This document shows positions 1 through 57,256 of a stretch of 57,256 bases of DNA, in pieces (position 1 is the stretch's first letter; each line of letters opens with the position of its first letter). The notes under the pieces were generated by a model, which was not told where the DNA came from, made no database searches, and saw only the letters and a program-made list of their open reading frames with translations. Where the stretch lies: contig JAHJDG010000071.1 of the NCBI GenBank assembly GCA_018812265.1, positions 1 to 57,256 on the forward strand, written 5' to 3'. The DNA comes from a bacterium. GTDB taxonomy: Bacteria; Electryoneota; RPQS01. The position numbers were made by a program, and so were the translations under genes.

Positions 1-296
1 AGCGTCCCATCGCCCAACTGCTCGAGAATCCCCGCGGCTCCGCAAGCCGGATCACCGAACAGAATCCGATCGGTTGCATCCACCGTGAGTGTGTCACAAC
101 GGACGTACACCACGGGCTGCCGGTCGCGAGGGCTCTGCTCATGTAGGAACCGGGCCAGGAGCCGACGACCGGCTCCCGTCTCGCCATCCACAAGGACCGG
201 TTCCCGGCCTTGAGCGATCTGGCGAGCGGCGGCTACAGTTTCCTGCATGGCTCGGCTGGTGGCGACCAGCATGTCTTCTGCACGTTGACGATTCAT
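1..296 (-). CDS. NtrC-like AAA+ domain protein, 5' part only (cut by window edge)
   Basis: Translation from the ATG at 296 gives 98 residues that align by eye with the start of the sigma-54-activator AAA+ domain: a leading S-R-A-M helix, a P-loop, a helix with H-E-Q-S-P-R, a V-R-C strand, then LFG and G-I-L-E-Q-L-G-D-G-T. A strong ribosome site (GGAGG, 10 bases before ATG) supports this start, so there is no N-terminal receiver or PAS domain. Two things are odd. The Walker A reads GETGAGRR, with Arg where Lys is expected. Between LFG and the GILEQ helix there are only about 7 residues, so the GAFTGA loop that contacts sigma-54 is missing. The protein is therefore probably an NtrC-family AAA+ relative that may not activate sigma-54. 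Its effector or DNA-binding end lies outside the window. It follows the 8-TM gene by 53 bases and is probably co-transcribed with it. Confidence 0.75.
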   Translation of the reverse strand, partial: MNRQRAEDMLVATSRAMQETVAAARQIAQGREPVLVDGETGAGRRLLARFLHEQSPRDRQPVVYVRCDTLTVDATDRILFGDPACGAAGILEQLGDGT

Positions 297-349
297 GGTC
301 TCGAGACCTCCGGGTTCTCGGGATGATTTGCGTAATACGACTGCGTCGT

Positions 350-1321
350 TCACACTTTGTTTGGGCGGCGGTGCACCCGCGAAGAGGTGCGCTTTACTTG
401 CAGCTTCTTATGCTCCGTGTCAAGGTATATCCGTTTGCCAACCTTTTGCGGATCAAAAAACAGCCATAGAACAAGGCGATCAAAGAAGCCGACGCGCCGA
501 CCAATATCAGGATCGTTAGATAAGAGCTGAGACTCATAGTACTGTGCGATGGACTGTGATTTAAACCTCAACCTCAGAATCAGTGTGACCAGCATGCCCG
601 TCGCGACTACCGCGATGGCCCACTGGGTGATGTTCAGCAGTTCCGGCCGGTGGATTTGGGCGATCAACTCTACGGTCTCGACAAGAATCCAGCCACCGAA
701 CCAGTATAGAAGAGCATCGGCATATACACCAATGGGCCGGTCTGTCCGGAACTTGTGCCAAAAGAATGCCAACAGTAAAACCAGAGATACAATATTTACC
801 ACAATGAAATGATCCTGCACAGGACGATGTAAAGTCGAAACATCCGTCCCGGTAGGCAGGTCAAGCAGCTTTAGCGGCGACCACCAGTAGGGCCAAAACA
901 ACCAGAGGTAGAGGGGCAAAACCACCACCGCCGATAGGACATTGATGACCCATCGTTTCTCATCCCGGAACACGTAATGCAACAGGATTTTGCAGATCGT
1001 CCACGTGATGAAGCCATGGGTCACGATCGTGACGACGGTGAAGGCGGCGACCCCACCTTTCCATCCCCATACATACATGCAGTGATATACCACAGGAGCC
1101 GACAGCGTGGCCACCGCAAAGGCGATCCAGAATTGAAAGAAAACGCTCCGGAAAGCCCTGGCCTGACGATAGACCAAGAAACTCAGGAGCGACAAGAAAC
1201 CGTACTGAACAATGTTCAGCGCGAAACCAAAATGGCGGGTAAGCTCAGGGAACGGAAGATAGAATAGTGTATACCATATGAGAGCCGCGATTGCGATGGC
1301 ATACAACACAAAAAGACCCAC
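350..1321 (-). CDS. Eight-TM integral membrane protein, unknown function
   Basis: About 323 residues, with eight hydrophobic helices spread over roughly the first 255 residues and a basic, probably cytoplasmic tail of about 65 residues. No kinase, cyclase or transporter signature is visible. The architecture resembles the multi-TM input modules of sensor proteins without the output domain. In-frame GTG codons exist at 1333 and 1321. I chose 1321 because GGAGG lies five bases upstream of it. The gene sits between a tiny exported-peptide gene (57 to 69 bases upstream, depending on the start) and an AAA+ gene (53 bases downstream), all on the minus strand. The context suggests a membrane sensor or partner for the peptide, but this is inference. 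Confidence 0.7.
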   Translation of the reverse strand: MGLFVLYAIAIAALIWYTLFYLPFPELTRHFGFALNIVQYGFLSLLSFLVYRQARAFRSVFFQFWIAFAVATLSAPVVYHCMYVWGWKGGVAAFTVVTIVTHGFITWTICKILLHYVFRDEKRWVINVLSAVVVLPLYLWLFWPYWWSPLKLLDLPTGTDVSTLHRPVQDHFIVVNIVSLVLLLAFFWHKFRTDRPIGVYADALLYWFGGWILVETVELIAQIHRPELLNITQWAIAVVATGMLVTLILRLRFKSQSIAQYYESQLLSNDPDIGRRVGFFDRLVLWLFFDPQKVGKRIYLDTEHKKLQVKRTSSRVHRRPNKV

Positions 1322-1390
1322 GGCCACCTCCACAATTCGTGACAGGCGCAGTGGGCCTTCTCGGTGCTCAAAACTTAGAGCAGCGTGTAG

Positions 1391-1561
1391 CTACTTCTTC
1401 GGTGGCGGACCCGGCGGAATCACCGGTACGATGCCGTCAGTAGTTCCCGTAGTGATGGTCGGGCCGACCACACCTGTCACCGGGACGTTGTTCGCAAAAG
1501 ACATGCCCGCGAGTCCGAGTAGGAAGAACAGCGCCAACGCTAAACACAGGGTTTTCTTCAT
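1391..1561 (-). CDS. Small exported peptide (56 aa)
   Basis: A 56-residue product starting MKKTLCLALALFFLLG, a textbook Sec signal peptide ending near G-M-S-F-A. This leaves a mature part of about 33 residues rich in Val, Gly, Thr and Pro and ending PPGPPPKK. The start is set by GGAGG seven bases before ATG at 1561. An upstream in-frame start would add an implausible extension before the signal. There are no cysteines in the mature part, no lipobox (so it is not a lipoprotein) and no recognised family. It has its own well-formed promoter about 54 bases upstream and leads the transcription unit with the 8-TM and AAA+ genes. It could be a secreted signal, a small structural peptide or a precursor; the sequence does not decide. 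Confidence 0.75.
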   Translation of the reverse strand: MKKTLCLALALFFLLGLAGMSFANNVPVTGVVGPTITTGTTDGIVPVIPPGPPPKK

Positions 1562-1621
1562 AGTAGTTCCTCCGCGAAAGTTGCTCTGTTTATGACCGAC
1601 CCATAAGCCGCTTGCAGAAAC

Positions 1622-1651
1622 AATATAATATCCGCCAACCCAGAGAGTCAA
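1622..1651 (-). promoter_or_regulatory. Promoter of the exported-peptide unit
   Basis: On the minus strand, TTGACT (1651-1646) is followed by TATATT (1627-1622) with an 18-base spacer. Taking TTATAT (1628-1623) as the -10 gives 17. The predicted transcript start is near 1615, giving a 5' leader of about 54 bases before the peptide ATG. It matches the promoter form seen elsewhere in this window. Confidence 0.65.
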
Positions 1652-1838
1652 GAGGTTTCGTTAACTTGCTCAAGCATTTCTTTAGGATTCTGAACTAATG
1701 TCCGCCTACGGTGAAGAACTGCACATAATGCAAGGGGTCATGACTGTATTTTCTTAATATATAAGTATATGCGTTGGGGGTTACCTGCAGCAGGCACATG
1801 TCATCATGTCCCCCTCTTCGTAACCGCGATGCTTTATA
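1652..1838. other. Intergenic stretch with a candidate 8-codon minus-strand reading frame
   Basis: No convincing gene of normal size. On the minus strand, an AGGGGG purine tract precedes two consecutive ATGs at 1807 and 1804, opening a frame that encodes MMTCACCR and stops at 1781. Its three cysteines in eight residues are curious, but no clear minus-strand promoter precedes it. It could be a leader peptide, a fragment or chance. Confidence 0.25.
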
Positions 1839-1867
1839 TTGAAAGGGGAAAGGAATTTGGCTATATT
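1839..1867 (+). promoter_or_regulatory. Promoter of the prfA operon
   Basis: TTGAAA (1839-1844), a 17-base spacer, then TATATT (1862-1867). The transcript start would be near 1875, giving a leader of about 120 bases before prfA. It is the only good promoter-like match upstream of the plus-strand run that ends at 8609. Confidence 0.65.
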
Positions 1868-1997
1868 GGGTGGGAATTTGATTGGCCTCCCGGAACCTTG
1901 ATCTTGCCAAGTAAGTGAAAGTTTAGCAACATCTTCTGGGCCATGTGGAATCCGCAAGGTTCGCACAGATGTCCAAGTCTCTCAGGCTATCCAACAA

Positions 1998-3077
1998 ATG
2001 ATCAAAAACTTAGAGCACATAGAACAGAAATACCGGCAAATTCAGTCGGATCTCGCCAAACCTGAGGTCTCAACTGACCTCCAGCGAGCCATGCCTCTCC
2101 TCAAGGAGCTAAGGGAACTGGAGCCGTTGGCGGAGAAGATTGCCCACTACCGAGCCCTTGGTCGGCAACTTGAGAATGCGAAACAACTGCTTCATGAGGC
2201 CGACCCGGAGCTGCGCGAACTGGCCGATGAAGAGGTCCACCGTCTGGAAATCCTCATCGAATTGACCGAGGAAGAAATCAAGCTTTTGCTCATTCCCGAG
2301 GACTCGGCGGACAGAAGAAACGCCATCTTGGAGATTCGTGCCGGAACCGGCGGCGAAGAAGCGGCACTGTTCGCGGCCGATCTCTATCGGATGTATAACA
2401 AGTTCGCCGAATTGAGCCGATGGAAGTGGGAGCCGATTTCGTCATCCGAAGCGGAAGCCGGAGGTTTCAAGGAAGTCGTGGTCGAGGTGCGAGGCAATTA
2501 TGCTTTCGGTATGCTGAAATGGGAGAGTGGGGTTCACCGGGTTCAGCGCGTTCCGGTCACCGAAGCGCAGGGACGGATTCACACTTCGGCCGCCACGGTG
2601 GCCGTCCTTCCCGAAGCGGAGGAAAAAGACGTGGACATCCGACCGGATGATCTGCGGATTCAGGTATATCGCTCATCGGGCGCCGGCGGACAACACGTGA
2701 ACACCACCGACTCGGCCGTACGCATCACGCACATCCCGACGGGAATCGTGGTGGCGATCCAGGATGAGCGTTCGCAGATCAAAAACCGCGCGAAAGCCAT
2801 GAAGATATTGACGGCGCGGCTGCTGGCTCGTTCGCGGGAAGCGGAAGCCGCCAAGGTCTCGGCCGAGCGGCGCAGCCAGGTGGGATCCGGCGATCGTTCG
2901 GAGAAAATCCGAACCTATAATTTCCCGCAGAATCGCGTCACCGATCATCGTATTGATTTGACTCTTTACAAACTGGATCGGGTAATGGAAGGCGAAATCG
3001 AAGAAATCATCGAAGCTCTCCGCATGGCGGACCGCACGCGCAGATTGCAGGAGCACACCGAGGTAGCCGCTCGATGA
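1998..3077 (+). CDS. prfA: Peptide chain release factor 1
   Basis: Class I release factor that reads UAA and UAG in the ribosomal A site and triggers hydrolysis of peptidyl-tRNA. The 359 residues are full length for RF1. After an N-terminal coiled-coil region comes the PCRF domain ([15 protein letters not shown]). The stop-codon-reading tripeptide appears as PVT in [19 protein letters not shown]; the P-x-T form marks RF1, whereas RF2 has SPF. The catalytic GGQ loop is in [20 protein letters not shown]. Its last codons overlap the start of prmC (ATGA), whose product methylates the GGQ glutamine, so enzyme and substrate are translationally coupled. The ribosome site before ATG 1998 is weak. Confidence 0.97.
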
Positions 3078-3949
3078 CCGAGCGAGTGTGGACGGTGGCC
3101 GAGATTCTGAAAACCACCGCCTGCTATCTCGAAGAAAAGGGAGCGGAAGGAGCGCGAAGGAGCGCCGAACTTCTGTTGGGAAAAGTGCTGGCGCTGCCGC
3201 GAATCGAGCTCTATCTGCAGCACGACCGTCCGCTGACCGAAGACGAAGTCGCAGCGTTGCGCCGTCTTGTTCAGCGACGCGCCCGCCGGGAACCTTTGCA
3301 ATACATTCTGGGTGAAGTTGACTTCTGCGGTCTTACGATCGAGGTATCTCCCGGTTTGCTGATCCCTCGGCCCGAGACGGAAGAACTGGCACTGTTCGCC
3401 GCGCGCACGCTGGGCGCAATCAACAACCGTCCACTGCGCGCTCTTGACATCGGGACCGGAACCGGCTGTCTGGCCGTTGCCATGGCCGTGCAGGTCGCAG
3501 ATCTCTCGGTTGACGCCGTAGATGTTGACTTCGAAGCCTGCACGTGTGCACACCGCAATGCCGCCCACCACGGAGTCGGCAATCGCGTTCGAGTGTTTCA
3601 TGCCGATTTATTCTCGCCCCGATTCATGAGCAAGATTGAATCGCCCTACGACGCAATCGTCGCGAATCCCCCCTATGTAACAGCGGCTGAGCATCGCGAC
3701 CTGATGCCCGAGGTGCGCGGCCATGAATCCCGTCGCGCACTGGTGGCCGGAGCGAATGGATTGGCTTTCTATCATCGGATTGCGGAACTGCTTCCGGAAT
3801 TGCTGAAGCCCGAGGGCCGGTTTGCCATCGAGATCGGTCACGGACAGGAGCAAGCGGTGGCGGCGATCATGGGCGAGGTCAGCCATTCGATAGAAGTCCG
3901 TGCGGACATATCAGGAATCCCCCGCATCGTTTCCGGTCTGCGATTGTAG
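3074..3949 (+). CDS. prmC: Release factor glutamine methyltransferase
   Basis: SAM-dependent methyltransferase that N5-methylates the Gln of the release-factor GGQ motif. The 291-residue product has the N-terminal helical bundle typical of PrmC, then the Rossmann SAM-binding segment ([15 protein letters not shown]) and the diagnostic NPPY substrate-binding motif in [12 protein letters not shown]. The start at 3074 overlaps the prfA stop by four bases, the usual gene order. No key residue appears to be missing. Confidence 0.96.
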
Positions 3950-3958
3950 GAGAATCCG

Positions 3959-4870
3959 TTGCCCCGAGGATTTATTCGAGAACATGAAGTCGCGCTTCGG
4001 TTGCGTGCGGCGAGAGTTTCGGTCATCGCCGCGGCGGTCATGGTGCTTGGCAAACTGGCCGCCGGATATTTCACGAACTCGCTGGCAATCCTATCCGATG
4101 CGGGGCACTCGTCGGTGGATATGCTGGCGGCGATCGTCAGTTTCGTGGCGATCCGCAACGCGGGCAAACCGCCCGATCCCGATCACCACTACGGCCACGC
4201 GAAGTTCGAGAGCATCGGTGCGCTCGTCGAGTTGTCGTTTCTTGTCGGACTGGGGATTCTGATCGCCTACAATGCGATCGGCAGACTCACTGTGGGCGGA
4301 CAGGAAGTTCGCCTGAGCGCCGTGGGATTGGTGCTCGTGGCAGCGGCATTCTCGGTGGATTTGTGGCGCACCATCACGCTCAGCCGCGCGGCCAAGCGAA
4401 CGGGCAGCGAAGCCCTCGCGGCCAGCGCGACTCATTTTTTCGCCGACCTGTTGACCACCTGTGTCGTCATCGTCGGCGTGGTCATGACCGCAGTCGGCTA
4501 CCGGAACGCCGACAGTTTCGCTGCACTGGCCATCGCCGTGGTTCTGGCCTTTCTCAGCATCCGGCTTGGACGCCGCGTGTTCTCTTCGCTCTCCGACCGC
4601 GCCCCGGAAGGACTGGCTGAGAACGTGGAATCTCTCGTGCGCTCCATTGAATACGTCATTGAAGTTCACGATATTCGAATCCGTCAGGCCGGATCTCAGC
4701 TCTTTACGGAGATGCACGTGAGTCTGGACGCACAGATATCGCTCGAAATGGCTCATGAGGTCCTGGATGAGATCGAACAGAGGCTTCAGTATCACTATCC
4801 GACCATGCACGTCGTGACTCACCCGGAACCATGGAACGCGGAAACCGGGGCATCAGTTGGCGTGCCATGA
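3959..4870 (+). CDS. Cation diffusion facilitator (CDF) metal transporter
   Basis: Inner-membrane secondary transporter exporting divalent metals (Zn, Fe, Mn or Co; the substrate is not readable) in exchange for protons. The 303 residues begin at a TTG preceded by GGAG. The membrane domain carries the CDF signatures SLAILSDAGHSSVDM (TM2 metal site Asp) and DHHYGHAKFES. The C-terminal part (after about residue 210, EVHDIRIRQAG..) is the cytoplasmic ferredoxin-like CTD with conserved His residues. It lies nine bases after prmC and overlaps tgt by four bases, so it appears to be an embedded member of the translation operon. Confidence 0.92.
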   Translation: MPRGFIREHEVALRLRAARVSVIAAAVMVLGKLAAGYFTNSLAILSDAGHSSVDMLAAIVSFVAIRNAGKPPDPDHHYGHAKFESIGALVELSFLVGLGILIAYNAIGRLTVGGQEVRLSAVGLVLVAAAFSVDLWRTITLSRAAKRTGSEALAASATHFFADLLTTCVVIVGVVMTAVGYRNADSFAALAIAVVLAFLSIRLGRRVFSSLSDRAPEGLAENVESLVRSIEYVIEVHDIRIRQAGSQLFTEMHVSLDAQISLEMAHEVLDEIEQRLQYHYPTMHVVTHPEPWNAETGASVGVP

Positions 4871-6051
4871 GTGACCGTTCGGGCGTAGATCATGACGTGC
4901 ATCCGTTCTCGATTCTCATGAAGGATCAGTCGGGAACCCGCGCTCGCTACGGCCGGTTTGAGACGCAGCATGGAATCATCGAAACACCCTGCTTTTTCCC
5001 GGTCGGAACGGCGGGCACGGTTAAGACTCTGACGCCCGACGAGCTCGTTTCCTCCGGCGTGCAGGCGCTCCTGGCCAACACATACCATCTGTATCTGCGG
5101 CCGGGAATCGAGGTTCTGCGGAAGGCCGGCGGCCTGCACCGTTTCATGCGTTGGCCGGGGCCGATCATCACCGACTCGGGGGGCTATCAGGTTTTTTCGA
5201 TGGCCAATCTGAAGCGAGTTCGCGATTCGGGAGTGGAGTTCCAATCGCATCTCGACGGCAGCTATCACACGTTCACTCCGCAGAACGTAGTCGAGATCCA
5301 GCGGACAATCGGCAGTGATATCATGATGGTTCTCGATCTCTGCGCGCCCTATCCCTGTTCACACGGACAGGCATTCGAGTGGAATGAGATCACCGTTCGT
5401 TGGGCGGCGGCGGCGCGGGAAGCCGAGCGAGCATTCCCGTTTCTCTATGGGCATCGGCAGAATCTGTGGGGGATCGTGCAAGGATCGGTGTACCCGGAGA
5501 TCCGACGCGCCTCCGCCGAAGCGTTGATCGAGCTCGATTTCCCCGGATACGCGATCGGTGGTTTGGCGGTCGGCGAACCGAAAGCGATCTTCTCCGAGAT
5601 GGTCGCTTGCACAACGCCGCTCCTGCCCAATGACAAGCCGCGCTACTTGATGGGAGTTGGTTTCCCCGAAGATTTACTGTTCTGCATTGCACAGGGCATT
5701 GACTTCTTCGATTGCGTCCTGCCCACCCGCAACGGACGCAACGGTACGGCTTTCACGTGGAACGGCAAGGTTATCGTCAAAGCGGCCCGCGAGCGCGATC
5801 ACTTCACGCCGATTGACGAGTCATGCGACTGCTACACGTGCCGCACGTTCGACCGCGCCTACTTGCGGCACTTATTCAATGCAGGGGAATTGCTCGCGTT
5901 ACGTCTGGTCTCATTGCATAACGTGTATTTTTACCAGTCGCTGATGCAGGCGGTTCGTAAACACATTCAACTTGGAGACTTCAACGACTGGCATCGCCGC
6001 GTTCTCTCCGAGTTCCAAGACAACGAGACATCTCACACGGAGGCGTTATGA
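4867..6051 (+). CDS. tgt: Queuine tRNA-ribosyltransferase
   Basis: Exchanges guanine 34 of GUN-anticodon tRNAs for preQ1 in queuosine synthesis. The catalytic and substrate segments are clear: ITDSGGYQVFS, GGLAVGEPK, DCVLPTRNGRNGTAFT, and a zinc site C-D-C-Y-T-C with a third Cys and a later His near the C-terminus. The start at 4867 forms an ATGA overlap with the upstream transporter and gives 394 residues. An ATG at 4831 would add 12 residues inside the upstream gene and is less likely. The stop overlaps yajC, reproducing the widespread tgt-yajC pair. Confidence 0.96.
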   Translation: MSDRSGVDHDVHPFSILMKDQSGTRARYGRFETQHGIIETPCFFPVGTAGTVKTLTPDELVSSGVQALLANTYHLYLRPGIEVLRKAGGLHRFMRWPGPIITDSGGYQVFSMANLKRVRDSGVEFQSHLDGSYHTFTPQNVVEIQRTIGSDIMMVLDLCAPYPCSHGQAFEWNEITVRWAAAAREAERAFPFLYGHRQNLWGIVQGSVYPEIRRASAEALIELDFPGYAIGGLAVGEPKAIFSEMVACTTPLLPNDKPRYLMGVGFPEDLLFCIAQGIDFFDCVLPTRNGRNGTAFTWNGKVIVKAARERDHFTPIDESCDCYTCRTFDRAYLRHLFNAGELLALRLVSLHNVYFYQSLMQAVRKHIQLGDFNDWHRRVLSEFQDNETSHTEAL

Positions 6052-6386
6052 ACGAAGCATGGGCGGCAACTTTTCACGCCGCGACGACTCTTGGGCAGGC
6101 CGGCGGGCAGCAACAGGGAGGCGGCATTCTACCCGCGCTCCTTCCGCTCATTCTGATTGTGGTGGTCATGTATTTTCTCATGATCCGCCCGCAGCAGAAA
6201 AAGCAAAAGGCGCATCAGGCGTTGGTTACCTCGCTCAAACCGGGCGACGAGGTGGTAACGGCGGGCGGTCTCTATGGAACCGTGGCGGGAATTGACGAAA
6301 AGAATTCCACGCTCTACCTCAAGATCTCGGGCGACATCAAAGTCCGGGTGGAACGCCACGCCATCGCCCGCGTGATTAAGGAGTGA
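6048..6386 (+). CDS. yajC: Sec translocase accessory subunit YajC
   Basis: A 112-residue single-pass membrane protein. A Gly/Gln-rich N-terminus is followed by one TM helix (ALLPLILIVVVMYFLMI), the RPQQKKQK basic stop-transfer typical of YajC, and a small cytoplasmic domain with KPGDEVVTAGGLYGTV. It joins SecDF-YajC in the inner membrane. It overlaps tgt by four bases. secD and secF, which often follow, are not here; def comes next after 34 bases. Confidence 0.95.
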   Translation: MNEAWAATFHAATTLGQAGGQQQGGGILPALLPLILIVVVMYFLMIRPQQKKQKAHQALVTSLKPGDEVVTAGGLYGTVAGIDEKNSTLYLKISGDIKVRVERHAIARVIKE

Positions 6387-6420
6387 CTTCGTGATGTTGT
6401 GAAGAGGCCGGAGGATTCGC

Positions 6421-6963
6421 ATGAGTAAGAGTTCGAAACATGAACCCATGAAGATCGTTACGTATGGCCATCCGACGCTGCGTGTGAAATGTGTCCGTGT
6501 GACGGAGTTCAATGAAGAACTCCACGAGTTTGCCGATCGTATGTTCACCACCATGTTCGAGAACGAGGGCGTCGGTCTGGCGGCTTCGCAGGTGGATCGC
6601 CCGATTCAGCTGCTGGTCGTCGCCGTTCCAAAGCCCGACACCGAAGAACTGTTCAAGCTGGTGGTCGTGAATCCCGAAATCATCGAGAGTCGGGGTTCAT
6701 GGGACTACGAAGAGGGATGTCTGTCGGTGCCCGATCTGCGAGAGATGGTTACGCGGCCGGAGTGGATTCGGCTGAAATATCAGGATCTCGAAGGCACGGA
6801 ACACGAGATCGAAGTGGAAGATTTGATCGGTCGCGTACTCCAACACGAGATTGACAATCTGAACGGAATCTTATTCGTTGACCGGCTTTCGACGATCCGT
6901 CGCGCGCTGCTCGAAAACAAACTGAAGCAACTGGCCAAAGAGAATGCACGAATCTGCATGTAG
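6421..6963 (+). CDS. def: Peptide deformylase with altered metal motif
   Basis: Removes the N-formyl group from nascent proteins. The 180-residue product has motif 1 as GVGLAASQ and motif 2 as EGCLS (metal ligand Cys100). Motif 3, normally HEIDHLNG, reads HEIDNLNG here, with His142 and Glu143 present but Asn146 in place of the third metal ligand. The codon is AAT (6856-6858), one base from CAT. The rest of the fold looks intact. The start has a good GGAGG site. It sits just before fmt, the usual def-fmt pairing. Identification is certain; full activity is not. It could be a metal-site variant, a second copy with an altered role, or a base-call error. Confidence 0.93.
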   Translation: MSKSSKHEPMKIVTYGHPTLRVKCVRVTEFNEELHEFADRMFTTMFENEGVGLAASQVDRPIQLLVVAVPKPDTEELFKLVVVNPEIIESRGSWDYEEGCLSVPDLREMVTRPEWIRLKYQDLEGTEHEIEVEDLIGRVLQHEIDNLNGILFVDRLSTIRRALLENKLKQLAKENARICM

Positions 6964-6971
6964 TACCTTCG

Positions 6972-7901
6972 ATGCGCGTCGTATTTTGCGGAAATCCTGA
7001 GTTCGCGCTACCGACTCTGGACGCCCTCCTGTCCAGCGCTCACGCCGTTGTCGCCGTCGTAGCCAGCCCCGACAAACCTCAGGGTCGCGGACGCAAGCTT
7101 CTCCCCCTTCCGACCAAGCAGCGGGCGCAGGCGGAGGGAGTTCCGGTCTTCGAGCCGACTCGACTCAAGGATGAGTCATTTTTGCAGTCAATTCGCGCGC
7201 TCCGGCCGGACTGTCTGGTGGTGGTGGCGTTTCGCATTCTTCCGCGCGAGCTGTTCGCGATGCCGCGGCTCGGATCCTTCAACGTTCACCCTTCACTTCT
7301 GCCACGCGGACGAGGGCCCGCTCCTATTCCGTGGACGTTGATTCGCGGTGAAACGGAGACCGGCGTTACAATCATTCGACTGAGCGAGACGATTGACGGC
7401 GGAGACATTCTTGCCCAAGAGCGTATACCGGTAAGACCGGACGACGATTTCGGACGGCTGCATGATCGCCTGGCGGGGATGGGAGCTCACCTTCTGGTTC
7501 GCGTCCTCGATGACTTTCAGAGTGGAAATCCTCCCCCACCGATTCCCCAGAACGATGCGGAAGCAACGACGGCTCCGAAACTCACGGCGAGTGATTTTGA
7601 AATCAACTGGCATCAAACCGCACAAGATATCCACCATCGCATTCGCGCGTTCAGTCCGCAGCCGGGCGCCGTTGCGCGGAGCGGAGAAATGAGATTGAAG
7701 ATTCTGGCTGCTGAAGCGGTTTCTTCTCCGAGCGAATTGGCACCCGGGGCAATTCTCCACCGGAACACCGATGAGTTCGTCGTGGGAACCGGGCATGGCG
7801 CGTTGCGGTTGAAAATGGTGCAACCGGAAGGCCGGCGCCCCATGTCGGTGGCGGAGTATCTGCGGGGGCGGCCGCAACTTCCGGTGTGTTTCGATTCTTG
7901 A
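6972..7901 (+). CDS. fmt: Methionyl-tRNA formyltransferase
   Basis: Formylates Met-tRNAfMet with 10-formyl-THF for initiation. The 309 residues include the N-terminal formyltransferase Rossmann part, the catalytic Asn-x-His in FNVHPSLLPRGRGPAPI, and the Asp of ETIDGGDIL. A C-terminal OB-like tRNA-binding domain follows (roughly 205-309). It begins eight bases after def, so the formylation and deformylation steps are coupled. Confidence 0.96.
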   Translation: MRVVFCGNPEFALPTLDALLSSAHAVVAVVASPDKPQGRGRKLLPLPTKQRAQAEGVPVFEPTRLKDESFLQSIRALRPDCLVVVAFRILPRELFAMPRLGSFNVHPSLLPRGRGPAPIPWTLIRGETETGVTIIRLSETIDGGDILAQERIPVRPDDDFGRLHDRLAGMGAHLLVRVLDDFQSGNPPPPIPQNDAEATTAPKLTASDFEINWHQTAQDIHHRIRAFSPQPGAVARSGEMRLKILAAEAVSSPSELAPGAILHRNTDEFVVGTGHGALRLKMVQPEGRRPMSVAEYLRGRPQLPVCFDS

Positions 7902-7919
7902 GTATTTCAGAGGCTGACG

Positions 7920-8609
7920 ATGTTTCCGTTTATGTTTGACTGGACATGGATTCTGCTCTTGCCCGCCATCGGTCTGGCCCTGTGGGCGCAGGCCAAAGTG
8001 CGGGGTACTTACAACAAGTACAGCCAGGTCTTCAGTCGCGGACGTATGACCGGTGCGCAGGTAGCCCGGCGAATCCTTGACGCCAACGGACTGATTGACA
8101 TTCGTGTGGAAGCCGTGGAAGGGACGCTGTCGGATCACTATCATCCGAAAGAGAAAGTGGTCCGACTTTCCAAACCGATCTACGGGTCGAACAGTCTGGC
8201 CGCGCTGGCCGTGGCTGCCCACGAGACTGGACACGCGATGCAGGACAAGATGGGATATGCTCCGATGGCCATTCGCGCGCGTCTCGTTCCCGTTGCCGGT
8301 TTTGGCTCCACGCTCGCTTTTCCGCTGTTCTTCATCGGCCTGTTCATTCCATCCATTGGCTGGCTGATGGACGTGGCGATCATCTTTTTTGCCGGAGCCG
8401 TGCTGTTTCATCTGGTCACTCTGCCGGTCGAGTTCGACGCGTCACGCCGAGCGGTGGCCATTCTCTCCAGCGGCGGATACTTGGCACCGGATGAGTTGCC
8501 GCAAGCTAAAAAAGTACTGAACGCGGCGGCCTGGACCTACGTAGCGGCGGCAACCGTGGCGCTGATTCATTTGGTGCGACTCCTGGTTCTCCGCCAGTCG
8601 CGGGACTGA
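7920..8609 (+). CDS. Membrane zinc metallopeptidase (PF04298/YugP type)
   Basis: A 229-residue membrane protein with an N-terminal TM helix and the zinc-binding HETGHA in ALAVAAHETGHAMQDKMGY, followed by three further hydrophobic helices and the EFDASRRA segment that supplies the third zinc ligand (Glu or Asp) in this family. The fmt-neighbour position is common for it. The physiological substrate is unknown. It is the last gene of the operon; a hairpin follows 28 bases later. Confidence 0.9.
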   Translation: MFPFMFDWTWILLLPAIGLALWAQAKVRGTYNKYSQVFSRGRMTGAQVARRILDANGLIDIRVEAVEGTLSDHYHPKEKVVRLSKPIYGSNSLAALAVAAHETGHAMQDKMGYAPMAIRARLVPVAGFGSTLAFPLFFIGLFIPSIGWLMDVAIIFFAGAVLFHLVTLPVEFDASRRAVAILSSGGYLAPDELPQAKKVLNAAAWTYVAAATVALIHLVRLLVLRQSRD

Positions 8610-8637
8610 TTCCGTCTTCTATAGAAAGGCGAAGAGA

Positions 8638-8672
8638 AGAAGGGGCTGTCCTTAAGCATGGGCGGCCCTTCT
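8638..8672 (+). terminator. Hairpin after the translation operon
   Basis: An AGAAGGGGCTGTCC arm pairs with GGGCGGCCCTTCT across an eight-base loop, with one bulge and two G-U pairs. No clear T-run follows, so termination strength is doubtful. It resembles the terminator at 11049-11078. Confidence 0.45.
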
Positions 8673-8708
8673 ACCTTCCGAGTGAGAATAAACGAGCCAA
8701 GACCCGCA

Positions 8709-8735
8709 GGCCGACTCGATACCTATCGGTCGGCC
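8709..8735. repeat. Dyad element related to the one at 11141-11171
   Basis: A near-perfect inverted repeat: GGCCGAC, one unpaired T, CGATA, a CC centre, TATCG, GTCGGCC. It shares CCGACTCGATAC-TAT, and matching bases after it, with the minus-strand terminator at 11141-11171. It lies in the gap before the secreted-protein genes. Confidence 0.55.
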
Positions 8736-8819
8736 CGTCTATCTCCCGAGAGAGTGGGTTCATCCAAGAAGCGGCGGAACCTCGGCAACTTCCGCGAGAG
8801 GTGCGATAAATTCACCCTA

Positions 8820-8848
8820 TTGACGAATTCCCGTGGGGGGTATATTAG
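8820..8848 (+). promoter_or_regulatory. Promoter of the 8902 secreted-protein pair
   Basis: TTGACG (8820-8825) followed by TATTAG (8843-8848) with a 17-base spacer. The local TATATT at 8841 gives only 15. The spacer contains a run of six G. The predicted start near 8856 leaves a leader of about 46 bases before ATG 8902. Confidence 0.5.
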
Positions 8849-8901
8849 GGTGAATCCACGGCCGCCATGGGCGGTCCACATCAAACGAAGAGGATATTGC
8901 C

Positions 8902-9336
8902 ATGAAACGAGCACCTTGTGTCATGCGCTTCCCCTCTTGGGGGCTGATTGTTCTGACTACATTGATGATGGTATGGTCGGCCGGGGGGCAGACATTGCCG
9001 CCCCAGCAGACCGCGATTCTTTGGGACAACCTTACCACCACCGATGCCATTTTCTACCTCGGAACCAGTGGCACCTACAAATTACATTTCACCGAGTTCC
9101 AGGACGGAATATTCCCTTCGTATCTGGTAGAATTCTGGGACACTTCCACTGGACAAATGGTGGCATTCGAATCCTTCTGGGATACCACTCCGGCCTGTCA
9201 GGGTGCCCGAACGGTGACTCTGGCGGGTGGCATCAAGTACCGGATGACGATTGAGTACGCCGTTGCCATAGGTGATCCTCCGCGACCTGGCAAGATTTGC
9301 CAAGCACGCATCTTCTACACCTGCACACCGGAATAG
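8902..9336 (+). CDS. Exported protein of unknown function (144 aa)
   Basis: An N-terminal signal peptide (hydrophobic core GLIVLTTLMMVWSAG, probable cleavage near SAGG-Q) precedes about 115 residues rich in Thr, Tyr and Trp, likely a beta-sandwich. No recognised motif. Four cysteines are present after translation start, three of them in the mature part, two near the C-terminus (K-I-C..Y-T-C). It lacks the C-terminal sorting tail of its neighbours. An AAGAGG site precedes ATG. The next gene starts 15 bases downstream, so the two are probably co-transcribed. Confidence 0.7.
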   Translation: MKRAPCVMRFPSWGLIVLTTLMMVWSAGGQTLPPQQTAILWDNLTTTDAIFYLGTSGTYKLHFTEFQDGIFPSYLVEFWDTSTGQMVAFESFWDTTPACQGARTVTLAGGIKYRMTIEYAVAIGDPPRPGKICQARIFYTCTPE

Positions 9337-9351
9337 CGAAAGGGGGCGGCC

Positions 9352-11019
9352 GTGGATTCCTTTTTTGTCATATTGCGGTCGGTTTGTGCGGTCGTTGCAG
9401 GAGTAGCTTGTACATTAACCGTGGAAGCCGAGATATTGTATGTTCCGGCTGAGTATGGAACGATCAATGGAGCCTTAGCGGCGTCGTCCGCGGGGGATAC
9501 CGTTCTAGTCGCAATAGGTTCGTATGCCGAGCATATCGTCATGCCGCCCGGTGAAAGAACTCTGGCCGGCAGCTTTCTCATAACGGGCGACACGTCGGCA
9601 ATTGAGGCAACGACACTATTGCCGGACACGACGATCAGTGCTGACAGTCAGTCCATCGTCAGCATTTTCGATGCGACCACTCAAGCCGAGCTGATCGGAT
9701 TTCTCCTTCAGGATGGGAATGGTACACGGTACAGTGCGGGCAACAACAACTATGGGGGCGCCGTGCTGCAACTCGATGGAAATGTCACGATCCGGCACTG
9801 CCTTTTTCGAAACAATGAGGCATTCATCGGCAGCGCTGTGTTTGCCGACACGGGTTTCACGCGCCTCTGCATCGAGTCCTGTGATTTCAGCCATAACACG
9901 GTTTTTCAAGGAACCGTTGCCGCTTATGGGATTGAGCTTGCCGTGCGCGGATCGCGATTCCACCATAATACGGGTCCAAAATCAATGGCAGTTTATGTGA
10001 GATATGCGAATTTTGTCTTCGAGAATTGTGTCGTTGACTCGAATCGGAACGACTATGTCGGAGGGCCCGCCGTCTGGAGCGAAGCATGTTCTTCACTCCT
10101 GATTGCTAATAGTGCTTTTCGTGCCAACTCGAGCGACACGATAGCCTCTTTTCCCGCACCCCTCTGTTTGGGCATGTACTACACTTCCGGTGTGCTGGAT
10201 AGCTGCACGTTTGAAGATAACGTGGGCATTGCCATTCCTGCTCTGAGTGTGGCGGAAGGTGACGTGCGGATCGAGAATTGTGTTTTCCGTCGCAACCGAA
10301 CGACTCAGTACGGCGCCATCGTTAGCCTTGTTCAGGAATCAATGGTTGAGTTTCGAGGCTGTCTGTTCGATGCCAATACAGCCATCCGCTGGCCGGGCGT
10401 CGCCGTGGTGGATCAAGCCAGTTTCGAGAGTTGTCGTTTTATTAATAACGTGGCCGATCGCCCCGACACCTGTGGTGTACTCTCGGGAGTCCTTTCGACA
10501 AGTGAGATTGTTGCGCACGACTGCGTATTTGAAGGTAACCGGCCGTATGCAACCTATAACTGCTATCTGCCCACACCGACATTTAACGTTCGCAACTGCT
10601 GGTGGGGGGATCCGTCGGGGCCGTTTCATGCGACGCGCAATCCGCAAGGGTTGGGCGATGCGATTTGCGGCGACAGTCTGCTCTTCGAGCCGTGGCTGCT
10701 CGAACCGCCCGCTACATCAGATGATCCGCTTGCTCCGTTCATCCCGTCGGAGTTCTCGCTGCTACGGGCCTATCCCAATCCCTTCAATTCGCAGGTGATG
10801 ATCGAGTTTACGGTGGCGCGCGCGCTTTCCGTTCGGCTGGAAGTGTTCGATCTGCTGGGCCGCCGCGTCGCGACGCTCGCCGACGGCCCGCGCGATCCGG
10901 GGATGCATCGCGTGACGTGGAACGCGGGAGATCAATCCAGCGGCATTTACTTTGCCCGTCTCGCTTCCCCCGCCATCCGTCAGAAACCGGCGACGCAGAA
11001 ACTGGTCTTGCTGAAGTGA
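9352..11019 (+). CDS. Secreted parallel beta-helix protein with C-terminal sorting tail
   Basis: A GTG start preceded by AAGGGGG gives 555 residues. A signal peptide (ILRSVCAVVAGVACTL) leads into Y-V-P-A-E-Y-G-T-I-N-G-A-L, the usual opening of right-handed beta-helix (PbH1/pectate-lyase-like) proteins. Repeated short strands with N-C-x-F/S-N-N type turns run to about residue 430. It then shows NCWWGDPSGP, common in such proteins. The last 85 residues form the FCB sorting/FlgD-like tail (AYPNPFNSQ, LLGRRVATL, SGIYFARL, KLVLLK). It is presumably a surface or secreted carbohydrate-binding or structural protein; no catalytic residues can be assigned. Confidence 0.85.
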   Translation: MDSFFVILRSVCAVVAGVACTLTVEAEILYVPAEYGTINGALAASSAGDTVLVAIGSYAEHIVMPPGERTLAGSFLITGDTSAIEATTLLPDTTISADSQSIVSIFDATTQAELIGFLLQDGNGTRYSAGNNNYGGAVLQLDGNVTIRHCLFRNNEAFIGSAVFADTGFTRLCIESCDFSHNTVFQGTVAAYGIELAVRGSRFHHNTGPKSMAVYVRYANFVFENCVVDSNRNDYVGGPAVWSEACSSLLIANSAFRANSSDTIASFPAPLCLGMYYTSGVLDSCTFEDNVGIAIPALSVAEGDVRIENCVFRRNRTTQYGAIVSLVQESMVEFRGCLFDANTAIRWPGVAVVDQASFESCRFINNVADRPDTCGVLSGVLSTSEIVAHDCVFEGNRPYATYNCYLPTPTFNVRNCWWGDPSGPFHATRNPQGLGDAICGDSLLFEPWLLEPPATSDDPLAPFIPSEFSLLRAYPNPFNSQVMIEFTVARALSVRLEVFDLLGRRVATLADGPRDPGMHRVTWNAGDQSSGIYFARLASPAIRQKPATQKLVLLK

Positions 11020-11048
11020 CCGGGACAGCGGGCAGTGGAAAACAATCC

Positions 11049-11078
11049 GGAGCCGTCCCATGAGTATGGGGCGGCTCC
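11049..11078 (+). terminator. Intrinsic terminator after the beta-helix gene
   Basis: An 11-bp stem GGAGCCGTCCC / GGGGCGGCTCC (one G-U) with an eight-base loop, followed by TTCAATT. It is 30 bases after the stop. Confidence 0.75.
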
Positions 11079-11140
11079 TTCAATTGAACATCAGAGTGAA
11101 GTGAGTGATCCGTGACGAGCAGATGGCCGGAAAAGAGAAA

Positions 11141-11171
11141 GGGACCGACTCGATACTTATGAGTCAGCCCC
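11141..11171 (-). terminator. Intrinsic terminator of the C25-like gene
   Basis: On the minus strand, GGGGCTGACTC and GAGTCGGTCCC form an 11-bp stem with two G-U pairs, followed by TTTCTCTTTTC. Read on the plus strand, the same arms have two mismatches, so it serves the minus-strand gene. It shares sequence with the dyad at 8709-8735. Confidence 0.7.
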
Positions 11172-11199
11172 TTCGCGCTTATCAGAATTGCAGCGTTCG

Positions 11200-14100
11200 C
11201 TACTTGAGCAGCATCAGCTTCCGCGTTTGATGGAACGAGCCGCTCTCGATGCGATAGAGATACAGTCCGCTGGGCAAGTCGTTCATCTGAAGCTGAACCT
11301 GATGCGATCCCGCCGCGTGGAACTCGCTGATCGGCACGGATACCTCTTGACCGAGTACGTTAAACACCTGCAATCGCACCCAACCCGGTTGAGCGAGGTC
11401 ATAGCGGATCGTGGTTGTGGCATTGAACGGATTGGGCTGATTCTGGTAGAGCGCGTAGGTTACGGGAGCCGGCTGCGGCTCGCCCGCCGGCAAGGCGACC
11501 GTGAGACTCACCGGCAACGTAATCGGGCCGCTCGCCGTGTTGTTGGTCAGGGTCAGATCCACCCGGTACACGTCGTCACGGAGCGCGCCGGCATCAAAGG
11601 CAATTTCAATCTCCCGCGACGTCCCGCCCAGAACCGAGCCGAACATGGGCGTGATCGCAATCCAGGTGGTGTTGAAATCCAGTTCCCAGATCGCGAGGCG
11701 ATCGCTGCTCGAGTTCTGCATGATGCCGCCGAACACCAGCAGCGTGCTGTTCCAACGCGGAGTAACCGTGCAGCCCCCCGCGCGATCCCCGGGCTCGCGA
11801 TTCAAGGTCACCACCAATTGACCATCGCCGTTTTGCGGATGGAAACGGCTGACCAGTGCGAATTCACTGGTAATGGTGTGTCCGAAGACATAGAGATCAT
11901 AGCCGATCGGATCGGCCGGATTCCAAGCCAGTCCGGTGGTTCGGTGAGTTGCCGGAAAACGGCGAATCGTCTCGCCGTGGCGATTGATCTCGAAGATATC
12001 GGAGGCATAGTCGGCGACCCAGAAATGATCGGTTTGCGGATCATGGGCGATTGCCCGCGCGGGATCGAGCGGGGTGGGAATCGTATCGCGCACGACGCCC
12101 GTCAGGTCCACTCCGATGATGGCGGGTCCGCTGGAACCGTAGAGATACGTTCCATCAAAGGCCATGTCCATCCAGCCGTATTCATTTCCCGCCGGCTGAG
12201 GAAGAGCGTCCACGAAATTACCGTCCAGATCGAAGCGATAGAGTTTTGGAACACCTTCCGTTCCGGTTCCCGTCACCCACCAGTAGTCCCCCGCCAGCTC
12301 GCAACCTTGAATCATCACATCTCCGGTGGCCGCGGTTGCATCAAACCCGTCCAGATACGTCCACCAGTCGTCGGGACCTCGCTGCGGTGCGTAGGCCACG
12401 TGAATTTCATAGTCGAGTGCTCCGTTGCCGTTATTGATGATCTCGAAGAAGGCTTCGGGCGGATCATTGGGCAACCGGATGTCAATGTGCTCGACCGATA
12501 CCTCGATTTCGGGGTGCAGCATGGCGAAGTTGACCTCCTGCACACTGTCTTGCTCGATCACGAGATTCGTGACGATGCCTTCATTGTAGCCGATGGCGCG
12601 CGCCCGCATCGTGTAGGTCCCGATCATGACGCTCGAAAGGCTATACGTCCCCTGCGCATCGGTCGTATCGGAGTACGCTTCTCCGTCCAGAGTGAGGATC
12701 GCTCCCACGACCGGCAGTTCCGTGGCGGCATCGGTCACCGTTCCCGTGATCGTACCGAACGCCGAGCGACCTTCGGTGGTGTATACAACGCAGCGGCCCG
12801 ACGACAGAGACGCCGCGCCCGGGGCAGCCGCGTTGTTGAAACGATACGAAAGTCCCACCAAACCGCCGGGAGCCTGAATCCCCACCGTCGAATAATGCAC
12901 ATCATGGCTGCCGCCGATCATCTCCGTCACTTGCTGATACTGCACGATGATGATTCCGTTGCCGTCGGTCGTCGGGTAATGCTCCGGATCGAGCAGGATG
13001 ATCTCGAAATCCTGCAGGGACGACTGGAAAGCGCCGACGGCTTTCCACTGTACGATATAGCGATGGTTCGCCGCATCGTAGTACTCCCAGACTCCGCGGC
13101 CGCTCCCCGAGGTCGCCAGATCGTCCCAGAAGGGAGCGATCATCGCATCGGGAGCCTGCTGTCCCGGAATCGGATAGTTGCGGAACATATCGAGTTCATG
13201 CTGATCCCCAAAGGCGGCCCAACCATTGGAGCAAATCGTAATCTGACCGTATTCCACACCATAGAACATGAACGGAAACGGGAGCGAGCGAACCGTTGAA
13301 TATGTCGTCGCACCCGGTTGTTGTTCCCCCGGATCGTTCAGGTTCAGATTCAAGCCACTACCGGTGATCGGAACGTAGCTGAAAGACCGGGAGTGTTCAT
13401 AGTTGATATCGGTGTTATCATAGGCGTAATAGCCGTAGGCGTCGGGTCCGGTCGGATCGGTGGATTGCCGATTGCCCAGCGGGACTACGAACACAACGCT
13501 ATCCACATGGCCGTTATCCGACGTGAGCACAAGCAGCATCTCAGCGGGAAAACCCGGATAAGAAAGCGGATTGGCAGCCACCAGAAATCCGGTTCCGGCA
13601 CTGGTGCCGCTTCCCCCGGGCGGAATCGTCCCGAACGTTGCCGTGGTTCCCAGCACGGAAACGTAGCTCGTTCGGGAATGCAGCACTCCGGTGGCATTGC
13701 CGAGAGTCAGATCTCCGACATTCTGTATGGTCACGCGCAGGTTGGTCGTCTCGCCGGGTTCCAGATAGGAATCCCCGTCGCCGCCCTGCACCTGATAGTT
13801 AGAGAAGACCGCTTCCCCGGCGGCACAGATGAGCCGCAGCGTGCTGTGCGTCGTGCGCGCCGCCGAAGTCAGCGCGATCGTCAGGAACACCCGCTCATTG
13901 TTCCGAATCGTCGGAGCCGATAAAAACCGAAATGGACTGTTCCCCAGTGCCGAATCGCCGGGCGCGATATCGGGAAACACGGCGGTGCCGGTGACGACAG
14001 TGACTCGGGGAAGGGTAGTCGTCAGCACGCCTGAAAGTTGACGGGCGGTGTCCGTCTGTCCGAAGTTTCCGATATACGTAGACAGATCAATCGTTTCGCC

Positions 14101-16170
14101 CGGGTTCAGGATTCCGTCCCCATTCCCTGAGCTGCCGTTCAGGTTGTCGTCGTCGAGCAAATAGCTTGACAACGTCGCCATTTCGGTGGCGTTGACGCAG
14201 CTAATATTGGCCAGATACGGCTTATGATTCCGTTTGCTCACCGTGAGCGTCAGCGTGCCTTCGGTGTCCACGCGAACCGGAACGTCGGCGAAACCGAACT
14301 CGTCGGTGAGGACGCGCTCATAGGTCTCGTCGCCCTTCCACAGCACGACCAGCGCATCGCGGATCGGTTGGCCGGTTTGAGCATTCGTCACTTGCGGGCG
14401 AATACGACGAGCACCGACGTTCACGGTTCCGGGGTGCGTCACGTTCATAACGACCGGCGGCTGGGTCCACAGGGCCAGCGCCGGATCGCCCATGAGGTTG
14501 TTCCAGCGGACGAAGTTGGTCGCATTCCCATCGTACGGAAAGGCTTCGAAGAGCTGCGCCTTGGCGCCCGCCAGAGCCGTACCAATGTGCTCGACTCCGA
14601 GATTGCAGATATTGTATACCAGCCCGCCCGCCACCGTATTGTTGTAGTGGACCCACGTGCTCGTCGTGGCGGTGCCGATCCCGCATACGGCTCCCTTGAG
14701 CGCTCCGGGTGTGCCGGCCAACACCCACGATTCGGAAAGACAAGGCCCGCTGGTGCTGTTGAAATCGCCCGTTCCGCAAGTGATCGTCAGAGACACCGGC
14801 AGTTTCGAGCCGTTGTTCGTTCCGTTGGGCGCACTGCTGCTCATTTCGTTCACGACCGTTCCTCGCCACAGGAAATAGGTCACTCCCTCGTTCAGACGAT
14901 TGGCAATCAACGTATTGTTTACCTGATTGCTGCCGTGAGTGGAGATGCGGACGTCGCTGATTCCGGTGTGATTCACGAATTGTCGCCCGCACCACAGCAT
15001 CGTGACGTGGTTCGAGGTAATGTCATAGCCTTCGCCGGCGTAGAGGAACGCGCGGGTGAACCATGACGGATTATCCATATACGGTTCCCGTTCATAGGCC
15101 GTGATCTTGGCGAAGATCAGCCGGAACTGTGAACCGCTGGAAGCCGGCAGTCGTCCCACCGCCACGTCCTCGAGATGATCGCCGGTCAGGTCGGCGAAGT
15201 AGTGGTCGTATTCGGAAGAGTGTGTGGGAAGTCCCACCGCCGAGTTCGGGTCTCCCAGGATACAAACGAACTCCAGGGGCGGATCGGCGCTATTGTTGGC
15301 TGCAACGATCGCCGAACGCATCGAGTTATAAGTCCAATTCGACCGGGAATCAATCGTCACGTCATAGCCCACCCGTCGCCGCCACGTAGCCATGCTGTCC
15401 GCATACTGCTGAGAGGTTGTGTCACCCTTGCAGAGGATGAGATAGGTTCCCGGCGTATCCGTGACCTCATCCAGCGCGCTTTCGTCAAGGTTCGAGATCA
15501 GGCTGCGATAGAGGGGCGCGAACACGCGCGATGGCCGTCGCGTACTCATCAGCTCGTTTTCTCCCGGCTCATCCGTAGCCACCAGATCCACTTCCACGTT
15601 CCGGCAGATGCGCGCCTGCCGGGTCATCGGGTTCACCTGCACCGGACAGATCGTGACCGCCACCACCCGAAAATCGCGGAAAACCATCGGCGGTCCGACA
15701 AAAATCGGTTGTTCGGGGTACCATGCGTCTGTGTGGTAGATGCTCGGGTCTTCTTCCCGGCGCCGATTGAGATCAGCCTTTTCGACCTGCAGCGGCAGCG
15801 GATACACGTCTGTCACTGTTTCCCATTCCAAGGTCCGAATTTCCGGCACGACCGAGCCCGTATTGGGAATGTGGTAGAGCCGGGTCACATGGGGGATGGC
15901 GGGCGCCCCCTCGCGACACAAGAACGGCTCTCCCGGGAGTGTAAACACTTGATATGCGCGAAAATCCACGAACGTGTCCCGAATGGCGACGGGCGAGTCG
16001 TGGAGGGCAATCGCTGTTCGTTCCGGGCCGGTTGAACTGATCTCGAGAGGGCTATCTACCCGCGAGAAGCCGAGATCACCGGGAAGTCCGTCGGTAGACG
16101 CCGCGATCATCGTGACAGTGCCGGAAAGGCAAATCAGGCAGAAAAGCAGCGCACGGATAGGTTGTTGCAT
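11200..16170 (-). CDS. Large secreted C25 (gingipain)-like protein with sorting tail
   Basis: About 1656 residues from the ATG at 16170, chosen because it opens directly on a signal peptide (RALLFCLICLSGTVTMIAAS). The in-frame ATG at 16290 would bury it. After a propeptide-like region, residues of about 240-600 look like a C25 peptidase: GTYLILCKGD, ILGDPNSAVGLP, EDVAVGRLPAS, then SLTITCGTGDF with the candidate nucleophile Cys465. Where gingipains have Gly-His before the cysteine, this reads WRGT (residues 435-438), so the His is missing. Downstream come Ig-like and GDGILNPGET domains, a carboxypeptidase-regulatory-like repeat (GTITGTVTDA), a probable propeller or NHL-like region and the tail QPNPFNATTTIRYDL..KLMLLK. 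It is probably a surface protein; peptidase activity is uncertain. Confidence 0.82.
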   Translation of the reverse strand: MQQPIRALLFCLICLSGTVTMIAASTDGLPGDLGFSRVDSPLEISSTGPERTAIALHDSPVAIRDTFVDFRAYQVFTLPGEPFLCREGAPAIPHVTRLYHIPNTGSVVPEIRTLEWETVTDVYPLPLQVEKADLNRRREEDPSIYHTDAWYPEQPIFVGPPMVFRDFRVVAVTICPVQVNPMTRQARICRNVEVDLVATDEPGENELMSTRRPSRVFAPLYRSLISNLDESALDEVTDTPGTYLILCKGDTTSQQYADSMATWRRRVGYDVTIDSRSNWTYNSMRSAIVAANNSADPPLEFVCILGDPNSAVGLPTHSSEYDHYFADLTGDHLEDVAVGRLPASSGSQFRLIFAKITAYEREPYMDNPSWFTRAFLYAGEGYDITSNHVTMLWCGRQFVNHTGISDVRISTHGSNQVNNTLIANRLNEGVTYFLWRGTVVNEMSSSAPNGTNNGSKLPVSLTITCGTGDFNSTSGPCLSESWVLAGTPGALKGAVCGIGTATTSTWVHYNNTVAGGLVYNICNLGVEHIGTALAGAKAQLFEAFPYDGNATNFVRWNNLMGDPALALWTQPPVVMNVTHPGTVNVGARRIRPQVTNAQTGQPIRDALVVLWKGDETYERVLTDEFGFADVPVRVDTEGTLTLTVSKRNHKPYLANISCVNATEMATLSSYLLDDDNLNGSSGNGDGILNPGETIDLSTYIGNFGQTDTARQLSGVLTTTLPRVTVVTGTAVFPDIAPGDSALGNSPFRFLSAPTIRNNERVFLTIALTSAARTTHSTLRLICAAGEAVFSNYQVQGGDGDSYLEPGETTNLRVTIQNVGDLTLGNATGVLHSRTSYVSVLGTTATFGTIPPGGSGTSAGTGFLVAANPLSYPGFPAEMLLVLTSDNGHVDSVVFVVPLGNRQSTDPTGPDAYGYYAYDNTDINYEHSRSFSYVPITGSGLNLNLNDPGEQQPGATTYSTVRSLPFPFMFYGVEYGQITICSNGWAAFGDQHELDMFRNYPIPGQQAPDAMIAPFWDDLATSGSGRGVWEYYDAANHRYIVQWKAVGAFQSSLQDFEIILLDPEHYPTTDGNGIIIVQYQQVTEMIGGSHDVHYSTVGIQAPGGLVGLSYRFNNAAAPGAASLSSGRCVVYTTEGRSAFGTITGTVTDAATELPVVGAILTLDGEAYSDTTDAQGTYSLSSVMIGTYTMRARAIGYNEGIVTNLVIEQDSVQEVNFAMLHPEIEVSVEHIDIRLPNDPPEAFFEIINNGNGALDYEIHVAYAPQRGPDDWWTYLDGFDATAATGDVMIQGCELAGDYWWVTGTGTEGVPKLYRFDLDGNFVDALPQPAGNEYGWMDMAFDGTYLYGSSGPAIIGVDLTGVVRDTIPTPLDPARAIAHDPQTDHFWVADYASDIFEINRHGETIRRFPATHRTTGLAWNPADPIGYDLYVFGHTITSEFALVSRFHPQNGDGQLVVTLNREPGDRAGGCTVTPRWNSTLLVFGGIMQNSSSDRLAIWELDFNTTWIAITPMFGSVLGGTSREIEIAFDAGALRDDVYRVDLTLTNNTASGPITLPVSLTVALPAGEPQPAPVTYALYQNQPNPFNATTTIRYDLAQPGWVRLQVFNVLGQEVSVPISEFHAAGSHQVQLQMNDLPSGLYLYRIESGSFHQTRKLMLLK

Positions 16171-16408
16171 GGGAAGAAACCGAGGTGGAAGTGTAAAATC
16201 GGGAATAGTGACTTTAGAGCGTTCGAGTTGCCGAAAGCAAATATCCGGCCTGAGTTGATCTATGAGAAATCCCCAATAAAACAAATACATGGGGGTTCAC
16301 CTGCCGCCACACCCCACGCATATCGTGCGCAATACGTGCATCGGATGCGCAAGGATTGACTGGCGGGAAACGTTGCCTGTTGGGAGATATTCGATTATAT
16401 TGCCATAG
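16171..16408. other. Gap between the C25-like gene and the SDR
   Basis: Holds the leader of the C25-like gene. An alternative in-frame ATG at 16290 has AGGTGA upstream. A TATAAT-like hexamer occurs on the minus strand near 16395, but no matching -35 element is seen. No other gene is supported. Confidence 0.4.
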
Positions 16409-17164
16409 TCAGACCCAAAGGCCGCCGTGGATGTTGAAAACAGCGCCATTCACATAGGCTCCCCGGTCGGACACCAGAAACAGGACGGCATCGGCGACGT
16501 TGGCCGGAGTGCCGATTTTTCGGAGAGGCACTTCGTGCGGCATCCACTCCCGCATGCGGGGGGTCATGGAGTCGTTTTCGATGAAGCCGGGATTCACCAC
16601 GTTCACCCGGATACCCTGGGGGCCAAGGTCGCGGGCCAGAGTCAGGGCAAGGATGACCACCCCGGTTTTGGCGATGGAGTAGGCACAGGTCTCGCTCTGT
16701 GAGCCGACACGCTCGGCGTTGGGCGCCCCGATGAAGACTATCGAACCGCCCATTTCGCCGCGGTCAATGAGTGGCGCAGCCTCGCGAGCGACCTGAAACG
16801 CGCTGGTGAGATTGGCCTCGATCATGAGTCGCCACTCTTCCACCGACATTTTCAGGATCCGCCGTACGAAAAACGGTCCGACGTTGTTCACGAGGATGTC
16901 GAGACGTCCGAACTCAGCGGTGATCGTCTCGAACATGGCGTGGACCTGAGCTCCGTCGCAAACGTCCGCCTTGGCCAGAAGGCAGCGGTGGCCCATGCCC
17001 TTCACCCAATCCGCGACTTCGTGTGCAGCATCCTCTCGTTCCAGATAGTTAATGACGACATCGGCGCCGGCCTGAGCGAGCTTCAGGGCTATCCCTCTTC
17101 CGATCCCGCGCGCTCCGCCGGTGACCAGCGCGACCTTTCCATCCAGTTCAGCAGGTGGTATCAT
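16409..17164 (-). CDS. Short-chain dehydrogenase/reductase (FabG-like SDR)
   Basis: A 251-residue classical SDR: the cofactor-binding VALVTGGARGIGRG, the NNVG structural motif, the catalytic pair Tyr162 and Lys166 in AYSIAK, and the C-terminal NVVNPGFIEND. In FabG the catalytic serine lies in I-G-S about 13 residues before the Tyr. Here the aligned residue appears to be Ala147 (FIGAPN), with a two-residue insertion, so activity or substrate may differ. The substrate is unknown. A good GAGGG site precedes the start. The ATG lies in a CATG that also contains the start codon of the divergent hydrolase gene. Confidence 0.88.
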   Translation of the reverse strand: MIPPAELDGKVALVTGGARGIGRGIALKLAQAGADVVINYLEREDAAHEVADWVKGMGHRCLLAKADVCDGAQVHAMFETITAEFGRLDILVNNVGPFFVRRILKMSVEEWRLMIEANLTSAFQVAREAAPLIDRGEMGGSIVFIGAPNAERVGSQSETCAYSIAKTGVVILALTLARDLGPQGIRVNVVNPGFIENDSMTPRMREWMPHEVPLRKIGTPANVADAVLFLVSDRGAYVNGAVFNIHGGLWV

Positions 17165-18734
17165 GATCCCTCACAGATTCAAGGGTTGGTTTCAATCCGG
17201 TTTCTTTGTATGGACAATCGTTTGCGGGGCCGTTGCCTCGCAGAACTCCACAGCTTGGGCTCAGTTGGAGATCCACACAACTGCGCCGACGATTCGTGGC
17301 GACCAAGCGTCCTTTTGGGCTCAGATTCCCGAGAATTACTCGCCTGCCAGTCCCCCAGCCATTGTCATCTGGTGGCATCACTGGGGGGCAAACGAACTGG
17401 AGATGCGCGATGGTACGCAGTTTGCCCTTCTGGCCAACCAGCGCGGCTGGATTGCCGCGTGCCATCGAGGCCAGATTCCGACTCATTGGAATGCCGGAGA
17501 AGCTCAGGAGCACTGCCGGGCGGTATTGGATTGGCTTTCGGCGAACTACCCATTCGCGCGCGACTCCATCTACATGGTTGGCGGCTCGATGGGCGGAGCG
17601 GCCGGGCAAGTCTGGCACAACAACAACTGCGGCTCCGAGGATTATCTGATCGCTGCCACCGTCGGAGGATCTCATATCCTCGACTGTCAGCTTCGGCAGG
17701 AGCAGTATCTGGCCGGTAGCGACACCAATCGTTCGATGCGATCTCTTTTCGGCGGATTGCCCAGTGAGAGCGACTCGATTGCCTTTGAGTATCACCGCGC
17801 CAGCGCCATCTTTCTGGCCGATACGACTCAGTCCATGCACTTCAACAGCCTCCACCTCCCGGTGTGGAACACGTGGGGAATGAACGATTTCGAGTGGACG
17901 GCCTATGGTTATCCGGCCCTAACCTGGGATACATTGCGCCGCGCCGACGGAGCGGATACAACGGTAACCTACTGCTCGGGGATTGACGGCCACGGAATCA
18001 CCGTAATCCCCCAAGATACTGTAATGCAGTGGTTCTCGGGTTTTTCCGCAAATCGCTACCCCGACCGGCTCTCCATCAATGCCGACGAGAACGGCGACTA
18101 CTACTGGACCAGCGCGACACTGGTGGACACGAATTGGACGTTCGGCAGATTCGGAGCGGTCAAGGACTCCGCTTTGCGACGGCTGGATCTGACGCTCATC
18201 AATAACGTGGAGTCGTTGACGGTGAATTTCACGTTTCCGTGGAGCGAATTCGATTCGCTGGTGTGCCAATGGCGGCAGCTCGATTCGGCTATCAGCGGAA
18301 TTTTGGCGATGCTGGATTCGGTGCCCGAACCGTGGGACATCGTTTTTCGCAGCGGCGGTGACGCCATGCATACCTATCTTCTCGGTCAGCTCGTCCTTTC
18401 AATCCCGGAAAACACCGCCGACTTCACCATCTACTTCGAGCCCTTGTCAACCGGTTCCGACCGTCTCGCGTTGCCGCAGGATATCCGTCTCGTATCCGCC
18501 TATCCGAATCCGTTCAATTCGTCCACGCGGCTACTGATCGAGAGCGCCGTGCCGATGGAAACCCGTTTGCTCATACACGACATTCTGGGAAGATTGGTGG
18601 CGACCAAAGACGTTGAGCTGCGAACCGGTCAGCAGCAGATTCTATTTGACGCAAGCGGACTCGCAACGGGAACCTACTTCGTCGGACTTCGCGACTCAGG
18701 CGAACCGCCGTTGCGGATTCTTCTCTTGCGATGA
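17163..18734 (+). CDS. Secreted alpha/beta-hydrolase (esterase-like) with sorting tail
   Basis: 523 residues from ATG 17163. A signal peptide lies within the first 33 residues (SGFFVWTIVCGAVAS..AWA). The middle is an alpha/beta hydrolase: IVIWWHHWGA around the oxyanion hole, the nucleophile elbow GGSMGGA (Ser142) and a plausible catalytic His in GIDGHGIT. A beta-rich region follows, and the tail AYPNPFNSSTRLLIES..LRILLLR is the FCB sorting domain. It resembles polyhydroxyalkanoate-depolymerase/feruloyl-esterase-like folds, but the substrate is not readable. Its start overlaps that of the divergent SDR, so its promoter must lie inside the SDR gene. Confidence 0.82.
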   Translation: MIPHRFKGWFQSGFFVWTIVCGAVASQNSTAWAQLEIHTTAPTIRGDQASFWAQIPENYSPASPPAIVIWWHHWGANELEMRDGTQFALLANQRGWIAACHRGQIPTHWNAGEAQEHCRAVLDWLSANYPFARDSIYMVGGSMGGAAGQVWHNNNCGSEDYLIAATVGGSHILDCQLRQEQYLAGSDTNRSMRSLFGGLPSESDSIAFEYHRASAIFLADTTQSMHFNSLHLPVWNTWGMNDFEWTAYGYPALTWDTLRRADGADTTVTYCSGIDGHGITVIPQDTVMQWFSGFSANRYPDRLSINADENGDYYWTSATLVDTNWTFGRFGAVKDSALRRLDLTLINNVESLTVNFTFPWSEFDSLVCQWRQLDSAISGILAMLDSVPEPWDIVFRSGGDAMHTYLLGQLVLSIPENTADFTIYFEPLSTGSDRLALPQDIRLVSAYPNPFNSSTRLLIESAVPMETRLLIHDILGRLVATKDVELRTGQQQILFDASGLATGTYFVGLRDSGEPPLRILLLR

Positions 18735-18762
18735 ATGCATGCCTGACTCACTCGGCTATCGC

Positions 18763-18792
18763 AGAAGACTCCTTCCGGGGAGTCTTCTTTTT
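18763..18792 (+). terminator. Intrinsic terminator of the hydrolase gene
   Basis: A perfect 10-bp stem AGAAGACTCC / GGAGTCTTCT with a six-base loop, followed by TTTT. CTATCG and CGATAG outside it extend the hairpin. Confidence 0.9.
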
Positions 18793-18809
18793 CGATAGTC
18801 AGAGCGATT

Positions 18810-19886
18810 TCACTCCACCAACGTGTGGATGCGTTTCACCGCCTCCATGACAAGTTTCTCGGTCCTTTCGTAGTCCGGCCAGTAGAGAGTCGAGTTGGGC
18901 GAGTGGATGTAGCGGCTGGCAACGGCGATCACACCGGTTAACACTCCGGCGCGCGTTTGATGGATCGCACCCGCGTCGGTTCCGCCGTAAATCGGCATTT
19001 TCACCTGATACTCAACCTTCGCCCGCTTGGCGCAGTCGAACAGGAAATCGGTCATCTTGCGGGGAACGAGGAACGTGGAGTCAATCACCGAGATCACCGG
19101 TCCCTTGCGCAGGCTGCACGGCTTTCGCTCGGCGGGAACGCCCGGAAAATCCGCTCCGATGGTTCCTTCCAGAGCCAATGCGACGTCGGGATTGATTCCG
19201 TAGGCGGCCACGCGCGCCCCGCGCAAGCCAAGTTCTTCGGACGTCGAGAAACTCGCATACACCGTCAGGGGAGTCTTGATTCTCCCTTCCGCAAGAGCCC
19301 GCAGAACTTGAATAACGAGCAGGCATCCCACGCGATCATCGAACGCTTTGCCCACCCAGTGATCGGGGGCGAACTCCAACACCGGATAGTCCAAGACTCC
19401 CACGTCACCTACCGCGATTCCGCGCTCCTGTGCATCTTCGGCCGACAACGCACCGACGTCAATGAAATAGTCCTCGGCCTTGATGGTCTTGCTGCGCTGC
19501 TCTTCGGTCAGCACGTGTGGCGGCTGCATTCCGATTATGCCGTGATAGAATGAGCCGCCGCGGGTGCGAAGTTTGACGCGATGTCCGGCGAATACGCGAT
19601 CATCCCATCCACCGAGCTTGGCGAAGCGCAGGAATCCGTTCTCATCCATATAGCGCACCATGATGCCCACTTCATCGGTGTGCGCGTCGAGCATGAGCTT
19701 CTTGCCGCTGCGTCCCTTGCGAACCGCGATAAGATTTCCTGAAGCGTCCGTATCGAGATCATCCACGAACGGTCGAATCAAGCCCGTAATCAGCGACCGT
19801 ACGTCGTCCTCGTGACCGGACGGTCCGAACGCTTGACAAAGTTGAACGAGGAGTTCTTTCGTTGATGGAAACGTCTTCTTGGGCAT
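18810..19886 (-). CDS. M42 family metallo-aminopeptidase
   Basis: A 358-residue cytosolic di-metal aminopeptidase of the M42 group (glutamyl/deblocking aminopeptidase, formerly annotated as endoglucanase). Metal ligands are visible: His and the neighbouring Asp in LDAHTDEVG, Asp in KAFDDRVG, Glu-Glu in STSEELGLRGA, Asp in ALALEGT and the final His in SRYIHSPNS. It probably assembles as a dodecameric TET particle, by family knowledge. It begins seven bases after the repeat/HEAT gene and is probably the last gene of the gdhA-thiN-repeat protein unit. Confidence 0.94.
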   Translation of the reverse strand: MPKKTFPSTKELLVQLCQAFGPSGHEDDVRSLITGLIRPFVDDLDTDASGNLIAVRKGRSGKKLMLDAHTDEVGIMVRYMDENGFLRFAKLGGWDDRVFAGHRVKLRTRGGSFYHGIIGMQPPHVLTEEQRSKTIKAEDYFIDVGALSAEDAQERGIAVGDVGVLDYPVLEFAPDHWVGKAFDDRVGCLLVIQVLRALAEGRIKTPLTVYASFSTSEELGLRGARVAAYGINPDVALALEGTIGADFPGVPAERKPCSLRKGPVISVIDSTFLVPRKMTDFLFDCAKRAKVEYQVKMPIYGGTDAGAIHQTRAGVLTGVIAVASRYIHSPNSTLYWPDYERTEKLVMEAVKRIHTLVE

Positions 19887-19893
19887 GTTCTCG

Positions 19894-22701
19894 CTACCTT
19901 ATCTTTTTCATGATTCGATTCGCTTCCGAGGCCAGCACCGGGTCTTTCGACGATGCCAGTCGCGTTGCCGTCTGGAGAAGTTCGCGCTGTTCCAAAACGT
20001 TCTCGGCGACCGACAACGCGGCTGCCTTTACGCGGGGATTCGGATGCTCCAGATAGCGCTGTACAATCGGTTTCAGTTTCGCGATTCGATTGCGGATTTT
20101 CTCATCGGACTTCCACCTTGCCGCCAGTTTTCCGACGGCGAGTAGATGATTCCCGAGCCGTTCAACATCCGCTTTCTCCATCGCCCGCTTGAGGTCGCTC
20201 AACACCTCCGGCCCTTGCGCACCGACTGCAATCACGGCCGCGCTGCGAACCGTGTAGGCCGCGTCGGACAGCGCGGTTACCATTGCACTGTAGCCGCCCG
20301 AGACGCGCAACTTTCCGAGGCTTGCGATCGCCGCAATCCGCTCGCGCTCGCCGGGACTTGAAGCGAAACCGAGCAGGTCGGGAACGGCTGTCGTATCCCC
20401 GATCTCGCCGAACGCTCCGAGAATTGCCGGGCGTTGCCGCACGTAGGCATTATCGCTCAGCTTCCCACGCAGAGCGGGTACTGCGCCTTTGAACTTCATT
20501 TTCTCAAACGTGTAGATCGCGGTGCGTCGGGCGTCGGGATTAATTGAGTCGAGTGCGGCGAACAGGTAGGGCGCCGCCGCGTCGGGATAGGCTTGGCAAA
20601 GTTCGACAATCGCACGACGCTCCAAACCGTCGTTCGTATTCAGCTTGTTCTCGCCCACCCAGCGCACGGCGGCAGGGCCTTTCGCAACCAGGGCAAGGCG
20701 CGCCCGGCGAACGCGCTCGCGGTTGTCGGTTACTTCCCAGAGCGACGCATCACGGAAGAGTTCCTCCACCGTTTGCAGTGTGTCCGCGGGAACCAACTCG
20801 ACCTCAACGGGAATTTCGCGCGGACGCTCGCTTATGCGCGGCGCATCAAAGCCTATACCGTACAATCCCGCCCGCCATACGGAAGAGTCCTGGTGATCGG
20901 GAACGTTGTACGTATCGTGTCCCTCCGCATCAACAAAGACACCGAGGTTTCCGAACTCGCGGGCTTCGCGCACCCCCCCTTGACCCAGTTCGAGTTCCGT
21001 CGTAGAATAGGTGTCGTTGCCGGACTCGTCGAGCATCAATGCGGCGCTGTTGGTGATAGCAACACCTTGACCGCCGGAAATGATGTACTGATCGTCGCCG
21101 TCGTGGTCATAGAGAAGACCGATACTTAGGTCGTGCGCTCCCCCCTGCCCCGGTCCAAAACGTGACGCATAGCGATCATCACCGGCTTCATCTTCAAGAA
21201 TGCCGGCGGCCAGATGGATCCCCGCTCCCTGCACGTATTGGGTCGCGTTGTAGACGTCATTGCCGGCCCGGTCGAGAAGACCCGCCAAGCTGTACCAGTA
21301 GGCAACTCCTTGAGCATAGATCTCCGCATTATAGAAATCATTTCCCGCGAGGTCCTGCAAGACGGCAAGTCCGCCTCCTCCGCGCGGACGCGCTCCGATG
21401 GCGAATCCCTGACCGAACGAGCGATAGTCTTCAGGCCGGAGCGGCTCGTGCAGGTCCACTCCGCCGGCGCGATAGACATCATTGCCGCTGATCTCGATAA
21501 GCGCGGCAGCGCCAAAGGTGGATGCGAAAGCCTGACCGAAGGAAGCCACGTCGTAGATATCCCGGCCGCCTCCGTCACAGAGGACGGACACGCCACAAAC
21601 GGCTGCTGCCTGTGCAAACGGTCCCGCGCGATAGGTGTCGTCACCGCCGCCGTCGAAGAGCAGTCCGCAGCCGCAGAAAGACGCAGCTTGGGAAAAAGCA
21701 CCTCCACGATAAAAATCATTGCCGGCGAGATCCACGAGCGCACCTAAGCCCATAACTCCGCATCCTTGATCGGCGACTCGCTCGGAAGCATAGAGATCAT
21801 TGCCGGAGAAATCAATCACCGCCGAGACGCTGTGACCGATTCCGCCGATGGCCGAGCCGGTTCGTCCCAGATAGCGATCATCGCCGCCGAGGTCAATAAT
21901 CAATGCGAAATTCCCCGTGTATGTGTTGGGTCCGCGTCCACCGAGGACAAACACACCGAAGGCCGTCTGACGCGAGGCGATAACCAGACCTTCGACACCG
22001 GGTTGCATGGTGGTCTGGAACGGAGTGGGCACTCCCTGCCAAGCCCGCACCGTCATCGCCAATCCACGCGCGAAGGCATAGCTTGCGGCGGCGAGCGCAT
22101 CGCGATTGACCAGCGCCAGCAAGGTCAGCACGCTATCCGACGTGACGGCCTGCGACGTATCCGCCGCCACGCCGAAGGCACGCTGAAGCATTCCTTTCAA
22201 GGAATCATCGCGAGCCGTTGTTTCGTCTTCAAACCAGAGCGGCGCGGCCAGTATGAGAGTTTGTTGCTGTTGCGGAGTGAAACGAGAAAAGGCTTGTGCG
22301 CGGTATCCCTCGGCCAGCGCAAATGCACTGAGCATCGGCTCAAACGGATTCTGCGAAGTCGGCCGCGCCGCCGCAAGCTGGGCGTCAATATCCCGGCAAA
22401 CGGCTTCGGGGCAATTCGCGGAGAGAAACTCGAACATATTGGAGATCTGTCCCGCCTCACTCACCGATCCGGGCACTGCCGCGGCGAATTCCTTGCAGAT
22501 CGTGTATGCGGAGAGCGGGCTTTCAAGCGCCTCACGGACGCGCGGCAAGAGAAACGTGTCGTCATCCGCCCAGCATCGTTCGGAAATGAAGTCGGCGCGT
22601 GTCATGCCGATGTAACTCAGTGCCGAATCCAAGTCCGCCCCGTCCATTGTCGTCTGACAAAATCCCAAGCCGACAATCCACAGAATTACAACGAAGACCA
22701 T
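19894..22701 (-). CDS. Exported GNDxY-repeat solenoid and HEAT-repeat protein
   Basis: 935 residues from ATG 22701, which opens on a signal peptide (MVFVVILWIVGLGFC). Longer in-frame versions run back into thiN. Layout: a helical N-terminal region (about 25-250), a 12-unit repeat (about 265-600) in which each 26-27-residue unit ends in G-[ND]-D-x-Y with a Q-G or A-Q segment between, and a C-terminal HEAT array (about 640-935) with ALRGKLSDNAYVRQ-type helices. The even period suggests a beta-solenoid. The Asp/Asn-rich turns could bind calcium as in RTX repeats, but the consensus differs from GGxGxDxUx. I do not recognise a described family. It is probably periplasmic or on the cell surface. 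It lies between thiN (74 bases) and an M42 peptidase (7 bases). Confidence 0.8.
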   Translation of the reverse strand: MVFVVILWIVGLGFCQTTMDGADLDSALSYIGMTRADFISERCWADDDTFLLPRVREALESPLSAYTICKEFAAAVPGSVSEAGQISNMFEFLSANCPEAVCRDIDAQLAAARPTSQNPFEPMLSAFALAEGYRAQAFSRFTPQQQQTLILAAPLWFEDETTARDDSLKGMLQRAFGVAADTSQAVTSDSVLTLLALVNRDALAAASYAFARGLAMTVRAWQGVPTPFQTTMQPGVEGLVIASRQTAFGVFVLGGRGPNTYTGNFALIIDLGGDDRYLGRTGSAIGGIGHSVSAVIDFSGNDLYASERVADQGCGVMGLGALVDLAGNDFYRGGAFSQAASFCGCGLLFDGGGDDTYRAGPFAQAAAVCGVSVLCDGGGRDIYDVASFGQAFASTFGAAALIEISGNDVYRAGGVDLHEPLRPEDYRSFGQGFAIGARPRGGGGLAVLQDLAGNDFYNAEIYAQGVAYWYSLAGLLDRAGNDVYNATQYVQGAGIHLAAGILEDEAGDDRYASRFGPGQGGAHDLSIGLLYDHDGDDQYIISGGQGVAITNSAALMLDESGNDTYSTTELELGQGGVREAREFGNLGVFVDAEGHDTYNVPDHQDSSVWRAGLYGIGFDAPRISERPREIPVEVELVPADTLQTVEELFRDASLWEVTDNRERVRRARLALVAKGPAAVRWVGENKLNTNDGLERRAIVELCQAYPDAAAPYLFAALDSINPDARRTAIYTFEKMKFKGAVPALRGKLSDNAYVRQRPAILGAFGEIGDTTAVPDLLGFASSPGERERIAAIASLGKLRVSGGYSAMVTALSDAAYTVRSAAVIAVGAQGPEVLSDLKRAMEKADVERLGNHLLAVGKLAARWKSDEKIRNRIAKLKPIVQRYLEHPNPRVKAAALSVAENVLEQRELLQTATRLASSKDPVLASEANRIMKKIR
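20908..21900 (-). repeat. Twelve-unit 27-residue protein repeat array
   Basis: Units end in GGDDRY, SGNDLY, AGNDFY, GGDDTY, GGRDIY, SGNDVY, AGNDFY, AGNDVY, AGDDRY, DGDDQY, SGNDTY, EGHDTY. Spacing between the tyrosines is 27, 27, 26, 26, 27, 47, 27, 27, 28, 26 and 33 residues. The 47 contains a 20-residue insertion. Confidence 0.9.
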
Positions 22702-22775
22702 TGGAGCTCTTAGGCCGGAGAATATTCGATAGTCCACTGGTAATCCCTGCTGCAAATGGTGGTGATACCGTCTTC

Positions 22776-23471
22776 TTATTCGCCCTTCCGCACAATAGGC
22801 GCCAAACTGATCGTGAACACGGAACGACCCCGCCGCTGAATCGCCTGCACAGTGGGAGCAGTCGGCACGTTGGAAAGACTGTGGAATCCGTCGGCACGGA
22901 GTGTTCGATTTCGGAACGGCCAAACCACTCCGGCAAGAGTGCAGTGTTCGGCAACCGGACAGCCGAACCAGGAAACGAGATGACCGGCGGGAACGACGAA
23001 CTCGCAGGATACGCCACCCTTCAGCGGAAACAGCACGGCTTCATCCGTGAACAGTTCAATGGATAGCTTTCGAGCTTTCAGGGCAAAATGCAGCGTTGCC
23101 AGCATATGATCCACGCGGCTCCCGGCGAATCCTATGACGGCCGCCGTGGAACAACCCAGACGACGACACAAGTCGAGCCCTTTGGCGACGTCAGGCTCTT
23201 CCTGCGACGGACGCCGGTGGATTCTTGCGTTGTGCTTGCGAGCCCAATCCAAGGCAGAAACAGAAACCGAATCGAAGTCACCGATCACATGATCCGGTAC
23301 GACGTTCCATCGGCGAAGTTGTTCCAGTCCCCCGTCGAGAGCAATCACGAGACTCGACCGATTCCGCAACGCGCGAAACAATGCGCGCTGCACGGTCTGA
23401 CCGTTCGCGACGATCAGGCCGTCGTATTCGGATCGTATGAAGGGAAGTCGGTGAATCATGCGCTCAAGCAT
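22776..23471 (-). CDS. thiN: Thiamine pyrophosphokinase
   Basis: Transfers pyrophosphate from ATP to thiamine to make ThDP. The 231-residue product has the TPK signatures: IALDGGLEQL, PDHVIGDFDS, the PSQEEPDVAKGL segment that matches the usual D-x-x-K-T/D-x-x-K motif, and GFAGSRVDHMLATL. The C-terminal thiamine-binding beta domain is present. It is 27 bases after gdhA and probably co-transcribed with it. There is no THI-box-like element in the short gap. Confidence 0.92.
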   Translation of the reverse strand: MLERMIHRLPFIRSEYDGLIVANGQTVQRALFRALRNRSSLVIALDGGLEQLRRWNVVPDHVIGDFDSVSVSALDWARKHNARIHRRPSQEEPDVAKGLDLCRRLGCSTAAVIGFAGSRVDHMLATLHFALKARKLSIELFTDEAVLFPLKGGVSCEFVVPAGHLVSWFGCPVAEHCTLAGVVWPFRNRTLRADGFHSLSNVPTAPTVQAIQRRGRSVFTISLAPIVRKGE

Positions 23472-23498
23472 TTCATATTCGTAACTCCCGAGTAATGA

Positions 23499-24887
23499 TC
23501 AAGCGTACAATCCCCGCAACTCGGCAGCGCGGTTCACTCGTTCAATCGCGACGACAAAGGCGGCCACGCGCATCGTGCAGTCGTGTTTCTGAGACGTTTC
23601 ATAGACGGAATCGAATGCGCGATTCATAATACGTTCCAGATCTTCGTTGACGCGTTCCTCGGTCCAGTAGTAGCCCATCCGATTCTGCACCCATTCAAGG
23701 TAACTCACGACGACCCCGTCAGCGTTACAAAGAATATCGGGAATTACGAAGATTCCTCGCTTGGCGAGTGCCTTGTCGGCAGCATGCTCAATCGGACCGT
23801 TGGCTCCCTCTGCAATGTAGCGTGTACGAATACGATCGGCGTTTTTCATCGTAATGACCAATTCAAGCGCGCAGGGAGCAAGAACGTCCACGTCCAGTTC
23901 GAGGAGTTCCTCCGGTCTCTTGAATTTGCGCGCTTTCCCCGAAGTTTCAAAATCCGCCAGGGTCTTGTTCTTGGCGCAGTAATCCATGGCCGCTTGAACG
24001 TCAATACCGTCGTCATTACGGTAGGCACCCGAAACGTCGGAAATCGCGACGATCCTGCAACCATCGTCATGAAGAAGCGCAGCGGCATATCCGCCGACGT
24101 TGCCGAATCCCTGAATGGCAACGCGAAGATCCGACATTTTCTCTCCGTGAGCCGCCGCGGCCCGGCGCAGGCAGAAGAGCAGTCCCCGCGAAGTCGCCAT
24201 CATTCTTCCCGCGCTCCCGCCGATAGCGAGCGGCTTGCCAGTAACCACGGACGGAATGTGATCGCGGTGGTGCATGGAGTAGGTGTCCATGAACCACGCC
24301 ATGACCTGAGGGGTGGTGTTGACGTCGGGCGCGGGGACGTCGCGATCGGGACCAAACAGATCGTACATCTCGGCAAAGTAGCGACGGGAAAGCCGTTCAA
24401 GCTCACCAAGACTGAGCTTCGTCGGGTCCACGATCACGCCGCCTTTGCCGCCGCCCATAGGAATATCCGCCACGGCACATTTATAGGTCATCCAGAACGC
24501 CAGCGCTTTGACTTCATCAAGGTTTACATCGGGATGAAAACGGACACCGCCCTTGGCCGGTCCACGGGCGATGTTGTGCTGCACGCGATAGCCGGTGAAC
24601 GTGCGAATCGTTCCATCGTCCATGCGGACGGGCAGTTTGACTTCCGTTACCCGCCGCGGCTGACGAATCATGGCACACTGGCTTGGCGTTAGCTTCAGGA
24701 TCACGGCCGCCTCATCGAATTGAGCCATCGCATTGTCAAATGCGGAAAGCGGTTGAAGTCCCTCCGTCTGTGCCAGATAGGAGGGTGCAGAAGCATTCAG
24801 GACGTCTTGACTGCGAAGTGATTTCGAAGGACTTTTCGGAGACTTGACCGACTCGGATTTCACCGGTTTCTTGGTTGACTTTGGCAT
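23499..24887 (-). CDS. gdhA: Glutamate dehydrogenase (Glu/Leu/Phe/Val family)
   Basis: Reversible oxidative deamination of glutamate to 2-oxoglutarate. 462 residues: the core has the substrate segment KGGVRFHPDVNLDEVKALAFWMTYKCAV, with the catalytic-site lysines in GGGKGG, then PAPDVNT, the dinucleotide site (IQGFGNVG) and IAEGANGP. Ahead of the core is an unusual 25-30-residue tail rich in Lys, Ser and Pro (MPKSTKKPVKSESVKSPK..), predicted disordered. NAD versus NADP use cannot be decided. It leads a minus-strand unit with thiN, the repeat protein and M42, behind its own promoter and a leader hairpin. Confidence 0.94.
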   Translation of the reverse strand: MPKSTKKPVKSESVKSPKSPSKSLRSQDVLNASAPSYLAQTEGLQPLSAFDNAMAQFDEAAVILKLTPSQCAMIRQPRRVTEVKLPVRMDDGTIRTFTGYRVQHNIARGPAKGGVRFHPDVNLDEVKALAFWMTYKCAVADIPMGGGKGGVIVDPTKLSLGELERLSRRYFAEMYDLFGPDRDVPAPDVNTTPQVMAWFMDTYSMHHRDHIPSVVTGKPLAIGGSAGRMMATSRGLLFCLRRAAAAHGEKMSDLRVAIQGFGNVGGYAAALLHDDGCRIVAISDVSGAYRNDDGIDVQAAMDYCAKNKTLADFETSGKARKFKRPEELLELDVDVLAPCALELVITMKNADRIRTRYIAEGANGPIEHAADKALAKRGIFVIPDILCNADGVVVSYLEWVQNRMGYYWTEERVNEDLERIMNRAFDSVYETSQKHDCTMRVAAFVVAIERVNRAAELRGLYA

Positions 24888-24914
24888 CGTTTCACCTGAA
24901 AATGGATAGGATAC

Positions 24915-24940
24915 GAAGCGCTCCGCAACGGGGGCGCTTC
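24915..24940 (-). other. Hairpin at the 5' end of the gdhA leader
   Basis: GAAGCGC / GCGCTTC form a perfect 7-bp stem, with CCG/CGG inside the loop. Given the promoter at 24948-24976, this hairpin would sit at the very 5' end of the mRNA, about 28 bases before the start codon. It has no T-run, so it is more likely an mRNA 5'-end structure than a terminator. Confidence 0.5.
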
Positions 24941-24947
24941 ATGTCGA

Positions 24948-24976
24948 AATGTATATAATCATTCGGAAATCCGCAA
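24948..24976 (-). promoter_or_regulatory. Promoter of gdhA
   Basis: On the minus strand, TTGCGG (24976-24971), a 17-base spacer, then TACATT (24953-24948). The initiation site would be near 24941. Confidence 0.5.
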
Positions 24977-24989
24977 GCGCGTTTGGAAT

Positions 24990-25745
24990 TCAGCCCGTGG
25001 TGATGGTCAACCAAGCCATCATCGAGCGGGCATCTGCGCCGTCCCGCCGAAAGGACCAGTAGCCAGAATCGGATGCGGTACACGGAGGTCGCTCGAGAGC
25101 GGTGATCGGAAATCCGGCAGCATGCTCGAGATCACGGACGATGACGGCAAACAAGTCCAAGTGGGCATTGCCATCCCGCATCGCCAAAACCGTGTCACCG
25201 AACTCCTGGCGGAATGCGGTAGCAACTTCATCGTCGACGGGGTACCGCTCCTCTGAGATCATGGGACCGACGGCGATTCGGACACTTGCCGGACGAGAAT
25301 GAAATTCCTTAGCAAGCCGTCGCAGCATTTTTCCGGGCAGACCGGCCACCGCGCTTCGCCAGCCGACGTGGGCAAGACCGACGGATCGGTTCAGCGGATC
25401 CGCGAAGAACACCGGCGCACAGTCGGCATGGAGAGTTGTGAGAATCACTCCCGGTGTGCGGGTGATCAGACCATCCGTTGCCGGGAGCCGCGTGTCCGGA
25501 TCAGTAGCGCCCCGTCTACAGTCGGCTTCGGTCACGATGGAGATGCGGTCTCCATGAACCTGTTCCGCCCCGACGCACCACTCGAGTGCCAATCCCTGAC
25601 GAGCCATGTATGCAGTGCGATTCTCCACGACCTGCACGGCAGAATTTCCATTCCACGACATGCCTCCGTGCGACCGGCGGGAGAAACCGCCTCGAACCCA
25701 GCCGAGATCGGGGAAGGGTTCCCATGTCCGGGGATTAGATTGCAT
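24990..25745 (-). CDS. YfiH/LACC1-family purine nucleoside phosphorylase (multicopper-oxidase-like fold)
   Basis: 251 residues from ATG 25745. The family motifs with their conserved metal-site His and Cys are present: GAEQVHGDRI, TTLHADCAPVFF and VGLAHVGWRSAVAG. The family was long annotated as polyphenol oxidase or laccase domain protein; family work assigns purine nucleoside phosphorylase and adenosine deaminase activity. Longer in-frame starts (to 25808) would overlap the divergent gene. The ribosome site is weak. It is transcribed divergently from the acyl-CoA dehydrogenase gene with only 51 bases between the starts. Confidence 0.9.
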   Translation of the reverse strand: MQSNPRTWEPFPDLGWVRGGFSRRSHGGMSWNGNSAVQVVENRTAYMARQGLALEWCVGAEQVHGDRISIVTEADCRRGATDPDTRLPATDGLITRTPGVILTTLHADCAPVFFADPLNRSVGLAHVGWRSAVAGLPGKMLRRLAKEFHSRPASVRIAVGPMISEERYPVDDEVATAFRQEFGDTVLAMRDGNAHLDLFAVIVRDLEHAAGFPITALERPPCTASDSGYWSFRRDGADARSMMAWLTITTG

Positions 25746-25768
25746 TTCTGTCACGATTTGACTATCTT
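25740..25768 (+). promoter_or_regulatory. Promoter of the glutaryl-CoA-dehydrogenase-like gene
   Basis: TTGCAT (25740-25745), a 17-base spacer, TATCTT (25763-25768). The -10 is identical to those of the tRNA and dnaX promoters. The start would be near 25775, 22 bases before the GTG. Confidence 0.6.
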
Positions 25769-25796
25769 CTGGAGAATCTACGGAAAGGAGCGGACG

Positions 25797-26963
25797 GTGG
25801 CCTATCAAGCATTAGACTACTATCTGATTGAAGATCTGCTCACGGACGAAGAGCGCATGATTCGCGATACGGTTCGCAGTTTCGTGACGGACAGACTCAT
25901 GCCGATCATTCAGGCGTACAACCGCGACGCGCGTTTCCCTCTCGAACTTGTGGCCGAAGCCGGTCAGCTCGGACTGATCGGCGCGCCCTACCCCGAGAAA
26001 TACGGCTGCGCGGACTTGGGTTCGGTCGCCTACGGACTGATCAATCAGGAGCTGGAACGAGGCGACTCGGGAATGCGCTCGTTCGTGTCGGTCCAGACGG
26101 GGCTGGTAATGTATCCGATCTTCAGCTACGGTACCGACGCGCAGAAAGACTATTGGCTGCCCAGACTCGCAACCGGCGAGAAAATCGGGTGCTTCGGACT
26201 GACCGAGCCTGACTTCGGCTCGAATCCGGGAGGCATGTTGACTCGCGCCGTGGACAAGGGATCACACTTCGTTCTATCGGGTACCAAGGCGTGGATTACC
26301 AATGGAACGATTTCCGACGTCGCGATTGTGTGGGCGAAACTCGACGGCGTTGTGCGCGGTTTCATCGTCGAGACCGACCGGGAGGGTTTTTCCGCTCCCG
26401 AAATCAAGGACAAATTCTCCCTACGGGCAAGCGTCACATCCGATCTGATTCTCGAAGACGTCGAAATTCCCAAGGAAAACATTCTGCCCGGAGTGAAGGG
26501 TCTGAAGGGACCGCTTTCGTGCCTGACGCAGGCCCGCTATGGAATCGCGTGGGGAGCGATGGGAGCGGCTTGTGCGGTGTTCGACGAGGTGTTGAAGTAC
26601 AGCCTATCTCGAATCCAATTCGACAAGCCGATTGCTTCCTTTCAACTCGTCCAGAACAAACTGGCATGGATGGCGACGGAAATCACCAAGGGGCAACTCC
26701 TGGTGTATCGGCTCGCTCAGTTGAAAGCGGCGAATCGTCTGCGGCCCCAACACGTCTCGATGGCCAAGCGGAACAACGTGGGCGTGGCCCTCGAGATCGC
26801 CCGCGTCGGACGCGATATTCTCGGGGCTAACGGAATCTCGAATGAGTATCACACCTTCCGCCATATGAACAACCTCGAGTCCGTGAATACCTACGAAGGC
26901 ACGTACGACATTCACACGCTGATATTGGGAGAGGATCTGACGGGAATCGCGGCGTACGTGTGA
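25797..26963 (+). CDS. gcdH: Acyl-CoA dehydrogenase, glutaryl-CoA dehydrogenase-like
   Basis: An FAD enzyme of 388 residues starting at GTG behind AAAGGAG. The pattern follows mammalian and bacterial GCDH closely: MRSFVSVQTGLVMYPI, with the Arg that binds the glutaryl carboxylate, GCFGLTEPDFGSNPGG, DKFSLRASVTSD, QARYGIAWGAMGA, and NTYEGTYDIHTLILG with the catalytic Glu. GCDH oxidises and decarboxylates glutaryl-CoA to crotonyl-CoA in lysine and aromatic degradation, passing electrons to ETF. The symbol rests on motif similarity; a non-decarboxylating relative is possible. No etfAB or other pathway genes adjoin, but a candidate ETF:quinone reductase lies at 30457-32292. Its end is 18 bases from the convergent neighbour, with no terminator between. 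Confidence 0.88.
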   Translation: MAYQALDYYLIEDLLTDEERMIRDTVRSFVTDRLMPIIQAYNRDARFPLELVAEAGQLGLIGAPYPEKYGCADLGSVAYGLINQELERGDSGMRSFVSVQTGLVMYPIFSYGTDAQKDYWLPRLATGEKIGCFGLTEPDFGSNPGGMLTRAVDKGSHFVLSGTKAWITNGTISDVAIVWAKLDGVVRGFIVETDREGFSAPEIKDKFSLRASVTSDLILEDVEIPKENILPGVKGLKGPLSCLTQARYGIAWGAMGAACAVFDEVLKYSLSRIQFDKPIASFQLVQNKLAWMATEITKGQLLVYRLAQLKAANRLRPQHVSMAKRNNVGVALEIARVGRDILGANGISNEYHTFRHMNNLESVNTYEGTYDIHTLILGEDLTGIAAYV

Positions 26964-26981
26964 ACTCTATGAGTGGACACA

Positions 26982-28826
26982 CTATCGCTTCAGCACCTTG
27001 AGAATCTCCACGGCCATCTCGAATTTGTTGAAGGGCGGCATCAGGTAGATCCCCTGCACGCTCGAGCGGGTTTCGAGCAGCAGCTTCTGAGCAAGTTCCA
27101 CTCCCACGCGGGTGCCTTCGGTGCCCGCGTTTCGCATGGCCTCGCGGATGGGTTCGGGCACGTGCATATCGGGAATCTCATTGTGGATGAATTCGGCGTG
27201 CTTGGAAGAGCGCAACGGCAGAATGCCGAGAAAGATCGGAATCTTACAGAAGCCCGCCACGTCATTCAGGAAACGATCCAACGTGGCAGCGTCAAAGAGT
27301 GGCTGCGTGAACGCGAACTGCGCGCCCGCGTCAATCTTCATCCGCAACCGGTCGTACTCGAGGTCCAGCTCCGTCGAGGTCGGATTCACTCCCACGCCGA
27401 GCATGAAGCGCGTCGGTTCTTCCATCTCGCGGCCGGTGAGGTCCTTGCCGCCGTTCATGCGCGTAACCATCTTGGCTAAACCAACCGAATCGAGTTCGAA
27501 CACCGCCTTGGCAAAGGGATAGTCGCCCACCGCTGGCGGATCACCGGTAACCGCCAAGATATTCAGAACTCCCAGAGCGTGCGCCCCCAACAGCTCGGAT
27601 TGGAGTGCTAGGGCATTGCGATCCCGACAGGACACATGCAGAAGAACGTCCATTCCCGCTTCGCGGCGGATGAGATGCGCCATCGCCAGCGCACTCATTC
27701 GCGACCGCGCGAGCGGCGAATCGGCGACGTTGATGAGATCCACACCGTGAGCCTTGAGCGACTGCGCATGTCGGATGAACGGTTCGGGATTAACACTGCG
27801 GGGGGGATCAATTTCCACCGACACCATGAAACGCTTGCCGAGATCCGCGCCGAAATCGCTGTGCGGAATCGGTGTTCGGGCAATCGCTTCTGCCGTGTCT
27901 TCCTCCAACTCGTGCACGACAACCGAGCGAGTTTTCACCGGTTTCATGCCGCGAACGGCAGCCGCGATGGCACGGATGTGTTCCGATGTCGTGCCGCAGC
28001 AACCGCCGACCAAGCCAACGCCGCTGTGAACGAATCGTACGGCGTATTCGGCGAAGTATTGCGGAGAGGCAAGATAAATGTAGCGGCCGCCGACGAGTTT
28101 CGGGAAACCGGCGTTGGGTTGAGCGGCAACCGGAACGTCATCGCCCGCCATACGCTCGATAACATCCAGCATCGGTTGCGGGCCGACCGAGCAGTTGGCC
28201 CCGATCACGTCGGCTCCGAATTCGAGGAGCATCCTTCGCACTTCCGCCGGTTTGTCACCGACCAGAGTCTTGCCGTCCTCGGTGAAGGTCATCGTCGCGA
28301 TAATCGGAATATCACCCGACAGCTCACGAATCGCGGTGAACGCCTCGCGAACCTCGACGATATTGGACATGGTCTCGACGACGAACACGTCCACTCCGCC
28401 TTCAATGAGTCCGGTTGCCTGCTCGCGGAATGCCTGTCGTGCATCGGAAAGCGAAAGCTTGCCGATCGGTTCCAGCATCCGGTTGAGCGGACCGATAGAA
28501 CCGGCTACATACGTCTCTTCGCCGGCCGCCAACCGGGCGATCTGCGCGCCGGCTCGATTGATTTCGCGGGCGCGTTTCTCAAATCCGTGCTCGCTCAATC
28601 GAAAACGGTTCGCTCCGAACGTATTGGTGGTGATAATCTGCGCGCCGGCCGCAATGTACTCGCGATGCAACACCTCGACGACGCTCGGCTGTGACTCGTT
28701 GAGTTCCTCGAAGCAGGACTGATAGGAGAATCCGCGCGCGTAAAGAGCCGTTCCCATCGCGCCGTCGGCGACGAGAACCTCGCTGTGGAGACGATCCAAC
28801 AGAATGCGGGAACGGGCACTAATCAT
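26982..28826 (-). CDS. Bifunctional homocysteine S-methyltransferase / methylenetetrahydrofolate reductase
   Basis: 614 residues with two domains. N-terminal (1 to about 290): a homocysteine S-methyltransferase barrel with zinc Cys in GANCSVGPQ and GGCCGTTSEHIRA. C-terminal (about 325-614): a MetF-like FAD barrel (FMVSVEIDPPRS, LLHVSCRDRN, LNILAVTGDPP). The same fusion exists as YitJ in Bacillus. It would make 5-methyl-THF and pass or use methyl groups for methionine. No cobalamin-binding domain is present, so it is not full MetH. It follows the MBL gene by 26 bases and converges with the acyl-CoA dehydrogenase gene. Confidence 0.93.
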   Translation of the reverse strand: MISARSRILLDRLHSEVLVADGAMGTALYARGFSYQSCFEELNESQPSVVEVLHREYIAAGAQIITTNTFGANRFRLSEHGFEKRAREINRAGAQIARLAAGEETYVAGSIGPLNRMLEPIGKLSLSDARQAFREQATGLIEGGVDVFVVETMSNIVEVREAFTAIRELSGDIPIIATMTFTEDGKTLVGDKPAEVRRMLLEFGADVIGANCSVGPQPMLDVIERMAGDDVPVAAQPNAGFPKLVGGRYIYLASPQYFAEYAVRFVHSGVGLVGGCCGTTSEHIRAIAAAVRGMKPVKTRSVVVHELEEDTAEAIARTPIPHSDFGADLGKRFMVSVEIDPPRSVNPEPFIRHAQSLKAHGVDLINVADSPLARSRMSALAMAHLIRREAGMDVLLHVSCRDRNALALQSELLGAHALGVLNILAVTGDPPAVGDYPFAKAVFELDSVGLAKMVTRMNGGKDLTGREMEEPTRFMLGVGVNPTSTELDLEYDRLRMKIDAGAQFAFTQPLFDAATLDRFLNDVAGFCKIPIFLGILPLRSSKHAEFIHNEIPDMHVPEPIREAMRNAGTEGTRVGVELAQKLLLETRSSVQGIYLMPPFNKFEMAVEILKVLKR

Positions 28827-28852
28827 GTCGGTCTCAAAAAACTGCGGGCGTC

Positions 28853-29701
28853 TTAGAGTAATGTTACGGTTTCGCCACGTACGATCTGCCCGCGAAGATC
28901 GCGCGTGAGGAGACTTGCCGTGATGCGGGGATCGTGCTCATAGACCAGTATCCATTTTTCTTCGAGAGCACGCGGCAGCAATCGTTTCTTCTCGGCCAGC
29001 GTAGTCATCGGAAACAGATCATATCCCATGATGTAGGGCAAAGGAACATGAACCGACAGGGGAATGAGATCGGCAGGGAACCAGATCGAGGAATCGCCAC
29101 CGAAGACGCGCACGGACTGCATGGCGGGCGAGTGTCCGTCATGGACGATGAGTTCCACTCCGGGAAAAAGTTCGGTATCCCCTTCGACGAGTTCGAGCAG
29201 ACCGGCTTCCTGCACGGGGCGATAGTTGTGGTCGAAGAAGCTGGCGCGGTCACGATCGGTGGGATTCAGCGCATGTACCCAGTGACGTTTCTGCACGTAG
29301 TGTCGAGCGTTCGGAAACATCGGAACCACGCGACCGCTATCGAGTCGCGTCGAGCCTCCGGCATGATCGAAATGCAAATGCGTGTGAATCACGTCGGTAA
29401 TCTGCTCGGGCTTGATCGCCAGCGCCGCCAGCGAACGCAAGAGCGAGTTCTGGGTATTGTCCACGGCATACATGTCCGTGAACTTTTGTCCCTCCTTGTC
29501 CCCCGCGCCACTGTCCACGAGAATCTTGCGATCCGCGTCCTCAATGAGAAGGCATCGCATCACCATCTCGATCCGGTTCAGCTCGTCGGCGCGATTCGTG
29601 CGGTTCCACAATACCTTGGGAACCACTCCGAACATCGCGCCCCCATCCAAGCGGAAATCGCCGGCCTCAATCGCCGAGACTTTATATGGCCCGATTCTCA
29701 T
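28853..29701 (-). CDS. MBL-fold metallo-hydrolase
   Basis: 282 residues from the ATG at 29701, which makes an ATGA overlap with the PHP phosphatase gene. A start at 29746 would add 15 basic residues inside that gene. The metallo-beta-lactamase metal motif is HTHLHFDHAGG, with later ligands in VHDGHSPA and FPADLIPL and a closing His in YEHDP. The spacing resembles the quorum-quenching-lactonase/phosphotriesterase-like MBL group, but the substrate is unknown. Its operon with an Fe-S oxidoreductase and a PHP phosphatase gives no clear functional clue. Confidence 0.9.
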   Translation of the reverse strand: MRIGPYKVSAIEAGDFRLDGGAMFGVVPKVLWNRTNRADELNRIEMVMRCLLIEDADRKILVDSGAGDKEGQKFTDMYAVDNTQNSLLRSLAALAIKPEQITDVIHTHLHFDHAGGSTRLDSGRVVPMFPNARHYVQKRHWVHALNPTDRDRASFFDHNYRPVQEAGLLELVEGDTELFPGVELIVHDGHSPAMQSVRVFGGDSSIWFPADLIPLSVHVPLPYIMGYDLFPMTTLAEKKRLLPRALEEKWILVYEHDPRITASLLTRDLRGQIVRGETVTLL

Positions 29702-30456
29702 GTCGTTCTGGTTTCCTCTTCCTTTTCTTCCTCTGCCCGCGGCCACGGGGTTCCCTCCCAGATCCGTCGTGGATTATCGGAAACCAACTTCTGCGCTTCC
29801 GCCTCGCCGATGATCGCGGCCGCAGCTTCGAATCCCTGCCGCAGACAGAAGCCATGTTCCATATCATCGTGAGCGTCACTGGCCAGAACGTCCACGCAGC
29901 CCCAGTTCAGAAGCTGTCTCGATCTCCGCGTCATGGCAGCTCCGAACTGTCCCACCAGTGATCCCGCATCCATTGTGATCACCGCTCCCGCGTGGCGGAC
30001 TTTATGCGGCTGTTCCGGCTTTTTGATCGCCTGCTCGTAGCGTTCGTAATGTGCGATGATCGGAATCATCTCCGACTGCATGCACGCCCGAATCGCATTC
30101 AGAAGAATTTCAAATGGCGTGTGCCATGGGAATTCAATCAGGAAGTATTTGCCTGCGCCATGATAGGTAGCGAGCGGCAAATGGAGCGTCTGCAGGATGT
30201 CCACACCCAGCATGAGTTCCAGAGCCAGAGCCAGCTCGACGGGAATCCCCTCCCGTTTCGCGGCTTCCTTCACTTGCAGAAAGACCGACTGATACAGGAG
30301 GTCCGTCTTTTCGTTGATGCGGTCGTTGCCATGCGGTGTGCATCCGACGTGCGTGATTCCCTGTCGTGCGGCAGCCGTCAGCATCCGCAGCGATTCGCTC
30401 AAGTCGGTGGCACCGTCATCGAGACCCGGCAGAACGTGATTATGGATGTCGAACAC
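29698..30456 (-). CDS. CpsB/CapC-type PHP tyrosine-protein phosphatase
   Basis: 252 residues beginning at a GTG that directly follows the stop of the upstream gene. PHP metal motifs: DIHNHVLPGLDDGA (HxH), CTPHGND, EFPWHTP, AHYERY and ASDAHDD. This set is that of YwqE/CpsB/Wzb-like manganese-dependent tyrosine phosphatases, which in known systems act on capsule-synthesis tyrosine kinases. No capsule, Wzz or kinase gene is nearby, so the substrate here is open. The C-terminal tail is a charged Glu/Arg run. Confidence 0.9.
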   Translation of the reverse strand: MFDIHNHVLPGLDDGATDLSESLRMLTAAARQGITHVGCTPHGNDRINEKTDLLYQSVFLQVKEAAKREGIPVELALALELMLGVDILQTLHLPLATYHGAGKYFLIEFPWHTPFEILLNAIRACMQSEMIPIIAHYERYEQAIKKPEQPHKVRHAGAVITMDAGSLVGQFGAAMTRRSRQLLNWGCVDVLASDAHDDMEHGFCLRQGFEAAAAIIGEAEAQKLVSDNPRRIWEGTPWPRAEEEKEEETRTT

Positions 30457-32292
30457 TTAGGCTTTTTGCTCCGGCAAACGGGATGCAAGCAGTTCCGCAA
30501 TATCGCTCACAGGAACGGACTCCCGGTTCAGATCGCGCAGGCCATCTCTTAGCATCAGATGGCAGAAGGGGCAGGCCGTGCCAACGGCTGACGCTCCCGT
30601 TTCCATAAGTTCCTTTACGCGGTGGTGATTCACCCGCTCACCAACCGTTTCTTCCGTGAACAGCAGTCCTCCGCCCGCTCCACAACAGAAAGAACGCTCG
30701 GCCCGCCGTCTCGGTTCCACGAGTGAAACACCGGCACCGGCCAACACTTCGCGCGGATAGCGGGCATGGCTGGAACCAATGTAGCGGATGAGATAGCATG
30801 CATCGTGATAGACGAGTTCCTGTGGCTCGGTCTTTGAAGGTTTCAGTTTGCCATTCCGCAGCAACTCAGCGATGGACTGGGAGTGATGGACGATAGAAAT
30901 CTTCGGATCCAGTCCGAAATCGCGGTACTCCTGCAGCGTGCGAAGGCAATGAGGACAGGTCGTCAGAATCATTCGCGGCGCAGCCGCGGTCAAGATCGCG
31001 ATGTTTTCTTCGGCCAACGCCAGAAAGACCATTTCGTTGCCGGCCCGGCGAGCGGCGTCACCGGTGCACTTCTCGTCGGGCAAGACTCCCCAACTTACAC
31101 CGGCCGTGGTGAGAATCCGGGCCATTGCCAGAGCGACTTTCTGATAGTAGAAATCGTAGCGGCCCATGCATCCCAGCCAGAAGAGAACATCATGGTTCTC
31201 GAAGATCGGTAGTCCGTTGTTCTCGATGAACTCTTCCGCCTGCTCAGGAGAATATTTCCAGGGATTGCCGGTTTTCTCGAGATTGTCGAAGAGGGGTCGC
31301 AACGTCTTCGGGAACTCCGCCGCGGCGACCCGTCCCCGGCGCATCTCGATGATCGGTACTGCCTGATCTATTCCGACGGGACACTGATAGGTGCATGCCC
31401 CGCAGGTCGTGCATTGCCAGAGAATATCTTCACTGACAACCGGACCCACGGCCGTCTGATCGAAATCACTCAGGAATCCGGCGCGCAAGTCAAGCATGAG
31501 CTGCTTTGGATCTAACTTCTTCCCCGTTTGCCGGGCGGGACAATGGTCATAGCAGCGGCCACACTCGACGCACGTGAACGCCCCCAGAATCGTATGCGCA
31601 CTGAAATCCGAAAGTTTCTCCGCTCCGAATTCTTCCTTCTCGAAGTCCAGCAGACGAATCCGCACCAGTTCGAAATCCTTGTAGAACGTGGTCAGCGGAC
31701 TCAGGACAAGATGCAGGTGTTTGCTGTGTGGAATCAAAGCGAGGAACGCGAGAATCGTAACCGCATGCACCCACCAATTGACACGCTGAGCAACGGGATC
31801 GGTCAGAGCGTTGAAATACGTCAAGAGGTAGGTAAGCATCAGAATCTCGATGAACAGCGCAACCACACCCGAGCTCCAGGAGAGTTTCCCCAACGCGGCA
31901 GGTCGGAAGACGAACCGCCGGAGAGCAAGCCCGGTGATCCCGATGACCACCAACACGGCAAAGAGAGCGACGATCCCGCCGTATGCGCGATGAAAGGAGC
32001 CTTCCCCCAGCGGATGCCAGCCGTAGGCGGTGGCGAAGTGATGGATGGTCTCCAGCAGAAAAAGCAGAAAACCCCAGAATACCAGAGCATGAAAGAGACC
32101 GGAGAGTGGACGTTCCACGATCACCTTCTGCTGGAATACGACCTCTCGCAGAAAACGGTTGACTCGTTCTCCCATCCGATCTTTCGGGAGGCTTTGCCGT
32201 CCCTTTGCGACTAAGCGAAGCCGCTGCCGGAGGGGACGCAAGAATAAATAGAGGCTGGCGACAATCAGCAGAGTGAGGATAATCTGTTCCAT
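30457..32292 (-). CDS. Membrane Fe-S/CCG-domain oxidoreductase (putative ETF:menaquinone oxidoreductase)
   Basis: 611 residues. The N-terminal third holds about five to six TM helices with His residues suited to haem b (FHALVFWGF, ETIHHF, WWVHAVTILAF). Two 4Fe-4S sites follow (CVECGRCYDHCP at 241; CTTCGACTYQCP), then two HdrD/GlpC-type CCG domains (LGCMGRYDF..TTCPHC and HDACYL..CCGAGGG..CPFC). This combination matches the DUF224 family shown to act as a membrane ETF:menaquinone oxidoreductase in fatty- and aromatic-acid-degrading anaerobes. That fits with the glutaryl-CoA-dehydrogenase-like enzyme nearby. A heterodisulfide-reductase-like role is the alternative. No etfAB is in the window. Confidence 0.85.
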   Translation of the reverse strand: MEQIILTLLIVASLYLFLRPLRQRLRLVAKGRQSLPKDRMGERVNRFLREVVFQQKVIVERPLSGLFHALVFWGFLLFLLETIHHFATAYGWHPLGEGSFHRAYGGIVALFAVLVVIGITGLALRRFVFRPAALGKLSWSSGVVALFIEILMLTYLLTYFNALTDPVAQRVNWWVHAVTILAFLALIPHSKHLHLVLSPLTTFYKDFELVRIRLLDFEKEEFGAEKLSDFSAHTILGAFTCVECGRCYDHCPARQTGKKLDPKQLMLDLRAGFLSDFDQTAVGPVVSEDILWQCTTCGACTYQCPVGIDQAVPIIEMRRGRVAAAEFPKTLRPLFDNLEKTGNPWKYSPEQAEEFIENNGLPIFENHDVLFWLGCMGRYDFYYQKVALAMARILTTAGVSWGVLPDEKCTGDAARRAGNEMVFLALAEENIAILTAAAPRMILTTCPHCLRTLQEYRDFGLDPKISIVHHSQSIAELLRNGKLKPSKTEPQELVYHDACYLIRYIGSSHARYPREVLAGAGVSLVEPRRRAERSFCCGAGGGLLFTEETVGERVNHHRVKELMETGASAVGTACPFCHLMLRDGLRDLNRESVPVSDIAELLASRLPEQKA

Positions 32293-32378
32293 GGCAAAAG
32301 TTGTGTGATTCGGATGGGAATTGAATCGTGGAAATGTCGAGGCTCGAAATCTTGTTTGCCGGATCAGGAGGCAGTGCG

Positions 32379-33863
32379 TTACGCGGTGACGAACTCCAAC
32401 AGCGTTCGCACTCCCGATCCCGCCGCCGTCTCCTTAGGTTGGATGGAAGAAACCACGGCCGGGAAAGCGGTGGGAGCGATGTCAATGTGAATCCACGGCG
32501 TCTCGCCTACGAATTCCTTGAGGAAGGCCGCTGCCGTGCAGGCTCCGCCCCACCGATGGCCGCAGGCGTTGCGAAGCTCGGCGGTCGCTCCCTCCATCTC
32601 CTTCGAGTACTCTTCATAGAGCGGCATCGGCCACATTCGCTCGCCGGCGCGCTCGGCGGATTTCAGAATCTGCTCGCGCAGTCGTTCATTGTTGGAAAAC
32701 ACGGCGTCGGCATGATGACCGAGCGCCACCACCGCCGCTCCCGTAAGTGTGGCAAGATCCACCATGACAGAGGGCTTATACTTTTCCACCGTGTAGGCCA
32801 TCGCGTCGGCCAGAACGAGACGGCCCTCGGCGTCGGTATTGAGAATCTCCACCGTTTTGCCGTTGTAGGCCGTGTAGATGTCCGACGGGCGATAGGCCTC
32901 GGGGCCGATGGCGTTCTCGACCGCACCGATCACGCCCACCACGCGACAGTTCGGTTTCAACTTCGCAACTCCGTGCATGGCTCCCAGCACCGCCGCCGCA
33001 CCGCACATGTCCGATTTCATTTCATCCATCGAGGCCGTCTTGATGTTGAGACCGCCGGAATCGAACACCAAGCCTTTACCCACCAGCGCGAACGTTTTTT
33101 TCGCGCCGCGCGGATTCCAGTCCATGATAATGAGCTTGGGCGGCATGGCGCTGCCCTTGGTCACGGCCAGAATGAGTCCCATCCCCAACCGCTGCATCTC
33201 GCGCTTGCCGAGCACGGTGACTTTCACGCCTTGCACGGTCAGCTTTTTCGCTTCGCGCGCCAGAAAATCCGTGTTGACCACGTTGGCGGGATGCGTTCCC
33301 CACGCGCGAGCCAGATTCGTACTCTCGGCCAGAATGACCTGCCGTTTGAGCGAGCGATCCGCCGCTCGCTTGCGACCGGAAGTTGTGTAATAGAGCGTAA
33401 CTGATGTGAGCTGTTTACGGTCGGACTTGGAAGCGGGCCTGTAATGATCGAATCGCCAATTGCCGAGAATAATGCCGTCCACGAGCGCGCGCGTCACTTC
33501 TTCGGCGGAAAGGTCCTCGATGAGTTTATCCTCACTGATCACGACCAGCGATTTCCCGCCCAGATCGCGCGCTTCGCGAACAACGGCTCCTGCGGCCAGC
33601 CGCAACGTATGCCAACGGAAATCACGGCGCGCGCCAAGACCTTGCAGAATCAGAAGCGGCGCCTTGCCGCGCTCGCTGTAGTGACGGACCAGTTCGTCTT
33701 TCTTTCCCGAAAAACGCGACGCGGCGATGAGCTTCATGACTTCGCGGGCCGTCGGACGATCCAGCGACGGGAGCTTGGGAGCCTTGATCTCGTCGTCGAA
33801 CAAACAGACGGCAATCGCACTGGGAGCTCCCTTGACTAGTCCGACCGCAGCAGTGATCTTCAC
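32379..33863 (-). CDS. pepA: Leucyl aminopeptidase (M17)
   Basis: Cytosolic di-zinc aminopeptidase, 494 residues, with an N-terminal macro-like domain (to about 170) and the catalytic domain. Signatures: GKGLVFDSGGLNIK with metal Lys and Asp, MKSDMCGAAAV, and the hallmark NTDAEGRLVLADA. Usually hexameric. It overlaps panD by four bases. The C-terminal stretch (HIDIAPTAF) is complete, so the gene is intact. Confidence 0.95.
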   Translation of the reverse strand: MKITAAVGLVKGAPSAIAVCLFDDEIKAPKLPSLDRPTAREVMKLIAASRFSGKKDELVRHYSERGKAPLLILQGLGARRDFRWHTLRLAAGAVVREARDLGGKSLVVISEDKLIEDLSAEEVTRALVDGIILGNWRFDHYRPASKSDRKQLTSVTLYYTTSGRKRAADRSLKRQVILAESTNLARAWGTHPANVVNTDFLAREAKKLTVQGVKVTVLGKREMQRLGMGLILAVTKGSAMPPKLIIMDWNPRGAKKTFALVGKGLVFDSGGLNIKTASMDEMKSDMCGAAAVLGAMHGVAKLKPNCRVVGVIGAVENAIGPEAYRPSDIYTAYNGKTVEILNTDAEGRLVLADAMAYTVEKYKPSVMVDLATLTGAAVVALGHHADAVFSNNERLREQILKSAERAGERMWPMPLYEEYSKEMEGATAELRNACGHRWGGACTAAAFLKEFVGETPWIHIDIAPTAFPAVVSSIQPKETAAGSGVRTLLEFVTA

Positions 33864-34240
33864 GACTTCCTCCTGACGGAATGCCGATGGGTCTTGACGA
33901 TGCGATTTTCGTCGTCCAGCACGACCACCACCGGTTTGTGGTGCTGGACTTCCTGGTCGTCCACCTGAACGTAACTGGCGATGATGATCCGGTCTCCGCG
34001 CTGCGCCAATCGCGCGGCCGCGCCGTTCAGGCCGATTGTGCGACTTCCGCGACGCGCCGGAATCGCATAAGTATCCAGTCGCGCGCCGGTTGTGATATTG
34101 TAGATATGTACGCGCTCATAGGGCGCGATACCGGCTGCATCGAGCAGGTCCGTATCAATGGCACACGAGCCTTCGTACTCGAGATTTACCTGCGTCACAT
34201 GCGCCGCGTGAATTTTCGCTCCCAGCATTTCCCGTGTCAT
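33860..34240 (-). CDS. panD: Aspartate 1-decarboxylase
   Basis: Converts L-aspartate to beta-alanine for pantothenate and CoA. The 126-residue proenzyme is self-cleaved between Gly24 and Ser25 in LEYEGSCAID, producing the pyruvoyl cofactor. The catalytic Tyr and Asn-containing segments IPARRGSRTIGLNGAAARL and GDRIIIASY are present. It lies in four-base overlaps on both sides (fabK-like upstream, pepA downstream), so it is translationally coupled. No other pan genes adjoin. Confidence 0.96.
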   Translation of the reverse strand: MTREMLGAKIHAAHVTQVNLEYEGSCAIDTDLLDAAGIAPYERVHIYNITTGARLDTYAIPARRGSRTIGLNGAAARLAQRGDRIIIASYVQVDDQEVQHHKPVVVVLDDENRIVKTHRHSVRRKS

Positions 34241-35226
34241 TTCCTGTTCCCTCCCTCGCCAATACCCATTTCATCAGTGCACAGCTCGGCGAGTGTCATC
34301 CGTAACTCCTTCAGCAAATTGTCCACCACCATGGCCGCCGGAAGGATATCGTGAATCATGCCGACTCCCATTCCGGCTTCGAGTTGTCCCTCTTCCCAAT
34401 CCCCTTCGAAGATCCCGCCCCGTTCTCGTTTCTCACCGAGAAGCAGCCGCATTTCCTCCTGCGATGCTCCCCGCCGCTCGAATTCTGCGCAGCGTGCGGC
34501 AAAGGGATTGCGGATCATTCGCGTCGGGCCGATGTTTTTAAGCGTTAGTACCGTATCCGATTCACCGGCTTCGATAACGGCCTGCTTGTAGCGATCCGAT
34601 GCCGAAGACTCCAACGTAGCGGCGAAACGGGTTCCGACTTGCACGCCATCCGCACCGAGCGCCATCGCCGCCACCATTCCTCGTCCGGTTACAATGCCAC
34701 CGGCGGCAATCACCGGAATCCTTACCGCCGCGCGCACCTGCGGAACGAGAACAAAGGTGGGGATCTCATCCACACCGTTATGTCCGCCGGCTTCCGTTCC
34801 TTCGCAGACCACCGCGTCCACACCTCGTTCTTCGGCTTTGCGGGCAAGGCGGGCAGTGGGCACAACGTGAACAACGGTCGCTCCGGCTGCTTCCAATTTC
34901 GACGTGAAGAGCGCGGGATTTCCGGCGGACGTGAAGATGATCTGCACCTTTTCCTGAATACACACGTCCACCAGTTCGCCGATGTCTCCTCGCAAGAGCG
35001 GCAGATTCACGCCGAAGGGAAACGTACTTTCCAGAGCGGTGCGCGCTTTGTGGATATGCTCACGAAGCAAGTCCGGCTTCATGGAACCGGCGCCGATGAG
35101 GCCCAGCGCTCCCGCACGCGATACCGCCGCACAGAGCTTCCAGCCGGATGCCCAGACCATTCCCGCTTGAATGATCGGATATCGGATGCCGAATAGCTTC
35201 GTGATACGATTCGGATTCATGTTCAC
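34237..35226 (-). CDS. FMN-dependent nitronate monooxygenase / FabK-like enoyl-ACP reductase
   Basis: A 329-residue TIM-barrel flavoprotein. It opens with RYPIIQAGMVWASG and shows EGTEAGGHNG, IPVIAAGGIVTGRG and GADGVQVGTRF, the FMN-binding set shared by 2-nitropropane dioxygenase/nitronate monooxygenase and FabK. The two cannot be separated safely by eye; EGTEAGGHNG recalls the EGMEAGGHIG of FabK. If FabK, it would be the enoyl reductase of fatty-acid synthesis; no fab genes are near. It is the first gene of a minus-strand unit with panD and pepA. No clear promoter is visible in the 112 bases upstream. Confidence 0.82.
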   Translation of the reverse strand: MNMNPNRITKLFGIRYPIIQAGMVWASGWKLCAAVSRAGALGLIGAGSMKPDLLREHIHKARTALESTFPFGVNLPLLRGDIGELVDVCIQEKVQIIFTSAGNPALFTSKLEAAGATVVHVVPTARLARKAEERGVDAVVCEGTEAGGHNGVDEIPTFVLVPQVRAAVRIPVIAAGGIVTGRGMVAAMALGADGVQVGTRFAATLESSASDRYKQAVIEAGESDTVLTLKNIGPTRMIRNPFAARCAEFERRGASQEEMRLLLGEKRERGGIFEGDWEEGQLEAGMGVGMIHDILPAAMVVDNLLKELRMTLAELCTDEMGIGEGGNRK

Positions 35227-35338
35227 GCCATTAGGGGTGTTGTCGCAATCGTCCCAGTTGCCCTACACACGCGACAGCCGCGCAGGAGCACACCCGCACG
35301 GCCGATACGACAGACTTGTGTGTTGGATCTACTCCTCG

Positions 35339-35953
35339 TCAATGGCCCCTGGCCAACTTGACCAGATCAATACGGTGGGCCGGTCGGCCGTCCAATTCTC
35401 CGGCGTATTGCGAGTGTGTGGTCAGGATGGAGCCATGCATCAGGAACTCGCGATCCACGTAGAACTCCGCCCGCGAGTAGCTGGCAAGTTCAAGATAGCC
35501 GGTGTCCATGCGAATCGCATCTTCCGGACACGCCTCGACGCACAGCCCGCAGAAGCAACAACGAAGCAAATCTATCTCGAAAGCAACGGGATATTTTTCG
35601 ACTCTTCCATCGGGCGATTCCCCGGCGGTGATGTAGATGCAGAGATCGGGACAGGCCGTCTCACACATCATGCAGGCTACGCAGCGCGGCGAGCCGTCGG
35701 GACGGAGCATCAGCCGGTGCCGTCCCCGCCAGCGCGGAGAGATTGGCCGCCGCTCCTCCGGATACATGATCGTCACGCGGGCCGGCTTCGTCTTGAATCC
35801 CAGAGATCGCCCAACGTGGCGGCCCAGATTCACGAAGAAGTGCCGGCTCGTCACCAGCATCCCCTTCCAGAGTTCGGGATAGTAAGTCTTCTGCCAGAGG
35901 CTCAGTTCAACGCGGCGGACGGGCTTGACTTCAATCATCGAATCACTCTTCAC
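35339..35953 (-). CDS. nuoI: NADH-quinone oxidoreductase subunit I
   Basis: 204 residues with two 4Fe-4S sites, CVACMMCETACPD and CCFCGLCVEACPED, carrying the N6a and N6b clusters of the peripheral arm of complex I. It is the last gene of this nuo cluster. After it comes a 112-base gap and the unrelated fabK-like gene, with no nuoJ. It starts 15 bases after nuoH. Confidence 0.95.
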   Translation of the reverse strand: MKSDSMIEVKPVRRVELSLWQKTYYPELWKGMLVTSRHFFVNLGRHVGRSLGFKTKPARVTIMYPEERRPISPRWRGRHRLMLRPDGSPRCVACMMCETACPDLCIYITAGESPDGRVEKYPVAFEIDLLRCCFCGLCVEACPEDAIRMDTGYLELASYSRAEFYVDREFLMHGSILTTHSQYAGELDGRPAHRIDLVKLARGH

Positions 35954-35968
35954 ACGTCGTCGTTGGAA

Positions 35969-37072
35969 TCAGGATACCAGTCGGATGATCAGGGCGGTGA
36001 CACCGATATTCAGAAGCGCGATGGGCATCATTTCTCGCCACGAAACGCGCATCAGCTGGTCATAGCGAAAACGGGGAAACGTCCAGCGAATTTGCATCTG
36101 CAGCCACATCAGCACCAGCACCTTGAAACCGAACGAGAATACTCGCAGAGCAACCACGACCCATTCCCCGAGCGGCACGTACGCTCCCCACGGAAAGTGA
36201 AAACCCGCGAGACCCGCCATCTCACCGCCGTCGAACAGGAACGGAACCTGATAGCTGCCCAGAAACACCGTCGCGAGTACGGCCGCCAACACCACGATCT
36301 CGGCGAACTCTCCGAGGAAAAACATTCCCCAGCGCATTCCTGAATACTCGGTGGCAAAGCCGATGATCTCCGATTCGCCTTCGGGTAGATCGAAGGGCGC
36401 ACGTTTGGTCTCGGCCATTGCTGCCGGCAAAAACAAGAGAAATGCAATCGGCTGAACGATAATTCCCCACTTGGGAATCCAACCCCACAGATACTCGTTT
36501 TGTGCCGTGGCCATCACACCAGGATCGAGCGATCCATACACGAGAATCGGCCCGATCAGCGAAAGCCCGATAATGAGTTCATACGAGATCATCTGCGCCG
36601 TCGCCCGCATGCCGCCGATCAGCGAGTATTTGTTGTTCGACGCCCAACCGGCCAGCATGACGCCGTAAACGGCAATCGAACCGAACGCCAAGATGTACAG
36701 AACGCCGATGTCAAGCTGCAGAATCTGCAACGGCACAATCCGATCGCCGATGGAAATCGGCGGTCCGAACGGCAACACGGCGAAAGTCATGAACACCGGG
36801 AACATGGCGAACACCGGAGCCATCGCATGAAGGAAGCGCAGCCCCTTGGGCGGGAGAAAATCCTCCTTGAAAACCATCTTCATTGCGTCGGCCACCGAGT
36901 TGATGAGACCGAGCAGCTTGATTCCGAGAATCGCCGCCCGATTCGCACCGATCCGGTCGGAAATGAGCGCGCTCTGTTTCCGCTCGGCCCACGTCAGCAC
37001 GAACGCACCGGTGATAATGCCGGTGAATGCGACGGCAATCTTCCCGACGATCAATCCCAGATCAAGCCACAT
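35969..37072 (-). CDS. nuoH: NADH-quinone oxidoreductase subunit H
   Basis: A 367-residue membrane subunit with about eight TM helices that forms the quinone-access channel with NuoB and NuoD. Conserved segments: LTWAERKQSALISDRIGANR, FKEDFLPPKG and AETKRAPFDLPEGESEI. It is the only membrane-arm subunit besides NuoA encoded here. It lies between nuoG and nuoI in the usual order. Confidence 0.96.
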   Translation of the reverse strand: MWLDLGLIVGKIAVAFTGIITGAFVLTWAERKQSALISDRIGANRAAILGIKLLGLINSVADAMKMVFKEDFLPPKGLRFLHAMAPVFAMFPVFMTFAVLPFGPPISIGDRIVPLQILQLDIGVLYILAFGSIAVYGVMLAGWASNNKYSLIGGMRATAQMISYELIIGLSLIGPILVYGSLDPGVMATAQNEYLWGWIPKWGIIVQPIAFLLFLPAAMAETKRAPFDLPEGESEIIGFATEYSGMRWGMFFLGEFAEIVVLAAVLATVFLGSYQVPFLFDGGEMAGLAGFHFPWGAYVPLGEWVVVALRVFSFGFKVLVLMWLQMQIRWTFPRFRYDQLMRVSWREMMPIALLNIGVTALIIRLVS

Positions 37073-37111
37073 GCGTTCTCCGCAATCCTCGCGATGGTCT
37101 TTGCAGGTTTT

Positions 37112-38791
37112 TCAATAGGCCGCCAGTGGACGGGGCGACTGCACCTTCCGATAGGGCGATTCGGAAACGCCGGTCAGCATTTTCCCGCCAGCGCCCAAGC
37201 CTTCCCACGTCAAGCCCTTGAAGGAAGCGATGCTCTCGCCGATGGAGTCGAACACCTCAGGCGGCGAATCACACTTCAGTTCCAGTCCGAGCCGCGCCGC
37301 CAGATCGCGCCAGACTTCCCATTCACTAACCGCCAGGCCGAGCGGATCGAACGGCCTCCACGTGCGCTGGACGCGTCCCTGGAAATTCGTGTAGCTGGCC
37401 TCGCGCTCCGCCCAGACCGCTATGGGAATCACGTCATGGGCCAATTCGTTCATCGCACTGACGTGAGTTCCCAAATACAGAACATATCCGCAATGCTGTT
37501 CGAGTTTGCCGAGTTGCTTGGGCGCGAGATTCGCGGTCAAATCGTGATTGATGACGATCAACACCTCGAAATCGCCATCAAGCGCGCCGGCAACGATCTC
37601 ATCTCCCGGAAGTCCGCTGCCGCCCCACGGTTGCACGCCCATTTCCAAAGCGCCCCGCCGATTGGGAGACAAATCCGATTTCATCAGGATACCGTCTTCC
37701 TCGCCCTTCTGTTCCTTGCCGAGATTCACGTCCACGCACTGAACCTTCAGGTAATCCACAAACAAACGCTTCAGCAGGAACAGGTCTTCGTTGGAGGAAT
37801 GGGCCGAGGCCAGAACCGCAATCGCTTTCGCGCCGTGTTTGTCCAGAGTCGCTTTGATTTTACCAGCAGCCCGCTCGATGACGGACGAAACCGCAAGCGG
37901 CCCGCCGTTTGATTCCAGCTTGGTATGCGGAGCCGTCAGGCGATCCGCACCATCTGTGGTGCGGTAGCCGTAGCGCCCCCGGTCGCAAATCCACCACTCG
38001 TTCACCGCGCGATTGTATCGCGGTTTGAGCCGTTGAATGCGGCGCTGCGGATTCTTGTAGCTCCGCTCCGTCTCCCAGTCAACGTAGATATTGCAGCCGC
38101 GCGAACAACCGGTGCAAATCGAAGGGGTGCGCTTGAGATACCAGACGCGCCGTTTGAAACGGAAATCCTTGTCGGTGAGCGCCCCCACCGGACACAGATC
38201 CACCACGTTGCCGGCGTAGGGATTTTCGAGCCGCTTGCCGGGTACGTTCATGAGTTCGGCGTTTCCACCCTGACCGAAAATGCCCAGTTCATCCACCCCG
38301 GCAATCTCCCGGCAGAAACGCACGCAACGCGAACAGAGAACGCAACGCTCGCTGTCGAGCACCACGGTCGGGCCGACGTCATGGACTTTATGTTTGTGAC
38401 GCTTCTCATCCAGATCCACGCGGCTTTCGTGTAACCCGTAGCGCATGTAGTAGTTTTGCAGATCGCACTCGCCGGCGTCATCGCAGATCGGACAATCGAG
38501 CGGATGATGCTGCAGATAGAATTCAAGCACTCCGCGTTGGATGTCGCGAATCGCCACCGATGACGTGGTGATCTTCATGCCGTCGGCGGCCATCGTGTTG
38601 CAGCCGACCACGATGGACTTGCGGCCGTTGTGCTCGCACTCCACCTGACACATCCGGCACGATCCGACCACCGCCAGACCCGGATGATAGCAGTAGTGAG
38701 GAATCTCGATGTTCAGTAACCGGGCCGCCTCGATGAGGTTCGTACCGGCCGGAACTTCGACGGGTTTATTATCTATTTCAATCTTCGGCAT
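37112..38791 (-). CDS. nuoG: NADH-quinone oxidoreductase subunit G
   Basis: 559 residues, shorter than the roughly 900 of E. coli NuoG. The N-terminal 2Fe-2S domain has VVGSCRMCQVEC. Then come HHPLDCPICDDAGECDLQ (N5, with the His ligand), CVLCSRCVRFC with CPVGAL (N4), and SICTGCSRGCNIYV, the N7-type site. The molybdopterin-oxidoreductase-like C-terminal part is present but abbreviated. Compact NuoG forms occur in other bacteria, so this need not be a truncation. Confidence 0.95.
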   Translation of the reverse strand: MPKIEIDNKPVEVPAGTNLIEAARLLNIEIPHYCYHPGLAVVGSCRMCQVECEHNGRKSIVVGCNTMAADGMKITTSSVAIRDIQRGVLEFYLQHHPLDCPICDDAGECDLQNYYMRYGLHESRVDLDEKRHKHKVHDVGPTVVLDSERCVLCSRCVRFCREIAGVDELGIFGQGGNAELMNVPGKRLENPYAGNVVDLCPVGALTDKDFRFKRRVWYLKRTPSICTGCSRGCNIYVDWETERSYKNPQRRIQRLKPRYNRAVNEWWICDRGRYGYRTTDGADRLTAPHTKLESNGGPLAVSSVIERAAGKIKATLDKHGAKAIAVLASAHSSNEDLFLLKRLFVDYLKVQCVDVNLGKEQKGEEDGILMKSDLSPNRRGALEMGVQPWGGSGLPGDEIVAGALDGDFEVLIVINHDLTANLAPKQLGKLEQHCGYVLYLGTHVSAMNELAHDVIPIAVWAEREASYTNFQGRVQRTWRPFDPLGLAVSEWEVWRDLAARLGLELKCDSPPEVFDSIGESIASFKGLTWEGLGAGGKMLTGVSESPYRKVQSPRPLAAY

Positions 38792-38831
38792 GAAATCCAG
38801 TTGAATGCAGCGGTATCACTCGGTATTCTGC

Positions 38832-40091
38832 CTACTCTTTCACCAGCGCTTCGAACTCGTGACGGAACTTTTTAATGTAGCTCTTTGTCGGCCACGCGAC
38901 GGCCGCGCCGAGTGCACAGATCGTCTTGCCGTCAATGTTATTCGCTACCTCGTACAAATCATCAATATCGCGGCGGCGACCCTTTCCATCCGCGATGCGC
39001 GTCGCCAGCCGCAACAGCCAGCCCGTGCCCTCGCGGCAGGGAGTGCACTGTCCGCAGCTCTCGTGCGCGTAAAAACGGGTCATCCATACCATCAATCGCG
39101 GAATGGAAACCGTTTCATCAATCACCATCACCGCCGCGCTGCCCAGCATCGAACCCGCCGCCGCCACCGACTCGAAATCCAATCGCAGGTTTTCGCATTC
39201 CTCAGCCGTAAGAATATGCGACGACGATCCGCCCGGGATTACGGCTTTGAGTTTCCGGTCAGCGGTGATGCCTCCACCACAATCATAGATGAGTGTCTTC
39301 AGAGGCACGCCCATCGGCAATTCATACACCCCCGGCCGTTTCACGTTTCCGGAAAGCGAGAGCAGCGCGGTACCGCCGTTTTTCGGCGTGCCCAGTGCAG
39401 CGAACTTGTCCGCTCCGATTTCGAGAATGCGCGGCACAAACGCGAGCGTTTCTACGTTGTTCACGATGGTCGGCTTGCCCCACACGCCCACCGCCGCCGG
39501 ATAGAATGGCGGTTTGAGTCGCGGCCAACCCTTCTTTCCCTCCAGCGATTCGATCAGACCCGTTTCTTCACCGCAGATGTATTGACCGGCTCCCGTCCCC
39601 AAATGCACCGTACAGGACCAGCCGCTGCCGAGGATATTGTCACCGATGAATCCTTTCGCGCGCGCATCCTCGATGGCTTTGTGCATGATGCGGGTCGGAT
39701 AGAAATATTCTCCACGAATGTAGATATAGATGCGCTCCGCTTGTACCGCCCATGCGCAAATCAGCGCGCCTTCAAGAAGAAGATGCGGATCGTATTCGAG
39801 AATCAGACGATCCTTGCAGGTCCCCGGTTCCGATTCGTCCGCATTCACGCAGACGTATCGCGGGAACGTATCTTTGGGAATGAAACCCCACTTCATTCCG
39901 GCCGAGAATCCGGCACCGCCGTGGCCGCGTAGTCCGGATTCCTTTACCAAAGCGGTCACTTCCTCCGGCTTCATGCGTACCGCCTTTTTCAGCATGGCAT
40001 ACGCGCCGCGTTGCTCGGCGGTTTCAATGCCGGCCTGACCGGACTTTCCGAAGTTGCGCGAAAGCAAACGAATGTTGCCGTTGCCTGTCAT
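38832..40091 (-). CDS. nuoF: NADH-quinone oxidoreductase subunit F
   Basis: A 419-residue NADH- and FMN-binding subunit. GLRGHGGAGFSAGMKWGF binds NADH/FMN, VCVNADESEPGTCKDR and GAGQYICGEETGLI follow, and the N3 cluster lies in ESCGQCTPCREGTGW with a distal Cys (ICALG). The start at 40091 makes an ATGA overlap with nuoE. A longer frame to 40262 would run back into nuoE and is rejected. Confidence 0.96.
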   Translation of the reverse strand: MTGNGNIRLLSRNFGKSGQAGIETAEQRGAYAMLKKAVRMKPEEVTALVKESGLRGHGGAGFSAGMKWGFIPKDTFPRYVCVNADESEPGTCKDRLILEYDPHLLLEGALICAWAVQAERIYIYIRGEYFYPTRIMHKAIEDARAKGFIGDNILGSGWSCTVHLGTGAGQYICGEETGLIESLEGKKGWPRLKPPFYPAAVGVWGKPTIVNNVETLAFVPRILEIGADKFAALGTPKNGGTALLSLSGNVKRPGVYELPMGVPLKTLIYDCGGGITADRKLKAVIPGGSSSHILTAEECENLRLDFESVAAAGSMLGSAAVMVIDETVSIPRLMVWMTRFYAHESCGQCTPCREGTGWLLRLATRIADGKGRRRDIDDLYEVANNIDGKTICALGAAVAWPTKSYIKKFRHEFEALVKE

Positions 40092-40630
40092 GCCGGTGCG
40101 GGTTCTCCTACGTTGCCAAGAAGTGGCGTCGGTTCTTCGGGAAGAATCGGTTGTCCTTTCCGGTAGCTCTCGATGATCCGGTCGAGCTTTTCTACCGTCA
40201 ATTGATAGTATTGATTCTCGTTTATCAGCATCATCGGCGCCCACGAACAGCCACCCAGGCATTCGGCGTACTTCAGAGTGAATACTCCGTCGGACGTGGT
40301 TTCGCCGTTCCTAATGCCGAGTTTACTCTCCAGATGCTGCTGTAGATTCTCCGCTCCCGCCAGGCAACATGAGATATTGTGGCAGAGCATAATGAGAAAT
40401 TTTCCGGCAGGCGCGGTACGAAACATGCAGTAGAACGACAAGACTTCGCGCACCTTCACGAGGCTAACGCCCACGGTCTCGGCCAGCCAGCGTTCCGTAT
40501 CGGGCGTGATGCAGCCTAATTCGCGCTGCGCCTCGAACATCAGCGGTACCAACGCGGCTTCGCGGTGTTCGGGCGGAAACCGGAAGAAGATCTCTTCGGC
40601 TTTCTTTCTGAGGGTGTCGGAAATCTGCAT
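40088..40630 (-). CDS. nuoE: NADH-quinone oxidoreductase subunit E
   Basis: A 180-residue thioredoxin-like 2Fe-2S subunit carrying cluster N1a. The ligand pattern is C-x4-C in MLCHNISCCLAG and C-x3-C in AECLGGCSWAP. It overlaps nuoF by four bases, matching the functional pair. Confidence 0.95.
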   Translation of the reverse strand: MQISDTLRKKAEEIFFRFPPEHREAALVPLMFEAQRELGCITPDTERWLAETVGVSLVKVREVLSFYCMFRTAPAGKFLIMLCHNISCCLAGAENLQQHLESKLGIRNGETTSDGVFTLKYAECLGGCSWAPMMLINENQYYQLTVEKLDRIIESYRKGQPILPEEPTPLLGNVGEPAPA

Positions 40631-40650
40631 TGAAAAACGTATTGTCGGAA

Positions 40651-41919
40651 CTACCGGTCCAGTTCTCCACCGATCATGTTGACGGATCCGAACGTGGGGA
40701 TGATGTCGGCCAGCATGAAGCCATTGATCATCTCGGGCAAGGCCGCCACGAAATTAAGGCACGGCGGACGACAGCGCACCCGCCACGGACGGTCATTGCA
40801 GCCGTCGGTTGAGTTCTCGCCGGGCTGACTCACCACGTAGTATCCGAGTTCGCCGTTGCCCGCTTCCACCGCGAAGTACACCTCACCCTGCGGAACGCGA
40901 ATCCCGTGGCCGTCCATGATGAGTTTGAAGTGATTCATCAGCCCTTCGATATTTCCATACGTGTCTTTTTTCGAGGGCAGCACGACGCGCTTGTCGTCAC
41001 AGGAGACCGGCCCGTCGGGAATCTTCGTGATGCACTGCTCGAGAATCCGGCATGACTGCTCCATCTCCTCCATGCGGACGAGATAGCGGTCGAAGTTGTC
41101 CCCGTTGTGACCGACGGGAACCGTCCAATCAAGCTGATGATAGATGAGATACGGATAATCTTTGCGAACGTCGTAGCCGACTCCCGTGGAGCGCAGACAC
41201 GGACCCGTGAAACCCCACGCCAGCGCGCGATCGGGCTTGATGACTCCCACGCCCTGCGTGCGCTCGACGAAGATACGGTTGTAGGTGAGCAGTGTATCGC
41301 ATTCCTTGAGAATGCGGCGAGTCTCGGCAAGCGTCCACGTGATCTTGTCCAGCCAGCCGTCGGGCAGGTCATGGGGCATACCGCCCACCCGTGAGCAGTT
41401 GGTGGTGACCCGCGCTCCACAGTAGTCTTCGATCAGTTCGTAGTAATACTCACGGCCAATCATCATATATAGGAAGACGGTGAACGCTCCCAGCTCCATC
41501 GCCGCCGCGCCTACACAGGTCAGATGATCGGCGAGCCGCGAGATTTCACAAAGCATGGTGCGAAGGTATTGCCCGCGCATCGGTAGTTCAAGACCGAGCA
41601 GCTTCTCCACCGCCATGCAATAGCCGACGTTGTTGATGCAAGGGGAAACGTAGTTCAGGCGGTCGGTGTAGATGAGCGACTGATTCCAGGTGGAAGCCTC
41701 GCAACTTTTCTCGAATGCCCGGTGCAGGTAGCCGATTTCCACCTCCGAATCCACCACCAGCTCGCCCTGCAGTCGGGTGGCAATGCGGATGATGCCGTGC
41801 ATGGCCGGATGCGACGGCCCCACGTTGAGCAGCATATCCTGAGTGCGGAATTCCGATTCCGTCTCGGGAATCGCACGTTCAACGTCGTAGGGTTCGGCGA
41901 TGATTTTCTTCTCGTTCAT
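40651..41919 (-). CDS. nuoD: NADH-quinone oxidoreductase subunit D
   Basis: A 422-residue 49-kDa-type subunit homologous to NiFe-hydrogenase large subunits. Segments LNVGPSHPAMHGIIR (quinone-site His-rich loop), EIGYLHRAFEK, DRLNYVSP and the terminal FGSVNMIGGELDR are as expected. It is separate from nuoC (not the fused NuoCD of enterobacteria). Confidence 0.96.
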   Translation of the reverse strand: MNEKKIIAEPYDVERAIPETESEFRTQDMLLNVGPSHPAMHGIIRIATRLQGELVVDSEVEIGYLHRAFEKSCEASTWNQSLIYTDRLNYVSPCINNVGYCMAVEKLLGLELPMRGQYLRTMLCEISRLADHLTCVGAAAMELGAFTVFLYMMIGREYYYELIEDYCGARVTTNCSRVGGMPHDLPDGWLDKITWTLAETRRILKECDTLLTYNRIFVERTQGVGVIKPDRALAWGFTGPCLRSTGVGYDVRKDYPYLIYHQLDWTVPVGHNGDNFDRYLVRMEEMEQSCRILEQCITKIPDGPVSCDDKRVVLPSKKDTYGNIEGLMNHFKLIMDGHGIRVPQGEVYFAVEAGNGELGYYVVSQPGENSTDGCNDRPWRVRCRPPCLNFVAALPEMINGFMLADIIPTFGSVNMIGGELDR

Positions 41920-41957
41920 CTAATTGGATGAGGAAATAATCGGACGCGAGCGAAAAC

Positions 41958-42443
41958 TCAATTCTGCGGGCCGACCAGCGGCTGGCGTTTGGTCTTGGAA
42001 TAGTCTTTGCGAAGCGGATGGCCTTTGAACTCTTCATAGAGCATAATCCGCTTCAGATTCGGATGGCCGTCGAACTTCACTCCGAACAGATCCCATACCT
42101 CACGCTCGTACCAGTCGGCAATCGGCCAAAGCGGAGTCAGGCTGGGAACCAGCGGATGCTCGTCGTCGGATTGCGCGCGCAGCCGGAGGCGTGCCTTGGT
42201 CTCGAGGTTCATGAAGTGATAAACGATCTCGAAGCGCGGCTTGCGCGGGAGATAGTCCACCGCCGTCAGATCCACGAGCACATTGTAGCCCATCTCTTCT
42301 TTAAGAAGACGGGCGATATCGAGCAAGCGATCCCCGTCAATCACAAGCGTTCGGTCGCCATGATCGGCGTGCCAATCGAAGATCGCTTCCGGATAGCGCT
42401 TCTCGATGGCCAGATGCTCGGGGAATTTCTCGCTTATTTCCAC
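41958..42443 (-). CDS. nuoC: NADH-quinone oxidoreductase subunit C
   Basis: A 161-residue 30-kDa-type subunit. It has the signature EREVWDLFGVKFDGHPNLKR and the closing GHPLRKDYS. It overlaps the end of nuoB by ten bases. Confidence 0.95.
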   Translation of the reverse strand: MEISEKFPEHLAIEKRYPEAIFDWHADHGDRTLVIDGDRLLDIARLLKEEMGYNVLVDLTAVDYLPRKPRFEIVYHFMNLETKARLRLRAQSDDEHPLVPSLTPLWPIADWYEREVWDLFGVKFDGHPNLKRIMLYEEFKGHPLRKDYSKTKRQPLVGPQN

Positions 42444-42931
42444 GGCTGCTTGGATTTCTGAATGAGGTCCTGCAGTTTCAAGACTCCGTCCAACACCGCT
42501 TCGGGACGGGGCGGGCAGCCGGCGATGTAGATATCCACCGGCAAGATCGTATCAATCCCCTGCACCGTCGCGTAGTTGTCATAGGGTCCGCCGCAGCTCG
42601 CGCACGCGCCGAAGCTGACCACCCATTTCGGTTCGGTCATCTGCTCGTACACGTTCAAGAGCAGCGGAGCGAGCTTGTGGCTGATCGTTCCCACCACCCA
42701 CAAAACGTCCGACTGTCGCGGGCTGAAACGCGGAAAGGCCGCGCCGAAACGGTCGAGATCATAATGGCTGGCCGAAACGGACATATACTCCATCCCGCAG
42801 CAAGCCGTCACGAACGGATAGACGAACATCGAGTACTTCCGTCCCCATCCGAGCAGCTTGTCGAAGCGGGTGGTCATCACCTGACCCTTGAGCACCGCCG
42901 CGATATCTTGCCTGTGTCCGTTTGGTTCCAT
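42434..42931 (-). CDS. nuoB: NADH-quinone oxidoreductase subunit B
   Basis: A 165-residue subunit carrying the terminal cluster N2. Ligands are seen in TACCGMEYM (tandem Cys), GACASCGGPY and AGCPPRPEA. The start is ATG 42931. An open frame reaching 43237 overlaps nuoA and encodes unrelated residues there. Confidence 0.95.
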   Translation of the reverse strand: MEPNGHRQDIAAVLKGQVMTTRFDKLLGWGRKYSMFVYPFVTACCGMEYMSVSASHYDLDRFGAAFPRFSPRQSDVLWVVGTISHKLAPLLLNVYEQMTEPKWVVSFGACASCGGPYDNYATVQGIDTILPVDIYIAGCPPRPEAVLDGVLKLQDLIQKSKQPWK

Positions 42932-42960
42932 GTTCACCGTCTTATCCACATCCGCACGAA

Positions 42961-43332
42961 CTACTTCCACTCCAGTACACGCTTGCTGACCTCGTAGTAC
43001 AATCCCACTCCAAGGATCGCCAGGAAAATGACCGCCGCGATGAATCCGACGATTCCGATACTGCCGAAGCTCACCGCCCACGGATAGAGGAACGCGATCT
43101 CGATATCGAATACGATGAACAGCACCGCCACCAGATAGAACTTGATGGGATAGGGCGCACGCGCATCGGTCTTGGAAATCGTTCCGCACTCGAAGGGCTG
43201 CGCCTTGATCTCGTTCATTTTCTTTGGCCCGAGCCAAGCCGAAAGCGCGAGGAACATGCCGACCAATCCGCAGGTGGCTGCGAACAGGACCAGAAAGGTC
43301 GAGAGATTACCACTGAAAAAGGATGTTTCCAT
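42961..43332 (-). CDS. nuoA: NADH-quinone oxidoreductase subunit A
   Basis: A 123-residue membrane subunit with three TM helices and the loop KAQPFECGTISKTDARAPYP, whose Cys sits next to the quinone tunnel. FDIEIAFLYPWA is the family hallmark. First nuo gene; the ECF S-component gene ends 38 bases upstream. Confidence 0.95.
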   Translation of the reverse strand: METSFFSGNLSTFLVLFAATCGLVGMFLALSAWLGPKKMNEIKAQPFECGTISKTDARAPYPIKFYLVAVLFIVFDIEIAFLYPWAVSFGSIGIVGFIAAVIFLAILGVGLYYEVSKRVLEWK

Positions 43333-43370
43333 ATGTCAGGAGAACAAACGTTGCGGAATTCGGGATCGCG

Positions 43371-43982
43371 CTATGACTTGAGGATCAGCCGGTGAAGCTT
43401 ATAGGCAAGCGGCGGAACAATAACGAGCTGGGCAATCATTCCGGGAATGGCCGGTATAATAAGAACCATCGCGTAGTAATCAATCTCGCGAATTCCGGTC
43501 ACTACGACGGATACGGCGATGTAAGTCACTCGCCCGGCGATCATGGCCACCAGCATCGCGAGGACCATTGCGGCAATCCGTCCGATTCGCGGCGGCAGAC
43601 CTTTAACCGTCGGCAACGCATGGAGCATGATCGAGGTCATCAGTCCGTAAACCGCCAACTCCGGCATCATTCGCAATACTTGCGCCGCCGTGGGCATACC
43701 GGTCAGTCCCATGGACAAGGCCGGAGCAAGAATCCCCACCATCGCCGCATGAATCGGCCCGAGCAGCATTCCCCCGAGAAAGACCGGGAAATGCATCGGC
43801 AGGATTACGCGTGGAGACCAGCCAAAGGGGTGGATAAAAAACGGAAGGACGACTCCCAGAGCCACACAGACAGCAGCGGTCGCCAGAGCCTCAGCTCCCC
43901 GAGCCGGAGGGGCAAAGGGTACAGCCGACTTGCTACCTCTTTCACGAGCCGGGCCAATCGTACCGGTTCGGGTGCGACTCAT
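43371..43982 (-). CDS. ECF transporter S component (substrate-binding membrane subunit)
   Basis: 203 residues from ATG 43982 with about six TM helices. The line LPMHFPVFLGGMLLGPIHAA..LSMGLTGMPT matches the S-component family PF12822 (vitamin and micronutrient uptake); the vitamin cannot be named. Frames back to 44099 exist, but the predicted transcript start (about 44064) excludes them. No ECF A, A' or T genes are close, so it presumably uses a shared energising module encoded elsewhere. It seems to head the nuo transcription unit. Confidence 0.78.
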   Translation of the reverse strand: MSRTRTGTIGPARERGSKSAVPFAPPARGAEALATAAVCVALGVVLPFFIHPFGWSPRVILPMHFPVFLGGMLLGPIHAAMVGILAPALSMGLTGMPTAAQVLRMMPELAVYGLMTSIMLHALPTVKGLPPRIGRIAAMVLAMLVAMIAGRVTYIAVSVVVTGIREIDYYAMVLIIPAIPGMIAQLVIVPPLAYKLHRLILKS

Positions 43983-44070
43983 CCTGCCAAGCTTAGGGAC
44001 AAAAAAATTGTTTCTATTTGTGTTACGTATCAGAAGCGGCCCCTTAAAGGCTGCTCCAGCCTGAATCGCT

Positions 44071-44099
44071 AAACTACGGAGAACTTTCCACATTGTCAA
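44071..44099 (-). promoter_or_regulatory. Promoter of the ECF-S/nuo unit
   Basis: On the minus strand a perfect TTGACA (44099-44094), a 17-base spacer, then TAGTTT (44076-44071). The start would be near 44064. It is the only good promoter-like match between nuoA and the next gene. Confidence 0.5.
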
Positions 44100-44222
44100 G
44101 AGAAATGGCCCGCATGTTTCTCAAGAATAACCCGCTAAGTGCAAATTCTAAATGAAGAAAGTTTGATGACATTGACATCCTTTATGAGGTGCTTAGAGAG
44201 ATCGTTCCATTTCAATCCCCCG

Positions 44223-46148
44223 CTACTTCTTCTCCATCAAGACGAGGCGGTATTTGGGAAGCTCAATTGCCTCGAAAGCTTGTCGAACGGTCGCAAATTC
44301 ACCTGGGGGCACAAGATCGGCCTTAATTTCGATTGTCTGCGTCCATGTCATCGTCGCTTCTCCGCGCCGCGAGTGCACCTCCATGCGGACGAACGGATTA
44401 TCTATCAGGAGCGTGGGCGGCACGGCTGCCACTTGGAACCCGTCCGGGATTGTCAGAGTGAATTCGCCGATGAATTGCGCTCGACCGGGGAGTTTCACCG
44501 GATACCGAACTTCGGGCAGTGAAGGAAAGAAATCCGGTCGCGCAAACTCAAACGGGGCGAGTGGGATTTCCATGAGCAGGTGTCCATTTTCTCGCGTGGC
44601 ATAGTTCGGCGATTCGAAACCAAGAGACACGACGACGGGTGCCGACAGATCCACCACATTAGAGACCGAAAAATTGGTGACGCGCGTGCCCGGCCGGATT
44701 CTCCCGGCCGCCGATTCCGCGAAGAGTCCACAATCTTCAGAGCTCAAATCCCGAAATCGGGCACGTACCTGCGCCGTCTGATCTCCTCGCGGGATACACG
44801 TCAGGCGGCCCGAGAGATCGCCGGTGGAGGTCAGCGTGGCCCGGATTTCCGTCCGGGCGCCTCGCATTGCCGTCGGTCCCGGCGGCACACTCTCGATGAG
44901 CGGGATTCCCGGAAGCAACATGCAACCCATTCCGTACGTATCCGCATAGGGAAGCATTCCCGGCGGGTAGTACTCGGCCATCGGATCTACCCAGAGCGTG
45001 TCGGAACCAATAGGAACTGCGAGGATGACGTGGCGAAACTGCTCGAGCACGGGAAGATTCGAGAACGGCACATGCTCGCCCGAAACCAGAACCGGAATCG
45101 GCCCGTATCCGTAGCCTCGCATCAAGGCCGTCAGCAATACCGCCTTGTCCTGCGAATCACCGTAGCCGTTCTGCCAGACACGATCGGCCGAGTTGGGCTC
45201 GTACCCGATTCTACCGAACGGCAGATGAACGGAGCGGATCCGATGAAGTACGAAAGTCGCGACGTTCATGAGGGCCGGCACAGCCTGCAGATCGGGAGCG
45301 GTTATGGCCGACCAACTCTGCACGGCTTCCTCCGACAGTTCAACCTTTTCCCAGAAATTCTCCGACACAAACAGCCCCAAATCCTCCCAATCGGCAAACG
45401 TCGTCCAAGCCAGTCGCGGGACGATGAACGACAGATTTACCATGTCCGGCTCGGGAACAACCGGCGGGATGTCTCTCTTTGTCCACTGATAGGAAATGCA
45501 TCCGTCTGCTTCAGTTACTACGGGATCGAAACTATCATGTGTCATTTCGAATCGGATTCGCCGATTCACTGCCGTTTCGATCACGTAGCTTTTCTCCAGA
45601 ACGGGATCGAAATCCCCGAAAAGAACAACGTCTCCGGTATGGGGTGTTGCAGGCGCTTTCGTCCCCGGCTTCGGTTCGATTCGATAGGCGAAATACAACG
45701 CCGCCCCGACATCGAGATTCGGAAACGAGACCCGTTGTTCTTTCAAGCGCGAATAGGCCGCCGCCCACTTCACCTCGGGCGCGAGGGAAAGCGTGAATGC
45801 CTCCGGCTCAGGCTCGATCCATGTTCCATCCGCCAGACGCACGCGCGCGGCCTCAATAATCACCGTGTCCCTGCCGGAATCGAATTGCACCACTTGCTCA
45901 CGGAACGCGCTTGCGCCCCGTTCGTCGAGAATCCGGCACAGAAACTCGCGGTGCTTGTATGTGAAACCGACCGAGTCCAGTTTCACGATCTCTCGATCAT
46001 ACAGGATCACCGCCGATGCCTGCGGATACACGTCTGCTCCGCCAATACCGTCGAGAAGGCTGTCCAACTCCCCGGCCCGAAGGTTGGGGGTGGTGAAGAC
46101 GACCAACAGCCAAACGGCGAAGAGGACGATGGATTCACGGATTCTCAT
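44223..46148 (-). CDS. DUF3857/transglutaminase-like exported protein, nucleophile Cys replaced
   Basis: 641 residues from ATG 46148, which opens on a signal peptide (RIRESIVLFAVWLLVVF). Residues of about 50-230 form the DUF3857 beta domain (VIIEAARVRLADGTWIEP). The transglutaminase core follows around 285-400: NGYGDSQDKAVLLTALMRG, then EQFRHVILAV with the His and LWVDPM with the Asp. In active members the first motif is G-D-C-K-D-K-A; here Ser332 takes the Cys position. The remaining 230 residues are a DUF3858-like beta domain. This suggests a non-catalytic or Ser-based relative. It is probably periplasmic. It stands alone, with a terminator of the upstream gene before it. Confidence 0.85.
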   Translation of the reverse strand: MRIRESIVLFAVWLLVVFTTPNLRAGELDSLLDGIGGADVYPQASAVILYDREIVKLDSVGFTYKHREFLCRILDERGASAFREQVVQFDSGRDTVIIEAARVRLADGTWIEPEPEAFTLSLAPEVKWAAAYSRLKEQRVSFPNLDVGAALYFAYRIEPKPGTKAPATPHTGDVVLFGDFDPVLEKSYVIETAVNRRIRFEMTHDSFDPVVTEADGCISYQWTKRDIPPVVPEPDMVNLSFIVPRLAWTTFADWEDLGLFVSENFWEKVELSEEAVQSWSAITAPDLQAVPALMNVATFVLHRIRSVHLPFGRIGYEPNSADRVWQNGYGDSQDKAVLLTALMRGYGYGPIPVLVSGEHVPFSNLPVLEQFRHVILAVPIGSDTLWVDPMAEYYPPGMLPYADTYGMGCMLLPGIPLIESVPPGPTAMRGARTEIRATLTSTGDLSGRLTCIPRGDQTAQVRARFRDLSSEDCGLFAESAAGRIRPGTRVTNFSVSNVVDLSAPVVVSLGFESPNYATRENGHLLMEIPLAPFEFARPDFFPSLPEVRYPVKLPGRAQFIGEFTLTIPDGFQVAAVPPTLLIDNPFVRMEVHSRRGEATMTWTQTIEIKADLVPPGEFATVRQAFEAIELPKYRLVLMEKK

Positions 46149-46209
46149 GCTGGGAACATCCAAAGATAGACGCACGCGCAGGTCCCTCATGTTCGCATTC
46201 CATTCACAT

Positions 46210-46238
46210 ACGGTAGCGAATTTCTGCGTCTATTTCAA
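46210..46238 (-). promoter_or_regulatory. Possible promoter of the DUF3857 gene
   Basis: On the minus strand, TTGAAA (46238-46233), a 17-base spacer, TACCGT (46215-46210). It has a poorer -10 than the others, but correct placement 60 bases before ATG 46148. Confidence 0.35.
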
Positions 46239-46248
46239 GCGAAAAGCA

Positions 46249-46278
46249 AACCGCCCCGCGGCATGCCGAGGGGCGGTT
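46249..46278 (-). terminator. Intrinsic terminator of the thioester-domain gene
   Basis: A 9-bp perfect stem AACCGCCCC / GGGGCGGTT, with a nested CGGC/GCCG in the loop. On the minus strand it is followed by TGCTTTTCG. It is 23 bases after the stop at 46302. Confidence 0.8.
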
Positions 46279-46301
46279 CAAGAGAACTTTACACGAAATG
46301 G

Positions 46302-47888
46302 CTACTTCATCAGCACCATCTTCTTGGTGATGGACGACCCGCCCGCCGTGAGCTTGTAGAAGTACAGACCGGTAGGCAGATCATTTGCCCGGAAAACCAC
46401 GGCATGTTGACCGGCCGAATAATGTCCATTGGCCAACGTGGCTACCTCGCGACCGATCGCATCATACACCTTCAGACTGGTAAAACCACCCTCCGGCAGC
46501 GAAAAGCGAATCCGGGTTTCGGGATTGAACGGATTCGGGTAGTTATCCGCAAGGAAGAATTCTGCGGGCAGAGGCGCCTCGTCACCGTGAAAGCTGGCCG
46601 TACGGATCCAATCATGGGTTGTGCGAATACCACTCAGATCCACGTCCACCAGACGAAATTCGTAGACGACTCCCGGTTCCGCCGTCTGGTCGGTGAAGCG
46701 GTATACATGACCGCTTGCCGCACCGGCACCGGCCAGGGAGGCGATCCGCGAGAATGACGATTCCCCGGCCACGCTGCGTTCGATTTCCCAGCGATCCACA
46801 TTGGTCTCGGAGGCCGTCCGCCAGACGATCTCGATTCCGCTCGAACCCGAGTAGGCCTCAAATGAGGCAAGCTCGGCCGCCAGGAAATGATCTTCCAGGG
46901 TCACGCAGGTGTCGAATGGTGTCATCGTCCGGAACGGCGCTATCACCAGCCGCTGAGTCTGGAAGTTCGGATTGCAGGGATCCACGCGCCGCGGCCAGTA
47001 TCCCTTCGTGCACGCCAGGACAGTAACCGGCATAAGACCTTCCGCGATAGGATTGGACACCGTCACCTGGGCGTGACCAAACTCATCGGTGTGTACGGTA
47101 TCTTCGCTGAGCGTCCCTTCGCTCGTCGTCAGAATAACCTTCACCCCGCCGAGGCCCGTGTTACCCAATCTCAGAGCCATAAATCCCCGACGCAACTGAA
47201 TATGCACAATCAATTCCGACATGCTGCCGTTGATGATCGGACCGGTTGAGGTCAATCGCAGCGAATCCCCGGGCATCATCACGTTCTTGGGAAGTCCGTC
47301 CGTCTCGCCCGTGGCAAACGTTACCAGCGCATTGGCCGGATTGTTGATTGCCGGAGCGGTGTGAAACACCGAGTCCTGATTGGGCCTCAGCGGTGGACAA
47401 TAATACGGAATGCCGTTGGGGGCGTCATCGAGTTTCCAGAGAGCCATTTGCAGAATATCGTCGCCCAATGCCGAGGTATCGCCCCACCACGTCATGATAT
47501 AGGCCAGCGCCGGAATCTGAACCGCGCAATGCGGATTCATCGGAGAGTCGTAGATCACCACACAATATGGATTCTGGTTCAGACCGTGGGTGATATCCAC
47601 ACAGTAGGCATAGAGGGGATCCGGCTCGCAATTGCTGTTAAACCGGAAGATACCCATCGCGCCACTATAGTGCCCGGTCGGCCAGTGAACGGTTCCCGGA
47701 TTCCCACCTCCGTTCACCAATCCCGTGTAGTCAATCATACATGTGTCGTTGTCCAGTGAACCGAAACTGCCGCGATTCCAAACGGGCGTCCAATCGTCAG
47801 GGCCTCCTTCACTATCCACGACGGCGAAGGCTTGGATTGCGAAAGCCAACATTGCCGCCATCCACAACATCATCAGAGCATTCTTCAT
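46302..47888 (-). CDS. Secreted protein with thioester-domain-like module and sorting tail
   Basis: 528 residues behind a GAGGAG ribosome site. A signal peptide (MMLWMAAMLAFAIQAFA) is followed by a region with YAYCVDITHG (Cys96) and DDILQMALWKL (Gln147). A Y-C-x-D and Q-x-A-x-W pair is the hallmark of thioester domains (PF08341 type), where the Cys and Gln form an internal thioester that attacks host or surface amines. Next come an Ig-like beta domain (about 230-330), a fibronectin-like segment (ERSVAGESSFSRIASL) and the FCB tail DNYPNPFNPETRIRFSL..KKMVLMK. The thioester call rests on this motif pair alone. It is probably a surface adhesin, transcribed alone from a promoter 170-200 bases upstream. 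Confidence 0.78.
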   Translation of the reverse strand: MKNALMMLWMAAMLAFAIQAFAVVDSEGGPDDWTPVWNRGSFGSLDNDTCMIDYTGLVNGGGNPGTVHWPTGHYSGAMGIFRFNSNCEPDPLYAYCVDITHGLNQNPYCVVIYDSPMNPHCAVQIPALAYIMTWWGDTSALGDDILQMALWKLDDAPNGIPYYCPPLRPNQDSVFHTAPAINNPANALVTFATGETDGLPKNVMMPGDSLRLTSTGPIINGSMSELIVHIQLRRGFMALRLGNTGLGGVKVILTTSEGTLSEDTVHTDEFGHAQVTVSNPIAEGLMPVTVLACTKGYWPRRVDPCNPNFQTQRLVIAPFRTMTPFDTCVTLEDHFLAAELASFEAYSGSSGIEIVWRTASETNVDRWEIERSVAGESSFSRIASLAGAGAASGHVYRFTDQTAEPGVVYEFRLVDVDLSGIRTTHDWIRTASFHGDEAPLPAEFFLADNYPNPFNPETRIRFSLPEGGFTSLKVYDAIGREVATLANGHYSAGQHAVVFRANDLPTGLYFYKLTAGGSSITKKMVLMK

Positions 47889-48060
47889 CGTATCTCCTCG
47901 TGTGGTTCACAATATCTCAATCATGTCATCTCATGCGATTCGGCCAGATACTCTCGGACTGTTCCTCTCCTGTATGATTTCAAGCACATGGCGCTCAAAA
48001 CTGGTTGCGCAGTGTAAATGCCTGTTTTTAGTCACAGAACATGGGCTATCTGGTAGGCTT

Positions 48061-48089
48061 AATATAGTTTCTTGAACTTGCAGTGTCAA
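48061..48089 (-). promoter_or_regulatory. Promoter of the thioester-domain gene
   Basis: On the minus strand a perfect TTGACA (48089-48084), 17 bases, TATATT (48066-48061). The leader would be about 165 bases. Confidence 0.7.
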
Positions 48090-48241
48090 GTCAACTTTAT
48101 ATATATACGAAGTATCTTCGCAGGATGTTATATAATATAGACGACAACAAAGTGGTCGAGTTACCTATTTAACACATCTTTGATACCTGATTAGAAAGTC
48201 CTCACCGAAACCGGCCCATGAGCGACGTATCGGATCGAGCC
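48090..48241. other. AT-rich intergenic region before tRNA-Ala
   Basis: No gene visible. It holds a short dyad CGAAG-TAT-CTTCG at 48108-48120 and several TATAAT-like runs (48128-48138), in strong contrast to the GC-rich surroundings. It separates divergent transcription units. Confidence 0.5.
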
Positions 48242-48270
48242 TTGACTCTCAGGCCGCATTTGTATATCTT
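48242..48270 (+). promoter_or_regulatory. Promoter of tRNA-Ala / SRP RNA
   Basis: TTGACT (48242-48247), 17 bases, TATCTT (48265-48270). The start would be near 48277, five bases before the tRNA, as expected for a short-leader stable RNA. Confidence 0.7.
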
Positions 48271-48281
48271 TCTGAGCCTTT

Positions 48282-48357
48282 GGGGCAGTAGCTCAGCTGG
48301 GAGAGCACCACGTTCGCAACGTGGGGGTCGGCGGTTCGAGCCCGCTCTGCTCCACCA
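48282..48357 (+). tRNA. tRNA-Ala (anticodon CGC)
   Basis: A 76-base cloverleaf with the CCA encoded. The acceptor stem GGGGCAG pairs with CTGCTCC, including the G3-U70 wobble that defines alanine identity. The D arm is AGCTCAGCTGGGAGAGC, the anticodon arm has loop TTCGCAA (anticodon CGC), and the T arm contains GGTTCGAGCCC. It reads GCG codons. Confidence 0.97.
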
Positions 48358-48394
48358 AGAGAAGCGCCGAACAGCGCTGATGGTTTTCTTGTCT

Positions 48395-48523
<129 letters not shown>

Positions 48524-48630
48524 GAATTTTCCCTATAGATTGAACATATGGACACTCGCTATTGCTCATTCAATCCAAGCTAAGTCGCGGATTTTTAAAA
48601 AATCGGAGTTGTGTTCGATATTACAGTGAG

Positions 48631-48659
48631 TTGACTTTACGAGGGGAATCCGCTATCTT
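48631..48659 (+). promoter_or_regulatory. Promoter of dnaX
   Basis: TTGACT (48631-48636), 17 bases, TATCTT (48654-48659). The hexamers are identical to those of the tRNA promoter. The start would be near 48667, 46 bases before ATG. Confidence 0.7.
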
Positions 48660-48712
48660 TTGTATCTTGATTTGTACTCGATTGTGGTGTCTTTGCGCTC
48701 TTTTCTCGTCCC

Positions 48713-50362
48713 ATGTCCTACCAAGTCCTCGCCCGCAAGTGGCGGCCACGGCGGTTCGCTGACGTCGTCGGGCAGAAACACATCACCCAAACCATTCAGA
48801 ACGCGCTCCGTCAGGGACGGCTGGCGCATGCGTTTCTTTTCACCGGTCCGCGCGGCGTCGGCAAGACCAGCACGGCCCGTATTCTCGCTCGGGCGGTGAA
48901 CTGCCCGAACATTGACCTGGCGGGAGACGCGGAACCCTGCAACGAGTGCGAAACCTGCCAAGCGCTCTTAGAGGATCGCGAACTGGACGTCATCGAAATG
49001 GACGCCGCTTCCCACAACAGCGTGGAGGACGTGCGGCGGCTGAACGAGAACTGCCGCCTGTCCCCCGTCGCCGGACGGAAGAAGATCTACATCATTGACG
49101 AAGTCCATATGCTGTCACGGAGCGCCTTCAACGCGTTTCTTAAGACGCTCGAAGAACCGCCCTCGCACGTGATCTTCATCCTTGCCACCACCGACGTGCA
49201 GATGGTTCCGGCCACGATCCGCTCGCGCGTCCAGCGCTTTGATTTTCGGCCGCTACGCCCCAAGGAGATTGCACCCTATCTGGAACACATCTGCACCTCG
49301 GAAGGCTGGAAAGCCGACCTCGAAGCCTTGTGGGTGATCGCCCGCCGCGCCGACGGATCCCTCCGCGACGCCGAAGGATTGCTCGATCAGGTGGTATCGT
49401 TTTCCGGTGGCGAAGTTTCCCTCGACACGACCCGCGACATTCTGGGTATTCTGCCGAGTGACTTGCTGACTCAAGCGACGCGCCTGGTGGCAACGCACGA
49501 TTCGCAGAATGTTCCGGCTTACCTCGATGAGCTGGCCGCGCGGGGCGTGGACTACACCGATCTGCTGCGCGCGCTTCAGTCCTATTGGATGGACCTCACG
49601 TTCGCCAAACAGGACCTGCCGGTTTCCGGGCGGAGCGAAGAAGAGATTGCCGATATGATGGCGGCGGGTTCCGATCTGTCAATCGAGGATCTGTTCCGGC
49701 TCATCCGTCTTGCCGAAACGCTGGAAGACTCGATCAAATGGTCTACGTCGCCGCGCGTTCGGTTCGAGGTAGCCTTCCTCCGCTGGACTTCGTTGGATCG
49801 CGTAGCCACGATCCACGACATCCTCGAACGGTTGGGTGGCAAAGGAGCATCCGTGGATGTTCCTCCTCCCCCGCCTGCCCGAAGGAGCGCGGGAAAATCC
49901 ACACGGCTTGACACGAATCCTCAAGAAGACTCTGCATCGCCGGCGACAGCACGTGAACCGAGCGGTGGACATGCGGACTTGGAGCGGATTCGCAACGCCT
50001 GGCCCGAGATCTGTTCCGCCCTTCGCAAGCGGAGTCCCGCCGCCGCCATCGCCAAAACGAACTGGATTCCCGAATCGCTGACGGGAAATAAATTAGCCAT
50101 TCGCTGCACGCTCGAAGGCAAGTTCGCGGCCGAGCAAATGAAAACCCATTTCCCTCATCTGACCGCCGTATTACAGGACATGTTCGGATCATCGTTCCAT
50201 CTGGTCGCATTGCCCTCGGCGGGCAATTCCGCACCCCCGGCAACTAAAACAGAACCTGCACCGAGTTCCACATCGTCTCCCGAAGAAGGCTTGTTTTCCA
50301 GCCTGATGAATCGTTTCGGCGGCGTCGAGGTGGATCCTCAGCAAACTCGCGAGCCTGATTGA
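48713..50362 (+). CDS. dnaX: DNA polymerase III subunit tau (clamp loader)
   Basis: A 549-residue AAA+ clamp-loader subunit. Walker A GPRGVGKTSTA, a zinc-binding C..CNECETC region (about 64-82), Walker B IIDEVHML and the SRC-like RSRVQRFDF are present, followed by the tau collar region and a C-terminal tau-like domain after a Pro/Ser linker (about 380-430). No classical A-AAA-AAG slippery site was noticed, so I have no evidence for a separate gamma form. Its stop lies just before recR. No strong ribosome site precedes ATG. Confidence 0.95.
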   Translation: MSYQVLARKWRPRRFADVVGQKHITQTIQNALRQGRLAHAFLFTGPRGVGKTSTARILARAVNCPNIDLAGDAEPCNECETCQALLEDRELDVIEMDAASHNSVEDVRRLNENCRLSPVAGRKKIYIIDEVHMLSRSAFNAFLKTLEEPPSHVIFILATTDVQMVPATIRSRVQRFDFRPLRPKEIAPYLEHICTSEGWKADLEALWVIARRADGSLRDAEGLLDQVVSFSGGEVSLDTTRDILGILPSDLLTQATRLVATHDSQNVPAYLDELAARGVDYTDLLRALQSYWMDLTFAKQDLPVSGRSEEEIADMMAAGSDLSIEDLFRLIRLAETLEDSIKWSTSPRVRFEVAFLRWTSLDRVATIHDILERLGGKGASVDVPPPPPARRSAGKSTRLDTNPQEDSASPATAREPSGGHADLERIRNAWPEICSALRKRSPAAAIAKTNWIPESLTGNKLAIRCTLEGKFAAEQMKTHFPHLTAVLQDMFGSSFHLVALPSAGNSAPPATKTEPAPSSTSSPEEGLFSSLMNRFGGVEVDPQQTREPD

Positions 50363-50364
50363 GT

Positions 50365-50979
50365 ATGAGCACCGACGTTTCCCGATTTTCTCCGTCTTTG
50401 GAGAAGTTGGTGCAGCAAGTCGCCAAACTGCCCGGGCTGGGACGCAAGTCGGCGGCCCGCATCGCGCTGCATCTGCTCCGCGAACCGGAAGAAGAAGCGC
50501 GGGAGCTGGCACAGGCGATTCTCGACGTCAAGAGCAAGATCAAGCTCTGCCGCCGGTGCTCCAATTTCACCGAGAACGATCTTTGTTCGATCTGTTCCGA
50601 TCCCAAGCGTGACCGCTCGGTGATTTGCGTAGTGGAGACGCCTTCCGACGTACTTCGGCTCGAAAAAACCGGAAGCTTTCGGGGACTTTATCATGTCTTG
50701 GGTGGCACTCTCTCACCACTTGAAGGAGTCGGTCCTGACGACATCCGCATCGCCGAACTCCTCGAGAATCTCAAGGACGGCACGGTGCACGAAGTCATCG
50801 TAGCTACCAATCCCACTGCCGACGGAGACAGCACGGCTACCTATCTGGCCCGCCAGTTGAAAGGACTGAACGTGATCGCAACGCGCATCGCTCGCGGAGT
50901 GCCGGTGGGCGCGGAGCTCGAACAGGTGGACGAGATCACGCTGGCCAGTGCGTTGCAGTCACGAACGCCGCTCGGATAG
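50365..50979 (+). CDS. recR: Recombination mediator RecR
   Basis: 204 residues: an N-terminal helix-hairpin-helix (KLPGLGRKSAARIALHLL), the zinc finger LCRRCSNFTENDLCSICSD, and a Toprim domain (VICVVETPSDV, then GGTLSPLEGVGPDDI and ATNPTADGDSTA). RecR loads RecA with RecO/RecF at gaps. The ATG at 50365 is two bases after the dnaX stop; a TTG at 50359 is an alternative. ybaB, which usually lies between dnaX and recR, is absent here. Confidence 0.96.
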   Translation: MSTDVSRFSPSLEKLVQQVAKLPGLGRKSAARIALHLLREPEEEARELAQAILDVKSKIKLCRRCSNFTENDLCSICSDPKRDRSVICVVETPSDVLRLEKTGSFRGLYHVLGGTLSPLEGVGPDDIRIAELLENLKDGTVHEVIVATNPTADGDSTATYLARQLKGLNVIATRIARGVPVGAELEQVDEITLASALQSRTPLG

Positions 50980-51029
50980 CGGCTCCATACGTCGCACACG
51001 GCTATCATTACATCGAACGGGAGAATCTC

Positions 51030-51614
51030 TTGATCCCCGGATTCAGCCTTGCCAATCAAATTACGCTCTCACGTCTGGCTCTTGGCCCGCTGTTCCTGAT
51101 CGTTTTCCTCAATCGCTGGGAGTACGCGGTGGAGGCGGCGCTGATCGTAGCCCTTCTGATTGAAGCGACCGACGTGGCCGACGGCATCACGGCGCGCTCG
51201 CGAAAACAAGTTTCCGACGTGGGCAAGCTTCTGGATCCGATGAGCGATTCCATCGCCCGCTTGTCGTACTATATCGGCTTCCTCGTCATGGGGCTGGCCT
51301 CGGCGTGGATGATTGCGGTGCTTGTCTATCGCGACGTCGTCGTATCCTATCTGCGGGTGTTTTCCGCGTTGACCGGCACGGCGATGGGCCGGCGAACCTC
51401 GGGCAAGTGGAAGGGAATTCTGCAGGGCGCGACGGCACTCGTGATCCTCGGACTACTCGTCGTGGACGGGCGAATTGTGCCGGTGCCGTTTCTCGATTCC
51501 ATCACGTATGGGCTTCTGGTATTCGTGACGGTTTACACGGTCTTCTCCCTGGTTGAGTATTTACGGGGCAATCGTGACTTGCTCCTGGAGATTCGCCGGC
51601 GAGGGCGCGCGTGA
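51030..51614 (+). CDS. pgsA: CDP-alcohol phosphatidyltransferase (probable PgsA)
   Basis: A 194-residue membrane enzyme beginning at TTG behind GGGAG. The catalytic CDP-alcohol motif D-x2-D-G-x2-A-R-x8-G-x3-D-x3-D is complete: DVADGITAR, then DVGKLLDPMSD. Five to six TM helices. Because the phosphatase PgpA follows with a four-base overlap, phosphatidylglycerol-phosphate synthase is the best reading: CDP-diacylglycerol plus glycerol-3-phosphate to PGP. Other alcohol acceptors cannot be excluded by motif alone. Confidence 0.88.
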   Translation: MIPGFSLANQITLSRLALGPLFLIVFLNRWEYAVEAALIVALLIEATDVADGITARSRKQVSDVGKLLDPMSDSIARLSYYIGFLVMGLASAWMIAVLVYRDVVVSYLRVFSALTGTAMGRRTSGKWKGILQGATALVILGLLVVDGRIVPVPFLDSITYGLLVFVTVYTVFSLVEYLRGNRDLLLEIRRRGRA

Positions 51615-52129
51615 GCAAACTCACCTGGCCGGAGATCGTCGTTGTTACCGTTTTGGGCACGGGTTTCTCGCCGGTCGCTCCCGCCACGGTCGCGTCGGCG
51701 GTGACTTGTGTGATTCTCTGGTTTATTCCTGCTCTCCTCCGTTGGCCGTGGGCGCTGCTCGTGATTCCCGTCACGCTTCTCGGAGTGTGGTGGTCGCAGC
51801 GGGCCATCATCACCTTCGATCCGCAGGAACCGGGACGTTTCCGGAAACTGCGGCGGCCCAGTCCAAAGAAAGAGGATCCCGATCAGGTTGTCTTCGACGA
51901 GTTCGCCGGCCAATGGATCACGCTGCTCGCCGTACCCCATACGCTGCTCGGGTTCGTCCTGGCGTTTCTCGTGTTTCGTTTTCTTGACATTGTCAAGCCG
52001 CTCGGGATTCGAGCTACGCAGCGCTACAAAGACGGCTGGGGTGTGATGCTCGACGATGTTGTAGCCGGAGTCTATGGAGCGGTGCCGCTCTTCCTCACCT
52101 TCCGAATCGGTCCTCTACTGTTCACTTAG
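51611..52129 (+). CDS. pgpA: Phosphatidylglycerophosphatase A
   Basis: 172 residues from GTG 51611. The opening GTGFSPVAPATVAS and the acidic VVFDEFAGQWITL are hallmarks of the PgpA family (PF04608). Three to four TM helices. It removes phosphate from PGP to give phosphatidylglycerol, the next step after PgsA. Confidence 0.92.
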   Translation: MSKLTWPEIVVVTVLGTGFSPVAPATVASAVTCVILWFIPALLRWPWALLVIPVTLLGVWWSQRAIITFDPQEPGRFRKLRRPSPKKEDPDQVVFDEFAGQWITLLAVPHTLLGFVLAFLVFRFLDIVKPLGIRATQRYKDGWGVMLDDVVAGVYGAVPLFLTFRIGPLLFT

Positions 52130-53402
52130 CTCCGCAGCACGCAGTCACATCAAGCACATCAGTGAAATCATTACGGTTGGCGACGAAATCCTGCGTGGAG
52201 ACGTCATCAACGGCAATGCCGCCTACATCGGCCGAGCGCTCTGCGAGATCGGCATTCCGCCGCGTGCCGTGCGGGTCGTGGCTGACGACAAGAACGACAT
52301 CAAGACGGCGCTGGATCGGAGTTTTCGGGACGCGGACGTTACGATCTTGACCGGCGGATTGGGACCGACGCCGGACGATCTCACCCGTGACGCTCTGGCG
52401 GAGTGCTTCGGACTCTCGCTTGTGGAGGACGCGGAGCTTCTTGTTCACGTGCGGTCTTTGTTCGCCGCGCGCGGAATGGAAATGCCGGAAACCTCGCGCA
52501 ATCAGGCGCTGTTTCCGCAGGGTGCAACGAAGATTCCCAATCCCCACGGCACCGCCACCGGCATTCACTATGCGCGAGACGACCACCACGTCTTCTCGCT
52601 TCCGGGAGTGACCGTCGAGATGCGGCAAATGCTGGAGCAGTCGGTCATCCCGGTCTTGCAGGAAGCATTTCCCGATGCGCGCTGTATGACCCGCACGCTG
52701 CGCATGGCGGGCATCGGCGAATCCCATCTGCTTCGTGAACTCGGGGATGGATGCGAATTGGAAAGATCCGTATCGCTCGCGTTCCTTCCCCATCATGGAC
52801 TGCTTGACGTTCGCCTGACGGCTCTTTCGGATGATCCCTCCGAAGCGGAGGCGCAGATCGCGAACGCCGAAGCCGGCTTGCGCGAGCGCGTCGGTGATCA
52901 CGTATACGCAACCGGCACGGCCACCCTGGCCGAGGTAATCGGCAACATTCTGGTAAATCGCGGCCAGCGTCTGGCCATTGCCGAGAGCTGCACCGGCGGA
53001 TTGGTCGGCAGCATGATTACCGACACTCCCGGTTCGTCCCGTTGGTTTGAGCGCGGATGGATCACCTATTCGAATGAGGCGAAACGCGAACATCTCGCGG
53101 TGCCGACGGGACTCATCGAGCTTCACGGTGCAGTCTCCGAACCGGTGGCTCGTGCGATGGCCGAAGGCGCTCGCGCGGCCGCCCGCACCGAGTGGAGTCT
53201 CGCCACCACCGGCATTGCCGGTCCTTCCGGCGGTTCAACGGAAAAACCCGTAGGAACGGTCTGGGTGGCGGTAGCATCATCAAGCGGAGTGGAATCGCGG
53301 CATCTGCAATTCGGCGGACTGCGCGAAACGATCAAACTCCGCACCGCTCATTCCGGTCTGGCGTTTCTGCATCGTCAACTGCTCGACGCGCGCACGAAAT
53401 GA
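52074..53402 (+). CDS. cinA: CinA-family nicotinamide-nucleotide amidohydrolase / damage-inducible protein
   Basis: Two domains: an N-terminal COG1058 (MoCF-like) part with SEIITVGDEILRGDVINGNAA and LTGGLGPTPDDLTRDA, and a C-terminal CinA amidase part (AIAESCTGGLVGSMITD, TGIAGPSGG), together about 415 residues. The family recycles pyridine nucleotides by deamidating NMN and hydrolyses ADP-ribose. The only standard start in frame is ATG 52074, which gives a 56-base overlap with pgpA and an uncharacteristic 28-residue lead. An unusual start codon near 52140 (the ATC/ATT region) is possible. It precedes thpR and recA, a common cinA neighbourhood. Confidence 0.88.
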   Translation: MERCRSSSPSESVLYCSLSSAARSHIKHISEIITVGDEILRGDVINGNAAYIGRALCEIGIPPRAVRVVADDKNDIKTALDRSFRDADVTILTGGLGPTPDDLTRDALAECFGLSLVEDAELLVHVRSLFAARGMEMPETSRNQALFPQGATKIPNPHGTATGIHYARDDHHVFSLPGVTVEMRQMLEQSVIPVLQEAFPDARCMTRTLRMAGIGESHLLRELGDGCELERSVSLAFLPHHGLLDVRLTALSDDPSEAEAQIANAEAGLRERVGDHVYATGTATLAEVIGNILVNRGQRLAIAESCTGGLVGSMITDTPGSSRWFERGWITYSNEAKREHLAVPTGLIELHGAVSEPVARAMAEGARAAARTEWSLATTGIAGPSGGSTEKPVGTVWVAVASSSGVESRHLQFGGLRETIKLRTAHSGLAFLHRQLLDARTK

Positions 53403-53983
53403 GGCTCTTTGTCGCCATTGATCTTCCCGATGTGTGGAAGAATACTCTTGCCGAGCCGGAGGCTTCCATCGGCTGGCTTGGCCGGGGGATTCGCTGGGTC
53501 GAGCCGCGCGGCATGCATCTTACGCTGAAGTTCCTGGGCGAGATCGAGGAGAGTCGTTTGACCGAGATCGAGACGGCTTTGCGCGGCGCCTGCGCGGGGA
53601 TCGTCTCCTTCACGATTCGTCTCAAAGGAACCGGAGTTTTTCCCAATCCCAAGCGTCCCCACATCTTTTGGGCGGGGATCGAGGCGCCGGCGGAACTCCT
53701 TGATCTCCAGAGCCGAATAGACACGGCGATGCAGCGGTCGGGATTCGATAAGGACGATCACCCCTTCCGGCCACACCTGACGCTCGCGCGCATCAAAGAC
53801 CCTGCGGGAAAGAACCGCATGACCGAGGCGTTCCTGAACTTCAAGCTCGAAAGCGAGTCCTCGGTTGTGCGCGAAGTGCTGCTGATGCGCAGTCATCTTT
53901 CGCGGGAAGGCGCTCGCTACGAGGCCTTGCGACGTTTTCAGCTCAACATTCGTGAGCAGAACAGAGCGGCGGTGCTCGGATGA
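53399..53983 (+). CDS. thpR: RNA 2',3'-cyclic phosphodiesterase
   Basis: 194 residues with the duplicated H-x-T-x motifs of the 2H phosphoesterase family: GMHLTLKFLGE near residue 40 and RPHLTLARIK near residue 123. The start forms an ATGA overlap with cinA. The cellular role in bacteria is not established; in vitro it opens 2',3'-cyclic phosphates and ligates tRNA halves (LigT). Confidence 0.94.
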   Translation: MRLFVAIDLPDVWKNTLAEPEASIGWLGRGIRWVEPRGMHLTLKFLGEIEESRLTEIETALRGACAGIVSFTIRLKGTGVFPNPKRPHIFWAGIEAPAELLDLQSRIDTAMQRSGFDKDDHPFRPHLTLARIKDPAGKNRMTEAFLNFKLESESSVVREVLLMRSHLSREGARYEALRRFQLNIREQNRAAVLG

Positions 53984-54016
53984 CCGATACTACCGCAAGT
54001 TAATACAGGAGACAGC

Positions 54017-54487
54017 GTGTCGCGGCAAATGATTATTACCGAGATCGGCGTCCCTCGTGAACGAGCGTGGGAACTTCTGACCGATCCCAAAGAGTTCTCC
54101 TTTTGGGCTCCCAACGTCCGCGACCTCGAGTTGGATCCTCCCAAGACGTTCGCCGTGGACACCGTCCGCCGATTCCGGTTGGACGTGACCGGTAAAATCG
54201 AAACTCTCGAGACTCAGATCACGCATTGCACTCCCCCCGAGATGTTTGCCGAGATACCGATCGGCGGCTCGATGAAGATCCACGAGAAGGTGGAGCAGCT
54301 CAAGATGATCTACCGCCTCGAAACGGTGGATGCGAAGACGTGCTCCCTAACGTTCACGATGGACTACAAGATGAAAGGACTTATGAACCAACTTCTTGAG
54401 CAGATCATCATGGGCGGCTTCACTTCGCAGCTCAAACTCTGGTTCGAACGGCTCAAGACCTATGCCGAAACCGGCCGCCCGGTATAA
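54017..54487 (+). CDS. SRPBCC-fold protein
   Basis: 156 residues from a GTG with a nearby GGAG. The pattern (V-P-R-E-R-A-W-E-L-L-T-D-P, a central beta sheet and a long C-terminal helix LLEQIIMGGFTSQLKLWFERLK) is that of START/SRPBCC ligand-binding proteins, close to the polyketide-cyclase/CoxG-like groups. Ligand and role are unknown. Confidence 0.75.
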   Translation: MSRQMIITEIGVPRERAWELLTDPKEFSFWAPNVRDLELDPPKTFAVDTVRRFRLDVTGKIETLETQITHCTPPEMFAEIPIGGSMKIHEKVEQLKMIYRLETVDAKTCSLTFTMDYKMKGLMNQLLEQIIMGGFTSQLKLWFERLKTYAETGRPV

Positions 54488-54544
54488 CGGTCTTCTTCCG
54501 ACAAACAGCATCTATCCATACAACTCCAATCCACGAGTCCGATC

Positions 54545-55620
<1,076 letters not shown>

Positions 55621-55624
<4 letters not shown>

Positions 55625-56262
55625 GTCATTTCGGGAAATCCTGTTTGCGAGGCGCGATCTTCCTATGTCTGAGCCTCGTGCTGTGTTGCGCAGTCCCTTC
55701 GGCTCAAGCGCATCAGTTGGTGCTGACGACCGGTTACGCCAATTCGCGCACGCCCGAAACCGGAACGGAAATTGATGTTCACAATCCCCCGTTTCGCGCC
55801 GGTGGAGGATACGCCGTCGGGATCCGCATAGATGTAGAACCACCGACGCGACCCATCATGTTCGGGCCGAGTTTCCTCTTCTGGAACAACCTGACGGGCG
55901 ATCCCGACCCTTATGCCGACGCCAGCTATTTTCAGATTGAGCTTGGCGGGCGCTTGTCGGCACGAACGAGGACGCTTCCTACACTCTACACGGGAATCGG
56001 CGCCGGCTACACCGTGTCGCACGGAGAGAAGGTGGCTAAGCTGGACGGTATGAAAGAGACGTTCGACGGCAGCTTTCCCACGGGCTCGTTTCATTTTGGT
56101 GTGAAGTCACACAACCAGTCCGGATTGTCCATCGTGGCCGAGGGTTCCTATCATCTCGGACTCGACAAGCCTCGCGGACGTCAGGCAATCGGTCCGGCGT
56201 CGGCGTGGCTCGTGCAAATCGGAATCGGTCTTGATCTGTTGGTTGGATCCGCCCGGCCATGA
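55621..56262 (+). CDS. Exported beta-barrel-like protein between recA and recX
   Basis: 213 residues from a GTG that overlaps the recA stop. A signal peptide ([20 protein letters not shown]) leads into alternating strands with aromatic ends ([51 protein letters not shown]), suggesting a small outer-membrane beta-barrel. I do not recognise a family. Its stop overlaps the recX start, so it is tightly inserted in the recA-recX pair. The functional link is unknown. Confidence 0.7.
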
Positions 56263-56765
56263 CCGAGAGAACCGGGCCGCAACGCTCGCGCAAGACGGCA
56301 ACCGCCCTGCAATATGCCGTCAAGCTGCTGTCGGCGCGGCCCTATTCGGAGAAGAAGCTCCGCGACAAACTGACCGGCCGGGAGTATGAACCTGCGGAGA
56401 TTGAGCACGCTTTGCGACGACTCCGCGAAGAGAAACTCCTTGACGACCGTCGCTACGCGGAAGATTTCGTCAAAACTCGACTGGCGCTTCGACCACGCGC
56501 GGCGGCGATTCTGGCCCGCGAGCTTCGTCAGCGGGGAATCGCTTCGAATTTGGCGAAAAAGGTCGCTGAAGAACTTGCTCCCCGCGAATCGGATGAGGAA
56601 TTGGCCCGCGAGCTGATCCGACGCAAGCTCTCCGCCTACGCGAGTCTCGATCCCGTCACCCGCCACCGCCGCTTGGCAAGTCTGCTCGCGCGGCGGGGCT
56701 TTTCGTATGACACGATCCGCACCGTTATGCGCGAGCGGAGCGGCGAAAACGAATCGGAAGATTGA
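56259..56765 (+). CDS. recX: Regulatory protein RecX
   Basis: 168 residues of the three-helix-repeat RecX family: [68 protein letters not shown]. RecX caps and destabilises RecA filaments. It lies in the recA neighbourhood as usual and overlaps the exported-protein gene by four bases. Confidence 0.92.
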
Positions 56766-56787
56766 TGAGTCTGCACTTGGTTCATCC

Positions 56788-57256
56788 ATGAAATCCCACG
56801 AAGTCCGAAACCATTTCCTTGAGTTTTTCCGCGAGCGCGGACATGCCATCGTGCCGTCGGCGCCGGTGGTTCCCCAGAACGATCCCACGCTGCTTTTCAC
56901 GAACGCGGGGATGAATCAGTTCAAGCCGTTCTTTCTCGGACGGCAGAAACCGGACTCCACCCGCGTGGCCGATACGCAGAAGTGTATTCGCGTTTCGGGA
57001 AAACACAACGATCTCGAAGAGGTCGGGCCGTCGCCCTATCATCACACTTTTTTCGAGATGCTGGGCAATTGGAGTTTCGGCGATTATTTCAAGAAGGAAG
57101 CCATCGTCTGGGGCTGGGAACTCATGACGCAGGTGTATCGCCTGCCGAAGGAGAAGCTCTACGCGACGATCTACGAAACCGATGACGAGGCGGAAGCTCT
57201 GTGGCGCAGCGAGACGGACATCGAGCCTTCGCATGTTCTCCGCTTCGGAAAGAAGG
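56788..57256 (+). CDS. alaS: Alanyl-tRNA synthetase, 5' part only (cut by window edge)
   Basis: From ATG 56788 the frame stays open to the window end (156 codons). It reads [19 protein letters not shown], then [39 protein letters not shown] and [14 protein letters not shown], the class II catalytic core of AlaRS. recX-alaS is a conserved order. The remaining catalytic, editing and C-terminal domains lie beyond the window. Confidence 0.96.

Follow-up and report, generated by a model that had tools for sequence, protein, structure and literature searches.

Does a gene of an Electryoneota bacterium encode an adhesin that would attach covalently to its target through an internal thioester? The question is raised by a gene on contig JAHJDG010000071.1 (assembly GCA_018812265.1), whose whole stretch of 57,256 nucleotides was analysed and is called the window here. 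Thioester domains allow a covalent reaction with a target, as was shown for SfbI and fibrinogen, and a 2015 survey places such domains exclusively in Gram-positive bacteria (PMC4450167). An original prediction, made from the letters of the window, had read the encoded protein as a Gram-negative-type thioester adhesin, with Cys96 and Gln147 as the bonding residues. We favour a modified form of this reading, with a probability of roughly 0.55: a secreted surface protein with a class II thioester-domain fold, a predicted Cys96-Gln312 thioester and covalent attachment to a target. The predicted fold of two models, conservation and the presence of type IX secretion system (T9SS) genes all speak for an adhesin of this type, whereas the partner first proposed for the cysteine, Gln147, is probably wrong and Gln312 is the better one.

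Gene and protein architecture

The gene, the parts of its product and the flanking signals are listed below.

46302..47888 (-): whole gene, 528 amino acids, encoding a putative T9SS-exported class II-like thioester-domain protein (open reading frame call and alignment of nine full-length family members)
47823..47888 (-): putative signal peptide, residues 1-22, cleavage after AFA (translation read by eye, no predictor)
47289..47756 (-): thioester-domain-like head, residues ~45-200 (AF2 model and Foldseek searches with two models)
47601..47603 (-): codon of Cys96 (YCVD), the candidate thioester cysteine (invariant in 9/9; motif [YFL]C-Phi-zeta, PMC4450167)
47448..47450 (-): codon of Gln147 (LQMALW), the glutamine of a TQxxPhiW-like helix motif and not the expected bond partner (in helix 140-152; spacing)
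46887..47276 (-): Ig-like beta-sandwich, residues ~205-334, a class II-type insert that includes the Gln312 excursion (AF2; weak Big_1; intimin matches)
46953..46955 (-): codon of Gln312 (TQRLV), the candidate thioester glutamine (invariant in 9/9; like-placed Gln in nine plasmid domains)
46554..46886 (-): FN3-like module, residues ~335-445 (by eye; common to many T9SS cargo proteins of the genome)
46314..46541 (-): T9SS type A sorting tail, residues 450-525 (PF18962 and TIGR04183)
48061..48089 (-): promoter-like site TTGACA-17-TATATT upstream of the gene (11/12 consensus positions)
46250..46271 (-): terminator-like stem-loops 3' of the gene (two found against a shuffle mean of 1.5, a weak signal)

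Promoter-like sites number six in the region, against a shuffle mean of 2.2. In the AF2 model the head consists of strands followed by three helices (124-134, 140-152 and 179-193), and residues 23-328 occur only once in their own genome at E <= 1. The Ig-like domains of the original prediction are a fair description of what follows the head: one module is FN3-like by eye, and one sandwich is Big_1-like, at 20.5 bits in a Pfam hmmscan and thus under the cut-off of 34.9, with weak Pfam matches to Big_1 in five of the nine family members. As modelled, this Big_1-like sandwich is the class II-type sandwich.

The YPNPFN tail proved to be a genuine T9SS type A sorting domain, scoring 35.7 bits with PF18962 (cut-off 27) and 40.9 bits with TIGR04183 (cut-off 23). 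The same genome encodes PorU (654.7 bits, cut-off 420; matched in 2 of 14 control genomes, both under the cut-off) and SprA (770.4 bits, cut-off 200; matched in 0 of 14), so the sorting tail has machinery to use, and from these two genes we take the cell to be of Gram-negative type. The LPXTG cell-wall anchor, near-universal in Gram-positive TIE proteins, is absent, the C-terminus being the T9SS tail instead. The genome (G000) is very rich in T9SS type A cargo: when 150 of 222 candidates were scored, the protein gave at least 150 matches, the gene itself included, and almost all of these cover the tail in its C-terminal third. In more than 20 other places the similarity runs from residue ~311-338 to the C-terminus and takes in the FN3-like module.

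A family with invariant cysteine and glutamine residues

Among 39 genomes of the phylum, a search with the single sequence matched nine at E <= 0.01. A profile search matched 14 of the 39 at E <= 1, but only eight at E < 1e-20, in 11 places that comprise nine complete genes and two contig-edge pieces. The latter (L021 and L022, G031) were excluded from the alignments; by eye, L022 retains the cysteine, and L021 retains the helix glutamine and the late glutamine. All eight positive genomes belong to two families within one order, which has 13 genomes in the set, and in a genome of the same genus (G034, 91% complete) the profile did not find the domain. Weak profile matches elsewhere in the phylum (10 places, E 0.003 to 0.5) are confined to the Big_1-like part (positions 203-277). 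A match in G024 (E 6e-4) was to a different protein lacking the motifs; it vanishes with the profile and was dropped. A wider contig search led to three loci, all among contigs already found (G032, G033 and G025), while viral contigs held no relative and a viral structure library gave none at E <= 0.001.

The eight other complete proteins are 37-47% identical to the window protein over their full length. Invariant in all nine proteins are Cys50, Cys87, Cys96, Gln147, Cys293, Cys305, Gln312 and Cys328.

In known thioester domains, the bonding cysteine stands in the motif [YFL]C-Phi-zeta, most domains have a helix with TQxxPhiW, and the bonding glutamine comes late, in Phi-Q-zeta-Phi-Phi (PMC4450167). 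Translation of the gene places Cys96 within YAYCVD and Gln147 within LQMALW. When the protein is shuffled 20,000 times, a Cys...Gln-Trp pair of this kind arises in 14 cases, and the strict pattern occurs in five of 340 open frames of at least 200 amino acids (window and fetched loci), all five being family members, with the window protein among them. Four of the nine family members miss the strict pattern, having Trp before the cysteine or Thr after it, and still keep the cysteine and the glutamine; those of the 340 frames that encode plasmid thioester domains miss it as well. In the helix motif, Gln and Trp are invariant (9/9) and Thr is not kept. The spacing from Cys96 to Gln147 is 51 residues in the window protein and 51-53 across all nine, and the spacing from the cysteine to the helix glutamine, counted on alignments, is 54 in SaTIE and 55 in EfmTIE86. 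Of the two thioester signatures originally proposed, the first thus stands, since Cys96 fits the cysteine motif and the pair goes beyond chance; the second was probably misassigned, in that Gln147 corresponds to the TQxxPhiW helix glutamine and not to the bonding one.

The invariant Gln312 is likely the better candidate for the partner of Cys96, which would give a Cys96-Gln312 thioester. In class II domains the sandwich delivers the bonding glutamine into the head on a hairpin, and in BaTIE the bond joins Cys71 and Gln266, a distance of 195 (PMC6194298). In the TIE protein of the Bacillus subtilis plasmid pLS20, the bonding glutamine was assigned from a model and conservation as Gln256 (PMC8092201). 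We checked this numbering: Gln256 lies in YQRLM, where the window protein has Gln312 in TQRLV, and the cysteine motif reads YCID in pLS20 and YCVD here. Nine pLS20-like plasmid domains all have the late glutamine, and in eight of them xL comes next. In our family QxL is found in six of the nine proteins, and V, Q or I takes the place of the leucine in the other three. The residue before Gln312 is mostly non-hydrophobic in the family, a position that varies in the plasmid set too. The distance from Cys96 to Gln312 is 216 in the window protein and 230-240 in its homologues, compared with 188 in pLS20. Such values fall in the range of class II domains, in which a sandwich stands between the cysteine and the glutamine.

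Disulfides or a thioester

The alternative that survives best is a thioester-domain fold without a thioester: Cys96 would take part in a disulfide, as Cys50, Cys87, Cys293, Cys305 and Cys328 may, and the domain would bind non-covalently or serve a structural role. We consider it unlikely, while giving it more weight than any other competitor. In its favour, six cysteines are strictly invariant in all nine proteins, an even number. Several other cysteines co-vary across the nine in pairs as disulfides would: 206/325 in four proteins, 227/276 in two, 231/272 in two, and 120 or 121/164 in three. This paired gain and loss suggests that these residues form disulfides. In addition, Gln312 lies in a stretch with pLDDT < 50, and Cys96, in a block with a mean pLDDT of 63, borders residues 97-105 (< 50). 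The model therefore cannot show a contact between Cys96 and Gln312, which we infer.

On the other side, Cys109, present in eight of the nine proteins, turns the core odd. With the co-varying pairs set aside, residues 45-334 hold the same seven cysteines (50, 87, 96, 109, 293, 305 and 328) in five of the nine (the window protein, L012, L013, L014 and L015), and such an odd core fits one cysteine, that of the thioester, outside disulfides. In L017 nine cysteines are left, and the argument needs an extra assumed pair, 82/115; it fails for L016, L018 and L020. As the six invariant cysteines are even in number, we regard the odd core as support and not as proof. A disulfide would also leave unexplained why Cys96 stands in a YC-hydrophobic-D motif, at the expected distance from a TQxxPhiW-like helix, and why a late glutamine, needless for a pure disulfide domain, is invariant.

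Predicted fold

Residues 40-334 of the window protein gave an AF2 model with a pTM of 0.80 and a mean pLDDT of 76, and a second AF2 model, of a homologue 36% identical over the modelled stretch, had a pTM of 0.69 and a mean pLDDT of 66. When the window model was compared with the PDB by Foldseek, the top four matches were the class II chains 6fwy_A and 6fwy_C (EfmTIE86) and 6fwv_B and 6fwv_A (BaTIE), with E-values from 4.3e-7 to 9.5e-6 (6fwy_A 4.3e-7, 6fwv_B 1.7e-6); apart from these, only intimin (6e-4) came within E <= 0.001. With the homologue model, these four chains were found again and were the sole matches at that threshold (6fwy_A 5.5e-7, 6fwv_B 4.4e-4). SaTIE (6FX6) is not among the Foldseek matches listed and served for motif spacing only. 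A final strand (325-333) follows the Gln312 stretch, which would put Gln312 on an excursion of the sandwich like that of class II domains. The combination of AlphaFold with fold searches has already revealed diverged thioester domains (PMC9210967), a precedent by which we count the approach as established.

Could the match to class II domains instead be driven by the sandwich, the protein being an unrelated lineage-specific head joined to an intimin-like Ig domain (Big_1)? Whole-domain TM-scores are low (0.28-0.34, query-normalised), and VIA superposes the window model on 224 residues of 6fwv_A (Z 8.8, rmsd 9.3 Å) and 225 of 6fwy_A (Z 8.0, rmsd 10.8 Å), Z-scores close to the 7-8 that, according to the tool, are usual when a model matches nothing clearly. 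The higher VIA matches of the window model are mostly to the sandwich alone, led by intimin chains (Z 11.0, 89-93 residues), and the best 50 VIA matches listed for the homologue model include no thioester domain. The weak Big_1 matches in five of the nine proteins, and the failure of sequence profiles to find thioester domains, point the same way. Against this, Foldseek ranks class II domains above every intimin chain with both models, in alignments that span the whole length: 305-332 columns for the thioester domains, compared with 88-137 (window model) and 118-195 (homologue model) for intimin. Moreover, the head by itself has the cysteine motif and the TQxxPhiW-like helix motif at the right spacing. 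We thus judge an unrelated head to be somewhat more doubtful still than a thioester-domain fold without the bond.

A thioester between Cys96 and Gln147, as first proposed, is very improbable, because, although both residues are invariant (9/9), Gln147 lies inside the central helix 140-152 of the AF2 model at the helix-motif spacing, and its equivalent in solved domains hydrogen-bonds to the cysteine backbone and was dispensable for the bond in mutagenesis of a Cpa domain (PMC4450167).

Sequence-profile searches

The match to the thioester-domain profile PF08341 that the original prediction led one to look for was not obtained: there is none at E <= 10 in the window protein or in the nine N-terminal stretches of the family. 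Across the phylum PF08341 has matches in two genomes, both short of its cut-off of 22 bits: a homologue scores 11.6 bits and an unrelated protein 12.2. In the window's own genome it has none (0/1), and as the 14 control genomes also give 0, this does not demonstrate absence. For the head, hmmscan with Pfam and NCBIfam (whole protein and nine N-terminal stretches) and phmmer against PDB sequences gave nothing significant, and a PDB profile search gave no thioester domain. Comparison by hhalign with sets of nine and five plasmid thioester domains reached a probability of at most 0.4%, with the wrong residues aligned.

These failures are weak evidence, since even the known class II domains are poorly detected from one another. 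As a positive control, the pLS20 TIE domain scores 23.6 bits with PF08341, above the cut-off of 22, and also exceeds the PF20610 cut-off; searched alone against the PDB, it found no class II domain at E <= 0.1. A plasmid profile found SaTIE (E 2.8e-4) and EfmTIE86 (E 0.01) but missed BaTIE even at E <= 10. As the window protein lies under the PF08341 cut-off, we do not file it as a member of that family.

Proposed mechanism and known systems

The architecture, the fold match, the conservation and the T9SS genes come from prediction and comparison; from these we infer bond formation, surface anchoring and a target, in the following manner. Sec would carry the protein over the inner membrane. 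The three-helix head would hold Cys96, and the excursion of the Ig-like sandwich would return Gln312 to the head, where, on folding, the two residues would condense spontaneously with loss of ammonia to give the internal thioester; Gln147 on the central helix may help to place Cys96. Passage through the outer membrane would be by the T9SS, with PorU removing the tail and retaining the protein at the surface. An amine of the target, for example of a lysine, could then attack the exposed thioester, so that an isopeptide bond would link cell and target. Type A proteins of Bacteroidetes are said to be covalently linked to anionic LPS (PMC9143113). The protein could be a tether that is covalent at both ends, its C-terminus fixed by PorU to the surface of the outer membrane and its N-terminus bonded to a target amine through the Cys96-Gln312 thioester, an idea that we put forward tentatively and at somewhat less than even odds.

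The closest known proteins are the class II TIE domains (BaTIE 6FWV, EfmTIE86 6FWY and SaTIE 6FX6). They share with the window protein the predicted fold, a helical head and a sandwich with a glutamine excursion, as well as the cysteine motif, a TQxxPhiW-like motif at similar spacing and a position after the signal peptide. The window protein differs in having no detectable sequence homology to them, in its conserved extra cysteines, and in carrying a T9SS tail and no LPXTG anchor in a Gram-negative-type cell. The pLS20 TIE protein, whose class II domain is needed for efficient conjugation, differs in its Cna-type stalk (PMC8092201) and in lying above the PF08341 and PF20610 cut-offs; it is also plasmid-borne, whereas the window gene stands beside housekeeping genes in four loci.

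Viewed from its other end, the protein resembles T9SS type A cargo (TIGR04183), with a sorting tail above the curated cut-off and PorU and SprA in the genome, but such cargo with a thioester-domain head was not found in the literature searched. Among the papers listed for thioester domains together with T9SS, Por_Secre_tail or Gram-negative adhesins there was no joined case. The nearest are Gram-negative adhesins with intramolecular isopeptide domains and a Por_Secre_tail, which are alike in covalent chemistry and sorting tail; their isopeptide bonds are internal and stabilising and do not react with a target (PMC12617251). What would be new here is thus the predicted thioester-domain fold on T9SS cargo, thioester domains and T9SS cargo each being already known. 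If the reading is right, the thioester-adhesin mechanism extends from Gram-positive to T9SS bacteria by way of a domain that escapes sequence searches. With a fold-level member on T9SS cargo, the mechanism would exist on both sides of the cell-envelope divide, below the level of sequence detection.

Genomic setting

The gene has a conserved place in four loci (the window, G027, G028 and contig C155 of G033), with a block of NADH-dehydrogenase and DUF3857 genes on one side; in three of these (the window, G027 and G028) a dnaX-recR block, named by sequence inspection and not by family search, is on the other. In G029, G031 and G025 there is no neighbour in common with the window. At L072 and L076 (G029 and G031) the gene is off the conserved place, among other proteins with which it has ~190 residues in common, probably the C-terminal module. 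Sample origin is named for the contigs of two relatives, a mine and a marine site, with no pointer to an animal host.

The DUF3857 protein that adjoins the thioester-domain gene in the window (44223-46190, minus strand) has serine in place of the transglutaminase-type cysteine (GDSQDKA), and three orthologues also lack the cysteine (L070:6716-8698, L071:13449-15386 and L074:6790-8715). Two DUF3857 paralogues keep it (GVCRDKA) and score as Transglut_core (L071:10619-12619 and L074:9824-11803); in L071 and L074 it is these that directly adjoin the thioester-domain gene. The substrate-specific component of an ECF transporter is encoded at 43371-44099 (minus strand; PF12822, 40.8 bits), with a relative at a like place in L070 and L074. 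A tRNA-Gln call at 41275-41361 (plus strand), opposite to and within the Complex1_49kDa gene, is probably false. Upstream of the thioester-domain gene lies a tRNA-Ala (cgc) at 48282-48357 (plus strand), overlapped by a 117-amino-acid open reading frame (48202-48555) that is likely spurious.
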